A DNA stretch of 52,990 nucleotides from an uncultured Alphaproteobacteria bacterium (GTDB lineage Bacteria; Pseudomonadota; Alphaproteobacteria; Rhodobacterales; Rhodobacteraceae). Location of the stretch: NCBI GenBank assembly GCA_902531755.1, contig CACAFI010000007.1, forward strand, positions 1 to 52,990, read 5' to 3'. Below the pieces are notes generated by a model. The model worked only from the letters and a program-made list of their open reading frames with translations. It did no database searches and was not told the DNA's origin. A program made the position numbers and the translations under genes. Within the stretch, counting starts at the first letter, position 1. Each line of letters starts with the position of its first letter. Positions 1 through 52,990 of this stretch are shown one piece after another.

Positions 1-695
1 CTCTTTTATCTTTACCTTTAAGTGGTCTTCTTTCTTTCTTAAGTGATACCCCGACTATTATAGTAGCGACACTATTTACTTTTGTTTTCTTCACTTTTGA
101 CGACTTTACAAAATACTGGGTACATAGATGGATGCATAAGTGGCCCGTTTTGTGGGCTCTCCATAAAGTTCATCATTCTGCTGAGACCTTGAATCCAATC
201 ACAGTTTACAGAACACATCCTCTTGAGGGAATTCTATTTTCATTACGAGGAGCATTTTCCCAAGGTGCAGTGATTTCCACGTTCTTTTTCATTTTTGGTG
301 ATAAGGTAGATTTAGTAACTATTTTAGGAGTCAACTTTTTAGTATTTTCTTTTCATGTTGCGGGATCAAATTTAAGACACTCCCATATAGACATCAAATA
401 TTGGGTTTGGTTAGAAAAAATTCTCATTTCACCGGCTCAACATCAGCTTCATCATTCATTGGATGTAAGACATTACGATAAAAATTTTGGAGCCGCTTTG
501 GCGATCTGGGATTGGATTTTTGGATCGCTTCATCACTCTGAGGATATTGATAATCTAATACTGGGAGTTGAAGATAATAACTTCAATCCTAAATCAATAA
601 CGGAATTATATTTGAAACCATTGAAAGAAATTTCAGACATAGCCTCAGAAAGTCTCTCTAGTTTCAAATCGCTGAGTAAAATTTTTAAAATATAA
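1..695 (+). CDS. Sterol desaturase / fatty acid hydroxylase family protein (5' end outside window)
   Basis: The reading frame is open from base 3 to the stop at 695, so the gene begins upstream of the window; the ATG at 132 is internal. The visible part has a hydrophobic segment followed by the family's histidine clusters: an HxxxH (HRWMH) and HKVHH at about 125-175, an RHSHI segment, and HQLHH near 440-455. These bind a di-iron centre in membrane hydroxylases and desaturases. The substrate could be a sterol, carotenoid or lipid and cannot be told. The stop is 14 bases before the next gene, which carries its ribosome binding site in the gap. Confidence 0.85.
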   Translation, partial: LLSLPLSGLLSFLSDTPTIIVATLFTFVFFTFDDFTKYWVHRWMHKWPVLWALHKVHHSAETLNPITVYRTHPLEGILFSLRGAFSQGAVISTFFFIFGDKVDLVTILGVNFLVFSFHVAGSNLRHSHIDIKYWVWLEKILISPAQHQLHHSLDVRHYDKNFGAALAIWDWIFGSLHHSEDIDNLILGVEDNNFNPKSITELYLKPLKEISDIASESLSSFKSLSKIFKI

Positions 696-709
696 AAGGA
701 GCACTTCTA

Positions 710-1723
710 ATGAAATTCTATCCTTTATCAATTGTTACGTTTTTATTTCTTTCGTTTACTACCGTAATTGGTGCTGAGGTTAATATTTATTCTCACCGCC
801 AACCCTTTCTAATCAATCCTTTTTTGGAAAAGTTCACTGAGGAAACGGGAATAAAGACCAACGTAGTATATGCAACAAAAGGTTTGGCTCAACGGTTAAA
901 AGCGGAGGGCAAGAATAGTCCTGCTGATGTCATTTTGACCGTAGATATTGGGCGCTTATATATTTATGATGATCTTGATCTCCTCGCATCAGTTAATTCG
1001 GATATCTTAGATAGGAACATTCCTCAGAATCTAAAAAGCCCCGAAAACAAGTGGTTTGCCTTATCAAAAAGATCGCGAATTATAGTTACATCCAAGGACA
1101 GAGTAAAAGAAGGACAAATTACAAAAATTGAGGACTTAGCCAACGAACAATGGAAAGGCAGGGTGTGTTCCCGACCAGGAAGCCATGTATATAATAGAGC
1201 CCTAATGGCTTCGCTTATTTTATCTTTGGGAGAGAAAGCAGCAGAGGACTGGGCGAAAAAATTTGTAGGTAATCTAGCTAGAAGGCCCCAAGGAAATGAT
1301 AGAGCGCAAGTAAAGGCGATTTTTGAAGGCCAGTGCGATATATCAATCATAAATAACTACTATTTTGGAAAATTAAAATACTCTGATGATCCAAGCCAAA
1401 GGGAATGGGCAAAAAGTGTTCGCTTAATTTTTCCGAATCAAGGTGCAGAGGATAGGGGAGCACACGTAAATATATCTGGTGGAGGAGTCGCTAAATATTC
1501 AAAAAATAAGAAAGAAGCGGTGGCCTTATTAGAGTTTTTATCAAAGCCGACCTCTCAAAAAATGTATGGAGAGATTAATTTTGAATACCCGGTGAACCTA
1601 AATGTCGAAACTACTGAAGAACTGAAAAGTTGGGGAAGTTTTAAGTCTGACAGTTTACCTATCATCTCAATTGCCCTAAAAGCTTATGAAGCTCAAAAAA
1701 TTATAGATAAAGTGGGTTGGTAA
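710..1723 (+). CDS. fbpA: Iron(III) ABC transporter, periplasmic substrate-binding protein (FbpA/FutA type)
   Basis: A 337-residue protein with an N-terminal signal peptide of about 22 residues ending in a VIGA-type cleavage site. The mature start (EVNIYSHRQP) and the adjacent tyrosine pair Y217-Y218 (NNYYFGKL) match the ferric-ion-binding family, where paired tyrosines bind iron. Length is normal for the family. AAAGGAG at about 696-702 sits at good distance before the ATG. The permease gene follows at once, supporting a role in iron(III) uptake; the ATPase gene is not next to it. Iron as substrate is inferred from family and tyrosines. Confidence 0.88.
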   Translation: MKFYPLSIVTFLFLSFTTVIGAEVNIYSHRQPFLINPFLEKFTEETGIKTNVVYATKGLAQRLKAEGKNSPADVILTVDIGRLYIYDDLDLLASVNSDILDRNIPQNLKSPENKWFALSKRSRIIVTSKDRVKEGQITKIEDLANEQWKGRVCSRPGSHVYNRALMASLILSLGEKAAEDWAKKFVGNLARRPQGNDRAQVKAIFEGQCDISIINNYYFGKLKYSDDPSQREWAKSVRLIFPNQGAEDRGAHVNISGGGVAKYSKNKKEAVALLEFLSKPTSQKMYGEINFEYPVNLNVETTEELKSWGSFKSDSLPIISIALKAYEAQKIIDKVGW

Positions 1724-1781
1724 AATTTTAAGTAATTCTGCAATAGTTCAATCGAACTTTTGGGCTAAAAATAAGGGTATA

Positions 1782-3365
1782 CTGAGAAATTCTCCAGCTG
1801 TTTTTCTATCTATTCTTTTAATTGGTCCTATATTCAGTTTAATTCTGACAGCTTTCGAAGGTAACCAAGAACTATGGGGTCACCTTGTAAACACGGTATT
1901 GCCTATATACGTAGTGAATACTTTATTGCTATTCATAGGAGTATTAATTCTATCGGCGGGTTTAGGTATTTCAACGGCCTGGATCGTTACTTATTACTCT
2001 TTTTTTGGTAAAAAAGTAATAGAGTGGGCTTTAATACTACCTTTAGCTTGTCCGGCCTATATTATTGCTTATGTCTATACGGATTTCTTAGAGTACGCAG
2101 GACCGGTACAAGGACTTATAAGGCAAACCTTTGGTTTTAATTCACCAGCTAGCTATTATTTTCCCGAAATAAGATCGGTAATGGGAGCTATTTTTGTAAT
2201 GGGTTTTGTACTCTACCCATATGTATATATTTTAGCACGAACAGGTTTTAATAACTCTCCTAGAAGCTTATATGAAACTGCAAGGATTTATGGTCGAAAT
2301 AAATTTCTGGCAGTTGGCTTGCCCTTATGCAGGCCATATATTGTAGCAGGTCTTGCCCTTGTTGCAATGGAAGTACTGTCAGACTTTGGAACAGTTGAAT
2401 ATTTCTCTGTTCAAACACTCACTCTGGGAATGTTTAATGTTTGGATTGGGATGAACAGTATATCTGCAGCATCCCAAATAGCGATAGTGACCTTTGTTTT
2501 TATAATCATCTTGCTTGTCCTGGAAAGAAAGGCGAGATCTAGCCAAAAATATAATGATACCTCTAAGAGACTGAATAATATTTCACCAAAAGAGTTGAGT
2601 TTGAAAAAAGCACTATTTGCAACTGGATTTTGTTTAGTCCCAATTTTAGTTGGTTTTATAGTTCCGATAATTATACTGATAAATAATGTCTTTATGGGTC
2701 TGAAACCTGATAGTTTTTTTGCGATTTTCCCTGTGCTGCTAAATACTATATTTGTAGCTTTTACCGCCACATTAATAATTATATTGCTTGCTTTTTTCTC
2801 AGCTTCTAGCGCTTATTTTTGTAAGAGTCGAGCTTTAGTAATTATCTATAACGTTGCTGCTACAGGATATGCTTTGCCTGGAACTATGCTTGCTATAGGT
2901 GTAGTCATTTTTTTTGGATTTTTGAATAATTTTACAGGAAATTTAGTCTTTTTAGGAGGAACCATTTATGGAGTTATATTTGCATTAACAGTAAGGTTTT
3001 ATGCTATTCCCTATGGTGGAATGATTTCAGGATACTCTAGAATACCCTCAAATTTATTTGATGCGTCAAAAAGTTTGGGTTATTCCACAACGTCGACATC
3101 ATTTAAGATTACACTACCCCTGATAAGGACATCGATAATAGCTGCTGCGATTTTGACCTTTGTAGATATAGTTAAAGAGCTGCCAATGACATTGATACTA
3201 AGACCCTTTAACTTTGAAACTTTAGCAACTTATACATACCAATTTGCACATGACGAATTAATGATCGAGGCATCATTGCCAGCATTCTTCATTATACTTA
3301 CCGGACTTATTCCAATTTTGTTACTTCAAAATCAATTGAATACCTTCTTTCATTCAAAAAATTGA
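1782..3365 (+). CDS. fbpB: Iron(III) ABC transporter permease (FbpB type), start uncertain
   Basis: A polytopic inner-membrane protein with two permease halves, as in FbpB/AfuB, which carry two fused binding-protein-dependent transport domains. The EAA-like loops are seen around SLYETARIYGRN and NLFDASKSLGYS. The only common start codon in frame is TTG 1899, but the frame is open from 1707 and residues encoded upstream of 1899 form a clear first membrane helix (VFLSILLIGPIFSLIL). No ATG, GTG or TTG precedes that helix. CTG 1782, preceded by AAGGG at 1773-1777, or ATT 1725 are the best candidates. An in-frame ATG at 1686 is blocked by TAG at 1704. The 3' end overlaps the convergent gene by 16 bases. 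Confidence 0.82.
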   Translation: MRNSPAVFLSILLIGPIFSLILTAFEGNQELWGHLVNTVLPIYVVNTLLLFIGVLILSAGLGISTAWIVTYYSFFGKKVIEWALILPLACPAYIIAYVYTDFLEYAGPVQGLIRQTFGFNSPASYYFPEIRSVMGAIFVMGFVLYPYVYILARTGFNNSPRSLYETARIYGRNKFLAVGLPLCRPYIVAGLALVAMEVLSDFGTVEYFSVQTLTLGMFNVWIGMNSISAASQIAIVTFVFIIILLVLERKARSSQKYNDTSKRLNNISPKELSLKKALFATGFCLVPILVGFIVPIIILINNVFMGLKPDSFFAIFPVLLNTIFVAFTATLIIILLAFFSASSAYFCKSRALVIIYNVAATGYALPGTMLAIGVVIFFGFLNNFTGNLVFLGGTIYGVIFALTVRFYAIPYGGMISGYSRIPSNLFDASKSLGYSTTSTSFKITLPLIRTSIIAAAILTFVDIVKELPMTLILRPFNFETLATYTYQFAHDELMIEASLPAFFIILTGLIPILLLQNQLNTFFHSKN

Positions 3366-4354
3366 ACGGCGAGATATAGGAGTATCGAAAACATCAAAAT
3401 ATATAATAATATGATATTCACTTTGTTATTAGATCCAATAAACTGTAGCTTTTCTAAAGTTTGTTTATGTTCTCTGAGGGTTTGCTTATCTTTATTTGGT
3501 TTTTGTTTCTTTAAATCTTTGCTTGCATAGTATACATCGACTATAAATGGGTTGCCTTTCGAAATGGAACCCACAGATCCAAAGTAATCAGGCATCTCTG
3601 TATAATTGGAAACGTTCGCTTTTTCATATAAGAGTTTGTAGGCTTGACCATCGGTTATAAAGCCATTTTCAGTATATATCCCCGTAGGTTTTTCCGCATA
3701 TATACCTTTCATATTACCTAGGTTACATCTGACAATAATAGCCTCAAACTCAGTATGATAAATCTTGCTAAGTAGATCTCTGAAGGTATCATCATCCAGA
3801 TATACCTCTAAATAAAATTCTTCCCCAAAATTGTAATCTAGATTGTCGCTTGCTTTGCCACAAGTCAGAGAAAAAAAACCGCTACCCTTCAAATTATCAA
3901 AGTTTAAATCTCTCTGAGTATAACTTCCGAGAACTGTTTTTCCTGTGCCAGATATTTGTTCGCTATCTCTTTTTAAACAATGGATGGCGACGTTTACCTT
4001 ATCCGAATATTCCCTTGAACCAAGTATTGAAAAGGAATCTTTATTTTTTTTGTAGATATTACTTAGAATTATACCCGTGCCAACAATTTGCTCGACTTCA
4101 CTAAATCCAGTAGATTTTTTTTTGCTTATATTATAGATATCACCGTGCTTATATGACTTAGAGTATTCTGGCGATACAATTTTAAGCTCAATAGTACCAT
4201 CTTGAACTGGAAAAAATTTTACAAGCTTTTCTATTTCATCAAAATCATTTCTTTTTTCAACTAAGTACTCCGTTTCTTCTTTTGGCAGATTGAATGAATT
4301 TTGTTGTCGTACAAAAATTACTTCATTTGGGTATGTTGAATTTCTATTTATCAT
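3350..4354 (-). CDS. Unknown protein with C-terminal membrane anchor
   Basis: I do not recognise this 334-residue protein. It is mostly polar, lysine-, aspartate- and tyrosine-rich, with no signal peptide, and ends in one hydrophobic helix (about residues 310-330, IILLYILMFSILLYLAV) with only a few residues after it, so it looks tail-anchored with a cytoplasmic body. A proline/lysine/glutamine-rich stretch lies just before the helix. The last 16 bases overlap the 3' end of the iron permease gene on the other strand. Codon use is AT-rich like its neighbours. It may be a stand-alone gene; the next minus-strand gene upstream is another unknown. Confidence 0.6.
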   Translation of the reverse strand: MINRNSTYPNEVIFVRQQNSFNLPKEETEYLVEKRNDFDEIEKLVKFFPVQDGTIELKIVSPEYSKSYKHGDIYNISKKKSTGFSEVEQIVGTGIILSNIYKKNKDSFSILGSREYSDKVNVAIHCLKRDSEQISGTGKTVLGSYTQRDLNFDNLKGSGFFSLTCGKASDNLDYNFGEEFYLEVYLDDDTFRDLLSKIYHTEFEAIIVRCNLGNMKGIYAEKPTGIYTENGFITDGQAYKLLYEKANVSNYTEMPDYFGSVGSISKGNPFIVDVYYASKDLKKQKPNKDKQTLREHKQTLEKLQFIGSNNKVNIILLYILMFSILLYLAVQFFE

Positions 4355-4422
4355 AGTGCTGATAATAATCGAAAATGTGGAGAAAAAACCAATATTTTTA
4401 TAAAAGGCATATAAAAAAATGA

Positions 4423-4782
4423 TTATTTGTTACGAGCACACTTATATTCCTTGGGACAAGCACCTTTATTTTCAATTACAATAGTTACCTCAGGTGGGTC
4501 CATCCTAGATCCTGCTTTCACATAAGTACACATTCTCTGAGTTGGGTCATCATCATTCCATTTCCAGTTTTTAAACCTGCATGTAACGGGGGTGGTGTTC
4601 GACAGTGAGGCTCTTCTACGGCATTTAATTTTTTCTCTTCCCATTATTGTTTGTGGCCACTTTAGCCTCATTGTATCCCAAAGTGTACAATGTGGTTCTT
4701 TCTTATTTTCATACATGCGTCCCTCTGCCAGGGAGGTGGTGGGAAATATCAAAAGGATGAATAAAAAAAACAGTTTTTTCAT
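4423..4782 (-). CDS. Small secreted cysteine-rich protein, unknown
   Basis: A 119-residue protein with a clear signal peptide (MKKLFFLFILLIFPTTSLAEG, cleavage near residue 19). The mature part is basic, rich in Trp and Arg, and has six cysteines (in HCTLW, IKCRR, VTCRF, RMCTY, GACPK, YKCAR), enough for three disulfides, so it is probably periplasmic or exported. I know no family for it. It lies about 70 bases upstream of the tail-anchored unknown on the same strand, and the two may be co-transcribed. The ribosome binding site is weak. Confidence 0.6.
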   Translation of the reverse strand: MKKLFFLFILLIFPTTSLAEGRMYENKKEPHCTLWDTMRLKWPQTIMGREKIKCRRRASLSNTTPVTCRFKNWKWNDDDPTQRMCTYVKAGSRMDPPEVTIVIENKGACPKEYKCARNK

Positions 4783-4943
4783 TATTTTTGTGTTTCTCTT
4801 TTAGATATTGGTTGATTATAAAATCGACAGCCGTATCTGTAAGTTTAGAAGTTTTGAATTTTATTTATTTTTAGTGTACCATAAATTCAATAAAGGCTTT
4901 AATTTTTTGGATCAAAAAAGAAAAATTCAAAAAAGGGGGAGAA

Positions 4944-5597
4944 ATGGCTGAAGTTTTTGAGGACTCCTATTCTGCGGAAGCACTAGCAAATATGGAGAAC
5001 TATATAATTGGTTTTGGTAATTTAATAAAAGATGTTGGTTCTAGTGAAGGGTTCAAGAATGTACTTTTCGGTATGAGGGTAATGATAGATGGAAAACCTA
5101 AACGCATAGCTGATTTAAGCAAGATTTATGCTGGTAAAGCACCTAGAACACTCGAACTTCTTGTATTTAGTAGAGAACACATTCAACTTATAGTTTCTGA
5201 GATTAAGACGCATGATCTTAAAAATGTAAAGGCAGACACACAGCAGCAACTAATTACTGTTACCATACCTAAGCCAACGCTAGACGACTTAACGGCTATG
5301 GAGGATCAAATAGCAACTATGAGCCGATCTGCAATAAGCAGTTTGACAAAAATAAGAGGAAATACCTCACAGAGGCTAAAAGCCGCATTAGAAAATGAAT
5401 TCATCGATGGCGCTACAATGCATAAATCGAGAAACAAAGTAGATGCTGTATATGATACGTATGTAAAGCTAGTAAAACTTCATTCTTTAAAGAAAAGAAA
5501 AACTATTTTAGGTAGTTATTTCGAGCCAAAAGATGCAGAAGAAAGAATGCTTTTACCTGAATTGACAAAACTAAAGCCTTTACCCGAGCCAAAGTAA
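4944..5597 (+). CDS. Ribosome recycling factor (RRF)-like protein, divergent paralog
   Basis: A 217-residue protein whose residues about 40-180 line up with RRF from memory. A segment starting VMIDGKPKRIADLSKIYAGK matches the RRF beta region with its conserved 'Y.G...PL.qlA' block. It is followed by PRTLELLVF, the VTIPKPTLDD segment (RRF 'iPPLTEErR') and a helix with KIRGNTSQRLKA at the place of RRF RNVRRDANDK. The RTGRA motif of true RRF is absent; EGFKNVLFG stands there. The C-terminal tail is proline/lysine-rich. GGGGGAG lies just before the ATG. The ThDP enzyme follows after 39 bases. The usual frr neighbours (tsf, pyrH) are not here, so this is likely a second, altered copy and its role is unknown. 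Confidence 0.72.
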   Translation: MAEVFEDSYSAEALANMENYIIGFGNLIKDVGSSEGFKNVLFGMRVMIDGKPKRIADLSKIYAGKAPRTLELLVFSREHIQLIVSEIKTHDLKNVKADTQQQLITVTIPKPTLDDLTAMEDQIATMSRSAISSLTKIRGNTSQRLKAALENEFIDGATMHKSRNKVDAVYDTYVKLVKLHSLKKRKTILGSYFEPKDAEERMLLPELTKLKPLPEPK

Positions 5598-5636
5598 TAG
5601 TCTAGTATGGTGCTTTAATTATTGTTGCAGTAAGAA

Positions 5637-7274
5637 ATGTCAAAAACAGGCGGCCAATTAATTGCCGAAAGTCTTGATAGAAATCAGGTTAAAAATGTAT
5701 TTTGTGTACCCGGTGAAAGCTATTTGGGAGCATTAGACGCTCTTTTCGACAAAAAGAAAAGTATAAAAGTTATCAATGCACGCCATGAAGCCGGGGCAGC
5801 TAATATGGCCGAAAGCTACGGTAAACTAACCGGGAAACCAGGGGTTGCCTTGGTCACAAGAGGGCCTGGAGCCTGTCATGCCTCTGTAGGTGTACATATT
5901 GCTCATCAGGACAGTACACCAATGATCTTGATAGTAGGGGATGTCGCAAGAAATGTCAGAGATAGAGAGGCATTTCAAGAAGTAGACTTCAAGAACTTTT
6001 TTGGTCCAATATCAAAGTGGGTAGCAGAAATTAGTGATCCAGATAGGGTTCCGGAGTACATGAATAGGGCTTTCAGTCTGGCAACTTCCGGAAGGCCTGG
6101 ACCAGTAGTGTTAGTTACCCCAGAAGATATGCTTTCTCAAATTTCGAAAGTAAAATCTCCTGTTTTAAGTCGAGTTATTAAAGGTGAAATGCCCTCGAAG
6201 GGATTAAGCGCTATAATTGAAAGTTTAAAAAAATCAAAAAAACCCCTTTTTATAATTGGTGGCTCGGGTTGGACAAATAAGTCATGTTCTAAATTTCATA
6301 ATTTTGTAAATGAAAATAATATTCCAGTAGCAACGTCTTTTCGCAGGCAAGATTTATTTGACCATAAAAACGAGAACTATGCAGGAAGCTTTGGTACATC
6401 AGTATCACCAAAACTTATAGACAGCACCAAAAACAGCGACCTTATTATTGTTTTAGGAGCTAGGCTAGGTGAAATGACAACTCAAGGATATAGCATAATA
6501 AGTCCTCGAGATAACTCGAAAAATATAATTCATATTCATGTAGACTCGAATGAATTGAATAAGGTTTATAACGCTAATGTATGCATAAACGTTGGAGTAA
6601 ATGAGTGCTGCGATAAGCTAGAGGATCTAAATCTGGATAATTCCAAACGATGGCAAGGATGGAGAAATGAACTTAATAAAAACTACTTAGAGGACTCCAA
6701 ACCACAAAATAATAAAAATGTTAATAATTTAAGTAAAATTTTTGAAATAGTTGAAAAAAAATTCCCCCAAGATTCTATCGTGACTCTTGACGCTGGAAAT
6801 AACGCTGCTTGGCCACAAAGATTTTTAAGCTTTGGAGGGAGCCGAAGACAAATTGCTTCTACTTGTGGTTCCATGGGATATGCCATTCCAGCAGCGGTCT
6901 CTTCAGCGCTGTTAAATCCGGAAAAAGCTGTCCTTTGTTGTGTAGGTGATGGAGGTTTTATGATGTCTAGTCAGGAAATCTCAACTGCAGTTCATTATGG
7001 AGCAAAAATAATCATTATTCTTATTAATAACAGCAGTTATGCAACAATAAGAATGCATCAGGAGAGAGATTATCCAGGACGGAAAATAGCTACAGATTTG
7101 AAAAACCCCGACTTTGTTAAGCTATGTAAGGCAATTGGGGCAAATGCCTATAGAGTAAAGGGGGTAAAAGATTTTACTCAAATTTTTGCCAAGGCGCTTA
7201 AGTCAAAAAAAGTAAATGTTATTGAAATACCAATTTCCATTAATCAATTATCCCATAGGTATAATCTTAAGTAG
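5637..7274 (+). CDS. Thiamine diphosphate-dependent enzyme, acetolactate synthase large-subunit-like
   Basis: A 545-residue enzyme with the three-domain layout of the family: N-terminal pyrimidine-binding domain with catalytic Glu51 (HEAGAANMAE), a central Rossmann-like domain, and a C-terminal diphosphate-binding domain with GDG at 437-439 and the following NN (ILINNSSY). It is related to acetolactate synthase, glyoxylate carboligase and benzoylformate decarboxylase-like enzymes. No small regulatory subunit (ilvH) follows, so a catabolic role is more likely than branched-chain amino acid synthesis. It is convergent with the PfkB kinase, and their ends overlap by 8 bases. The ribosome binding site is weak. 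Confidence 0.85.
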   Translation: MSKTGGQLIAESLDRNQVKNVFCVPGESYLGALDALFDKKKSIKVINARHEAGAANMAESYGKLTGKPGVALVTRGPGACHASVGVHIAHQDSTPMILIVGDVARNVRDREAFQEVDFKNFFGPISKWVAEISDPDRVPEYMNRAFSLATSGRPGPVVLVTPEDMLSQISKVKSPVLSRVIKGEMPSKGLSAIIESLKKSKKPLFIIGGSGWTNKSCSKFHNFVNENNIPVATSFRRQDLFDHKNENYAGSFGTSVSPKLIDSTKNSDLIIVLGARLGEMTTQGYSIISPRDNSKNIIHIHVDSNELNKVYNANVCINVGVNECCDKLEDLNLDNSKRWQGWRNELNKNYLEDSKPQNNKNVNNLSKIFEIVEKKFPQDSIVTLDAGNNAAWPQRFLSFGGSRRQIASTCGSMGYAIPAAVSSALLNPEKAVLCCVGDGGFMMSSQEISTAVHYGAKIIIILINNSSYATIRMHQERDYPGRKIATDLKNPDFVKLCKAIGANAYRVKGVKDFTQIFAKALKSKKVNVIEIPISINQLSHRYNLK

Positions 7275-8199
7275 CTTTCAGAGCTTTATTTAGTTCAACT
7301 CTAGTCGGACTTGACTGAGCTGTTCCTTTTTTCAAAACACTGAGACCTGCTGCAGCACAAGAAAATTCTACCGATTGTCTCAAATCTTTTCCAAAAGACA
7401 ATGCGCTTGCCAAAGCACCATTGAAACAATCGCCAGCACCTGTCGTATCAACTACTTTTCCAAAATTATTGCCAGGGCAAAACGAAATTTTCTCTCCATC
7501 AAAAAATGCAGCACCTTTTTTCCCAAGTGTAATAATCACTTTTTCAACTCCCAGGTCTCGAATTTTATTTACAGCCTTTTCAACGTCTCTTTTTCCTTTT
7601 AATGAGATATCTGTTATTTGCTCAGCTTCTGTTTCATTGGGAGTAATAATTTCACAAAACTGGTAAGCTTTCTTACTAATTTTTCCGAATGGGGCTGGGT
7701 TAAAAATTGTAATCATACCCAATTCTCTGGCTTCTTTTAAAACTGCAAATGTAGTATCAGATGACTGTTCAAATTGAGTTAAAAAAATGTCTCCTTTTTT
7801 CATTTTTGATTTTTGTGAATAGAAGTCATCTATACAAAGATGGGCTGATGCTCCAGGATCAACAATTACACTATTTTCACCAGTTTTATCATCAATAAAT
7901 ATTCCTGCCATACCGGTAGGTAAATTGTTGTCAATTTTTGTACTTGTAATTAGCTTTTCTTTTCTCCAAATATCATTTGCATAGTTATTAAAATTATCAT
8001 CTCCTAATCGAGTTATTAATGTGGTGGTCGCTCCTAGTTTTCTAGCTGATATTGCTTGATTTGAGGCTTTGCCGCCAGGGCCTATGTTCGAACTTTTTGC
8101 AATAATGGTTTCTCCAGGTTTTACTTTCTTATCAACATAGAAAGATAAATCCACCGCGAAAATTCCAAAAACAAAAATATGTTTATTTTTTTGTGTCAT
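7267..8199 (-). CDS. PfkB-family sugar kinase (ribokinase-like)
   Basis: A 310-residue cytoplasmic kinase. Near the N-terminus is the PfkB signature 1 (GPGGKASNQAISARKLG), and near residue 250 is signature 2 with the anion hole and catalytic Asp (DTTGAGDCFNGALA). Its length and the GGK motif fit ribokinase, but the sugar cannot be told. The start overlaps the CoA-transferase end by 17 bases, which indicates translational coupling, so it is the last gene of the seven-gene minus-strand run. A sugar kinase is an odd member for a methylamine/acyl-CoA operon. Confidence 0.88.
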   Translation of the reverse strand: MTQKNKHIFVFGIFAVDLSFYVDKKVKPGETIIAKSSNIGPGGKASNQAISARKLGATTTLITRLGDDNFNNYANDIWRKEKLITSTKIDNNLPTGMAGIFIDDKTGENSVIVDPGASAHLCIDDFYSQKSKMKKGDIFLTQFEQSSDTTFAVLKEARELGMITIFNPAPFGKISKKAYQFCEIITPNETEAEQITDISLKGKRDVEKAVNKIRDLGVEKVIITLGKKGAAFFDGEKISFCPGNNFGKVVDTTGAGDCFNGALASALSFGKDLRQSVEFSCAAAGLSVLKKGTAQSSPTRVELNKALKAT

Positions 8200-9313
8200 T
8201 GAATTCTTTTCTCAATTGTTCATTTTGTTGATTAAATTTAGGAGCTTTTTTTTCTGAATTCTCCCAAACAAGGGGCGGAGAGGGAATAGTTAAACTGTCA
8301 TCTAACGAATTTCTTACGGTTATTTTTTTCAAAGCCAAATGCCTTTCTAAATCTTTGACGGAATTTAATCTTCCATACGCAATTGACGCTTCATCAAGCC
8401 TATTTTTAAGAGTTTCATCAGTAAGTGATAACAATGTCGTCTGAATTTTTTTATCTAATAAATCTCTGTTCTTTACTCTTAGTGTATTGCTAGAAAACTT
8501 ATTTTCTTTTAACAGGGTGGGTGTTTTAAGAACCTCTACACAAAATCTTTTCCACTCCAATTCGTTCTGAATCGAAATGATGAAGCTAGTATTTTCCGAG
8601 CACAGGAAAGCGCCATAAGGTGCGATAGAAGGATGCTTTAGGCCAACCCTTTTGGGAGCAACCCCTCCATATTTGCTATGAATATATGGAACGGTCATCC
8701 AGTCAGCAGCAACATCAAAAAGTGAAATCTTAACATCCTTAACTTTATTAAAACGTTCTCTCAATAATAAAGATTCTACAATGCCTGCATGTGCTGCCAT
8801 TCCTGCGCCAATATCGCAAATTGAGACTCCTATCCTACCAAGTCCCTCTGGTGATCCAGAAACATCTATTAGGCCACTTTCCGCTTGAATTAGTAAATCA
8901 TAGGATTTTTTTTTCATCATTTCAGGAGCCTCTCCATAACCAGATATATCGCAACAGATAAGTCTTGGGTTAATAGATTTTAAGGTTGAGCTATCTATGC
9001 TCAATTTAGTTACTGTTGTGGGAGAGAAATTCTGAATAAAAATATCCGCTTTAGTAACCATATTTATGAAAATTCGTCTGTCCTCCTTTGCCTTTAGGTC
9101 AAGCGCAATACTTTCTTTACCTTGATTGAGCCATATGAAATATGAGCTTTCTCCTTCAGCGGCTGTGTCATAACCCCGAGCAAAATCTCCACCATCCTTT
9201 CTCTCAATCTTAATCACCCGGGCGCCTGCTAACTTAAGTCTATTAGAGCAAAAAGGTCCAGCCACAGCTTGTTCCATAGATACCACTAATATTCCATCAA
9301 GTGGTAAGCTCAT
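8183..9313 (-). CDS. Class III (CaiB/BaiF-type) CoA-transferase
   Basis: A 376-residue protein of the formyl-CoA transferase/CaiB family, which moves CoA between carboxylic acids. The N-terminal LDGILVVSMEQAVAGPFCSNRLKLAGARVIKIE block, the LNQGKESIALDLK segment and a conserved Asp in SICDIGAGMAAH (the residue that forms the aspartyl-CoA intermediate in the family) are present. It starts one base after the acyl-CoA dehydrogenase stop and overlaps the kinase. This pairing suggests the transferase activates an acid that the dehydrogenase then oxidises; the acid is not known. Confidence 0.9.
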   Translation of the reverse strand: MSLPLDGILVVSMEQAVAGPFCSNRLKLAGARVIKIERKDGGDFARGYDTAAEGESSYFIWLNQGKESIALDLKAKEDRRIFINMVTKADIFIQNFSPTTVTKLSIDSSTLKSINPRLICCDISGYGEAPEMMKKKSYDLLIQAESGLIDVSGSPEGLGRIGVSICDIGAGMAAHAGIVESLLLRERFNKVKDVKISLFDVAADWMTVPYIHSKYGGVAPKRVGLKHPSIAPYGAFLCSENTSFIISIQNELEWKRFCVEVLKTPTLLKENKFSSNTLRVKNRDLLDKKIQTTLLSLTDETLKNRLDEASIAYGRLNSVKDLERHLALKKITVRNSLDDSLTIPSPPLVWENSEKKAPKFNQQNEQLRKEFNDTKK

Positions 9314-9314
9314 T

Positions 9315-10463
9315 TTAAAAGCTTCTTGGAAGATTTAAAACATGTTCAGCAATATAGCTAAGTATTAAGTTTCTTGAAACGGGAGCTGTTTGATAAAGAC
9401 GCGTTTCTCTGAACTTTCTTTCAATGTCGTATTCTTTACTGAAGCCAAAGCCACCAAATGTCTCCATAGCCGTAGTGCCTGCTTTCCAACTAGCATCAGC
9501 TGCTAACATTTTTGCCATATTAGCCTCTGCACCACATTTTTTACCCTCGTCGAAAAGCGTTGCAGCTTTATCGACCATAAGCGATGCGGCTTCGATTTGT
9601 GAATAGCACTCCGCAATTGGAAATTGAATTCCTTGGTTCATGCCGATTTCTCTGTTAAAAGTTTTTCTGGTGTTAGCATAGTTAACAGACTTTTCTATAA
9701 AATATTTACCATCTCCGATACACTCTGATGCTATAAGGATTCTTTCGGCATTCATACCATCCATAATTGCTCGGAAGCCCTTGTCTTCTTCACCTATTAT
9801 GCTTTCATCTGGAATGAAAACATCATCAAAAAACAATTCGCAGGAGTGATGGTTAATCATAGAGTCAATCTTTGCGATTTTAAGGCCACTTTCCTTAGCT
9901 TGTTCAATATTAATAAGGAAAACGGAAAATCCGTCAGTTTTTTTGGGGAGAGCTCCCTGGGGTTTAGTTCGTGCAAGAAGGATCATTAAGTCAGATTGTT
10001 CCACTCGACTAATCCAGACTTTTTGCCCATTTATAATCCAGCCATTATTAGTTTTTTTTGCCATGGTTTTGATACTGGTTGTGTCCGTTCCTGAGTTTGG
10101 CTCGGTTACGGCAAAGCTTTGAAGCCTTAGCTCACCAGAAGATATTTTTGGAAGAAATTCTTTTTTTTGTTTATCCGACCCATGTCTTAAAAGGGTGCCC
10201 ATAACGTACATCTGAGCATGACACGCACCAGCATGCGCACCTTGAAGACTAATTTCCTCTAAAACAATACAGGCTTCTTTTAATCCCAGTCCAGCGCCAC
10301 CATATTCTTGAGGAATAAGTATATTTAAGAAACCGCTTGTCGTCATTTCCTTAACAAAGTCTGTAGGGTATTCTTTTTTCTTATCTAAATCACGCCAATA
10401 TTCTTCTCCATATTTCTGGCAAATTGTGGCTACAGACTCCCGGATTTGTTTTGTATCAATCAA
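9315..10463 (-). CDS. Acyl-CoA dehydrogenase family flavoprotein
   Basis: A 382-residue FAD enzyme with the family's middle-domain motif (FAVTEPNSGTDTTSIKT, then NGQKVWIS) and C-terminal motif (ETFGGFGFSKEYDIERKFRETRLYQ). Start is TTG 10463 with GGGAG six bases upstream. The usual C-terminal catalytic glutamate in the EGTSQI-like segment is replaced: after RLYQ comes TAPVSRNLI. I recall this ending from a common subgroup (…YIAEHVLGLPRSF), so the base may lie elsewhere or the reaction may differ. It lies between the lipoprotein gene and the CoA-transferase in the minus-strand run. Confidence 0.88.
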   Translation of the reverse strand: MIDTKQIRESVATICQKYGEEYWRDLDKKKEYPTDFVKEMTTSGFLNILIPQEYGGAGLGLKEACIVLEEISLQGAHAGACHAQMYVMGTLLRHGSDKQKKEFLPKISSGELRLQSFAVTEPNSGTDTTSIKTMAKKTNNGWIINGQKVWISRVEQSDLMILLARTKPQGALPKKTDGFSVFLINIEQAKESGLKIAKIDSMINHHSCELFFDDVFIPDESIIGEEDKGFRAIMDGMNAERILIASECIGDGKYFIEKSVNYANTRKTFNREIGMNQGIQFPIAECYSQIEAASLMVDKAATLFDEGKKCGAEANMAKMLAADASWKAGTTAMETFGGFGFSKEYDIERKFRETRLYQTAPVSRNLILSYIAEHVLNLPRSF

Positions 10464-10494
10464 ACGTTACTCCCTTTTTTCAATTTATACTCTA

Positions 10495-10794
10495 TTAATA
10501 ACAGTTTCTTTTAAGTTCAGCTATTAGACTCTTCTTATATTCTTCTGAGTTTATTTCCAAAAAACCCAAAGCAGGCAGACTTATTGCTCCTAAAAAATAG
10601 GTCGACAAAGCGCCACGCGCGACGCTTTCACTGGGATCACTTTTTTGATCCAGTATTTTTTTTCTAATTTCTCTACATCCTGGCGTATGATAATTTTCAT
10701 TAGTTGGGTCAAGTCTTATGATCTCACGGTTAAGATTTGAAGAACAAGAAATTAAAAAAGTAAGAAGAAAGGTGAATAAGAGGTTTCTATACAT
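10495..10794 (-). CDS. Small lipoprotein, unknown function
   Basis: A 99-residue protein with a lipoprotein signal: hydrophobic MYRNLLFTFLLTFLISC with lipobox LISC and acylated Cys17, followed by Ser, as expected for outer-membrane sorting. The rest is short and polar with two more cysteines (PGCRE, RNCY) and a small glycine/alanine-rich hydrophobic stretch. No family recognised. It overlaps the end of the MttB-type gene by 8 bases, so it is translated from the same mRNA as the demethylation genes. Confidence 0.65.
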   Translation of the reverse strand: MYRNLLFTFLLTFLISCSSNLNREIIRLDPTNENYHTPGCREIRKKILDQKSDPSESVARGALSTYFLGAISLPALGFLEINSEEYKKSLIAELKRNCY

Positions 10795-12319
10795 AAATTT
10801 TAAATTTTTCTCTTATTCCCCTATCAATTTCTTTATCAAAAAGAGGTATATTATTTCTTCTCGTGAGAATTTCTTTTTTTCGTTCTATAGTTTTTTTCAT
10901 TAAGTCCGGTTTTTTGTTTTCTTGCCATTCTTTAGGACTCGTTCTATCTGCAAGAGTAGGATAAATATATTCTGTTTGCATTAAGTCTAATGTTTGTTGA
11001 TGCCCCAAATAATGCTCTGGTCCATCAATACAAACGGACCTTATAACATCAATATTTACGACATCATCGTTAACATCGATTCCCTTGATGCATCGTTGTA
11101 CCTGTCCTAGTATATCGTTGCCTAGTATCAATGATTCTAATGAAAACCCTAAAAGAGAAGCATGCATCCCTACAGATTCATAGCAAAGATTTAAGCCTGC
11201 CAGACCAGCAAGAGTATTAGAAATACCTTGTTCCCAACCAGCCTGCATATCTGGTAACTTGGAGTCTGCTATTCCAGAGGCGGCACCTCCAGGTAAGCCA
11301 AGAAAATGGTGCATTTGAGCACAGCCAGCTGTTAAAAGAGCTTGCTCACCCGACCCTCCTGACATTGCACCGGTTCGCAAATCAGAAACAAAGGGCCAAG
11401 TTCCGAAAACGCAGGGGTGTCCAGGCTTTACTGAATTTACGTAAATAATTCCAGCTAAACATTCTGCAACTGCTTGAACAATTGCTAGAGCAATAGGTGC
11501 TGGTGCCGTTGCCCCAGCTTGGCCAGCGGAGAGTAAAAGAATAGGCATCCCGCCTTCAATACATTTTTCCATTGTTTCACAACTCTCCGTTGCAAATTTC
11601 ATTGGGGGAACCACAAAGCAGTTTGAATTTGAAACAAAAGGCCTTGCCCGCCATTCCTTTTCTCCACCAGCTATCATATGTAGCAAATCCATACAGTCCT
11701 TAACATGGTGAGGTTCAGAAAAACTAGTTCCAATATGCTTTGCAGTGCCTCCACAACAAGCGTAAAGCGTGTTGAGATCCATTTCAGAGTTGTCGGTTAT
11801 ATCTCTTGCTACCATCACCCTTTGGAAAAAATGTATGTTATCTAATTCCTGAGTTATCTGAGCTGCGTGATATAAGTCTTGAACTGTTGAGTCTCTGTAT
11901 TCTTTCTTTTCCACATCGACCACATGAACGGCTGCTCCTGCAGTGCCAAAAAAAACTTTTTTCCCAGACAAGTGCATATCGAATTTTTCCTCTCGTCCAA
12001 ATAGCGTCAAGTCTTTAGAGGAAAAGGCAATCATGTCTTCAACAAGAGATTTAGAAAACCTAAGTCTTCCATCGTCTCCCAGTACTGCACCAGCTTTTGT
12101 CATATAATTTATTCCGCTCTTTGGGGCCAGGCCAATTCCGATTTTGGATAATGCATCAAGAGCTAAGTTATATAATTTCTCAACATCTGAATCACTCAAA
12201 GGCTTGTAACTTCCACCGATTAGTCCTGGCTTTATGGGATTTATTTCTTCAGATATGGGAGCCGCTCTTAACGCTATTTTTGCATCTCTACCTCTTCGTT
12301 CAAGTCTCTTCATTTCCAC
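10787..12319 (-). CDS. Trimethylamine methyltransferase (MttB) family protein, non-pyrrolysine
   Basis: A 510-residue TIM-barrel-type protein of the MttB superfamily. The frame has no internal TAG, so it lacks pyrrolysine, like the glycine betaine methyltransferase MtgB branch. Such enzymes move a methyl group from a quaternary amine to a corrinoid protein. Characteristic stretches include FFGTAGAAVHVVD near residue 120 and the glycine-rich GGAASGIADSKLPDMQAG segment. No corrinoid protein or corrinoid-to-folate methyltransferase gene is in the window. A strong ribosome binding site (AGGAGGTGG) precedes the ATG. It sits directly after two demethylating dehydrogenases, consistent with stepwise N-demethylation of a betaine; the substrate is inferred only. 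Confidence 0.88.
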   Translation of the reverse strand: MEMKRLERRGRDAKIALRAAPISEEINPIKPGLIGGSYKPLSDSDVEKLYNLALDALSKIGIGLAPKSGINYMTKAGAVLGDDGRLRFSKSLVEDMIAFSSKDLTLFGREEKFDMHLSGKKVFFGTAGAAVHVVDVEKKEYRDSTVQDLYHAAQITQELDNIHFFQRVMVARDITDNSEMDLNTLYACCGGTAKHIGTSFSEPHHVKDCMDLLHMIAGGEKEWRARPFVSNSNCFVVPPMKFATESCETMEKCIEGGMPILLLSAGQAGATAPAPIALAIVQAVAECLAGIIYVNSVKPGHPCVFGTWPFVSDLRTGAMSGGSGEQALLTAGCAQMHHFLGLPGGAASGIADSKLPDMQAGWEQGISNTLAGLAGLNLCYESVGMHASLLGFSLESLILGNDILGQVQRCIKGIDVNDDVVNIDVIRSVCIDGPEHYLGHQQTLDLMQTEYIYPTLADRTSPKEWQENKKPDLMKKTIERKKEILTRRNNIPLFDKEIDRGIREKFKIYV

Positions 12320-12344
12320 CTCCTAGAAAAATGCCAACAAAAAG

Positions 12345-14786
12345 TTACATCCTAATCTTCTCAGAGATTGGGTCATATAACGGTTTAGATGATATTTTTG
12401 CCTTGGCCATCGTCCCTGCTATTTCAATATGAAAATCAGAGTTCTCGACAGACTTTATGGATTCTTCTTTTAATGGGATATAACCCATGCCAATAGCCGA
12501 TCCTAAAAAATGACCGTAGTTACCTGAAGTTAAGTATGAAACAAGCTCACCGTCCCGGTAAATTGGCTCATTATGAAACAGAAGCAACTCTGGGTCTTCA
12601 AGTTGAAATTGGTAGAGATATTTTTCGAGACCCTGGTTGTTTTTCCTTATAACAGCTTCTTTACCAATGAAATCGTCCTTATTCGTTTGCACTGCGAAAC
12701 CAAGCCCAGCTTCCAATACGTGATCTTCATCGGTAATATCATGGCCAAAATGGCGGTAGGCCTTTTCAATTCTGCAGCTATCTAAACTATGGAGGCCACA
12801 TAGCCTAAGGTCATATTTTTTTCCTACCTCTCGGATCGCTTCGAAAACGTGACAGGCCTGATCTGAACTTACGTACAACTCCCAACCCAATTCTCCAACG
12901 TAGCTAATTCGATGCGCTCTAGCTAGCCCATATCCTATTTCGATCTCCTTAGCTGAACCAAACGAATGATGATTGTTATCAAATCTATTTGGCGATATTT
13001 CTGACAATAGCTTCCTTGAATTTGGTCCCATCAATACCAAAACAGCTTCCGATGAAGTAATATCAGTCACTACGACATTAAAGTTTTCTTTGTGGCGGTT
13101 AAGCCAACTTAAATCTCGAACTAGAGTAGCAGCAGGCACGACAAATAAAAAACAATTCTGGTTTAAACGAGTTACAGTAAGATCGCTTTCAATACCACCA
13201 CTTGAGTTTAGCATTTGGGTATATACTATTTTCCCAATATCTATGTCTACGTTATTTCCGCAAATCTTTTGGCAAAACAACAGGGCATCTGCCCCTTCAA
13301 CCCTTATTTTTCCAAAACTACTCATATCAATCAGCCCAACATTATTTCTAATCGCTAAATGCTCTAGCCTGTGGTTTTCAAACCAGTTTTGTTTTTTCCA
13401 ATCATAGATATATTTTTTTTCCTGTTTTCCAATTGCAAACCAATTGGCTCTTTCCCATCCTGCAAGTTCACCGAATATGGCATTTTCCTTTTTTAGATGT
13501 TCATGTAATGGCGATCTTCTGACCCCTCGAGATGTTTCAACCTGTCTATAAGGAAAATGATCTGCATATAATAACCCTAATGATTCCTTTACTCGATCTT
13601 TCAAATAAAGACGGTTTCTCTGAAAGGGCTGGGCCCTTCTTATATCCACGTCCCACAAGTCAAACGGTGGGGAGCCTTGGTCAATCCACTGCGCTAAGGC
13701 CATCCCCGCACCACCTGAGGAGACTATGCCGATTGAATTATATCCTGCAGCAACCCAAAATCCCTTAAGCTCAGGAGCTTCCCCTAAATAATATTTGTCA
13801 TCTGGTGTGAAGCTCTCTGGTCCGTTGAAGAATGTTTGAATGCCGTATTTTTCTAATATTGGTATTCGTTTTATAGCTTTTTCCAATATAGGTTCAAAGT
13901 GGTCTAGATCTTCCGGAAGTTGGTCGAAGCAGAAATTTTCATCAATTCCATTCATTCCCCATGGTTTTGCTTGCAGTTCGAAGGCGCCAACTAAAAATTT
14001 ACCCGCATCCTCCTTGTAATAGGTTTGTTCATCAGGCATTCTTAAAACTGGTAAGGTATTTAGATTTTTTACTGGCTCTGTGACAATGTAAAAATGTTCA
14101 CAGGCATGAAGCGGAACCGTAACACCATGGCTTTCAGCAAAATCTCTTGCCCACATGCCCGCACAATTTGCAGCATTTTCTGTTTTGATAAGCCCTTTAC
14201 CACTTTCATTCTCCCAGTGAACACCACTAACAGAATTATTATGAGTGTTTAATCCGGTTACTTTTGTATCTTCAAAAATTTTTACTCCTAAATCTCGTGC
14301 TCCTTTTGCTAATGCCATTGCGATATTTGCAGGATCACCTTGACCATCCAGTGGAAGATGGACGGCACCCTTGACACCATCGACATTTAAAAATGGATGA
14401 AATGATTTCAACTCAGAAATGGAAACCTCATTGACTTCTACATCAAACGCCTTGGCCATTGATGCTTGTCTAAGAATCTCTTCGTGGCGGTGCTCTGTAA
14501 GCGCTACTGTTAAAGATCCATTTTGTTTTACACCAGTAGAAATACCTGTTTCTTTTTCCAGGTTCACATAAAGATCTGCAGAATATTTTGCCAATCGTGT
14601 CATATTTAAGTTTGGTCTTAATTGGCCTATGAGCCCTGCTGCATGCCAAGTGGTTCCAGAAGTCAGTTTTTTTCTTTCCAAAAGAATGATGTCTTTCCAA
14701 CCTATTTTTGCGAGATGATAGGCAAGTGAGCACCCTGATATACCACCGCCGATAATGACAATTCTTGCCTCTGACGGAATGCTCAT
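12345..14786 (-). CDS. FAD-dependent dimethylglycine/sarcosine dehydrogenase-like protein with GcvT domain (copy 1)
   Basis: An 813-residue protein. The N-terminal half is a DAO-type FAD oxidoreductase with IIGGGISG at residues 11-18 and TSGTTWHAAG, where His48 matches the histidine that covalently binds FAD in dimethylglycine and sarcosine dehydrogenases. The C-terminal half is a GcvT-like aminomethyltransferase domain that passes the one-carbon unit to tetrahydrofolate. The family oxidatively removes N-methyl groups in the cytoplasm. The start overlaps the stop of the upstream paralog in ATGA. It is followed after 25 bases by the MttB-type gene. Confidence 0.9.
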   Translation of the reverse strand: MSIPSEARIVIIGGGISGCSLAYHLAKIGWKDIILLERKKLTSGTTWHAAGLIGQLRPNLNMTRLAKYSADLYVNLEKETGISTGVKQNGSLTVALTEHRHEEILRQASMAKAFDVEVNEVSISELKSFHPFLNVDGVKGAVHLPLDGQGDPANIAMALAKGARDLGVKIFEDTKVTGLNTHNNSVSGVHWENESGKGLIKTENAANCAGMWARDFAESHGVTVPLHACEHFYIVTEPVKNLNTLPVLRMPDEQTYYKEDAGKFLVGAFELQAKPWGMNGIDENFCFDQLPEDLDHFEPILEKAIKRIPILEKYGIQTFFNGPESFTPDDKYYLGEAPELKGFWVAAGYNSIGIVSSGGAGMALAQWIDQGSPPFDLWDVDIRRAQPFQRNRLYLKDRVKESLGLLYADHFPYRQVETSRGVRRSPLHEHLKKENAIFGELAGWERANWFAIGKQEKKYIYDWKKQNWFENHRLEHLAIRNNVGLIDMSSFGKIRVEGADALLFCQKICGNNVDIDIGKIVYTQMLNSSGGIESDLTVTRLNQNCFLFVVPAATLVRDLSWLNRHKENFNVVVTDITSSEAVLVLMGPNSRKLLSEISPNRFDNNHHSFGSAKEIEIGYGLARAHRISYVGELGWELYVSSDQACHVFEAIREVGKKYDLRLCGLHSLDSCRIEKAYRHFGHDITDEDHVLEAGLGFAVQTNKDDFIGKEAVIRKNNQGLEKYLYQFQLEDPELLLFHNEPIYRDGELVSYLTSGNYGHFLGSAIGMGYIPLKEESIKSVENSDFHIEIAGTMAKAKISSKPLYDPISEKIRM

Positions 14787-17233
14787 TGTCTAAGTCTTAT
14801 GTTTTCAGGATCCCAGAGAGGTTTGTTATCCTGAACGGTTGCATCAAATCTTTTCCCATAGATCTCCACTTCAATCTTAGTTCCTGGATCACAAAGGTCT
14901 GTGTGAAGGATACCTAAAGCTACAGAATGGTTGACCCTGTATCCCCATGCGCCGGATGTGGTTTCGCCAACAATTTTGTTGTCATGCCATAGAGTGGACA
15001 TATAAGGAGCATCAAAACCGTTCGCTTTTACCTTTAAAGTTACGAAGCTTTTTTTGCAACCTTCTTGCTTTTCCTTAAGCAGTGCTGGCTTGCCAATAAA
15101 ATCAATATCTTTGTCAAACTTTACGAATCTTTCCAACCCTCCTTCAAGGATTGAATAATCACTGGAAAGATCTCCCTTCCAAGCTCTATACCCCTTTTCT
15201 ATTCTAAGTGAATTCAATGCGAACATCCCAAAAGGCTTAGCGCCTAGAGACAGTATTTGTTCATAAATAGAATTTAGATACTTGTTCTGAACGTGAACCT
15301 CCCACCCTAGTTCCCCAGCGAATGATACCCTAGCCATAACTACTGGCATTTTATTTATAAAAGCTTTTTGGTGTGACAACCATGGAAGATAAAGATCAGC
15401 ATCTGCAATCTTATTAAATAAATCTCGACTTTTGGGTCCTGTTACAATGAGAGTTCCCACTTCCTGGCTTTTATCTTCAAGGGAAATGTCACTATTTGGG
15501 TCTATCGACCTCAATAATAATTCATAGTCATGCCATTGTGCGGCTGCAGCAGTAATTAAAGTAAAATGCTGATTAGAATGTTTCATGATAGACATTTCCG
15601 TGAGGATTCTTCCTCTGTCGTCGCTAAAGTAGGAAAGGCTAATTCTGCCTGTGGATGGTAGATTGCCTACTATCAGCCCATTTAGTAAATCTTGACAATC
15701 TTTTCCTTTTAATTCAAAGCGGGAAAACCCAGGTAGATCTAAAACCCCTACGCCATCTCTTACCGCTTCGCATTCTTCTTTCACCCTTTTTTCCCATGGG
15801 CCATTTCTTTCCCATGTTTGAGCCGACGCAATGGAAGTGTCATCACCTTCTTTTGCAAACCAATTGGCTCTTTCCCATCCATTATAGCAACCCATCTGAC
15901 CGCCTAACCCCAGAATTTTCGTATGAATTGGAGACAAACGTCGATCGGGAGCTGCAGGCCATCGCATATGAGGAAAATGCATCCCATACTCATGACCATA
16001 AATTTCCTTGCCTTTTTCAATACAATATTCTTGGTCAGTAAAATCGGTAAAGCGTCTGGGGTCACATGACCACATATCCCATTCGGTTGTTCCCTCTGTA
16101 ATCCATTCTGTTAAGACCTTGCCTGCTCCTCCACCTTGGGCAATGCCAAAAGTAAATACACAGGCTTCGAATGCATTTCTCACGCCTGGCATAGGGCCGA
16201 TAAGTGGATTCCCATCTGGAGTATACGGAATTGGTCCATTTATTACTTTCGATACCCCTGCTTTAGCAAGGAGAGGAACTCTTTTCATTGCGTCTTCTAC
16301 ATACCATTCCAATCTTTCAAGGTCATCTGGGTATAGCTGAAAGCTAAAGTCGTCGGGAAGAGGGTCATCTTTTGTACACCAATGGGCTCTACAATTTCTT
16401 TCGTAAGGCCCGAGATTAAAACCATTTTTTTCTTGTCTTAAATAGTAAGAGGAATCTACGTCTCGTAATAAAGGCAATTTGTGACCAGTATTTGCCGTCC
16501 ACTTCTCGAGTTCTTCGACTTGTTCAGAAACAACATATTGGTGACTCATCGAAACCATAGGAATTCTTCGGCCACCGAAAGGGATGAACCATTCACTAAC
16601 CCGCTGAGCATAATACCCAGCAGCGTTAACTACTATTTCTGCTGAGATGGAGCCCTTCTCAGTGATTATTTCCCACATTTCATTTTCTTTTTTAATACCT
16701 TCAGCTGAACAAAACCGAACAATTTTAACACCAAGCTGTCTTGCTCCTTTGGCTAAGGCTTGCGTCAACTGGGCAGGATCAATATCGCCATCTGCAGGAT
16801 CATATAGAGCACCTTGTATTTCATGTGTTTCTATAAAAGGATACAACTTCTTGATTTCGCTATTATCCAAAATCTCTATGTTCATTCCTTGATAGAGCCC
16901 CATTCCTTTGGCTCTTTGAAATTCCTGCATTCTCTCTTCGCTATGCCCTAATCTTATCGACCCCGTGACATTATAATTCATTGGATAATCAACTTCGTCA
17001 CCAAGGTTACTGTATAATTCTGTAGAATATCGTTGCATATTCATAATGGACCAGCTGGTAGAAAATGTGGGAACATTGCCGGCTGCATGCCATGTGGAGC
17101 CAGCTGTAAGCTCATTTTTCTCTAGCAAAACACAATCGTTCCACCCAGCTTTTGCTAAATGATAGGCACAGGATACCCCTACAACTCCACCACCTATTAT
17201 AACCACTCTTGCTTGTGAAGGTAATTCGCTCAT
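14783..17233 (-). CDS. FAD-dependent dimethylglycine/sarcosine dehydrogenase-like protein with GcvT domain (copy 2)
   Basis: An 816-residue paralog of the next gene with the same two parts: DAO-type FAD domain (VIIGGGVVG, residues 11-19; TAGSTWHAAG with flavin-linking His49) and C-terminal GcvT folate domain. The two copies differ widely outside the cofactor motifs, so they probably act on different substrates or successive methyl groups. ATG 17233 is chosen over GTG 17236 because of AGGGGG five bases before it. This is the first gene of the seven-gene minus-strand run; the promoter should lie in 17237-17333. Confidence 0.9.
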   Translation of the reverse strand: MSELPSQARVVIIGGGVVGVSCAYHLAKAGWNDCVLLEKNELTAGSTWHAAGNVPTFSTSWSIMNMQRYSTELYSNLGDEVDYPMNYNVTGSIRLGHSEERMQEFQRAKGMGLYQGMNIEILDNSEIKKLYPFIETHEIQGALYDPADGDIDPAQLTQALAKGARQLGVKIVRFCSAEGIKKENEMWEIITEKGSISAEIVVNAAGYYAQRVSEWFIPFGGRRIPMVSMSHQYVVSEQVEELEKWTANTGHKLPLLRDVDSSYYLRQEKNGFNLGPYERNCRAHWCTKDDPLPDDFSFQLYPDDLERLEWYVEDAMKRVPLLAKAGVSKVINGPIPYTPDGNPLIGPMPGVRNAFEACVFTFGIAQGGGAGKVLTEWITEGTTEWDMWSCDPRRFTDFTDQEYCIEKGKEIYGHEYGMHFPHMRWPAAPDRRLSPIHTKILGLGGQMGCYNGWERANWFAKEGDDTSIASAQTWERNGPWEKRVKEECEAVRDGVGVLDLPGFSRFELKGKDCQDLLNGLIVGNLPSTGRISLSYFSDDRGRILTEMSIMKHSNQHFTLITAAAAQWHDYELLLRSIDPNSDISLEDKSQEVGTLIVTGPKSRDLFNKIADADLYLPWLSHQKAFINKMPVVMARVSFAGELGWEVHVQNKYLNSIYEQILSLGAKPFGMFALNSLRIEKGYRAWKGDLSSDYSILEGGLERFVKFDKDIDFIGKPALLKEKQEGCKKSFVTLKVKANGFDAPYMSTLWHDNKIVGETTSGAWGYRVNHSVALGILHTDLCDPGTKIEVEIYGKRFDATVQDNKPLWDPENIRLRQ

Positions 17234-17333
17234 CACATCCCCCTAATAACTAAAATATTAACAAGGATATCTGATAAAAAGCAAGTGATTGAGCAAATTA
17301 ATTTAGGTACTGTTTAGGGTCTTAATTTGTAAT

Positions 17334-18398
17334 CTATATAATGTCAAAATCGAGGGATATTTCTTTGTCGATTGGTTCTAATTGGCACGACAACACAAAT
17401 CCTTTTTTCATTTCCCACTCTTCCAAAGAGTAGTTTTTTTTCATTCTCGCTTTACCCGATCTGACCTTGCATCTACAAGTTGCGCACATGCCGTTTTTAC
17501 AAGAATAAGGTACACTAATTCCATTTTGGTTAGCTTTATCTATAAAATCGTCATTCTTGCTCATACGAAAAGATTTCTTACTTCCGTCTATTAGGAGCTC
17601 TATTTTACTCTCCCCTGCCTCTAAAACTTGGGAAATATCTTCTATATTTTTATCTGTAGCCACAAAAAATAGCTCAGTCATAATTTTTCTTTCTGCCACT
17701 CCCTTGTCTTTTAAATATGATTGCACGGATTTAGTCATATCTATTGGTCCACAAATAAAACATTGGTCTAAATCTTCGAGATCAATAAGATTTTTGTCGC
17801 TCAAAAAAGCTATTTTATCTTGCGTTATTCTTCCATTCAGAAACTCTGTGCTCTGTATCTCTCTAGAAAAAAAATTAAAAACTAATAACCTATCAAGATA
17901 CTTATCTTTTAAGTCCTGTATTTCTGTTTTGTACATCATATCGGCGTACGTTTTATTTGAGTATAAAAGTGTTATTCTCGATTTGTTATTTTGCCTCAGT
18001 GTAGACTTCAAAATGGACATAATTGGAGTAATCCCCGACCCTGCTGCTATAAGTAGGAAGTGATTTGCGTTTTTGCTACTCACAACAAAACTACCATCTG
18101 GGTTGGATATTTGAACTACATCCTCTATTTTTTTTGTTTTAAGAAATTCTGAAAACATACCATTTTCTATATGTTTGACGCCTATCTCAATAAAGTTTTT
18201 ATTGGGTTCAGAACTGATGGAATAGGTTCTAGTGTAGTCCTCTTTTTTCATAGTGAATCTGACACTGATATATTGGCCAGGTTTATGATTAAATTTCTCG
18301 TACAGTGAGTTGGGCAGACTAAATTTTATTCTACTGCTGCCCGCTGTCTCTCTCTTGATTGAGTTTATTTTAAGATCGTAAAACGCTTGTTTAGCCAT
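17334..18398 (-). CDS. paaE: 1,2-phenylacetyl-CoA epoxidase subunit PaaE (reductase)
   Basis: A 354-residue electron-transfer subunit. It has an N-terminal FAD-binding ferredoxin-reductase barrel (RTYSISSEP), an NAD(P)-binding domain (IAAGSGITPIMSIL) and a C-terminal plant-type [2Fe-2S] domain with Cys300, Cys305, Cys308 and Cys338. It passes electrons from NADPH to the di-iron oxygenase PaaA. Length matches known PaaE. The ATG directly follows the paaD stop. It is the last gene of the paaABCDE run; the next minus-strand gene starts about 100 bases further on. Confidence 0.95.
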   Translation of the reverse strand: MAKQAFYDLKINSIKRETAGSSRIKFSLPNSLYEKFNHKPGQYISVRFTMKKEDYTRTYSISSEPNKNFIEIGVKHIENGMFSEFLKTKKIEDVVQISNPDGSFVVSSKNANHFLLIAAGSGITPIMSILKSTLRQNNKSRITLLYSNKTYADMMYKTEIQDLKDKYLDRLLVFNFFSREIQSTEFLNGRITQDKIAFLSDKNLIDLEDLDQCFICGPIDMTKSVQSYLKDKGVAERKIMTELFFVATDKNIEDISQVLEAGESKIELLIDGSKKSFRMSKNDDFIDKANQNGISVPYSCKNGMCATCRCKVRSGKARMKKNYSLEEWEMKKGFVLSCQLEPIDKEISLDFDII

Positions 18399-18881
18399 TT
18401 AAACACACTTAAAATGATCAAAGGGCTCTTTGCAATCCAAACATCTATATAGTGACTTGCATGCTGTTGAGCCAAATTCAGATACCTTTTCAGTTTTATA
18501 AGATGTACATTGTGGACACTTGACCGCTTTTGCAGAGGAACGGCTAAAACTCTTCGTCTCTTTAGGATGTGGAGGTGATATTCCAAACTCCTCCATCTTT
18601 TTTCTCCCATTTTCAGAAATCCAATCTGAGCTCCATGGTGGCGAAAATGACTTTTCAATTATGGCCGATATCCCTAACTTTTTTAACTCATTTGCAATTT
18701 TTTCCTCAATGACTGAAATTGCCGGGCAACCAATATATGTTGGAGCAATAGTTACCACATGGTTTTTATCTTTGCGCCTTATTTCTCTGATTACTCCCAA
18801 ATCGTCTAATGTTAGGAAGGGTAATTCAGGATCGGTCAAGTCTTTTAAGACATCCCATGCTTTTTCAGTGCCTTTTTCCAT
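18399..18881 (-). CDS. paaD: Phenylacetyl-CoA epoxidase maturation protein PaaD
   Basis: A protein of about 160 residues with an N-terminal DUF59/MIP18-type domain (DPELPFLTLDDLGVIREI, TYIGCPA) and a C-terminal four-cysteine zinc-ribbon-like part (CPQC ... CLDC). PaaD is needed for a working epoxidase, probably by helping metal or cluster assembly. Start is uncertain: TTG 18890, GTG 18887 and ATG 18881 are all in frame and overlap or abut the paaC stop, so translation is coupled to paaC; I use the ATG. Confidence 0.93.
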   Translation of the reverse strand: MEKGTEKAWDVLKDLTDPELPFLTLDDLGVIREIRRKDKNHVVTIAPTYIGCPAISVIEEKIANELKKLGISAIIEKSFSPPWSSDWISENGRKKMEEFGISPPHPKETKSFSRSSAKAVKCPQCTSYKTEKVSEFGSTACKSLYRCLDCKEPFDHFKCV

Positions 18882-18883
18882 TT

Positions 18884-19651
18884 TCACCAACTTGAGTTTG
18901 GATAAGCTCTTTGCATATATTGTAGGTCTGAAAGTAAATAACCAAATGCCTCACTGTGTTCACCTTTGCGCCCACCTCTCTTTTTCAAAGTAATTTCTGG
19001 CAAATCTAGATTCCCTTTTTGTAGAATAGTGTCAACTTCGCCTTTCCAACCTTCAAAGATCGAGTTTGGTTCAGGAAGGAAATCATTTTGTGAGCACATT
19101 TCAGTAAAATCGTCATTGTTGAAAAGTTCTCCTAAAAAGGGTTCTAAGTTAACAATAGCGTCAGACATTTTTACATTGCTTTCATCAGTACCATCGCCTA
19201 ACGTGACAACCCATTGAGACGCGTATTTTGAATGATATGAGGTTTCCAGAAACGCCTTTTCTGAAAATTCCTTAAGCTTTTTAAAACAACACTTTATTTT
19301 AACTTTCCTCCAAAAATATTTCATAAAGGTCGAAAAATAGAACAGGCGTAAGACAGTATTTCCAAAATCACCGTTTTCTTGCTCAACAAGCAATAAATTT
19401 TTATATTCATGTTCAAGTCGCAGGAAAGCTAATTGATCCTCATTTTTATATCTAGTGTCTATTTCACATGCTAAGCAATACAAAGTTTGCGCGTGTCCAA
19501 TTAAATCTAGAGCGATGTTAGGAAGCGCAAGATCTTCTTCTAGAGTGGGTGCATGCCCACACCATTCTGAGGTTCTATGGCCCAATATTAGGTTGTCATC
19601 AGCTATTCTTAGTAGACCTTCAAAAACCATATCGGCCGTCTTACTTTTCAT
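18884..19651 (-). CDS. paaC: 1,2-phenylacetyl-CoA epoxidase subunit PaaC
   Basis: A 255-residue helical ferritin-like protein. PaaC is the structural partner of PaaA in the epoxidase core and lacks the full set of di-iron ligands. Recognisable parts are RIADDNLILGHRTSEWCGHAPTLEEDLALPNIALDLIGHA at the N-terminus and YHSKYASQWVVTLGDGT in the middle. The start shares one base with the paaB stop (TAATG). Position in the paaABCDE order and length fit the family. Confidence 0.94.
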   Translation of the reverse strand: MKSKTADMVFEGLLRIADDNLILGHRTSEWCGHAPTLEEDLALPNIALDLIGHAQTLYCLACEIDTRYKNEDQLAFLRLEHEYKNLLLVEQENGDFGNTVLRLFYFSTFMKYFWRKVKIKCCFKKLKEFSEKAFLETSYHSKYASQWVVTLGDGTDESNVKMSDAIVNLEPFLGELFNNDDFTEMCSQNDFLPEPNSIFEGWKGEVDTILQKGNLDLPEITLKKRGGRKGEHSEAFGYLLSDLQYMQRAYPNSSW

Positions 19652-19941
19652 TACATATGACCTACGTCATCTGGAACATCGTAAAAAGTGGGGTGGCGAT
19701 AAATTTTATCATCGGAACTAAAGTTTTCCTCTTTCTCATCAGGATCAGAAGATACTATATCGATAGATTTTACGACCCAAATGGATTGCCCCTCTCCTCT
19801 ACGACTGTATACGTTCCTGGCAGATATTATTGCCATTTCGCGGTCAGGAGCATGAATTGATCCACAGTGACGATGTGACAGGCCATTTTTTGGCTGAATA
19901 AATACCTCCCAAAGGGTAGTTTCTTTTTCTTCACTAACCAA
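19651..19941 (-). CDS. paaB: 1,2-phenylacetyl-CoA epoxidase subunit PaaB
   Basis: A 96-residue protein matching PaaB along its whole length: EVFIQPKNGLSHRHCGSIHA near the start, ARNVYSRRGEGQSIWVVKS in the middle and the VYRHPTFY-like end (IYRHPTFYDVPDDVGHM). PaaB bridges PaaAC units in the epoxidase complex. No ATG is available near the start; TTG 19941, directly after the paaA stop, is the likely start and implies coupled translation. Confidence 0.95.
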   Translation of the reverse strand: MVSEEKETTLWEVFIQPKNGLSHRHCGSIHAPDREMAIISARNVYSRRGEGQSIWVVKSIDIVSSDPDEKEENFSSDDKIYRHPTFYDVPDDVGHM

Positions 19942-19942
19942 T

Positions 19943-20914
19943 TTATTCAGCAGCCTGTAATGCGGTTTGTTTTTTTAAGGCGTGAGCATCCGCTGCAGCT
20001 CTGACCCAACTACCCTCGTTCCAAGCTTTTTGTTTCGCGGCTATCCTTTCGTTATTCATCGGTCCATTCCCTTTTACTACTCTCCAAAACTCGTCCCAGT
20101 TTATCTCACCATACGCATAACCACCTTTGCCATTATTTCTTTTTTTATCCCATTTCAAATCTTTATCAGGAACGACAAGGCCAATTTTTTCTGCCTGTGG
20201 AACGATAGCATCCACGAATTTCTGTCGCAGCTCATCGTTTGTATATCTTTTTATTTTCCATTTTACAGAATTTTCAGTGTTAGGGCTATCGGCATCACTG
20301 GGTCCAAACATCATTACGCTTGGCCACCACCATCTGTTCAAGGCTCTCTGAGCCATTTCTTTCTGTGCTTTTGTTCCTTTAGCAAGGGTAAGCATTATTT
20401 CATATCCTTGCCGCTGGTGAAAACTTTCTTCCTTGCATATTCTAATCATTGCTCGCGCGTAAGGCCCATATGAACATCGGCAAAGGGGAATTTGGTTCAT
20501 TATCGCTGCACCGTCGACAAGCCAACCGATGGCACCGATGTCAGCCCATGTTGGAGTAGGATAATTAAAGATTGATGAGTATTTTGCTTTTCCGGATAAG
20601 AGTTCTTGGGTCATTTCCATTCTTGATTTTCCGAGGGTCTCGGCAGCACAATAAAGATACAGCCCATGACCTGCTTCGTCTTGCACTTTCGCTAAAAGCG
20701 ATAATTTTCTTCTAAGTGTAGGAGCTCTTGTGATCCAATTACCCTCTGGTAGCATACCCACAACTTCCGAATGCGCATGTTGACCTATTTGTCTAATTAG
20801 TGTCTTTCTGTAAGCTTCCGGCATAAAGTCTTTTGGCTCTATCTTTTCATCTCGATTGATTTTTTCCTGAAATTCTTCCAAAGAAGCTATTTTCCCGTTT
20901 TGTTCTCTAGCCAT
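19943..20914 (-). CDS. paaA: 1,2-phenylacetyl-CoA epoxidase catalytic subunit PaaA
   Basis: A 323-residue di-iron oxygenase subunit that epoxidises the ring of phenylacetyl-CoA. Two ExxH iron-ligand motifs are visible (QDEAGHG and CKEESFH), in a ferritin-like helical fold, and the conserved [17 protein letters not shown] segment is present. First gene of paaABCDE, divergent from paaI-paaK across a 165-base control region. An AGGCAGG stretch lies right before the ATG. Confidence 0.96.
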
Positions 20915-21079
20915 CCTGCCTGCCTATCTTTAGCGTGTCATTCATTATAAATATTTTGTATTTTAATAAAGGTTAATCTTTAATACCAACAAAAAATTAA
21001 TACCAAAAAAAATTGCGTTGAAATTTTATCTAATGTTAATCTAACGCAAGTCCAATTTTCGATACTAGGGAGCTGTGGT
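20915..21079. promoter_or_regulatory. Divergent paa control region with inverted and direct repeats
   Basis: AT-rich gap between divergent paaA and paaI. It holds a perfect 7-base inverted repeat, TTGCGTT at 21013-21019 and AACGCAA at 21043-21049, with centres 30 bases apart. It also holds a direct repeat TTAATACCAA at 20980-20989 and 20997-21006, 17 bases apart. Such an arrangement fits binding of a dimeric regulator to both promoters, but no regulator gene is in the window and neither site matches a consensus I know. Confidence 0.4.
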
Positions 21080-21505
21080 ATGACGCCTTTAGAACGTGCA
21101 AAAAAATCTGCAGAGACAATGTGGAAGAGAGATAAAGCTTCTAAGGGAATTGGTATAAAGATAGAGAGCGTAGCTCCCGGAAAAGCTGATTTAAGTTTAA
21201 TTGTAAAGCAGAGACACCTCAACGGACACGACATTTGCCACGGAGGATTTATTTTTACCCTTGCAGACAGTGCTTTTGCGTTTGCCTGCAATAGCTATAA
21301 TCAAGCGGCGGTTGCCCAAAACAATATGATCACTTTCATAGCGCCTGCACAAAAAGGTGAAAAGCTGATAGCGAAGGCTAGAGAGGTCAGTCGAACAGGC
21401 CGATCAGGGATTTATGATGTTTCCGTTTTTAACGAGAAAGAACAGAAAATAGCCGAGTTCAGAGGACTTTCAAGAACAATCGGTGGCCAAAATTTTAAGG
21501 AATAA
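21080..21505 (+). CDS. paaI: Hotdog-fold phenylacetyl-CoA pathway thioesterase PaaI
   Basis: A 141-residue hotdog thioesterase with the PaaI signature (GHDICHGGFIFTLADSAFAFACNS, catalytic Asp in LADS). PaaI frees CoA from blocked ring-hydroxylated or dead-end phenylacetyl-CoA products. It diverges from paaABCDE and its stop lies 4 bases before the paaK ATG, so paaI and paaK form one transcription unit. Confidence 0.93.
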   Translation: MTPLERAKKSAETMWKRDKASKGIGIKIESVAPGKADLSLIVKQRHLNGHDICHGGFIFTLADSAFAFACNSYNQAAVAQNNMITFIAPAQKGEKLIAKAREVSRTGRSGIYDVSVFNEKEQKIAEFRGLSRTIGGQNFKE

Positions 21506-21509
21506 AATA

Positions 21510-22814
21510 ATGAGGGATTTAACTCCAAAAAAACAGGAATTGGAACTAATCGAGATCGCATCTATCGACGAAATAAAAGCCCTACAACTTGGTAGATTAA
21601 AGTGGTCTGTCGATCACGCCTATAAGAACGTGGCGTTTTACAAAAAAAAATATGATGAAATTGGAATTCACCCTAGCGATTTAAAATATTTGGAGGATAT
21701 AAAGCTATTCCCATTTACAACAAAAGAAGATCTTAGGAAAAACTATCCATTTGATATGTTTGCATACAAATTAAAGGATATTGCTAGAATACATGCTTCA
21801 TCCGGCACTACAGGTAAACCTACAGTTGTCGCTTATACAAAAAATGATTTGGAAATGTGGGAGCACTTAATTGAGCGATGTCTACGTGCCTCGGGCTTGA
21901 AGAAAGGAGATATGCTTCATAATGCATACGGATATGGTCTGTTTACTGGTGGCCTGGGCTTGCATGGGGGAGCTGAAAAAATGGGACTAACTGTTATCCC
22001 AGTATCCGGTGGTATGACAGCACGACAAGTCCAGCTGATCAATGATTTTAAGCCAAAAGGCATAACCGTTACTCCCTCATACATTCTGTCTATTTTAGAT
22101 GAATTCAGAGCACAGGGACTTGATCCTAAGAAATCCTCATTGGAAGTTGGTATTTTCGGAGCTGAGCCCTGGACAAACTCTATGCGTAGCGAGATTGAAT
22201 CACAATTTGATATGCATGCAGTTGATATCTATGGACTATCAGAGGTACTTGGACCGGGAGTGGCTAATGAGTGCGTTGAATCAAAAGACGGTTTACACGT
22301 TTGGGAAGATTATTTCTATCCAGAGATAATCAATGTTGAAACTGGCAAGGTTTTAGAGGACGGAAAGAAAGGTGAGTTGGTTTTTTCATCTTTGTGTAAA
22401 GAGGCCTTTCCTATAATTAGATACAGGACCAGGGATTTAACAAAATTGATGAAGGGTACTGCTCGTTCTATGCGCAGGATGGAAAAAATAACCGGCCGTA
22501 GCGATGATATGATAATAATTAGAGGAGTAAATATCTTTCCCACGCAAATTGAGGAACAATTATTGAAAATAGATAGTTTATCCCCTCATTTCCAAATAAA
22601 GTTAATTAAGGATGGAAGGATGGATAAAATGATAGTGTATACTGAGCATTACAAATCGGAAGATATTGAAAAATCCTATAAGGAAGATTTAGCCCTCAAC
22701 CTGAAAAAACGTGTAAAGGATATAATGGGACTTAATATTGACGTAAATGTTGGAAAAAAAGGTTCAGTGCCAAGGTCGGAAGGAAAAGCCGTAAGAGTAA
22801 TTGATGAAAGATAA
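21510..22814 (+). CDS. paaK: Phenylacetate-CoA ligase PaaK
   Basis: An adenylate-forming ligase (434 residues from the ATG) that makes phenylacetyl-CoA from phenylacetate, ATP and CoA. Key parts are the P-loop-like HASSGTTGKPTVVAYT, the YGLSEVLGPGVANEC motif and the C-terminal lid domain with GRSDDMIIIRGVNIFPTQIE. ATG 21510 is preferred because AAGGA lies eight bases before it; a GTG at 21483 inside paaI is also in frame. It supplies the substrate of the PaaABCE epoxidase. Confidence 0.95.
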   Translation: MRDLTPKKQELELIEIASIDEIKALQLGRLKWSVDHAYKNVAFYKKKYDEIGIHPSDLKYLEDIKLFPFTTKEDLRKNYPFDMFAYKLKDIARIHASSGTTGKPTVVAYTKNDLEMWEHLIERCLRASGLKKGDMLHNAYGYGLFTGGLGLHGGAEKMGLTVIPVSGGMTARQVQLINDFKPKGITVTPSYILSILDEFRAQGLDPKKSSLEVGIFGAEPWTNSMRSEIESQFDMHAVDIYGLSEVLGPGVANECVESKDGLHVWEDYFYPEIINVETGKVLEDGKKGELVFSSLCKEAFPIIRYRTRDLTKLMKGTARSMRRMEKITGRSDDMIIIRGVNIFPTQIEEQLLKIDSLSPHFQIKLIKDGRMDKMIVYTEHYKSEDIEKSYKEDLALNLKKRVKDIMGLNIDVNVGKKGSVPRSEGKAVRVIDER

Positions 22815-22831
22815 ATTAAGTAGAGGAAAAA

Positions 22832-23899
22832 ATGGAAAAACGAACAACAAAAGGAAAAAGTAAGCTTTTTGATAGCGTAACAGAAACTATAGGGGATACG
22901 CCCTGTATAAGAATAAATACACTAGCACCTAAGCATGTGAATATGTATGTCAAAGCTGAGTTTTTTAATCCTGCTAGTTCAGTCAAGGATCGGTTAGCAA
23001 TAAGTATTATAGAAAGTGCTGAGCAAAAAGGTTTGCTCAAGCCAGGTCAGACGGTTGTAGAAGCAACTAGTGGTAATACAGGTATCGGTTTGGCAATGGT
23101 TTGTGCTGCTAAAGGCTATCCACTTGTAGTCACCATGGCAGACAGTTTCTCAATAGAGAGAAGAAAAATTATGAGGTATTTAGGTGCAAGTGTTGTTTTG
23201 ACACCTAGAGCTGAAAAAGGATTTGGGATGTATAACAAAGCAAAAGAGCTTGCTGAAAAAAATGGTTGGTTTTTTGCACAACAATTTGAAACAGAAGCAA
23301 ATGCTGAAATACATGAAAATACAACAGCTCAAGAAATTTTAAATGACTTTTCTGAGGTCGGTTTGGATTATTGGGTGAGTGGATATGGTACTGGAGGAAC
23401 TGTCTCAGGTGTAGGGCGGGTATTAAGAGAAAAAAGCCCAGGGACCAAAATAATTTTAACCGAGCCAGAAAATGCGGCTTTGATTGGGAGTGAATTGAAG
23501 CAAGAGCGACATTCTGACAATACGCCAGCATCAAGTCACTCTTCATGGAATCCCCATTTGATCCAGGGGTGGACACCAGATTTTATACCGTTCGTTCTGC
23601 AGGAGGCGATAGATAATAACTATTTTGACAAGTTGCTTCCTGTTTCTGGTGAGCAAGGAATTACATGGGCAAAAAGATTAGCGCGAGCGGAAGGAATTAT
23701 CACAGGCATATCGGGAGGTTCAACATTTGCGATTGCTATGGAAGTTGCAAAAGGTGCTCCACCTGACTCAAATATTTTGTGTATGTTACCAGATACAGGC
23801 GAAAGGTATTTGTCTTCGCCTCTTTTTGAAGAAATCCCTGAAGAAATGACGGATGAAGAGAAAAAAATATCGACTTCTACCCCAAACTATCAACTGTAG
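22832..23899 (+). CDS. cysK: Cysteine synthase (O-acetylserine sulfhydrylase), PLP enzyme
   Basis: A 355-residue PLP-dependent enzyme. The PLP lysine is in PASSVKDRLA, the substrate loop is EATSGNTGIGLAMVCAAKGY, and the phosphate-binding glycines are in GYGTGGTVSGVG. It makes cysteine from O-acetylserine and sulfide. It is longer than the usual 310-325 residues, with extra sequence around the HSDNTPASSHSSWNPH stretch and an acidic C-terminal tail. AGAGGA precedes the ATG. It starts 17 bases after paaK and may be read through from paaI-paaK. Confidence 0.88.
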   Translation: MEKRTTKGKSKLFDSVTETIGDTPCIRINTLAPKHVNMYVKAEFFNPASSVKDRLAISIIESAEQKGLLKPGQTVVEATSGNTGIGLAMVCAAKGYPLVVTMADSFSIERRKIMRYLGASVVLTPRAEKGFGMYNKAKELAEKNGWFFAQQFETEANAEIHENTTAQEILNDFSEVGLDYWVSGYGTGGTVSGVGRVLREKSPGTKIILTEPENAALIGSELKQERHSDNTPASSHSSWNPHLIQGWTPDFIPFVLQEAIDNNYFDKLLPVSGEQGITWAKRLARAEGIITGISGGSTFAIAMEVAKGAPPDSNILCMLPDTGERYLSSPLFEEIPEEMTDEEKKISTSTPNYQL

Positions 23900-24182
23900 A
23901 AAAGAATCGAAAAATTTGTACTTGATTCGTTTTGTCCACGACGATTTAGAATCGTGTTAAAAAGATATTTTTAAGAAATAATCTTCACAAAAAGACATAA
24001 AAAACAAAAAAAAACGATTTAAAATCAATAACTTATAAATTTCATACCGATTCTCAGAAAAATTGTGAAAAGGGCATTTATTTATCAGGGCAAGTCAATA
24101 GATTTTTTATCAACAATTTTATCCACAGGCACTATCTCATTGAAAAAACAGAAAATTTGGTTTTTTTCCTATAGTAAACTTT
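23900..24182. other. AT-rich intergenic region with DnaA-box-like and clustered GANTC sites
   Basis: The longest gene-free stretch in the window (283 bases). It contains a perfect DnaA box TTATCCACA (24119-24127) and TTATCAACA (24107-24115, one mismatch) in the same direction, starts 12 bases apart, plus a weaker TTGTCCACG (23932-23940). Four GANTC sites, the CcrM methylation target in alphaproteobacteria, lie at 23904, 23924, 23949 and 24049. The middle is very A/T-rich, with inverted repeats ACGATT-TAG-AATCGT (23941-23955) and TTAAAAA-GATA-TTTTTAA just after. It could be a replication origin, a DnaA/CcrM-controlled promoter, or chance. Confidence 0.35.
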
Positions 24183-24416
24183 TTATATGCTGCGGTCATT
24201 GCCAGGCTTCACAATACACACGTATCGAATAGTTACACCATTATCAAGACCAATCTGTTTATCGCGATTCGGTTTTTGATTCAGTGATCTGGCAGCTTCG
24301 ATACACTCGTTTTTTGTGAGATAGGATCGGTTTAAATCGGAAATTGAGTGCGATATTTCAAAGCCCATACCCGTCACAATAGAATAAAGAAATAAACCCC
24401 ACATCTGGTCGACCAT
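24183..24416 (-). CDS. Small protein with N-terminal hydrophobic segment, unknown
   Basis: A 77-residue protein. A strong ribosome binding site (AAAGGAG, seven bases before ATG 24416) supports it as a real gene. The first 20 residues are hydrophobic (MWGLFLYSIVTGMGF), either a signal peptide or an anchor; the rest is polar with two cysteines (NECIEA, YVCIV), possibly disulfide-linked in the periplasm. No family recognised. Confidence 0.6.
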   Translation of the reverse strand: MVDQMWGLFLYSIVTGMGFEISHSISDLNRSYLTKNECIEAARSLNQKPNRDKQIGLDNGVTIRYVCIVKPGNDRSI

Positions 24417-24521
24417 CAGATAACTCCTTTTATGACAAAAAATTACGATTGGTTATCAATAATACTACTCGTAATTTCTCATTCATGATAGACCAATAAA
24501 TATCCTTTTTAGGAGAAATAA

Positions 24522-24983
24522 GTGACAAAAATATATCTGGCATATGGATCGAATTTAAACCATCAACAAATGGCAGAAAGGTGTCCTAACGCGAATTATC
24601 TGGGAAATACTGTACTGAAAGACTGGAGACTAATATTTAAGTCGGTCGCTACTATTGAAAAAGATTTAGGTAAATATGTGCCTGTAGGAGTTTTTCAAAT
24701 CACTGATGAGTGTGAAAAAGCCCTGGATATTTATGAAGACTACCCACAGTTATACGATAAGAAGGAATTAAATGTCATATTAGATGGCACTCAGGTGACA
24801 GCAATGACCTATATTATGGTTGGAAAATATGGCATTGCTCCACCATCTAGAAAGTATTTCAATGTGATTAGCGAAGGCTATAAAAACTGCGATTTAAACT
24901 CAGATTTTTTACTGGAGGCCCAGGAATATTCCATTAAAGCTGACAGTGGTAAAGGATATGAAAGTGCTCGATGGAAGCAATGA
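24522..24983 (+). CDS. Gamma-glutamylcyclotransferase-like (GGCT/AIG2 fold) protein
   Basis: A 153-residue protein with the family's opening motif YLAYGSNLNHQQMAERCPNA (YGSNL substrate loop) and a glutamate in the later part that may serve as the catalytic acid (DIYEDYPQLYDKKE). The family turns gamma-glutamyl amines or peptides into 5-oxoproline. Start is GTG 24522, preceded by AGGAG. Followed by a strong terminator. The exact substrate is unknown. Confidence 0.85.
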   Translation: MTKIYLAYGSNLNHQQMAERCPNANYLGNTVLKDWRLIFKSVATIEKDLGKYVPVGVFQITDECEKALDIYEDYPQLYDKKELNVILDGTQVTAMTYIMVGKYGIAPPSRKYFNVISEGYKNCDLNSDFLLEAQEYSIKADSGKGYESARWKQ

Positions 24984-25016
24984 TTAGCTAGTATCTAACA
25001 TATTTTTTTAAGTGAT

Positions 25017-25046
25017 AAGGGCAGTATTTACTACTGCCCTTTTTTT
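25017..25046. terminator. Bidirectional rho-independent terminator
   Basis: Perfect 8-base stem GGGCAGTA (25019-25026) / TACTGCCC (25032-25039) with a 5-base loop, followed by seven T on the plus strand. On the minus strand the stem is followed by TT, a few bases and a later T-rich stretch. It lies between the convergent cyclotransferase and permease genes and can serve both. Confidence 0.85.
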
Positions 25047-25051
25047 CGATT

Positions 25052-26374
25052 TTAGTCTTCCTCTGGTAAAATTAAATTAAGTATGACTGCGACTATAGCT
25101 GTTGGTGCGACAGCTGAAGTAGCTAACACTTTGACTACACCTGGAAGATATTGAACTGCGGAAGGTACTAAATTTAAGCCTAACCCTACGGCTAATGAAA
25201 CGGCGATTATAACCATATTTCTTCTATTAAGTTTAACTTCACTTAATACATTTAGGCCGGCTGCTGCCACCATTCCGAACATAACTATAACACCGCCGCC
25301 TAATACTGGAAGTGGCATAGACGCTATAATTGCCCCTATTTTTGGAATCAGGCCACAGACAACCAACACTATTGCTCCAATTGTCACTACATGACGAGAC
25401 ATCACTCCTGTCATACCTACTATACCGACGTTTTGGCTAAATGAGGTATTTGGTAACCCTCCAAAAACTCCTGCTACAGCGCTACCCAGTCCATCGGCAT
25501 ATGTTGCACCTGAAATTTCCGCATCGGTTGCTTCTCTACCTGCCCCAGCCTTTGTAGTTGCTGATGTGTCTCCGACTGTCTCTATCGCAGAAACGATACA
25601 AACCAATGTAACTGCGATTACAGCACCGATACTGAATTCAAAGCCGTATGGTAAAGGTGTGAGGCCGGAAAACCAACTCGCTTTCGCTACGGGTGCAAAG
25701 TTGACCATTCCTTGTGCAAACGCAAGGATATACCCTGCTATTATACCGATTAATACAGCCGCATTCGATATTAAGCCTTTCCCAAAAAACTTACATATCA
25801 AAGCAACAATAACAACAGCACCTGCAACACTCCAATGCATTAGAGAGCCAAAGCTTTCCGCTTCCATTTGGAATTTTGCAGCGCCTCCAGCGGCATACTT
25901 GATTGCGACTGGAATTAAATAAAGGCCAATTGCTAGGATAACTAGCCCTGTAACTAGTGGTGGAAATAACCACCTGATGTCTTTTATTACAGCACCAAGT
26001 AGAAAGTGAATTACACCTCCTATTATACAGGATGTTAATGCAACGGATAGACCTTGGGTTGCCGCAATACCTGCTAATACGCCTACGAAAGCAAAACTGG
26101 TTCCTTGCATGATAGGTAGCCTTGCACCCACTGGTCCAAAACCGACAGTTTGAAATAGTGTTGCTATTCCGGCAAAAAGCATAGCCATTTGAATTAAATA
26201 GATCTGCTCTGCTCCTCCAAATGCCAATCCTGCAGCACCAGCCACTATCACCGATGGAGTAACATTAGAAGCAAACATAGCAAGGACATGTTGAAGTCCC
26301 AAGGCGCTAGCTTCTCCTAATGGTGGTGTCATGTTTGGATCTGCGTATTGACTATTTATATTTGAATTACTCAT
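25052..26374 (-). CDS. NCS2-family uracil/xanthine permease
   Basis: A 440-residue polytopic inner-membrane permease of the NCS2 (nucleobase:cation symporter-2) family. The family motif region with TSFSQNVGIVGMTGVMSRHV is present, with ETVGDTSATTKAG upstream. It probably brings in xanthine or urate, given the purine breakdown genes that follow. Start is set at ATG 26374, preceded by AAGGAG; an upstream in-frame start at 26416 has no ribosome binding site. Confidence 0.92.
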   Translation of the reverse strand: MSNSNINSQYADPNMTPPLGEASALGLQHVLAMFASNVTPSVIVAGAAGLAFGGAEQIYLIQMAMLFAGIATLFQTVGFGPVGARLPIMQGTSFAFVGVLAGIAATQGLSVALTSCIIGGVIHFLLGAVIKDIRWLFPPLVTGLVILAIGLYLIPVAIKYAAGGAAKFQMEAESFGSLMHWSVAGAVVIVALICKFFGKGLISNAAVLIGIIAGYILAFAQGMVNFAPVAKASWFSGLTPLPYGFEFSIGAVIAVTLVCIVSAIETVGDTSATTKAGAGREATDAEISGATYADGLGSAVAGVFGGLPNTSFSQNVGIVGMTGVMSRHVVTIGAIVLVVCGLIPKIGAIIASMPLPVLGGGVIVMFGMVAAAGLNVLSEVKLNRRNMVIIAVSLAVGLGLNLVPSAVQYLPGVVKVLATSAVAPTAIVAVILNLILPEED

Positions 26375-26414
26375 CAATTTCTCCTTATATTGTTGTTGAT
26401 AGAGTACTGCACAC

Positions 26415-26443
26415 AAGATATGCTATTTGGAAATCTAAGGCAA
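26415..26443 (-). promoter_or_regulatory. Probable sigma-70-type promoter of the NCS2 permease gene
   Basis: On the minus strand, TTGCCT (26443-26438) and TATCTT (26420-26415) are separated by exactly 17 bases and lie about 40 bases upstream of the permease ATG. Good spacing and fair match to the consensus. Confidence 0.5.
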
Positions 26444-26462
26444 TCTATTGACGCTAAGTCAG

Positions 26463-26490
26463 TTGTTCAGCGATTAAACTGTGATAAAGT
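26463..26490 (+). promoter_or_regulatory. Possible promoter of the BMP-type ABC transporter operon
   Basis: TTGTTC (26463-26468) and TAAAGT (26485-26490) with a 16-base spacer and a TG at 26482-26483 giving an extended -10. It lies 43 bases upstream of the ATPase start, back to back with the permease promoter. Confidence 0.4.
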
Positions 26491-26532
26491 TGCTACACTA
26501 CTTGAAAGCCACCTAATTAAAAGATAGGCAAT

Positions 26533-28047
26533 TTGAATAAAAAAACTGAAAATATTCTATTCCAGTGTACCGGCATTAATAAGGAATTTGGAAGCGTTAA
26601 GGCGAATGACGATATTTCTATAAATGTAAGAAATTCCCAAATTCACGCGTTATTGGGTGAAAATGGAGCAGGAAAATCTACGCTTGTAAAAATCATCTAT
26701 GGGTTACTACAGCCAGACAACGGTAGTATGGATTTTTTAAATAAGGAATTTTCACCAAAAAGTCCAAAAGATGCAAGAGCCCAAGGCGTTGGTATGGTGT
26801 TTCAACACTTTTCCCTATTTGAACCTCTGACGGCATTTGAAAACATACTATTAGGATTAGATAAGGAGCTTGGAGAAAAGGAGCTCCATGAAAGTGTAGT
26901 AACGTTATCTGAAAGTTATGGCTTGGATGTAAATTTATCCTCTTTCATAGGAGATCTATCGGCGGGAGAACGGCAGAGAGTGGAAATTATCCGTGCTTTG
27001 ATACAAAAGCCCAAGCTTTTGATTATGGACGAACCAACATCGGTTCTCACACCATTTGAATGTGAGAGCTTATTTAAGACTTTGAAAAAATTGGCGAGCG
27101 AAGGTACCTCTATTCTTTACATATCGCATAAGTTAAAGGAAATTGCTGATTTATGCGATACGGCATCTGTTCTTAGAAAAGGTGCAATAGTTGGCGAGTA
27201 TGATCCAAAAAAAATGACAGCAAGGGAGCTGGGAGAGATAATGGTTGGGCAGTCATTATTCGAACCTAAACGACCCGTGGCAACAAATAAAAGTGATAGA
27301 GTTCTTTCGGTAAAAATAAATGAAGTTAAACCTGACACACAATTTGGAGTGACCTTAAAAAATATTGATCTTGAGGTTTATCAGTCTGAAATACTAGGCA
27401 TTGGAGGAGTTGCTGGTAATGGGCAAGAAGAGCTAATGCAAATTCTGACAGGAGAGAAAAAAGATCGGAGCGTCTCCATAAAATATATGGATTATAATGT
27501 TGAAATGCTCAATCCTCGCGAAAGGCGAGAAATCGGATTAGCTTTTGCTCCTGAGGAAAGACTTGGACACGCAGCTGTTGGAAGTCTGAATTTATTAGAG
27601 AATAGCCTTATAACAGACCCAAAAAAACGGTTTCAAAAGAAGATGGGCTTTATCAATTTTAGCGAATTAAATGAATTTACAAATGAAATAATTGAGAAAT
27701 TTAACGTTAAGACTACTGGTGCAAGCGCACTTGCTTCCTCTTTGTCTGGTGGAAATCTCCAGAAGTTTGTTGTTGGCAGAGAGATTGGGCAAAAACCTTC
27801 TTTATTAATAGTAAACCAACCTACATGGGGTGTAGATGCGCTCTCAGCTGCAAATATAAGACAGGCAATAGTTGAAATAGCGAATACCGGGGCTACAATA
27901 ATTTTAATAAGCCAAGACCTGGATGAGATCCTGGAAATATCAAATAAGGTTGCTTTTTTGACGAATGGAAATCTTTCAACTCCGACCAACACTGCTGATA
28001 TAAAAACAGATGAAATTGGAGCAATAATGGGTGGTATAAGTGTTTAG
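26533..28047 (+). CDS. Nucleoside/purine ABC transporter, tandem ATP-binding protein (BMP-transporter type)
   Basis: A 504-residue protein with two ABC domains. The first has Walker A GENGAGKST (42-50), signature LSAGERQRVE and Walker B LLIMDEPTS. The second has a degenerate Walker A (GVAGNGQEEL) and signature SLSGGNLQK, as in sugar/nucleoside importers of the NupO/YufO type. Start is TTG 26533. It energises the two permeases that follow and is divergent from the NCS2 permease. Confidence 0.92.
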   Translation: MNKKTENILFQCTGINKEFGSVKANDDISINVRNSQIHALLGENGAGKSTLVKIIYGLLQPDNGSMDFLNKEFSPKSPKDARAQGVGMVFQHFSLFEPLTAFENILLGLDKELGEKELHESVVTLSESYGLDVNLSSFIGDLSAGERQRVEIIRALIQKPKLLIMDEPTSVLTPFECESLFKTLKKLASEGTSILYISHKLKEIADLCDTASVLRKGAIVGEYDPKKMTARELGEIMVGQSLFEPKRPVATNKSDRVLSVKINEVKPDTQFGVTLKNIDLEVYQSEILGIGGVAGNGQEELMQILTGEKKDRSVSIKYMDYNVEMLNPRERREIGLAFAPEERLGHAAVGSLNLLENSLITDPKKRFQKKMGFINFSELNEFTNEIIEKFNVKTTGASALASSLSGGNLQKFVVGREIGQKPSLLIVNQPTWGVDALSAANIRQAIVEIANTGATIILISQDLDEILEISNKVAFLTNGNLSTPTNTADIKTDEIGAIMGGISV

Positions 28048-28058
28048 GGGTATGCTTC

Positions 28059-29138
28059 ATGTTTAAGCTAATCCCGAGAGAAAATGTATCTCCGGTCCTT
28101 TCTTTGCTAGGCCCATTATTTTCGGTTGGATTTACAATGTTAATCGGTGGAATACTGTTCTATTTTTTAGGGGTAGATCCCTTTGCCGCCATAAAAATGA
28201 TATTTTGGGATCCTTTGATGAGTGAAACATTCTCAACATACTCTATTCCCCAAATTTTTATAAAAGGTGCTCCTTTAATTTTGATTGCGCTCGGTCTTTC
28301 TGTTGGCTTTAAAGCAAATGTGTGGAATATAGGAGCGGAAGGTCAGTACATTATGGGAGCCATATTTGGTGCATCATTTGCACTTTCTCTTTATCCCTTA
28401 GAAAGTATCATGATTTTTCCTACAATGGTCCTAATGGGTATAATCGGAGGAAGTTTGTGGTCGATGATCCCAGCTCTCTTGAAAGTTAAGTTCAATGTCA
28501 ACGAGATACTAGTTTCTCTTATGTTAGTATATGTAGCAGAGCAAATTCTTGCTCTTGCATCATTGGGGTTTTTAAGAAATCCTGATGGCGCTGGGTTTCC
28601 CGGCTCTCGTAATTTGAGCCAATACTCTTCTGCCTCCAACTCTGAGCTTATTATGGGAACAGGAATACACTTAGGAGTTCTGCTTTCTTTATTGATGGTC
28701 GTTTTTTTCTACGTGCTATTATTTCGGCACAGTCTGGGATTCAAAATAAAGCTACTTGGAAACTCCCCAAAAGCGTCGGGTTTTTCTGGCGATAACCCCA
28801 ACAAACTCATCTTTCTTTGTTTAACTTTGTCCGGAAGTTTAGCTGGATTGGCTGGAATAATGGAAGTAGCTGGACCAGCAGGACAGATCAACATTGACTT
28901 TAATGTTGGTTACGGATTTACGGCTATTATAGTAGCATTTCTTGGCAGACTAAATCCTGTAGGCATTTTTTTCGCTGGTTTAGTTATGGCACTTACTTAT
29001 GTCGGGGGAGAGCTTACGCAATTCATGCTTAATTTACCAGCTGCCGCAATCCAGGTTTTCCAGGGAATGCTGTTATTTTTCTTACTCTCATTTGATCTCT
29101 TTGTTCATTACAAAATAAAACTCAAAGGAAATAAGTGA
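28059..29138 (+). CDS. Nucleoside/purine ABC transporter permease 1 (NupP-like)
   Basis: A 359-residue polytopic membrane protein of the BPD_transp_2 family with the GLSVGFKANVWNIGAEGQYIMGA motif typical of nucleoside-type importers and a later GYGFTAIIVAFLGRLNPVG stretch. It starts 11 bases after the ATPase stop and ends right at the start of the second permease (TGA then ATG). Confidence 0.92.
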   Translation: MFKLIPRENVSPVLSLLGPLFSVGFTMLIGGILFYFLGVDPFAAIKMIFWDPLMSETFSTYSIPQIFIKGAPLILIALGLSVGFKANVWNIGAEGQYIMGAIFGASFALSLYPLESIMIFPTMVLMGIIGGSLWSMIPALLKVKFNVNEILVSLMLVYVAEQILALASLGFLRNPDGAGFPGSRNLSQYSSASNSELIMGTGIHLGVLLSLLMVVFFYVLLFRHSLGFKIKLLGNSPKASGFSGDNPNKLIFLCLTLSGSLAGLAGIMEVAGPAGQINIDFNVGYGFTAIIVAFLGRLNPVGIFFAGLVMALTYVGGELTQFMLNLPAAAIQVFQGMLLFFLLSFDLFVHYKIKLKGNK

Positions 29139-30071
29139 ATGGATCTTTCGGAAATTAATTTTGCTGTCTTGGTTGCTAGCCTAATAGTGGCCTCAACACC
29201 GCTTGTTCTAGCGGCTCTTGGGGAGTTGATTGTTGAAAAATCTGGTGTCTTGAACCTTGGTGTAGAGGGTATGATGATAATAGGTGCGGTTGCCGGTTTT
29301 ATAGTTGGAGTAGAAACTGGGTCTGCCTATATTGGGATGATGGCAGCAGCAGTGGCAGGGGCACTACTTTCTCTTCTCTTTGCTTTTATTATTTTGATAA
29401 TGCAAGCGAATCAGGTGGCGTCGGGTCTAGCTTTAACTATTTTTGGTCTGGGAATAGCAGCTCTGATGGGTCACCCATACACTGGTATAAAATCACCACA
29501 AATTTCAACGATTTCAATTCCTATTCTTAATGAAATCCCGATACTAGGAACAATGTTTTTCCAGCATGATTTGATTGTTTATCTGTCGCTTATTTCCGTG
29601 TTAATGATCTGGTATTTTTTAACACGTATGAGAGCAGGACTTATCCTTAGATCAGTAGGAGAGGATCACGACGTAGCCCATTCATTGGGTTATAGAGTGA
29701 TAACTATAAGGTTTTTGGCTATTACTTTTGGTGGAGCTATGGCTGGAGTAGGAGGAGGATATCTATCACTTGTTAGAGTTCCTCAATGGACAGAGGGAAT
29801 GACAGCTGGAGCAGGCTGGATTGCACTTGCTCTCGTCGTCTTTTCAGGATGGAGACCTTTTAGATTACTTATAGGTGCCTATATTTTTGGCGGTATCACA
29901 ATTCTCCAGCTAAACTTACAAGCAATTGGTGTAAATATAAACATTGCTGTATTATCAATGGCTCCATATCTTGCAACGATATTGGCTTTAGTGCTAATAT
30001 CAATGAGTCGATTCCGAGGGAACAGGGGAGCTCCGGGATGTCTAGGTATATCGTTTGTGAAAACAGTTTAA
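29139..30071 (+). CDS. Nucleoside/purine ABC transporter permease 2 (NupQ-like)
   Basis: A 310-residue polytopic membrane protein of the same family as its upstream neighbour. The N-terminal part (STPLVLAALGELIVEKSGVLNLGVEGMMIIGA) is the usual mark of the second permease. The two permeases form the heterodimeric channel. The ATG follows the preceding stop with no gap. Confidence 0.92.
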   Translation: MDLSEINFAVLVASLIVASTPLVLAALGELIVEKSGVLNLGVEGMMIIGAVAGFIVGVETGSAYIGMMAAAVAGALLSLLFAFIILIMQANQVASGLALTIFGLGIAALMGHPYTGIKSPQISTISIPILNEIPILGTMFFQHDLIVYLSLISVLMIWYFLTRMRAGLILRSVGEDHDVAHSLGYRVITIRFLAITFGGAMAGVGGGYLSLVRVPQWTEGMTAGAGWIALALVVFSGWRPFRLLIGAYIFGGITILQLNLQAIGVNINIAVLSMAPYLATILALVLISMSRFRGNRGAPGCLGISFVKTV

Positions 30072-30095
30072 ATCTAACATAGAAATGGAGATAAA

Positions 30096-31178
30096 ATGAA
30101 AAGAGTTATTAAGTTTTTATCGGCATCTTTTTTATTTGCAGTAATGGCTTTGAGCGCAAACCTTGCTATTTCAGCAGATTATAAAGTTGGCTTTATATAT
30201 ATTGGTCCTCCAGGTGATCATGGATGGAACTATCAGCATGATGTAGGAAGAAAAGCTGTTGATGAGGCTTTTGGTGGAAAAGTTGAAACAGTCTTTCAAG
30301 AGAATGTTCCAGAGAGTGCTGATGCTGAAAGGGTTATGACCCAAATGGCATTAGCGGGTGCGGACATGATTTTTGCGACTTCATTTGGTTACATGGATCC
30401 AGTAATTAACGTTGCTAAGAAATTTCCAAAAGTGAAATTTGAGCACGCTACAGGGTATAAGACAGCAGATAATGTCTCTACATACAGCGCGAGGTTTTAT
30501 GAAGGTAGGTCTGTAGTGGGCCATATTGGTGGAAAGATGACAAAATCAAATACAATTGGTTATGTCGCATCATTTCCAATTCCTGAAGTGGTTCGGGGTA
30601 TTAACTCAGCATACTTGGCTGCAAAGAAAGCTAATCCTAATGTTGAATTCAAGGTTATTTGGATTTTTACTTGGTATGATCCAGCTAAAGAAGCTGATGC
30701 TGCCAAAACCTTGATTTCTCAAGGAGCTGACGTGATACTACAGCATGTTGACAGCTCTGCGATTATGACCGTAGCCGAAGAGGCCGGGGTTTATGCTTTT
30801 GGTCAAGCTTCCGATATGAGTGCCTTTGGTCCTAACGCCCATTTAACCGCAATAATCAACGGTTGGGCACCATATTATGTAGAAAAGGTAAAGCAGGGTA
30901 TGGCTGGCACTTGGAAAGGTGGAGAGCAAACTTTTGATGGAATTGGAGCCGGTATGGTTATTATTGGAGACTTAAATGACAAGATTCCAGCTAGTGTCAA
31001 GAAGGAGGCAATGGCAATCAGAGATGGGATTGCTTCCGGAACACTTCATTCATTCACAGGTCCAATCAACAAGCAAGATGGTTCGCCTTGGCTTAAGGCT
31101 GGTGAGACAGCTGATGTCGGAACACTCCTTGGTATGAACTTCTACGTCGAGGGGATTGAAGGCGATATTCCAAAATAA
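30096..31178 (+). CDS. BMP-family ABC transporter substrate-binding protein
   Basis: A 360-residue periplasmic protein with a signal peptide of about 27 residues, then YKVGFIYIGPPGDHGWNYQHDVGRKA, typical of the BMP/PnrA family that binds purine nucleosides or related purines. It has no lipobox, as usual in Gram-negative members. It completes the importer and is followed by a strong terminator. Its place next to guanine deaminase and urate genes makes a purine base or nucleoside the likely ligand. Confidence 0.92.
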   Translation: MKRVIKFLSASFLFAVMALSANLAISADYKVGFIYIGPPGDHGWNYQHDVGRKAVDEAFGGKVETVFQENVPESADAERVMTQMALAGADMIFATSFGYMDPVINVAKKFPKVKFEHATGYKTADNVSTYSARFYEGRSVVGHIGGKMTKSNTIGYVASFPIPEVVRGINSAYLAAKKANPNVEFKVIWIFTWYDPAKEADAAKTLISQGADVILQHVDSSAIMTVAEEAGVYAFGQASDMSAFGPNAHLTAIINGWAPYYVEKVKQGMAGTWKGGEQTFDGIGAGMVIIGDLNDKIPASVKKEAMAIRDGIASGTLHSFTGPINKQDGSPWLKAGETADVGTLLGMNFYVEGIEGDIPK

Positions 31179-31198
31179 TCTAAACTACAGAAAATAAA

Positions 31199-31225
31199 AA
31201 AGGCCCTAAAAAGGGCCTTTTTTTT
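31199..31225 (+). terminator. Rho-independent terminator after the BMP transporter operon
   Basis: Perfect 7-base stem AAGGCCC (31200-31206) / GGGCCTT (31213-31219), loop of six, followed by a run of T to 31225. It ends just before the ribosome binding site of guanine deaminase, so it may lower, not abolish, read-through into the catabolic genes. Confidence 0.85.
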
Positions 31226-31240
31226 GGAGACTTGTAAAAA

Positions 31241-32527
31241 ATGAAAATATTTAGAGGAAGAGTTTTTTCGTTTTTAAGGAAACCAGAAGATATTAATGAT
31301 ACTGGTAGCTACGTCTATTTAGAAAAAGGAGGAGTAGCATTTGACGATAAGGGGGTTATTATTGAAGTTGATGATTATTCCAAACTTAGTAAGAAATTTG
31401 AGAATACTGAAACAATAGATTTTGGATCTAAAATAATCTTTCCTGGGTTTATAGATCTACACAATCATTTTCCCCAAACGCAGGTAATCGCATCATATGG
31501 AACCAAATTACTTGAATGGCTGAATAAATATACTTTCCCAAATGAAAGCTTATTTGCTGATTACAAGCACTGTAAACGAGAGTCGAGAATGTTTCTAGAT
31601 GTATTAAATGATAACGGTATTACAACTTCTGTTTCATTTGGATCAGTGCATCCCAATTCAGTCGAGTATCTATTTGAGGAAGCTCAAAGAAGAAACATGT
31701 GTGTTATTGCTGGTAACGTGTTGATGGATAGGAATGCACCAGATACAGTTTTAGAGAAAGCAGATAAAAGCTATTTATGTAGCAAAGAGATAATTGGCAA
31801 GTGGCATAATGTCAGCCGTTGCAAATATGCAATAACACCTAGATTTGCAATAACCTCCACTCCCGAGTTGATGGAAGTTTCTCAAACCTTATACGCTGAA
31901 AATAAATCATGTTATGTGCAAACGCATCTTTCTGAAAATATAGATGAAATTAAAACAACACTGGAACTATTCCCAGATCAAAGAGATTACTTATCCATTT
32001 ATGACAAATATAATTTGCTCTCGAACAAGACATTATTAGCTCATTCTATACACTTGGAAATGAACGAGATTGAAAGAATGAAAGAAACAAAGTCTATTGC
32101 TGTCCATTGCCCAACTTCAAACCTATTTCTTGGGAGTGGGCTATTTAAATTTAAAGAGTTAGAAGAAAAAGGAGTAAGAACCGCAATAGCAACAGATGTA
32201 GGAGGTGGTACATCCTTCTCAATGTTAAGAACACTTGACGAAGCTTACAAAATTCAGCAATTAGGGAACTATAGCCTAAATCCCCTAGCTTCATACTTTT
32301 GGTCAACCATGGGTAATGCAGAGTGTCTAGGACTTCAGCACCAAATCGGAACAATCAAGACTGGAAACTATGCTGACTTGATAGTTTTAAACAGTAAAAG
32401 TACTCCTTTAATGAGACATAGAATGGAAAAATGTAAAACAATTGCAGAAGAACTATTTATTCTTCAGACTTTGGGAGATGATCGAGCGATAGACTCAGTA
32501 TTTATTGCTGGTAAAAAAATTAAATAA
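31241..32527 (+). CDS. guaD: Guanine deaminase
   Basis: A 428-residue amidohydrolase that turns guanine into xanthine. Zinc ligands are seen as HNH in FIDLHNHFPQTQ, His in VQTHLSEN, His in LLAHSIHL and Asp in ATDVGGG. The FPQTQVIASYGTKLLEWLNKYTFPNE stretch is characteristic of guanine deaminase against other amidohydrolases. GGAG lies upstream of the ATG. It feeds the xanthine dehydrogenase encoded 6-9 kb away. Confidence 0.94.
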   Translation: MKIFRGRVFSFLRKPEDINDTGSYVYLEKGGVAFDDKGVIIEVDDYSKLSKKFENTETIDFGSKIIFPGFIDLHNHFPQTQVIASYGTKLLEWLNKYTFPNESLFADYKHCKRESRMFLDVLNDNGITTSVSFGSVHPNSVEYLFEEAQRRNMCVIAGNVLMDRNAPDTVLEKADKSYLCSKEIIGKWHNVSRCKYAITPRFAITSTPELMEVSQTLYAENKSCYVQTHLSENIDEIKTTLELFPDQRDYLSIYDKYNLLSNKTLLAHSIHLEMNEIERMKETKSIAVHCPTSNLFLGSGLFKFKELEEKGVRTAIATDVGGGTSFSMLRTLDEAYKIQQLGNYSLNPLASYFWSTMGNAECLGLQHQIGTIKTGNYADLIVLNSKSTPLMRHRMEKCKTIAEELFILQTLGDDRAIDSVFIAGKKIK

Positions 32528-32529
32528 CC

Positions 32530-33012
32530 TTACGGCAGATTTTTCAGCCTTATTTCTGCAATTTTGTGTATCTCCTCTAAAGCTGTATTGAACTCTGTTT
32601 CAACAGTATTTTTCAGCCTCACTTGAATGTTTCCAAAGACTTCTTCTTTATTTAGGCCCGAAACAGCGATAATAAAAGGAAATTTGAATTTATTCATGTA
32701 GTCTTTATTTAACCTGCTCAATAGACTAAATTCACTTCCAGAAAGACTATCTAGACCAGCTCGGTTTTGTTCTTTCTTTGAATGGGCTGTTAGGTTGTTC
32801 TGTTGTCCCTTCTTAATACCTAATTCTGGATGTTCTAAAATAAGGTTCATTTTGGACTCACGATTCATCTTGTTTACGTAATCCTTCATTAAGCTCATTA
32901 TTTCCAAGGGTGACAGAGTATCTAAACGGTGGGATTCGTATATTGCAAGCGCTATATGAGGTGAATTTTCATACAAACTGCCATAATGCTTAATGAATTT
33001 TTCTTGCTCCAA
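32530..33012 (-). CDS. uraD: OHCU decarboxylase
   Basis: A 160-residue helical enzyme that turns 2-oxo-4-hydroxy-4-carboxy-5-ureidoimidazoline (OHCU) into S-allantoin. Family marks are YENSPHIA near the N-terminus, EHPELG, the EQNRAGLDSLSGSEF stretch and YMNKFKFPFIIAVSG. Start is TTG 33012 with AAAGG upstream. It ends 2 bases from the guaD end on the other strand and diverges from uraH across 76 bases, although the two act in consecutive steps. Confidence 0.92.
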   Translation of the reverse strand: MEQEKFIKHYGSLYENSPHIALAIYESHRLDTLSPLEIMSLMKDYVNKMNRESKMNLILEHPELGIKKGQQNNLTAHSKKEQNRAGLDSLSGSEFSLLSRLNKDYMNKFKFPFIIAVSGLNKEEVFGNIQVRLKNTVETEFNTALEEIHKIAEIRLKNLP

Positions 33013-33088
33013 AATTTGCCTTTTCTTTGGTTGTTTTTTGTCTCTTTATAGTTACCATGTAATGACAAAAAAAAAGAGCTTTTAATAA

Positions 33089-33442
33089 ATGACAGGTCTT
33101 ACCACGCATGTTTTAGATTTGACGCTAGGGAAACCAGCGGATGAACTTGAAATTAGTTTTTATACTACACAGTCAGATAGAAAAGAATTGATTGCTAACT
33201 TTGTAACCAATTCTGATGGAAGATTAGATAAGCCAATATTTGATCAGTTTAACATTAGAGAAGGATGGTATGAAATGGTATTTCATGCTGGAAACTATTT
33301 GGTGGTGAAACATAAAATAAAAGAAGTGGATTTATTTTTTGACAATATTTCTATCTCTTTTCAAATTAATGACCCAAAGCAACATTACCATGTCCCTCTG
33401 TTACTATCTAAATTTGGTTACAGTACCTATCGGGGAAGTTAG
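33089..33442 (+). CDS. uraH: 5-hydroxyisourate hydrolase (transthyretin-like)
   Basis: A 117-residue transthyretin-fold enzyme with the N-terminal TTHVLDLTLGKPA motif carrying a conserved active-site histidine and the diagnostic C-terminal YRGS. It hydrolyses 5-hydroxyisourate, the product of urate oxidation, to OHCU. It starts the plus-strand operon uraH-puuD-puuE-alc-allA. Confidence 0.95.
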   Translation: MTGLTTHVLDLTLGKPADELEISFYTTQSDRKELIANFVTNSDGRLDKPIFDQFNIREGWYEMVFHAGNYLVVKHKIKEVDLFFDNISISFQINDPKQHYHVPLLLSKFGYSTYRGS

Positions 33443-33444
33443 GC

Positions 33445-34680
33445 ATGGATTTTGATTACCTTGAGTGGATAGAATTTATGGTTCGATGGTTCCATGTAAT
33501 TGCTGGAATTGCATGGATAGGATCCAGCTTTTATTTTATTGCTCTCGACTTGAGTCTAAGAAAATCATCCTCTTTACCAAAAGAGGCACATGGAGAGGCT
33601 TGGCAAGTTCATGGAGGTGGGTTTTATAATTTGGTAAAATATCTCGTGGCTCCAAATCATCTACCCGATCACTTAACTTGGTTTAAGTGGGAGGCTTATG
33701 CTACATGGATTACCGGAGCAGCACTATTCATACTCGTTTACTATCTCGGCGCTGAACTATATCTAATTGACTATGAAAAAATAGAATTGTCCAAAACTGC
33801 TGCTGTTTTGATATCTATAGGCGGTGTTATATTTGGATGGGTGATATACGATCTTATATGTAGATTACTTGTTGAAAAATCCAATTTAGTATTATCAATT
33901 GTAATTCTAATATTTTTTGCATTTTTGTCTTGGGCATCCTATTCAATTCTAAGTTCGAGAGGGGCGTTTATGCAGATGGGCGTAACTCTTGGTACGATAA
34001 TGGTAGCAAATGTTCTGATGATAATTATTCCAGGTCAGAAAAAAGTTGTAGCACAATTAATCGCCAAGAAGACACCCAGCCCTGAATTTGGTATTCGTGC
34101 AAAACAAAGATCTCTTCATAACAACTATTTGACCCTTCCTGTAATCTTTATAATGATCGGCAATCATTATCCTACCGCCTATGCTACCTCCTATTCTTGG
34201 GTAATAATTGTATTGACCATTATTATAGGAGGCCTTGTTAGACATTTTTTTAATGAAAGACATGCTGGTAACAAGACCCCATATTGGGTTGCAGTTCCAA
34301 TTGTAATACTCTCTTGGGGTTCTCTGATGTTGTCTGAAGTTGACAAACCAAGGTTGGATCAATTATCGCCAGAAAAACTAAGCCTAATCGAAGGATCATT
34401 TTCACAGGAATTCAAAGATAATATAATGGAAGTGACGGCTTATAAATGTTCCACATGCCATGTTATGGAGCCATCTTGGGAAGGAATGAAAAACCCTCCT
34501 AAAGGGATTTATTTAAGCCAATTCAGTCACTTGATTAATAATTATGAAACTATTTATAAGCAGGTTGCAGCGTCAAGGGCGATGCCACCTGGCAATATTA
34601 CTTTTTTAGAAGACGAAGAGCGATTATTGTACGCAAACCTTTTTCATAAGATCGAGGAAATATTAAGAGAAGAGGATTGA
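33445..34680 (+). CDS. puuD: Membrane-bound urate oxidase with C-terminal cytochrome c domain
   Basis: A 411-residue PuuD-type urate hydroxylase. It opens with MVRWFHVIAGIAWIGSSFYFI and WQVHGGGFYNLVKY, followed by several membrane helices. A c-type cytochrome domain near the C-terminus has CxxCH at Cys335, Cys338, His339 and a following methionine (HVMEPSW). Known members oxidise urate to 5-hydroxyisourate and hand electrons to the respiratory chain rather than to oxygen. It lies two bases after uraH, whose product acts on its own product. Confidence 0.94.
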   Translation: MDFDYLEWIEFMVRWFHVIAGIAWIGSSFYFIALDLSLRKSSSLPKEAHGEAWQVHGGGFYNLVKYLVAPNHLPDHLTWFKWEAYATWITGAALFILVYYLGAELYLIDYEKIELSKTAAVLISIGGVIFGWVIYDLICRLLVEKSNLVLSIVILIFFAFLSWASYSILSSRGAFMQMGVTLGTIMVANVLMIIIPGQKKVVAQLIAKKTPSPEFGIRAKQRSLHNNYLTLPVIFIMIGNHYPTAYATSYSWVIIVLTIIIGGLVRHFFNERHAGNKTPYWVAVPIVILSWGSLMLSEVDKPRLDQLSPEKLSLIEGSFSQEFKDNIMEVTAYKCSTCHVMEPSWEGMKNPPKGIYLSQFSHLINNYETIYKQVAASRAMPPGNITFLEDEERLLYANLFHKIEEILREED

Positions 34681-34685
34681 GCAAC

Positions 34686-35594
34686 ATGCAAACAAAACTA
34701 AGAGATCTAGAAGGTTACCATGGCGAAATTCCATGCTTTAGTTGGCCAGGGGGTAGAAAGTTAGCGGTTCAATTCGTTTTGAACTTAGAAGAAGGTGGTG
34801 AAAATTCAATCATTTATGGAGATAAGCATTCTGAGACTTTCCTTTCAGAGATCATAGGTGCTGAGCCGTTTTTTGGTCTACGACATATGTCGATGGAAAG
34901 TTTATATGAATATGGTACTAGAGCTGGTGTTTGGCGAATTTTAAAACTCTTCAGAGAAAGACAAATCCCGATAACAATTTTCGCTGTAGCACAAGCTTTG
35001 GAAGAGAACCCAAGAATTGTAGATCAAATCTTAAAAGATAATCACGAGATTTGTTCACATGGACTAAGATGGATAAATTACAAAGATATGCCCAGAGCCA
35101 CTGAAAAAGAACATATGCAAAAAGCAATAGATATTCAAAAAAGAATTTGTGGAGAAAGACCTATGGGTTGGTACACAGGTCGTACCTCGGAGAATACAAG
35201 GGATTTGGTTTGTGAAGAAGGAGGCTTTCTTTATGACTCAGATGATTATAGTGATGACTTACCATTTTGGTCTAAAATGACAAAAAAACCGCACCTAATT
35301 ATACCTTACACCCTTGATACCAATGACATGAGATTTCTAACCCCGCAAGGATTTCATAATAGCGAGCATTTTTTTAATTATCTTAAGGATAGTTTTGACT
35401 GTCTATATGAAGAAAGGCATGAAGGTTCTAAGATTATGAACATTGGACTTCATTGCCGTATAATTGGAAAACCGGGAAGGTTCCCGGCACTAAAAAAGTT
35501 TATTGATTACATTCAGTCATTCAGCGATGTCTGGTTTGCAACTAGACTAGAAATTGCGAGGCATTGGAGAAAGGTGCTACCACATGAAAAATGA
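34686..35594 (+). CDS. puuE: Allantoinase, polysaccharide-deacetylase type
   Basis: A 302-residue protein of the PuuE family, a carbohydrate-esterase-4-like fold that opens the allantoin ring to allantoate without the metal site of classic allantoinase. Diagnostic parts are LNLEEGGENSIIYGDKHSE, the EICSHGLRW motif and GWYTGRTSENTR. ATG 34686 is chosen over TTG 34677, which overlaps the puuD stop; GAGG lies about ten bases upstream. Confidence 0.93.
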   Translation: MQTKLRDLEGYHGEIPCFSWPGGRKLAVQFVLNLEEGGENSIIYGDKHSETFLSEIIGAEPFFGLRHMSMESLYEYGTRAGVWRILKLFRERQIPITIFAVAQALEENPRIVDQILKDNHEICSHGLRWINYKDMPRATEKEHMQKAIDIQKRICGERPMGWYTGRTSENTRDLVCEEGGFLYDSDDYSDDLPFWSKMTKKPHLIIPYTLDTNDMRFLTPQGFHNSEHFFNYLKDSFDCLYEERHEGSKIMNIGLHCRIIGKPGRFPALKKFIDYIQSFSDVWFATRLEIARHWRKVLPHEK

Positions 35595-36579
35595 AGACAA
35601 ATTAATAATGTCAAAAAAGGTCAATTTGGCATCACCGAAAGCAGGGGCAGAAATCATTGATGTGTCCGACGACTTTTTTGCAAAATGTGATCGAATGTTA
35701 AGTGACACTGATCCGATTTTTATAGATGATAAATATGATGATCATGGAAAATGGATGGATGGTTGGGAAAGCCGTAGAAAAAGAGAAGAGGGAAACGACT
35801 GGGCTATAATTGGCTTAGGAGGCAGGTGTTCTATTGAGGATGTAATTATTGATACTAGTCACTTTACTGGGAACTATCCGCCAGCGGCCTCGCTAGATTT
35901 CTCATCTAACCATAGTTATGAAACAGGATCTTTGGACTGGCACACACTTCTTGAAAAACAGATTTTGAAGGGAGATCATGTAAATGAATTCAAGCTCTTA
36001 AAAAATGAAAATGTAACCTATGTAAGATTAAATATTTTCCCAGATGGAGGTGTAGCGCGGCTTAGACTTTTTGGAGAGCTTATTCCCTTTTCTCAGGATA
36101 GGTCCAAAGATATAGAATTATCTGCTCTAAAAAATGGGGGCAAAATTGTTGGGTATAATAACGCACACTATGGTAACGTAAACGCTCTCCTGTCTCAAGG
36201 TAGAGGAACTACAATGGGTGATGGGTGGGAGACTCGACGTAGACGTGTCCCCGGAAATGATTTTATAATTATTGAGTTAGGAACACCTGGGCTTATTTCG
36301 AATGTAGAAATAGATACCTGCCACTTTAAGGGTAATTTCCCGGATAGAGCTTCAATTCAAACAATTGATTTAAAAAATGAAAAAGACAAAATAAAAGCAT
36401 TTGAAGATTCTAGTAACTGGGAATTTTTTTTAGATGAGAAAAGATGCAAAGCAGACTTTATTCATAACTTTAGAAAAAATGATTTCTTGCATGAAAAAAC
36501 GGTCTCCCATGTGAGATTAAATATCTATCCTGATGGTGGGGTTTCGAGATTTCGAATTTTTGGTCAACCAGTAAGCTAA
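35584..36579 (+). CDS. alc: Allantoicase
   Basis: About 331 residues with two similar halves, each with a 'DGWESRRKREEGNDWAIIGLG...DTSHFTGNYP'-type block, the known repeat layout of allantoicase. It splits allantoate into ureidoglycolate and urea. ATG 35584 has AAGGTG seven bases before it and overlaps the puuE end by 11 bases; ATG 35611 is another possible start. Confidence 0.94.
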   Translation: MKNEDKLIMSKKVNLASPKAGAEIIDVSDDFFAKCDRMLSDTDPIFIDDKYDDHGKWMDGWESRRKREEGNDWAIIGLGGRCSIEDVIIDTSHFTGNYPPAASLDFSSNHSYETGSLDWHTLLEKQILKGDHVNEFKLLKNENVTYVRLNIFPDGGVARLRLFGELIPFSQDRSKDIELSALKNGGKIVGYNNAHYGNVNALLSQGRGTTMGDGWETRRRRVPGNDFIIIELGTPGLISNVEIDTCHFKGNFPDRASIQTIDLKNEKDKIKAFEDSSNWEFFLDEKRCKADFIHNFRKNDFLHEKTVSHVRLNIYPDGGVSRFRIFGQPVS

Positions 36580-36580
36580 A

Positions 36581-37096
36581 ATGCATTTAAATTTAGAAAA
36601 GCTTGCCGTAAGCCGGAAATTATTCGAACCTTTTGGTGATGTAATTTCAAAAGGGATGGAAAATAATAAATTTCTGATAAATCAAGGATATTGTGAGAGG
36701 TTTGATGAGGTAGCGACGGTAAAAGTACTGGACAAAAAAGCCAATCCAATCATTTCAATATTTTCCGCTACTCCTAGAAAAAGACCTATAAAAATTGATT
36801 ATCTGGAGATGCACCCTCTGGCTTCTCAGGCTTTTATGCCAATACAAAAAATTGATTGGCAAGTAGTCGTGGCAAATGATAATGACGGATCTCCAGATCT
36901 TTCTTCAATCAAATGTTTCGAAGTGCCAGGTAATGTAGGTATAAATTACAATCCGAAAGTCTGGCATTTTCCACTCCTCGTTAATACAGCTCAAGATTTT
37001 TTGGTTATCGATAGATCATCAGCATTGGATGAAAGCAAAGAAAATCTAAGAGAGTTTTTCTTTCAAGGAAATGATAAGAGTATTTACATAGAGTGA
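36581..37096 (+). CDS. allA: Ureidoglycolate lyase
   Basis: A 171-residue cupin-fold enzyme that splits ureidoglycolate into glyoxylate and urea, the last step of the pathway here. Typical parts are FEPFGDVIS at the N-terminus, LEMHPLASQAFMPI with the metal-binding His, and the GVGINY..WHFPLL-like GINYNPKVWHFPLLVN. It starts one base after the alc stop and its last 13 bases overlap the convergent xdhB end. Confidence 0.94.
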   Translation: MHLNLEKLAVSRKLFEPFGDVISKGMENNKFLINQGYCERFDEVATVKVLDKKANPIISIFSATPRKRPIKIDYLEMHPLASQAFMPIQKIDWQVVVANDNDGSPDLSSIKCFEVPGNVGINYNPKVWHFPLLVNTAQDFLVIDRSSALDESKENLREFFFQGNDKSIYIE

Positions 37097-39411
37097 TCAT
37101 TATAAACTGCCGCTAAAATTTTTGAAGGTGTTGCGGGAGCATTTAATAAATCTGCGTTTGACGTTTCGCTAGCCATTGAGATGGCATTTTTTAAAGCCAA
37201 AAAGTGAGAAATGGATAGTAATAAAGGTGGTTCACCAACAGCTTTAGATCTAAATATTGTCTTCTCTTCATTCGGGGTATTCTCTAATAGCTTAATATTA
37301 AATTCAGGTGGTACATCACGGCTTCCAGGTATTTTATACGTTGAGGGGCCAATAGTTAAAAGTTTGCCTTCTGGATTAAAATATAGTTCTTCACACGTTA
37401 GCCATCCTATACCCTGGATGAACCCTCCTTCTATCTGCCCTCTATCAATTAGCGGGTTGAGAGAGCTCCCACAGTCTTGAATGATGTCTGCTCTAAGTAT
37501 TCGACTTTCTCCAGTATCAATATCTATAATTGCTTCCGACACAGCTCCTCCCCATGTAAAATAAAAATAGGGGCTTCCCTTAAATTTTTCCTGATCCCAT
37601 GAGATTTTTGGTGTTTTATAAAAGCCTGTTGATGAAAGAGATATTCTGTTTTCCCAGCAGGAAAATGCTAATTCCTTAAAAGTCATACTTTTATTTCCAC
37701 TCAGTATCAGACCGTTCTTAAATTCAATAGAAGAGGATGGCTTTTGAAAAATTTTGCTCGCGTGTTTAAGCATTCTTTGTTTAATAACAGTAGCTGCTTT
37801 CCACGCAGCCATACCATTAATATCGGAGCCAGAGGATGCAGCTGTAGCTGAGGTGTTTGGGACCTCATCCGTATTCGTCCCAGAAATATGTACATAGTCG
37901 ATAGGAATGTTGAAACATTCTGAGACGACCTGAGCCACTTTCGTAAATAGGCCTTGTCCCATCTCTGTTCCACCATGATTTAGTCTCACCGAACCATCTG
38001 TGTATACATGGACTAAAGCTCCTGCTTGATTTAAGGATACTTTATTAAAAGATATCCCAAACTTGGCAGGCATGAAGGCAATTCCTTTTCTGTAAGGTTG
38101 ATTTTTATTAATTTGTGACGTGTTAAACTTTTCTACAAGTAGCTTTCTCTTTTCTAGACCTGCGAAAGTTTCCATCTCATTTATTATTTTTTCAATTTTA
38201 ATATTTTTAACTATTTGCCCATAGGGTGTTTTAATTCCATTTTTGAGGGAATAATAATTTTCACGTCTAAGTGCATCTAAATCGATTCTGAGAAATCGAG
38301 AGACTCTTTCAAGAATAGTCTCAATAGCAAGCATTCCTTGAGGGCCACCAAAGCCTCTAAACGCCGTGTTAGAAACGGTGTTCGTTTTACATATGTAGCC
38401 TCGTGCGGTAAAATCTTTAAAAGAGTAACAATTATCTAAATGGGTCAATGCTCTCGACATTACAGGAGCTGATAGGTCGCAGACATTACCTGCATTGCTG
38501 AGCAATGTTATATCTAATCCCCTAATTTTTCCTTTTTTGTTGAAACCTACGGAGTATTTCACTTCAAAGTCATGACGTTTCCCAGATGATGCCATGTCAT
38601 CTTTGCGATTAAGACGAAGCTTAACAGGTTTATCCAAAATGTATGCTCCTAGAGCTGCTATGGCGGCGTATATTGTTGACTGGCTTTCTTTACCTCCAAA
38701 GCCACCGCCAAGCCTCCTGACCTTACTAGAGATCTTGGCCGCTGGAATATTTAAAACGTTGGATACACCATGCTGGACTTCAGTTGGGTGTTGTGTGCTT
38801 GACCAGATTGTGAACTCAGAGTTTTCATGCGGAATGGCAAGAGCAATATGTGTCTCCAAATAAAAGTGATCTTGACCACCCATAGAAAATGAACCCTTTA
38901 TTTTATGGGGCGCCTGCTTAATCTGTTCGTTTGCCTTACCCCTCTCAAAGTGAATTGGTTTTAAAAAAAAGCTTTTTTTCTTGAATGCTAAATCCAAGTC
39001 TAATATCGGTGTTTTATCTTTTTTATAAACAATCTCTACTTCATTTACGGCTGCCCTTGCTCTCTCCATTGATGAAGCAACTATGAGCCCGATAGGTTGG
39101 CCTACATAAGTCACTTCATTTTCTGCAAAGATGGGCTCATCTGCAAAAATAGGCGCTATATCATTCCTACCTGGTATATCTTTTGCTGTAATAACTGTAA
39201 TGCTTGGATCAAATTTTTTTGCTTTTTCTTTATCAATAGAAATTATCATACCAGATGGTATTTCTGAAAGGATAAGAGCTCCATGCAGAGTATTTTCTGA
39301 CAAAGGAATATCGTCTATGTACTCGGCTCTTCCTGTAAGTTGTCTAAAAGACGAGTCTTGGTAGTGCGACTTTCCAACTGAAATATTATTTTTGTTATCT
39401 AATGCCATCAA
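37084..39411 (-). CDS. xdhB: Xanthine dehydrogenase, molybdenum-binding subunit
   Basis: A 775-residue subunit with the molybdopterin-binding domains of the XDH family: GGQDHFYLETHIA (Gln of the Moco site), RLGGGFGGKESQ, FRGFGGPQGMLAIE, and near the C-terminus the GEPPLLLS motif with the catalytic Glu (SKAVGEPPLLL). It hydroxylates hypoxanthine and xanthine to urate. It overlaps xdhA by 4 bases (ATGA). The XdhC insertase is not encoded next to it. Confidence 0.95.
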   Translation of the reverse strand: MMALDNKNNISVGKSHYQDSSFRQLTGRAEYIDDIPLSENTLHGALILSEIPSGMIISIDKEKAKKFDPSITVITAKDIPGRNDIAPIFADEPIFAENEVTYVGQPIGLIVASSMERARAAVNEVEIVYKKDKTPILDLDLAFKKKSFFLKPIHFERGKANEQIKQAPHKIKGSFSMGGQDHFYLETHIALAIPHENSEFTIWSSTQHPTEVQHGVSNVLNIPAAKISSKVRRLGGGFGGKESQSTIYAAIAALGAYILDKPVKLRLNRKDDMASSGKRHDFEVKYSVGFNKKGKIRGLDITLLSNAGNVCDLSAPVMSRALTHLDNCYSFKDFTARGYICKTNTVSNTAFRGFGGPQGMLAIETILERVSRFLRIDLDALRRENYYSLKNGIKTPYGQIVKNIKIEKIINEMETFAGLEKRKLLVEKFNTSQINKNQPYRKGIAFMPAKFGISFNKVSLNQAGALVHVYTDGSVRLNHGGTEMGQGLFTKVAQVVSECFNIPIDYVHISGTNTDEVPNTSATAASSGSDINGMAAWKAATVIKQRMLKHASKIFQKPSSSIEFKNGLILSGNKSMTFKELAFSCWENRISLSSTGFYKTPKISWDQEKFKGSPYFYFTWGGAVSEAIIDIDTGESRILRADIIQDCGSSLNPLIDRGQIEGGFIQGIGWLTCEELYFNPEGKLLTIGPSTYKIPGSRDVPPEFNIKLLENTPNEEKTIFRSKAVGEPPLLLSISHFLALKNAISMASETSNADLLNAPATPSKILAAVYNDHSM

Positions 39412-40826
39412 ATACTCATTATCGAATGTTGTTTCTCACCACTTATGGCGGATCTTTGCATTTTTTTTATCAATCCAACCATTGCAGCCGATCGATATGT
39501 TGCTGTCCCCCTAAGATCGCTTATTGGAGAAATATCATGACTTAAAGCAGTTAGTAGAGAGTTTTGGTTAAAGCATAGATTACTATCCTTTAATAATTTA
39601 CTCGTTTTATCTAATAACAAAGGCGTGGGTCCTACGCCCCCTGCAGATAAAATAATATTTTCTATAGCCTGGTTTTTATCCATCTTTAATTTGGCTGCCA
39701 GCGATAAAGTTGATATATCTTGATCATACCTCTTTGATAGCTTCCAAGAAAAAATTGAATCTCCCTTTTTTGTTTTTGGTACCTTAACCTTGAATATAAG
39801 CTCATTGCTTTTTAGAGAGTTTTTTCTATATCCTTTAAAAAAATCTTTAATCGGAATAGTTCTTTCTCCTTTTGGACCGAGTAGAGACAATTCAGCCTCC
39901 AATACGAAAAATAGGGGGGCTAGGTCACCAATAGGGCTCGATGTCCCAAGATTTCCTCCAACTGTTGCGGCTGTTCTAATCTGTGGAGAACCAAACCTGA
40001 TAATTGTATCCAGAAAAGGGTGGAAAAATTCACGACATAATTCTTCGAATTTAGATAGTGTAACACAAGCTCCTATTTCAAATGACGAAGCCGTGGTCTT
40101 AATTGTAGACATTTCTTTAATATTATTCAGAAATAATATTTTCTGTTCTTTAAAATTGGAGTCTTCCGCCTCAAGGTTCCAGTCTGTACCTCCAGACAAA
40201 ACAGTATAATTTTTTTCCTTTGATACAAATTCAATTAGTTCTTTTTTAGATTCTGGGTAGATGTAAGTTGTTTTTCCAAAAATCGCGGTCTTTAGTTTTG
40301 AGCTTTTACTATTTATAGGGATTGGAAACTTTATTTTTTCTTCGAGAGATTGGATCCCATTCACAATTGGTCTATACCCTGTACAGCGACATAAGTTTCC
40401 GGATATAGAGTCATGGATAACGCTTTCAGAAGGGTTTTTATGTTTCTCTTTTAATGCAAGAGCTGCCATTACAAAGCCAGGTGTGCAAAACCCACATTGC
40501 GACGCTGCCTTGGAATTTAGTGCTTCAATTAAAGGTTTAGCAGAGCTTAATTTGCTAGCACCTTCAATTGTTACTATATTCTTATCGAGTATTTGTCCCA
40601 CCTTTAAAATACAAGAGTTTACTGGTGCTAAGGATCCTTTTTCATCAAAAATCAATACAGAGCATGCACCACAGTCTCCCTCTGAGCACCCCTCTTTTGT
40701 CCCGGTAAATTTACAATTATGCCTCAAAAAGTTTAGCAAGCTTATATTGCTGTCGATATTACGTGCGTAAACTTTCTCAAAATTTACATAAAAGCTAGGC
40801 TCTGATTGTTTATTTTGCTTTTCCAT
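39408..40826 (-). CDS. xdhA: Xanthine dehydrogenase, FeS/FAD subunit
   Basis: A 472-residue subunit. The N-terminal ferredoxin-like [2Fe-2S] domain has CKFTGTKEGCSEGDCGACSV. The second helical [2Fe-2S] domain has QCGFCTPG and NLCRCTGYRPI. It is followed by an FAD domain (VLSGGTDWNLEAED; AATVGGNLGTSSPIGDLAP). It passes electrons from the Mo centre to NAD. It is transcribed with xdhB, convergent with the urate operon. Confidence 0.95.
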   Translation of the reverse strand: MEKQNKQSEPSFYVNFEKVYARNIDSNISLLNFLRHNCKFTGTKEGCSEGDCGACSVLIFDEKGSLAPVNSCILKVGQILDKNIVTIEGASKLSSAKPLIEALNSKAASQCGFCTPGFVMAALALKEKHKNPSESVIHDSISGNLCRCTGYRPIVNGIQSLEEKIKFPIPINSKSSKLKTAIFGKTTYIYPESKKELIEFVSKEKNYTVLSGGTDWNLEAEDSNFKEQKILFLNNIKEMSTIKTTASSFEIGACVTLSKFEELCREFFHPFLDTIIRFGSPQIRTAATVGGNLGTSSPIGDLAPLFFVLEAELSLLGPKGERTIPIKDFFKGYRKNSLKSNELIFKVKVPKTKKGDSIFSWKLSKRYDQDISTLSLAAKLKMDKNQAIENIILSAGGVGPTPLLLDKTSKLLKDSNLCFNQNSLLTALSHDISPISDLRGTATYRSAAMVGLIKKMQRSAISGEKQHSIMSI

Positions 40827-40989
40827 TATATTATTATCCGGCTCTACTCGAAGTTTTTATCATACATCATTGTGAAACTTAAAAATATTGTAATTTTTTC
40901 AAAATCTAAATATGAGTTAAATTTAGGGATCATTTATTGTAAAATAACAACAAAGCAATTTATTTTATGGTCAAGGGAGTTAAGAGGAA

Positions 40990-41475
40990 ATGCCTAGTTT
41001 TGATATTGTTAGTAAATTGGATATGCAGGAAGTTGAGAATGCGATTTTTAATGCTAGTAAAGAGATCAACCAGCGATATGATTTTAAAGGTTCGAAGACC
41101 GATATTGAGAGAAATGAGAACTCGTTAACTGTAGAAACAGAAGATGACTTGAAAGCAAAGCAAGTTAATGAACTTTTAATAGGTCATTTTGTTAAAAGAG
41201 GTATAGACCCTAAGGTCCTCAAAGTTAAATCAACGGAAAGCGCTTCAGGTAATCGAGTGAGGCAAACCTATGATTTGCTGGAGGGGATTGAACAAGACAC
41301 ATCAAAGAAAATTATTTCTTCTGTCAAGCAGAGTAAGTTAAAAGTCCAGGTAAAAATACAAGGTAATGAGCTTAGGGTTTCAGGGCAAAAGAAAGATAGT
41401 CTTCAGGAAGTTATTTCGTTAGCAAAAAAGCTTGATTTACCTCTTCCTTTACAATTTATAAATTTTAGAGATTAG
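40990..41475 (+). CDS. yajQ: YajQ-family nucleotide-binding protein
   Basis: A 161-residue protein matching YajQ along its length (MPSFDIVSKLDMQEVENAIFNASKEINQRYDFKGS at the start). Members bind cyclic di-GMP or other nucleotides and act in regulation by protein contacts. AGAGGA lies right before the ATG. Its end overlaps the convergent carboxypeptidase by 4 bases. Confidence 0.95.
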   Translation: MPSFDIVSKLDMQEVENAIFNASKEINQRYDFKGSKTDIERNENSLTVETEDDLKAKQVNELLIGHFVKRGIDPKVLKVKSTESASGNRVRQTYDLLEGIEQDTSKKIISSVKQSKLKVQVKIQGNELRVSGQKKDSLQEVISLAKKLDLPLPLQFINFRD

Positions 41476-42944
41476 ATCTCGTATATATCAGAAAATTTTT
41501 CATCTAAATAATTTAAAAAGGGCTCAGGGGTAAAAGCCTTTCCCGTAGCTTTTTCGATTAGGTCAGCTGGTTCGTATAGGCTTCCATGCTGATGTATGTT
41601 CTCTGTTAACCAAGTAGTTGCTAATGACACGTCACCTTTCTCAAATCCGTCTGCAAGACTAGGAATATCTTTTCGCATCTTTTCAAATAAACAACCGGCA
41701 TTTAAGTTACCTAAAGTGTAGGTTGGAAAATATCCAAATGCTCCGATTGACCAATGAACGTCCTGGAGAATCCCATCAGATGATTTTTCAACGTCACGGT
41801 CAAAATATTCCTTGAATTTTGAATTCCAGGCTTCGGGCAAATCCGGAACTTCCAAATTTTTTCCAATTACCTCTACTTCGAGCTCAAAGCGAAGCATAAT
41901 ATGTAGATTGTAGTGAACTTCGTCTGCTTCAGTTCTAATAAAACCGGTTTCAACCTTATTAACCAAACGGTAGAATTCTTCCTCATCTCTAATACCAAAT
42001 TCTCCAAAATAGCTTTTCATTTTTTTGAACAGCCACCTGGTGAATTGCCTAGACCTTCCTATTTGGTTCTCAAATATCCTAGACTGACTTTCGTGAATGC
42101 CTAAAGATACGCCAGAACCGAGAGGCGAGTGTAAAAAGTCTGAAGACACGTTTTGCTCATAGCATGCGTGCCCCACTTCGTGAATAGTACTGTATAAACA
42201 GTTAAATGGGTCCTTACTGTCGACTCGGGTAGTAATTCGTACATCATCCCCACCACCTGAACAAAAAGGATGCGCTACAGTATCAATCCTTCCTCTATCA
42301 AAGTCATAGAAAAATGTCTTTGCTATTTCATGGGCGAGTTTTAATTGTTTTTCAGTATTAAAGTCGCCTTCTAATTCGGGTTTAGAAAGTTTTGCTTCAC
42401 TTATTCTCTGCCGCAAGTCTAGAAGTCTTGGCTTCATTTCTTCAAAAATACTGGAGGTCTCTTTTTTTGTCATTCCAAATTCGTAATCATTTATTAACCC
42501 ATCATATAAATCTCCACTTGGAGAGAGAAGAGATGCCTCTTCTCTCTTTAAATCAATTACCTTCTTTAAGTGAGGTGAAAAATCAGAAAAATCATTATTT
42601 TGTCTAGCTTTTTGCCAGGCCATTTGAGCTAAGGATGTGGTTGCAGCCAAATCAGACGCGAGTTTGCTCGGTATAGCTACCGCTCTATCAAAGTCTCTTT
42701 TTATTAGTGTGTAAGCTCTTTTTTGAAAAGGTGTTTTAGGCTCGGCTTCTTCCAATAAATTTCTGACTATCGAATTTTTTTTTCTATCGTGAATAACTTC
42801 TTCAAGTGCACCCATCTCCATCGCCCGAGAATTGCCACTCTTAGATGGCATCATTGTCTCCTGATCCCAGGCATTTCTACCAGCTACGGATTGAAGTAAA
42901 CCGGTCGTTTTATTATAACTGATCAGCTGATCTATAGCGTCCAT
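41472..42944 (-). CDS. Carboxypeptidase Taq (M32 family metallopeptidase)
   Basis: A 490-residue cytoplasmic zinc carboxypeptidase. The zinc site is HEVGH at residues 255-259, with the third ligand Glu285 in GIHESQSR, a family signature. The DTVAHPFCSGGGDDVRITTR stretch also marks M32. Length is normal for the family. Confidence 0.95.
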   Translation of the reverse strand: MDAIDQLISYNKTTGLLQSVAGRNAWDQETMMPSKSGNSRAMEMGALEEVIHDRKKNSIVRNLLEEAEPKTPFQKRAYTLIKRDFDRAVAIPSKLASDLAATTSLAQMAWQKARQNNDFSDFSPHLKKVIDLKREEASLLSPSGDLYDGLINDYEFGMTKKETSSIFEEMKPRLLDLRQRISEAKLSKPELEGDFNTEKQLKLAHEIAKTFFYDFDRGRIDTVAHPFCSGGGDDVRITTRVDSKDPFNCLYSTIHEVGHACYEQNVSSDFLHSPLGSGVSLGIHESQSRIFENQIGRSRQFTRWLFKKMKSYFGEFGIRDEEEFYRLVNKVETGFIRTEADEVHYNLHIMLRFELEVEVIGKNLEVPDLPEAWNSKFKEYFDRDVEKSSDGILQDVHWSIGAFGYFPTYTLGNLNAGCLFEKMRKDIPSLADGFEKGDVSLATTWLTENIHQHGSLYEPADLIEKATGKAFTPEPFLNYLDEKFSDIYEI

Positions 42945-42989
42945 AAAGCTCTCTATTTTCTAATAAGATGATTTATTATTTCCAAAAAG

Positions 42990-43382
42990 TTAGCTTATGG
43001 ACATTGCTGACCAATACAAATATAGGATGCTTAACAAACTTGCAATCCAACCTGCAGATCTTAACCCGATAATATTTAAACCATAAGCGATTACGTAAAC
43101 GAGGCGAGCCCAAAAGAAAACTTGAACAGCCAGTATAGTATTTGCACTGCTGGTTTCGGTTATTACAAGTGCCAGGATTGCTGGAGTTATCACCGCTAAT
43201 GCTATCACGCAATTTAGAATGGCGCGCTCTAATCGTCCGGTCATACCTGTAAAATTTACGCCTTCTCGACTGCTAAACACAGGCATAATACCAACATTTA
43301 CCAAGCTAGTAAGTTGTTGGACAAGAGTAGTTGCTATGATCAAAAGTCCATAGACACAGATATAGTATAGTTCAATGCTCAT
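42990..43382 (-). CDS. MAPEG-family membrane protein
   Basis: A 130-residue protein with four membrane helices. The middle (REGVNFTGMTGRLERAILNCVIA) and FFWARLVYVIAYGLNIIGLRSAGW near the C-terminus match the MAPEG superfamily (membrane glutathione/eicosanoid metabolism). Bacterial members have mostly unknown roles. It is divergent from the PPOX-type gene. Confidence 0.88.
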   Translation of the reverse strand: MSIELYYICVYGLLIIATTLVQQLTSLVNVGIMPVFSSREGVNFTGMTGRLERAILNCVIALAVITPAILALVITETSSANTILAVQVFFWARLVYVIAYGLNIIGLRSAGWIASLLSILYLYWSAMSIS

Positions 43383-43403
43383 TTTTCATACCTCTTGTTT
43401 TTT

Positions 43404-43436
43404 TTGTTACATATTTGAAAATAGTTTATTATAAAA
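43404..43436 (+). promoter_or_regulatory. Probable promoter containing a repeated 19-base element
   Basis: TTGTTA (43404-43409), 17-base spacer and TATTAT (43427-43432) upstream of the PPOX-type gene. The segment 43418-43436 (AAAATAGTTTATTATAAAA) recurs exactly at 47632-47650 upstream of the M20 gene. Confidence 0.5.
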
Positions 43437-43461
43437 CTGTTTCAACTACAAAAAATGTACA

Positions 43462-44067
43462 ATGGATGAAATTCAATTAAGAAATCTTTATGGTCCTGCC
43501 ACCGAAAAAGCATCTGCGAAGATCATGAAAAGCTTGGACCCACATAGTGTCAGTTTCATAAAAGCGTCTAATTTTTTGATCATGGGGACTTTTGACGGTG
43601 AGGATATTGATCTTTCCCCTAAGGGTGATCCCAAGGGCTTTGTGAAAATCATATCTGCTGATCGTATAGAAATAGCCGATAGACCTGGTAACAATAGGAT
43701 TGATGGCCTTTTAAACATTTCTAGAAATGCTATTGTCTCCCTGATATTTTTTATTCCAAAAGTGACTGAAACACTTAGAGTTCAGGGAAAGGCAACTATA
43801 TCGAATGACCCAAAAGTACTAGAAAATCATGAATTGAAATCTAATTTGCCAAAGACAGTCACTGTTATCAAACCAACAAAAGTATTTCTGCATTGTGGCA
43901 AGGCACTACTTCGGTCGAGTCTATGGAAGCCTGAAAGCTGGCCTGATAAAAGACCCATACCCACGCTTTATGAAATGATTGAAGATCAGACCGGATTAAA
44001 TTGTGAAATAAAAAAAGAAACTGACATTATAGAAATGTACGAACATGAACTTTACGAAAATAAATAA
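43462..44067 (+). CDS. Pyridoxamine 5'-phosphate oxidase-like FMN-binding protein
   Basis: A 201-residue split-barrel flavoprotein of the PPOX superfamily, nearest in layout to MSMEG_1061-type proteins. IMGTFDGEDIDLSPKGDPKGFVKI and IADRPGNNRIDGLLNISRN are the recognisable parts. These proteins bind FMN or F420-like cofactors and reduce small molecules; the substrate is unknown. It lacks the C-terminal features of true PdxH. Its stop overlaps the start of a 60-residue ORF (TAATG). Confidence 0.85.
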   Translation: MDEIQLRNLYGPATEKASAKIMKSLDPHSVSFIKASNFLIMGTFDGEDIDLSPKGDPKGFVKIISADRIEIADRPGNNRIDGLLNISRNAIVSLIFFIPKVTETLRVQGKATISNDPKVLENHELKSNLPKTVTVIKPTKVFLHCGKALLRSSLWKPESWPDKRPIPTLYEMIEDQTGLNCEIKKETDIIEMYEHELYENK

Positions 44068-44249
44068 TGAATGCAACCTTTATGAATTATTTTATAAAAA
44101 CAGATTGTGGATTAGAAAAGTACAAATTGCTCAAATCACAAAAAGGCATGTTCGCAAAGATTAGATTTTACTGGTTTGTCTTTTTTGCATCAATAAGGGA
44201 TGTCGGCCACAAAAGGAGAGTTGAAAAAACTCAAGCGAAAGCTGAATAA
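44067..44249 (+). CDS. Small basic protein, unknown
   Basis: A 60-residue ORF whose ATG shares a base with the stop of the PPOX-type gene, suggesting coupled translation. It has an aromatic hydrophobic segment (IRFYWFVFFASI) and a basic, charged C-terminus. The last 19 bases overlap the convergent DsbA-like gene. No family recognised; the tight coupling is the main support. Confidence 0.45.
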   Translation: MNATFMNYFIKTDCGLEKYKLLKSQKGMFAKIRFYWFVFFASIRDVGHKRRVEKTQAKAE

Positions 44250-44869
44250 TCTCCCGTAACCTTCGCTTTAATAAGAGTTAATTTTTCACTTCCCCAAAAT
44301 ATTTCTTCTTCAAAGACAAAAGTTGGCACCCCAAATATTCCCTTAGATAGTGCGGTATCCATTAAAGAGGTCACACAGTTTTGATTGTTGCTCTTCCAAG
44401 ATCTAAAATCAGCGCTATCAAGTTGAAATCTTTCTATTAAATGTGAAATTACCTGTTCACTTTCTATGTCTAGCTTTCTCTTCCAAAACAATTGAAAAGA
44501 CTCGTGTAAAAAAGGCAATAAAGTTTTCTCGGATTTTTCTTTGACCCATAAATGAGCCATAGAAAATAATGAGCTATCCCAAATTTTTTGAGTCCCTAAG
44601 ATTGTTTTCCCCTGTAGATTAGCCATCCTTCTGCAATCCATGTAGGAATATTTAACTCTTCTCCACTGATGCGCTGTTCTATCAGAAGAGATTATTTTTC
44701 CTTCATTGTTGACTGTAGCACTTCCTAAATAATCAGCAATATCCAGAGTGTATGGCAATATATTCCACTGTAATCCCAGTTGATCAAACATTTTAATTGC
44801 AGGATCTAAAGCCAAGTAGGCATAGGGACTTTTTATGTCGATGTAAAAATCAATTGAATTATTAGACAT
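44231..44869 (-). CDS. 2-hydroxychromene-2-carboxylate isomerase / DsbA-family protein
   Basis: A 212-residue thioredoxin-fold protein of the kappa-class GST/HCCA isomerase group. It opens with IDFYIDIKSPYAYLALDPA, with Ser in place of the CxxC active site, and has GVPTFVFEEEIFWGSEKL near the C-terminus. It may isomerise an aromatic breakdown product using glutathione. No naphthalene-pathway genes are near, so the substrate is open. Confidence 0.88.
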   Translation of the reverse strand: MSNNSIDFYIDIKSPYAYLALDPAIKMFDQLGLQWNILPYTLDIADYLGSATVNNEGKIISSDRTAHQWRRVKYSYMDCRRMANLQGKTILGTQKIWDSSLFSMAHLWVKEKSEKTLLPFLHESFQLFWKRKLDIESEQVISHLIERFQLDSADFRSWKSNNQNCVTSLMDTALSKGIFGVPTFVFEEEIFWGSEKLTLIKAKVTGDYSAFA

Positions 44870-44933
44870 CAGTAACTCAACTTAAATGACTTTTTAGCGA
44901 CCCCATTTAGATTTATTAAAAGCTATAAATCGC

Positions 44934-45299
44934 TTAATCGGTCTTAGCGTATGTTTGTGCTGCGGTTGAGTTAAATTCGAACGCTACTACTTCTTCGTCA
45001 CCTACTACCCAACCATTGTGACCGGGTTCAATGACATAAACATCACCAGGCCCAAAAACCTGTTCTGTACCGTCATTATGCTTGGCTGCCATTTGACCAG
45101 AAATCACTGTTCCAACGTGTTTTGCTTGACAACTTTCTCCTCCGACCATCGGTTTGACACATGTTTCCCAACTCCATCCTGGCTGAAGAACGAGCTTTGC
45201 AGCTGCTATTCCTCCAAGATCACAAACAGATACCTTTGCCTTATCAGGCGCTCTAACTTCATCTGGATTATCAAATGATTTCTTCATCACTGTAGCCAT
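44934..45299 (-). CDS. Cupin-domain protein
   Basis: A 121-residue single-cupin protein. The core runs from LQPGWSWETCVKP through AKHVGTVISGQMAAKHNDGTEQVFGPGDVYVIEPGHNGWVVGDE. It keeps the His and GDVY pattern of the cupin motifs, but its usual HxH is only partly present. Function unknown. AGGAG-like AAGGAG lies before the ATG (45302-45308). Confidence 0.85.
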   Translation of the reverse strand: MATVMKKSFDNPDEVRAPDKAKVSVCDLGGIAAAKLVLQPGWSWETCVKPMVGGESCQAKHVGTVISGQMAAKHNDGTEQVFGPGDVYVIEPGHNGWVVGDEEVVAFEFNSTAAQTYAKTD

Positions 45300-45414
45300 T
45301 TTTACTCCTTTTTTAGTTCAAATGTAAAACTAATAGAATATTTTCTAAAATTGAAGTATAACTGTGATCCTTGAAATTAACCAAATACTTTTTATCTCTA
45401 AAGGGGAGGGATAG

Positions 45415-46530
45415 ATGAATAATACTGCAACGGAAAATTTTACGAGCGAAATAACGCCGGCCTTTCAGTTCGGTCTTCCCTATATATTTGCACCGTTAAT
45501 GATTATCTCTTGGATATTCGGGGGGTGGACAATACTTCTTGTACCTATATTTGGATATATAGTTATCACATTTTTTGATGCTTTGATAGGAAAGAAGCTA
45601 ATTAAGCCCATTGAGAGCGGAGAAGTATCGGAGGACCGATATAAATATATTCTTTATGGTTGGGTTCCCGTCCAGTTCTTTTTGATATTTGGCAGTTTAA
45701 TCGCAATATTTATGTTCGACCATCTCAGTGGTACGGAAGCATTTTTTCTTATGGTTGTTCAAGGCATTATATCAGGAGCAGTGGGGATTGTTTTTGCACA
45801 TGAGTTGATGCATCAAAAAACAAGGCTTGAGAGATTTTTGTCAGATCTCTTAATGGGGATGGCTCTATATGGTCATTTTAGAACCGAACATGTTCTCGTC
45901 CATCATCGGCATGTTGGAACTCGTAAAGATGCAGTCACCGCAAGATATGGGGAAAATTTTTATAGATTTTTTATCCGCGTTATTCCTGAGTGTTTTTTGT
46001 CTTCTTGGAACACAGAAAAGGAGCTATTACATAAGAAAAATTTGCCTTTGTGGGATTTTCAAAATCCTTTTTATATTTATGTCGGGCTCATGCTTTTCTT
46101 TTTCTTGCTAGCTATCTTAATCGGAGGGATACTCGGCGCTATATGTTTTTTCATACAAGCTTTAGTTGCGGTATTACATTTGGAGGTAGTGAATTACATT
46201 GAGCATTACGGTCTTGTCAGACAGAAGTTAGATAATGGAAAGTTCGAGCCTACTCGGCCACATCATAGCTGGAATGCTAACGACCACGCGAGTAATCTAT
46301 TGCTTATTAATCTTCAGAAGCACTCCGATCACCATACGAGACCAAACAAAAAATATCAACATCTCCAATCATATGATGCAGACGACGCGCCTCAGTTACC
46401 TTTTGGCTACCCTCTGATGGTGCTTATGAGTTTAATCCCACAATTTTGGATGAAAGTTATGAATCCAAAGGTCTTGGAGTGGAGGAAACGGTTTTATCCA
46501 GAACTACAAGAGTGGCCAAAGTATCCATAA
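45415..46530 (+). CDS. alkB: Alkane 1-monooxygenase AlkB
   Basis: A 371-residue integral-membrane di-iron hydroxylase. All histidine boxes are present: HELMHQK, EHVLVHHRHVGT, the NYIEHYGL motif and LQKHSDHHTRP. Six or so membrane helices surround them. It oxidises the terminal carbon of alkanes or similar chains. A strong GGGGAGG site precedes the ATG, and TTGAAA (45371-45376)/TATCTC (45393-45398) could be its promoter. No rubredoxin or rubredoxin reductase gene is in the window. Confidence 0.93.
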   Translation: MNNTATENFTSEITPAFQFGLPYIFAPLMIISWIFGGWTILLVPIFGYIVITFFDALIGKKLIKPIESGEVSEDRYKYILYGWVPVQFFLIFGSLIAIFMFDHLSGTEAFFLMVVQGIISGAVGIVFAHELMHQKTRLERFLSDLLMGMALYGHFRTEHVLVHHRHVGTRKDAVTARYGENFYRFFIRVIPECFLSSWNTEKELLHKKNLPLWDFQNPFYIYVGLMLFFFLLAILIGGILGAICFFIQALVAVLHLEVVNYIEHYGLVRQKLDNGKFEPTRPHHSWNANDHASNLLLINLQKHSDHHTRPNKKYQHLQSYDADDAPQLPFGYPLMVLMSLIPQFWMKVMNPKVLEWRKRFYPELQEWPKYP

Positions 46531-46531
46531 A

Positions 46532-46855
46532 TCAGGTTCCAGGAGGAGAATAGGCACTGGCAACACTCTTCGCCGTTTTGAGAGCGCTATCTATATCAAT
46601 TTCACTTAGTGTCACAAGCTCTTTAATTGCTCCGCTAGCATTAACAGCAATAGCAGCGCCTAAAGCAACATCTTCGGATGGAACTTCGAAGGTGACCACG
46701 ATATCATATTGGCCTCGAGTGAACATCATATCTGTAAGTGTTGCGCCTGCACTACTAACAACGGCTTCCATTACTTTTCTTCTTTCAGCATAACTGCTTC
46801 CAATCATACCTTTCCATGCTGACTCATTATATTTTGCCAAGGCTATTATTTTCAT
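46532..46855 (-). CDS. GYD-domain protein
   Basis: A 107-residue protein of the GYD family, a small ferredoxin-like fold with the motif FTRGQYDIVVTFEVPSED that names the family. Role unknown; often found as a stand-alone gene in alphaproteobacteria. Its end lies one base from the alkB stop on the other strand. Confidence 0.9.
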   Translation of the reverse strand: MKIIALAKYNESAWKGMIGSSYAERRKVMEAVVSSAGATLTDMMFTRGQYDIVVTFEVPSEDVALGAAIAVNASGAIKELVTLSEIDIDSALKTAKSVASAYSPPGT

Positions 46856-46918
46856 TTTTATCTCCTACGTTATTTGTAAATCATTGTACCATTTATAAAT
46901 AAGAATCTGAATCCTTAT

Positions 46919-47593
46919 TCATAGCTCCCAATTAATAGAGGAAATACCATTGTCGTCTAAATATTCGTTTGTTTTTGAAAATGGTTTTGAATCAAAAAAT
47001 CCATTTGCAGCTGAATATGGTGACGGATGGGCGCTTTTAATAATTAGATTTGTATCTCCGTTTAAAAACGTTCCTTTTTCCTGAGCTTTCTTTCCCCATA
47101 AAATATACACTAAATTTGACTTCTCTTCATTTAGGAGCGAGAGAACTTTATCAGTGAAAATTTCCCAACCCTTATTTTGATGGGAAGCTGGTTTGCTCTT
47201 TTCAACGGTCAATACGGTATTTAACAAAAGAACACCTTCCTTTGCCCACTTTCCAAGACTTCCTGATTTAGGTCGGGTCAATGCAATGTCTGATTTTAAT
47301 TCTTTGAAGATATTTTCAAGGGATGGAGGCGGTTGAACACCTTCTTTGACGGAAAAGCTTAGTCCATGCGCCTGTCCTCTTCCATGATAAGGGTCCTGGC
47401 CTAAGATCACGACTTTGACTTTCTCAAAAGGAGTAAAATTAAATGCAGAGAAGATCTCAGAGCCTATTGGGAAAATCTCCTTTCCCAACTTTTTTTCTGT
47501 TTTCAAGAAATCACTTAATTGTCGCATATAAGATTTTTTGAACTCATCCATCAACCGCTTCCTCCAGCTTTCTTCAATATTAATAGTAGACAA
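46919..47593 (-). CDS. ung: Uracil-DNA glycosylase, family 1
   Basis: A DNA repair enzyme that removes uracil from DNA. The catalytic-water loop GQDPYHGRGQAHGLSF and the DNA-intercalation loop HPSPYSA are both present. No ATG is available: TTG 47593 with AAGGA seven bases upstream gives an N-terminus aligned to known Ung (224 residues), while TTG 47623 is ten codons longer with no binding site. Confidence 0.94.
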   Translation of the reverse strand: MSTINIEESWRKRLMDEFKKSYMRQLSDFLKTEKKLGKEIFPIGSEIFSAFNFTPFEKVKVVILGQDPYHGRGQAHGLSFSVKEGVQPPPSLENIFKELKSDIALTRPKSGSLGKWAKEGVLLLNTVLTVEKSKPASHQNKGWEIFTDKVLSLLNEEKSNLVYILWGKKAQEKGTFLNGDTNLIIKSAHPSPYSAANGFFDSKPFSKTNEYLDDNGISSINWEL

Positions 47594-47631
47594 CTTTTGT
47601 TCCTTGCTAAAACTGAGATGCAATCGTTTTT

Positions 47632-47650
47632 AAAATAGTTTATTATAAAA
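47632..47650 (+). repeat. Second copy of a 19-base upstream element
   Basis: AAAATAGTTTATTATAAAA, identical to 43418-43436. It lies 26 bases before the ATG of the M20 gene, while the first copy lies 25 bases before its gene, so position is conserved. It contains a TATTAT -10-like core. Confidence 0.5.
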
Positions 47651-47676
47651 ATAACTCACAGGAATAGTTTATTTGA

Positions 47677-48957
47677 ATGCTTGAAAAAGAACTTTCAGAA
47701 AAAATCACTAACGAAGTTGATAAACTGTTTGATGATCAAATAAAGTTTACGCAAAAGCTTACCAGATTTCCTTCCTTACGCGGCCAGGAACATACAGCCC
47801 AAGACTTTCTTTTTGACGAAATGACTAAGCGAAATTATGCACTTGATCGTTGGACTGTGAATGTGGAAGACATTAAGGATCACCCAGGCTTTTCACCAGT
47901 AAAAGTAGATTATTCAAACGCAATCAATGTTGTTGCTACTCATAGACCAAAAAAAGAAAAAGGCAGATCTCTCATTCTAAACGGACATATTGATGTCGTT
48001 CCAGAGGGACCTTATGAAATGTGGTCACGCAACCCGTTTGACCCCGCTATTGAAGGCGATTGGATGTATGGTAGGGGTGGGGCGGATATGAAGGCGGGAA
48101 TCGTTGCAAACATATTTGCTATGGATGCGATAAGAAACCTAGGCTACCAACCAGCAGCGCGTGTTCATATTCAGTCAGTAGTAGAGGAAGAATGTACTGG
48201 GAATGGCGCTTTAGCATGCTTGGTTAGAGGCTATAATGCTGAAGCTGCGATTATCCCAGAACCAGTAGATGATAAATTAGTCAGAGGAAATGTTGGTGTT
48301 TTGTGGTTTAAGGTAAGTGTAAAAGGTCTGCCAGTACACGTTAGAGAGGCGGGCGCTGGTCAAAATGCAATTGAAGCGTGCTTCCCAATAATTAAAGCTC
48401 TAAGAAAACTTGAAGAAGATTGGAACGTAGAAAAGACAAACTTTAAATATTATAAAGATACTGAACATCCCATAAATTTTAATGTTGGAAAAATTAAGGG
48501 GGGGGACTGGGCGTCCTCTGTACCATCTTGGTGTGAATTTGATTGTCGAATTGCAATTTTTCCTGACTGGGATCCGAAAGAAAAATCGTTAGAAATCGAG
48601 AAGTGTATTAGAGAAGCTTCACTAAATGATGCCTTTCTTTCAAATAATCCACCCCAAATTGAGTGGAACGGTTTTTTTGCAAAAGGGTATGTTTTAGAAG
48701 AGGGTACAGAAGCTGAGAAAGTATTAGGTGAGTCTCACTTTCTTGCTTATGAAGGAGATATGAAGAGCTTTATTAGCCCTGCATACCTGGATGCTAGGGT
48801 ATTTATGGTATATGGAGATTGCCCCTGTCTGGTATATGGACCATATTCAGAAAACATTCATGGTTTTGATGAAAGAGTAAGCTTGAGTTCCGTCAGGAAA
48901 ATAACAAAGACAATAGCTTTATTCATAGCCGACTGGTGTAAACTGGAAACGATTTAG
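47677..48957 (+). CDS. M20-family metallodeacylase (ArgE/DapE-like)
   Basis: A 426-residue di-zinc hydrolase. Metal and catalytic residues appear as GHIDVVP (His, Asp), GRGGADMKAG (Asp), VVEEECTGNG (catalytic Glu pair) and a late His in NIHGFDERV. A dimerisation lid domain lies in the middle. The family removes acyl or other groups from amino acids (acetylornithine deacetylase, succinyl-diaminopimelate desuccinylase); the exact substrate is not clear. Confidence 0.9.
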   Translation: MLEKELSEKITNEVDKLFDDQIKFTQKLTRFPSLRGQEHTAQDFLFDEMTKRNYALDRWTVNVEDIKDHPGFSPVKVDYSNAINVVATHRPKKEKGRSLILNGHIDVVPEGPYEMWSRNPFDPAIEGDWMYGRGGADMKAGIVANIFAMDAIRNLGYQPAARVHIQSVVEEECTGNGALACLVRGYNAEAAIIPEPVDDKLVRGNVGVLWFKVSVKGLPVHVREAGAGQNAIEACFPIIKALRKLEEDWNVEKTNFKYYKDTEHPINFNVGKIKGGDWASSVPSWCEFDCRIAIFPDWDPKEKSLEIEKCIREASLNDAFLSNNPPQIEWNGFFAKGYVLEEGTEAEKVLGESHFLAYEGDMKSFISPAYLDARVFMVYGDCPCLVYGPYSENIHGFDERVSLSSVRKITKTIALFIADWCKLETI

Positions 48958-48985
48958 TTTTAAAAAATCTTTAAACTCTGATCTA

Positions 48986-49684
48986 CTAATCTGGCATCAT
49001 GCCCGTTGGCACTGCTTTACCTTTAATAATCAGCTTTGGCTCTTCTTTAATTCCAACTAGTTCGGGCCTGCTATTCAGATATTCGGATACGCCACGAAGA
49101 TTTTCTATTGCGCTAAAGAAGCCCCCTATACCGGCCCAATCATCAAAGATAGTGGGCTCCAGGACTCGGATCATTGATAATTGATGGTATACTCCAAAAT
49201 CACAGTATGAAGGGGTTTCACCAAAAAAAAATGGGCCGCCTCTACCCCTCTCTAAATATTTATTGAAATAAAATATTTTTGGCTCAAAACCGGATAAAAT
49301 TGTTTTCTTGAGAGCTTCATATTCCTCTCCGGTCTTAAAGTTTATTGTTGCGTTTAGAGGTTGGAATAGCTCTTGGCTTGACTCAAATATAGCATCGGCT
49401 ATTGCTCGGTCTTCCTCATTCGTAGGAAGGGTATTCGCTAATTTAGCTGTATATCGCATTATTGAACCGCTTTGCCAAATCGTAGTTTGGTTGTCTACAA
49501 TAAGAACAGGTAGCTGACCAAACCCAATTTCTTTTTTCATTTCCGGCCAAGATTTCTCAAAATACTCCCACGCCATATGATAGGTGTAGGGAACGTTGCC
49601 ATAGCATAACTGCATTTGTATAGCTTCTGTAAATGCTCTCATTTTAAAATACACAAGATCCAGTTTTGGGAAAGATTTTTCCAT
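48986..49684 (-). CDS. Glutathione S-transferase family protein
   Basis: A 232-residue protein. The N-terminal thioredoxin-like domain starts LDLVYFKMRAFTEAIQMQL, with a Tyr at the place used by sigma-class GSTs, and has FGQLPVLIVDNQTTIWQSGSIMRY with the cis-Pro and Ser of the glutathione site. A helical C-terminal domain follows. Likely detoxification; substrate unknown. Confidence 0.88.
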   Translation of the reverse strand: MEKSFPKLDLVYFKMRAFTEAIQMQLCYGNVPYTYHMAWEYFEKSWPEMKKEIGFGQLPVLIVDNQTTIWQSGSIMRYTAKLANTLPTNEEDRAIADAIFESSQELFQPLNATINFKTGEEYEALKKTILSGFEPKIFYFNKYLERGRGGPFFFGETPSYCDFGVYHQLSMIRVLEPTIFDDWAGIGGFFSAIENLRGVSEYLNSRPELVGIKEEPKLIIKGKAVPTGMMPD

Positions 49685-49799
49685 GGGGTGTCTCCTAATT
49701 TTAAGTGCAGCGCAAACAACGAACGAAGCTGTTGCGTTACTAATAAAGTTAATTTACTCATAAGGATTATATCATAAATCATTTAAGGATTGGCCCTAT

Positions 49800-50213
49800 T
49801 TGTTAATAACAATTATCTTTTCAGCTATTGAGGCTATTCTTCTTTTTTTTGGAATATTTTCTCCTTTTGCAAGGATACAAGAATTCTGGATTTTTAAGGA
49901 GGAGTTTTCAATTTATAACTTAATTATTGCTCTATTTGACCAACAAAATTTCTTGCTTGGTGGAACGATTTTATTATTTGGTGTTTTGATCCCTTTTATG
50001 AGGCTATGTACGAATTTCATACCAATTGCTAGACTGAAAAATCTAAATTTACATAAATTGGCTATGGTGGACATATTTCTAATAAGCTTTCTTCTCTTTT
50101 CCTCTCAACTGTCCTATTTCTTCGAGGTCAGCCTACTGAAGGGGTTTTATTTTTTGTTTGCAGCATTGGTTGTAAGCTACGTAAATCACTGGACTACGAA
50201 GAGTATGAAATAA
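49800..50213 (+). CDS. PqiA-like (paraquat-inducible protein A) membrane protein
   Basis: A 137-residue protein with four membrane helices. The stretch LHKLAMVDIFLISFLLFSS resembles the conserved PqiA segment 'kWsMlDvFvvalL'. It is a single unit without the usual CxxC zinc ribbon, so shorter than PqiA. The start is TTG 49800 with AAGGA upstream. The stop overlaps the next start (TAATG). Confidence 0.6.
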   Translation: MLITIIFSAIEAILLFFGIFSPFARIQEFWIFKEEFSIYNLIIALFDQQNFLLGGTILLFGVLIPFMRLCTNFIPIARLKNLNLHKLAMVDIFLISFLLFSSQLSYFFEVSLLKGFYFLFAALVVSYVNHWTTKSMK

Positions 50214-50617
50214 TGTCAGAAAATGAATTTCTTATTGAAATAGACGAATTATTTGGCCGCCTCGTAGAAATAAAATGGTATTTCGTGGCAATAAAAAAAA
50301 TGACAACCATTACAAAAAGAAAAAAATTTTTAGCGCTACTGGAGAAAGAAATCATGCAAGAAGAAAGCGGCTCGAATATCATTTTTGCAGAAGAGCATGG
50401 AGATGTGTATATTTGCATGATTTTCAAGGCAAAAAACAACATTAAAAAAGTCGTAATTGATGTTTTGGATAAAAACCGCGGAAAACCCATTGAGCCAAAT
50501 TTGCAAGCAGGAAATGTCTACATTTATGGAGCTTCTGGAACCATCTTTCAACCAAATGTAAAAAATGGTCATTCAGATATTATAGATAGTGAAAAATCCA
50601 GTGATTTTGATAGTTAG
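50213..50617 (+). CDS. Unknown small soluble protein
   Basis: A 134-residue protein that shares one base with the stop of the PqiA-like gene (TAATG), so the two are probably co-translated. It has a charged N-terminal helix, a likely beta-rich centre (SNIIFAEEHGDVYICMIF) and a polar, acidic tail. No signal peptide or membrane helix. No family recognised. Confidence 0.6.
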   Translation: MSENEFLIEIDELFGRLVEIKWYFVAIKKMTTITKRKKFLALLEKEIMQEESGSNIIFAEEHGDVYICMIFKAKNNIKKVVIDVLDKNRGKPIEPNLQAGNVYIYGASGTIFQPNVKNGHSDIIDSEKSSDFDS

Positions 50618-50651
50618 TATAAATTAGATACTATTATGTGAAATATTGAAA

Positions 50652-51536
50652 TTAATGGGCGATTTTTAGTGCCTTTTTACCTAAATGAATTGTTACAGGT
50701 AATTCCCCTAGGTATTCTCCATCTCCAGAGACAATTGAGCTCCACCGGTCTGAAGTAAGACTTTCTATTTTAACGCTCCGAACGTGAGTGTTTGTCACTG
50801 CATGATCAAATATATGCTTTCCAGAAAAAACCTCGATTAATAGTTTTACGGCTTGAAGCCGACTAAGTTTCTTTGCAAACAATAAGTTGAGTTTGTCTCT
50901 GAACTTTCTTGCATCAGGAGCAATATACATCCCACCGCCAGTATATTCTGAAGCAGCTCCCGCTAATATAAGGTTGTTCATCTCCATTTCTTGGGACTCA
51001 GTAGTAACGACATATTTATGTGATTTTAAATTAATGAAGCTTATTAATGCAGCGGATGCGTATAATAGGGGCCCTTTAAGTACCGGAATCCTTAAAGCAC
51101 GAAATGAAGCCTCACTTAATAATCCAACCCCGGCATTCGTAAGAGAAATCCGGCTATTATCTGAAAATACAACGCTCAAATATCTAACCGACTTAAAATT
51201 ACGACTCTTGATTGCATGAATGGCCTTTTCCAGTGTATCGAGATCAAGAGATCTAGCAAAGTCATTGCCTCTTCCGAACGGAAGAATAGCCATATTACAG
51301 GAGTAATCTATTGCTTTTTGGGCAATAATATTAATAAAGCCATCACCTCCACAGGCCACGACTAAATATTTCTTCGACATAAACTCCTGAGCCTTTTCCT
51401 CAGCGTCTTCTGCGGACTTTGAAAAAATTATTTTTGGTTTGGTGCAGGGATCTATATTGTCAATTACGCGTATTTTTTTCTTCTTAGATAGCTTTCCTGA
51501 TATTGGGTTTACTATGTAAACAATATTTTCTTTCAT
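50652..51536 (-). CDS. Diacylglycerol kinase-like lipid kinase (YegS/BmrU family)
   Basis: A 294-residue kinase of the DAGK catalytic family. It has YIVNPISGKLSKKKK at the N-terminus, the nucleotide motif VACGGDGFINIIA (GGDG) and ILPFGRGNDFARSL. It phosphorylates a lipid such as diacylglycerol or phosphatidylglycerol; which one cannot be told. It is divergent from the EamA transporter across 124 bases. Confidence 0.9.
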   Translation of the reverse strand: MKENIVYIVNPISGKLSKKKKIRVIDNIDPCTKPKIIFSKSAEDAEEKAQEFMSKKYLVVACGGDGFINIIAQKAIDYSCNMAILPFGRGNDFARSLDLDTLEKAIHAIKSRNFKSVRYLSVVFSDNSRISLTNAGVGLLSEASFRALRIPVLKGPLLYASAALISFINLKSHKYVVTTESQEMEMNNLILAGAASEYTGGGMYIAPDARKFRDKLNLLFAKKLSRLQAVKLLIEVFSGKHIFDHAVTNTHVRSVKIESLTSDRWSSIVSGDGEYLGELPVTIHLGKKALKIAH

Positions 51537-51660
51537 GAGTTCTCAGAAGTACTATAACCGATAAAGTGTAGAGTTTAAACAGAACCAGCGTAAACAACAA
51601 ATAATTATACAAAACGAGATTTGTACTCTACTAGTAGTTTAACTAACCACCACAATTATA

Positions 51661-52548
51661 ATGATTAAGTTACTTAATAAGCGATGGAATGGAATAGCGA
51701 TTGTATTATTGTCGTCATTCTTTTTTGCCTTCGTTCCGACGTTGGCAAAAATTGCTTTGGATAGTGGCGTATCTCTAATGGTTTTGCTAATGTCCAGATG
51801 TCTTATAGGTTTGATAATTCTAGCACCTCTGACATACGGTCTGGGGAAACCCATTTTTGTAGATAGAAACAAAATCCCTACTTTGATATTTGTCAGTATC
51901 ATTTCAGTTTGTTTAATCGCATCAACCTACCACGCTATCGGATACATTAGTATCGCTCTTGTTTTAATGATCATTTACCTGTTTCCTATTGGAGTAGCTC
52001 TTATTACAACTATTAAAGGAGAAGAACATTTATCACGAACTCAATGGTTTAGTATCATAGGTGTTCTATTAGGCCTTGGAATCTTAATCCTAGATGAACC
52101 ATCGGGGACAAGTCTCTATGGAATATTTATTAGTGTTATAGGTCTCTTATTATTTATCGCATTTATATACTTCACGGGGAAGTTAGTGAATGAGATAGAC
52201 TCTGTTACGATAAACTTACAACTGAGCTTTTTCAGTGTGGTTGTGTTAACAATATATATCTTCTTTGTACCTGTAGAATTTTCGCTTCCTACCAATAACT
52301 ATGGTTGGCTAGGTATACTAGGTAATGGCATATTTTACGTCTTAAGTTATGTTCTCTTTTTTATTGGCTCGAAAGCTATAGGTATTACAACCGCCTCTGT
52401 TTTAGCTTTAACAGAACCTCTTTTTGCAACGATTGTAGCACTTTTTATCCTTAATCAGTATTTGTCGTTACAGGAATTCTCTGGTTTTATTGTAACACTT
52501 TGTTTTTTGTTTTTATTCTTGATATTTGCTCACAAGGAAGATGGATAA
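51661..52548 (+). CDS. DMT-superfamily EamA transporter
   Basis: A 295-residue inner-membrane protein with about ten hydrophobic helices in two EamA repeats. It has FAFVPTLAKIALDSGVSLMVLLMSRCLIGL in the first and GITTASVLALTEPLFATIVALFILNQYLS in the second, as usual for metabolite exporters. The substrate is not predictable. Confidence 0.9.
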   Translation: MIKLLNKRWNGIAIVLLSSFFFAFVPTLAKIALDSGVSLMVLLMSRCLIGLIILAPLTYGLGKPIFVDRNKIPTLIFVSIISVCLIASTYHAIGYISIALVLMIIYLFPIGVALITTIKGEEHLSRTQWFSIIGVLLGLGILILDEPSGTSLYGIFISVIGLLLFIAFIYFTGKLVNEIDSVTINLQLSFFSVVVLTIYIFFVPVEFSLPTNNYGWLGILGNGIFYVLSYVLFFIGSKAIGITTASVLALTEPLFATIVALFILNQYLSLQEFSGFIVTLCFLFLFLIFAHKEDG

Positions 52549-52629
52549 AAAATTATTTTTAAATTTAGCCAGAGAGAATTAAGTTATATGGTAATTTAAC
52601 TACTAGAAATCCTATTTAATAATCCTATC

Positions 52630-52990
52630 GTGGAAAATAGTTTAAAAAAAAACTTAATGACGCACATGCTCGACCATGTTCCAGACAGTGGCTGGACCTG
52701 GGATGCTTTATATAAAGCCGCAAAAACTGCCAAAAAAGCTAAAAATTCCAATAGAGAAGAATTACAAATTCTTTTTGAAAATAAAATCTCAAACATTATC
52801 GGTACGTTCAATGATAAATTAGATGAGGATATGTATGTAATATTTAACTCAGAAAGCGATAAAGAATTGGGAACCACTGATACTGTAAAGGCACTTATTT
52901 TATCAAGGTTAAAGGCGTCTAAAAATTACAAGAGTATTATCAAAACGTCTTTGTTTTTTATGGCACAGCCAGGAAATGCGTATGACGCTT
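52630..52990 (+). CDS. COQ9-family protein (3' end outside window)
   Basis: The frame is open from GTG 52630 (or ATG 52657) to the window end. The reading MLDHVPDSGWTWDALYKAAKT, followed by a middle acidic region and KTSLFFMAQPGNAYDA, matches the COQ9 family seen in alphaproteobacteria and mitochondria, where it aids ubiquinone hydroxylation. An upstream in-frame stop at 52597 limits the start. No clear ribosome binding site precedes the GTG. Confidence 0.82.
   Translation, partial: MENSLKKNLMTHMLDHVPDSGWTWDALYKAAKTAKKAKNSNREELQILFENKISNIIGTFNDKLDEDMYVIFNSESDKELGTTDTVKALILSRLKASKNYKSIIKTSLFFMAQPGNAYDA

Follow-up and report, generated by a model that had tools for sequence, protein, structure and literature searches.

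The window (the whole stretch of DNA analysed, 52,990 nucleotides) contains a gene for a divergent paralogue of the ribosome recycling factor (RRF), given the working name RRFL here. RRF is a near-universal and usually single-copy translation factor, often called a tRNA mimic in shape, and its gene, frr, is usually found as a single copy beside tsf-pyrH. The RRFL gene and its surroundings comprise the following features:

3350-4354, reverse strand: ORF of 334 amino acids with a possible C-terminal membrane anchor, judged by eye
4423-4782, reverse strand: small divergent upstream ORF of 119 amino acids, with a start resembling a signal peptide by eye
4854-4882, forward strand: possible housekeeping promoter, TTGAAT-N17-TACCAT
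4934-4941, forward strand: strong putative Shine-Dalgarno-like site, AGGGGGAG, upstream of RRFL
4944-5597, forward strand: RRFL gene, divergent RRF paralogue of 217 amino acids, ATG start
5637-7274, forward strand: TPP enzyme, downstream and co-directional, 39 bp from RRFL
8183-10463, reverse strand: CoA-transferase-like and acyl-CoA-dehydrogenase-like genes

The G-run at the putative Shine-Dalgarno-like site is kept across 11 aligned sequences of the genus, and the candidate promoter stretch is partly conserved across the genus. No sigma-54-like or sigma-28-like promoter with two or fewer mismatches, which might be shared with flagellar genes, lies just upstream of the window RRFL. The TPP enzyme and the 119-residue ORF accompany RRFL in all 18 context loci of the genus and the 334-residue ORF in 17 of the 18; the smaller ORF matches no Pfam family and the larger none over the cut-off. 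A flagellar gene cluster was not found within 7 kb of RRFL in any of these 18 loci.

Sequence searches confirm that the window protein belongs to the RRF family. The original prediction of an RRF-like protein corresponds exactly to the ORF at 4944-5597, and residues 40-189 of its product match the Pfam RRF family (PF01765) with E = 3.7e-13 and 50.1 bits, above the cut-off of 29.7. The phmmer alignment of the window protein with E. coli RRF (1ek8) spans residues 13-179 (E = 0.013), a 13-row RRFL family profile detects a solved RRF with E = 2.9e-15, and hhalign relates the RRFL and canonical RRF alignments over 175 columns with 97.5% probability. Chance similarity to RRF is ruled out by the Pfam, profile and profile-profile scores. 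In contrast, the score of 32.6 bits against the NCBIfam frr equivalog (TIGR00496) is far under its cut-off of 149.1. Identity of the window protein to five canonical RRF rows is 13-19%, and several other RRFL proteins, e.g., those of L081, L083 and L084, score below the PF01765 cut-off. The window protein is basic, with a pI of 9.1, and the flagellar copies of family f9 are acidic, with a median pI of 4.9 over 11 rows.

Other family assignments were considered. One genus member scored 13.3 bits against the NCBIfam model of CheT, a chemotaxis protein, with a cut-off of 200, and this was taken as chance. A role in anti-phage defence was set aside, as PADLOC gave no match for either the window protein or an RRFL relative that is fused to a BLUF domain; the Pfam scan of the window protein itself shows no BLUF match.

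RRFL differs from canonical RRF in its conserved residues; it also has additional conserved blocks at both termini and gene neighbours unlike those of frr. Canonical RRF arginines contact 50S rRNA. Counted in E. coli numbering over 16 canonical rows, R28, R31, R109, R110, R129 and R132 are arginine in all 16, and R133 is arginine in 14 and lysine in two. The residues lost, kept and gained by the window protein, as placed by alignment, are:

4962-4973, forward strand: RRFL-specific N-terminal motif D-S-Y9-S10
5037-5051, forward strand: GSSEG (G32-S-S-E-G36) in place of the lost RTGRA
5100-5114, forward strand: RRFL-specific K/R53-R54-x-x-D57, in the domain II region
5355-5357, forward strand: R138, equivalent of E. 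coli R132
5373-5405, forward strand: RRFL-specific block R144-x3-A148-x2-N151-E152-F153-I154
5508-5513, forward strand: RRFL-specific C-terminal L189-G190, followed by a tail

The absence of RTGRA and of most of the conserved arginines, both anticipated by the original prediction, is borne out. The window residues at R28, R31, R109, R110, R129 and R133 are G, E, D, L, T and G, respectively, as read from the multi-row alignment; in the pairwise alignment to 1ek8, R109 and R110 fall within an unaligned stretch. Among 59 RRFL rows, the R28 position is R or K in 17, the R31 position D or E in 44, the R109 position Q or D in 45, the R110 position L in 41, the R129 position T, M, S, A or G in 52, and the R133 position S, A, G, T or M in 50. 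RRFL has lost RTGRA and most of the arginine set, in which only the R132 position is mainly basic (56 of the 59 rows; K in 49 and R in seven). The K178 position is K or R in 58/59 rows and the K140 position in 53/59.

A second set of residues is conserved within RRFL itself. Position 9 is Y in 57/59 rows and F in the other two, and S10 is kept in 53; position 53 is R in 56 rows and K in three, including the window protein, and D57 is kept in 54. In the block that begins at position 144, this position is R or Q and position 148 A or G in every row, position 152 is E in 54 rows and D in five, and I154 is kept in 57. G190 is present in 52 rows, and the C-terminal tail that follows is absent from the canonical rows aligned. 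With the canonical arginines mostly gone and a conserved set of its own in place, RRFL is constrained around different residues.

An AlphaFold2 model of RRFL built from 14 rows is of low confidence (mean pLDDT 48.7, pTM 0.30) and too weak for spatial placement of residues. By eye, its order of helices and strands is consistent with RRF, and the first 26 matches listed by Foldseek against the PDB are all RRFs, the best with E = 1.4e-4. On the structural part of the original prediction, the fold matches are those of RRFs, obtained with a poor model. Among the PDB titles of the matches are an E. coli RRF Arg132Gly mutant and M. tuberculosis RRF R31A and R109A mutants. Chloroplast and mitochondrial RRFs also appear among them (e.g., 6eri_Az and 6zs9_A5). 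Organelle RRFs recycle organelle ribosomes; unlike them, RRFL is a second bacterial copy beside a normal frr. The mitochondrial RRF is treated in PMC9067457.

The relation of RRFL to the normal recycling factor was examined in 22 genomes of the genus, the window's own included, in which canonical frr products score 184-197 bits and the divergent RRFL 40-50 bits. Canonical frr was found in 14/22, RRFL in 17/22, both in 10/22 and neither in 1/22. In three frr loci read, frr follows ORFs recognized by eye as rpsB, tsf and pyrH and its product keeps RTGRAS; in one of the three, the assignment of tsf and pyrH is confirmed by scores above the cut-offs. The window RRFL gene lies away from tsf-pyrH, as originally stated. 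Because a normal frr follows tsf-pyrH in genomes of the same genus, RRFL is a paralogue of it. The expectation of a normal frr in the same genome fared less evenly: the search of the window's own assembly, 64.5% complete, turned up no second, normal RRF, and such a gene is attested at the level of the genus. The outcome is thus a clear profile match, a weak model that resembles RRFs and a normal frr within the genus, rather than the lack of RRF similarity in profile and fold, or of any other frr, that had been named beforehand as contrary evidence.

Taxon sampling for RRFL was carried out within the phylum. Fifteen genomes from other genera of the window's family contain no RRFL, and among 196 genomes of its order the only match is in the window's own genome. 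A draw of 385 genomes from the class gave 11 matches with the first profile, of which nine are RRFL; the other two, in G166 and G228, were removed on reading as ordinary frr with RTGRAS. Searches at the order level used a broader profile (A3), for which scores up to 73 bits denote canonical RRF and scores of 78 bits or more RRFL. With this profile RRFL was found in 70/121 genomes of the order of G249 (presumably SAR116-type, and so labelled here), in 27/32 of that of G044, where two of the genes are fragments, and in 8/28 of that of G186. In a draw of 398 genomes from the phylum, only the window's own genome scored above the canonical range. An origin in phages or plasmids was rejected: tblastn found no match to RRFL in 50,697 phage or 72,556 plasmid records, and none of 78 viral contig stretches that fit a pattern encodes a relative. 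Searches of open-licence papers for frr paralogues, RRF-like proteins and RRF with BLUF gave no description of the RRFL family among the entries listed, which in one case were 10 of 124.

In a quick maximum-likelihood tree of the 16 canonical and 59 RRFL rows, the two sets are split with a support of 100. The branches on either side of the root are long (1.65 changes per column each), and a program warning flags the meeting of long branches. The seven RRFL rows of the genus form one clade (support 99), for which this quick method, with its flagged long branches, gave no firm neighbour or source. Median dN/dS within the genus is 0.035 for RRFL (67 usable pairs, 15 sequences), 0.053 for frr (56 usable pairs, 13 sequences) and 0.111 for the neighbouring TPP enzyme gene (17 usable pairs, seven sequences). 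With different genome sets and nearly saturated synonymous sites, these values show strong constraint and no fine ranking. RRFL is a separate, strongly constrained subfamily, found in the samples only in the window's genus and three other alphaproteobacterial orders.

Gene neighbourhoods were compared over 70 context loci. RRFL stands beside motA and motB in 13/20 loci of family f9, 6/7 of f176 and 2/16 of f109, and in none of the four f174, five f19 and 18 window-genus loci. A wider count, which used loci with flanks of up to 1.5 kb, places motB within 1.5 kb of RRFL in 22/22 f176 loci and 18/25 f9 loci. One further f9 locus has PDZ266 only. Neither motB nor PDZ266 is found at the remaining six f9 loci, of which two hold the second copies in G044 and G277, or at the eight f109 and eight f19 loci of this count. 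In L045, the stator genes were identified by Pfam (MotA_ExbB, 92.6 bits; MotB_plug, 65.5 bits). The motAB-RRFL group is flanked by flhB, fliR, fliQ, fliP, fliN and fliM, as named by eye and synteny; at one flagellar locus of the window's genus, FliR scores over its cut-off, and FlhB reaches 333 bits against a cut-off of 349.25.

Spacing at these junctions is short. The gap from motB to RRFL measures 15-48 bp in six f176 loci and, for two loci of f109, 20 or 167 bp; in 13 f9 loci RRFL comes 4-57 bp after PDZ266. In 15/22 f176 loci (L197-L200 and 11 more), PDZ266 is absent from the DNA examined and der is present. In each of the four that were read gene by gene, RRFL is immediately followed by der, which lies on the other strand in convergent orientation. 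Der of L199 scores 519 bits against a cut-off of 306.7 and is a GTPase of ribosome biogenesis and assembly. Thus, motB and RRFL occur together in two arrangements, one with PDZ266 in the flagellar cluster and one with der. In L082, rpmF, like der a translation-linked gene, lies three genes from RRFL.

The genome of G249, a single contig of 2,753,527 bases, carries two RRFL copies, one of which is fused to BLUF (85.4 bits, cut-off 25). Among 85 distinct RRFL ORFs, only this fusion exceeds 284 amino acids. A sigma-70-family factor and a ParA-like ATPase are encoded in its region, and a flagellar rod gene lies 3.1 kb away. The fusion resembles BLUF photoreceptors with output domains, except that the partner of BLUF here is RRF-like; a full-text search of an open-licence library found no paper pairing 'ribosome recycling factor' with 'BLUF'.

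The fusion locus of G249 (L080:10519-14594) and the RRFL locus of the window's genus have CoA-transferase-like and acyl-CoA-dehydrogenase-like genes in common (46% and 57% identity, respectively), those of the window being at 8183-10463. This suggests that the window copy and the light-sensor fusion perhaps lie in related, partly metabolic surroundings. The pair occurs in 1/16 f109 loci. Near three f19 copies of RRFL there is likewise an acyl-CoA dehydrogenase, of lower identity (27-28%); acyl-CoA dehydrogenases are common.

ORFs with cyclic-nucleotide-binding domains were also observed near non-flagellar RRFL copies in three families (L084:2567-3922, L205:6853-7275 and L209:5528-5860).

A further member of the flagellar cluster is TM241, an uncharacterised membrane-protein-like ORF seen at L045:9885-10610, L196:5829-6542, L239:11965-12714 and in relatives. 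Its N-terminus is near-invariant (ESIKxALDAADAATDVTSEY in most of seven rows), and the one protein scanned has no Pfam family over cut-off. TM241 was used as the marker of the cluster type, and matches of 24 bits or less were dropped (G105, G155, G166, G284, G324, G634 and G026). In the draw of 385 genomes from the class, RRFL is present in nine, TM241 in nine and both in eight (hypergeometric 7e-15, kinship ignored). The mismatches are the window's incomplete genome and G140, which has TM241 but neither an A1 profile match nor an RRFL ORF in 17 kb around TM241.

Within the genus, FliR is present in 15/22 genomes and TM241 in 14/22 (one as a fragment), and the flagellar cluster has the same gene order as in f9 and the SAR116-type order. 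Among 35 genomes from other genera of the family TM241 is found in none, one match of 22.7 bits having been set aside, which suggests a horizontal swap of the genus's flagellar cluster (L238-L243). RRFL was likewise found in none of these 35 genomes. The genus therefore stands out in its family by both flagellar type and RRFL, which fits a joint gain, though its RRFL gene is not part of the cluster. RRFL occurs with no FliR or TM241 match in two genus genomes that are fairly complete (G001, 90%; G019, 84%).

At the motB junction of the genus, where relatives keep RRFL, two of the five junctions read contain an ORF of 375-382 amino acids (L238:4961-6109 and L241:13663-14790); the one scanned has a methyltransferase match below the cut-off. 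No RRFL remnant was detected at this junction, as no ORF there fits the profile and the one tblastn match, of 23 residues with E = 0.46, is elsewhere.

The association is looser in the SAR116-type order. Of its 43 genomes that are at least 90% complete, 21 have both RRFL and TM241, four RRFL only, eight TM241 only and ten neither, a moderate association (Fisher p = 0.009, kinship ignored). One of the four RRFL-only genomes, G622, has motB beside RRFL; G631, G654 and G692 do not. TM241 without RRFL is seen in the f175 genomes G611, G617 and G620 and in the single-contig G610.

Arginine loss, adjacency to flagellar motor genes and the BLUF fusion together suggest that RRFL may act in motility rather than recycling. 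The preferred reading, held with a confidence just short of even, is that RRFL, a recycling-factor paralogue with the RRF fold retained, has left ribosome recycling and been recruited into motility control. It draws on family membership, coexistence with frr, loss of the arginines, purifying selection, motB adjacency in three families and one BLUF fusion. An old duplicate of frr would have kept the fold, given up ribosome recycling and taken on an accessory or regulatory role in one type of alphaproteobacterial flagellum. The residues conserved within RRFL (the N-terminal Y/S, RRxxD in domain II, RxxxAxxNEFI and LG) would then form a binding surface for the stator or for a component of the export/motor cluster, and binding would tune motor activity in response to a signal. 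In one SAR116-type genome that signal may be blue light, sensed by the fused BLUF domain. The window copy, although outside the cluster, would keep this role.

The original prediction had offered two functions, and the one in which the RRF fold serves something other than recycling is now the better supported, given that frr coexists in the genus, most of the conserved arginines are gone and relatives are linked to motAB and BLUF; the other, a stress or hibernation factor, is without direct support. If RRFL does act outside translation, the RRF fold can be recruited to a non-translation job. The BLUF fusion offers a light-controlled handle. A stronger form of the claim, tentative and leaning towards doubtful, is that RRFL is the first protein of the RRF fold to work away from the ribosome, namely a signal-responsive part of the flagellar stator in marine Alphaproteobacteria that is gated by blue light through BLUF in at least one lineage. 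Such a protein would be comparable with the flagellar stator accessory proteins YcgR, FlgX and MotC/MotE in a possible motor-control role and in the location of its gene with motAB in some families. It differs from them in being RRF-like, and Pfam gave no PilZ domain for the RRFL proteins scanned. The der, rpmF, CoA-linked and cyclic-nucleotide neighbours, together with the copies away from motAB, make a purely flagellar function everywhere unlikely, and the common motB junction may be inherited synteny.

The main alternative is that RRFL is still ribosomal, a signal-controlled recycling, rescue or hibernation factor that would bind the RRF site differently and perhaps control the translation of flagellar or other membrane proteins. 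The homology to RRF extends across the whole core and RRFs are the top fold matches of the weak model; the window protein is basic, and the R132, K178 and K140 positions are basic in nearly all RRFL rows. A ribosome-bound role may also be indicated by the position of RRFL between motB and der in the 15 f176 loci and by rpmF in L082, and G631, G654 and G692 have RRFL without the flagellar marker. If this reading holds, some marine bacteria have a separate ribosome factor encoded with their motility genes. However, six of the seven arginine positions are mostly lost, the charge at R31 is mostly reversed to D/E, and a normal frr coexists. In addition, der is on the opposite strand and was seen in one family only, the matches of the 13 RRFL members scanned include no hibernation or rescue family over cut-off, and the links to motAB and BLUF are left without explanation. 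A ribosomal function is regarded as somewhat unlikely, though it is the strongest of the rivals.

RRFL could instead be a general signal-output or adaptor module for light and cyclic nucleotides, with flagella as one client and the window copy serving, e.g., the CoA-linked metabolic genes. This would accommodate the non-flagellar surroundings of RRFL in f109, f174, f19 and the genus of the window, the CoA-transferase-like and acyl-CoA-dehydrogenase-like genes common to the genus and G249 fusion loci, the distant acyl-CoA dehydrogenase near the f19 copies, the cyclic-nucleotide-binding ORFs near some copies, the constant TPP neighbour in the genus and the diverged second copy of f9 away from motB. 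The metabolic pair is, however, seen in 1/16 f109 loci and acyl-CoA dehydrogenases are common, and the flagellar cluster of the genus is of the same type as in f9 and the SAR116-type order. This reading is considered improbable in comparison with recruitment into motility control. Decay of RRFL as a functionless frr duplicate, to which the low identity to canonical RRF might point, is very improbable; it was rejected on a dN/dS below that of the genus frr and is further opposed by the presence of RRFL in 17/22 genus genomes and three other orders.

The second RRFL copy of f9 (L046, L087 and L089) is faster-evolving and lies away from motB, between cupredoxin-like and DnaJ-domain ORFs; these were assigned by Pfam in L046, where the cupredoxin-like match is below the cut-off. 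In the tree, seven such second copies form a clade inside the f9 rows located at motB.
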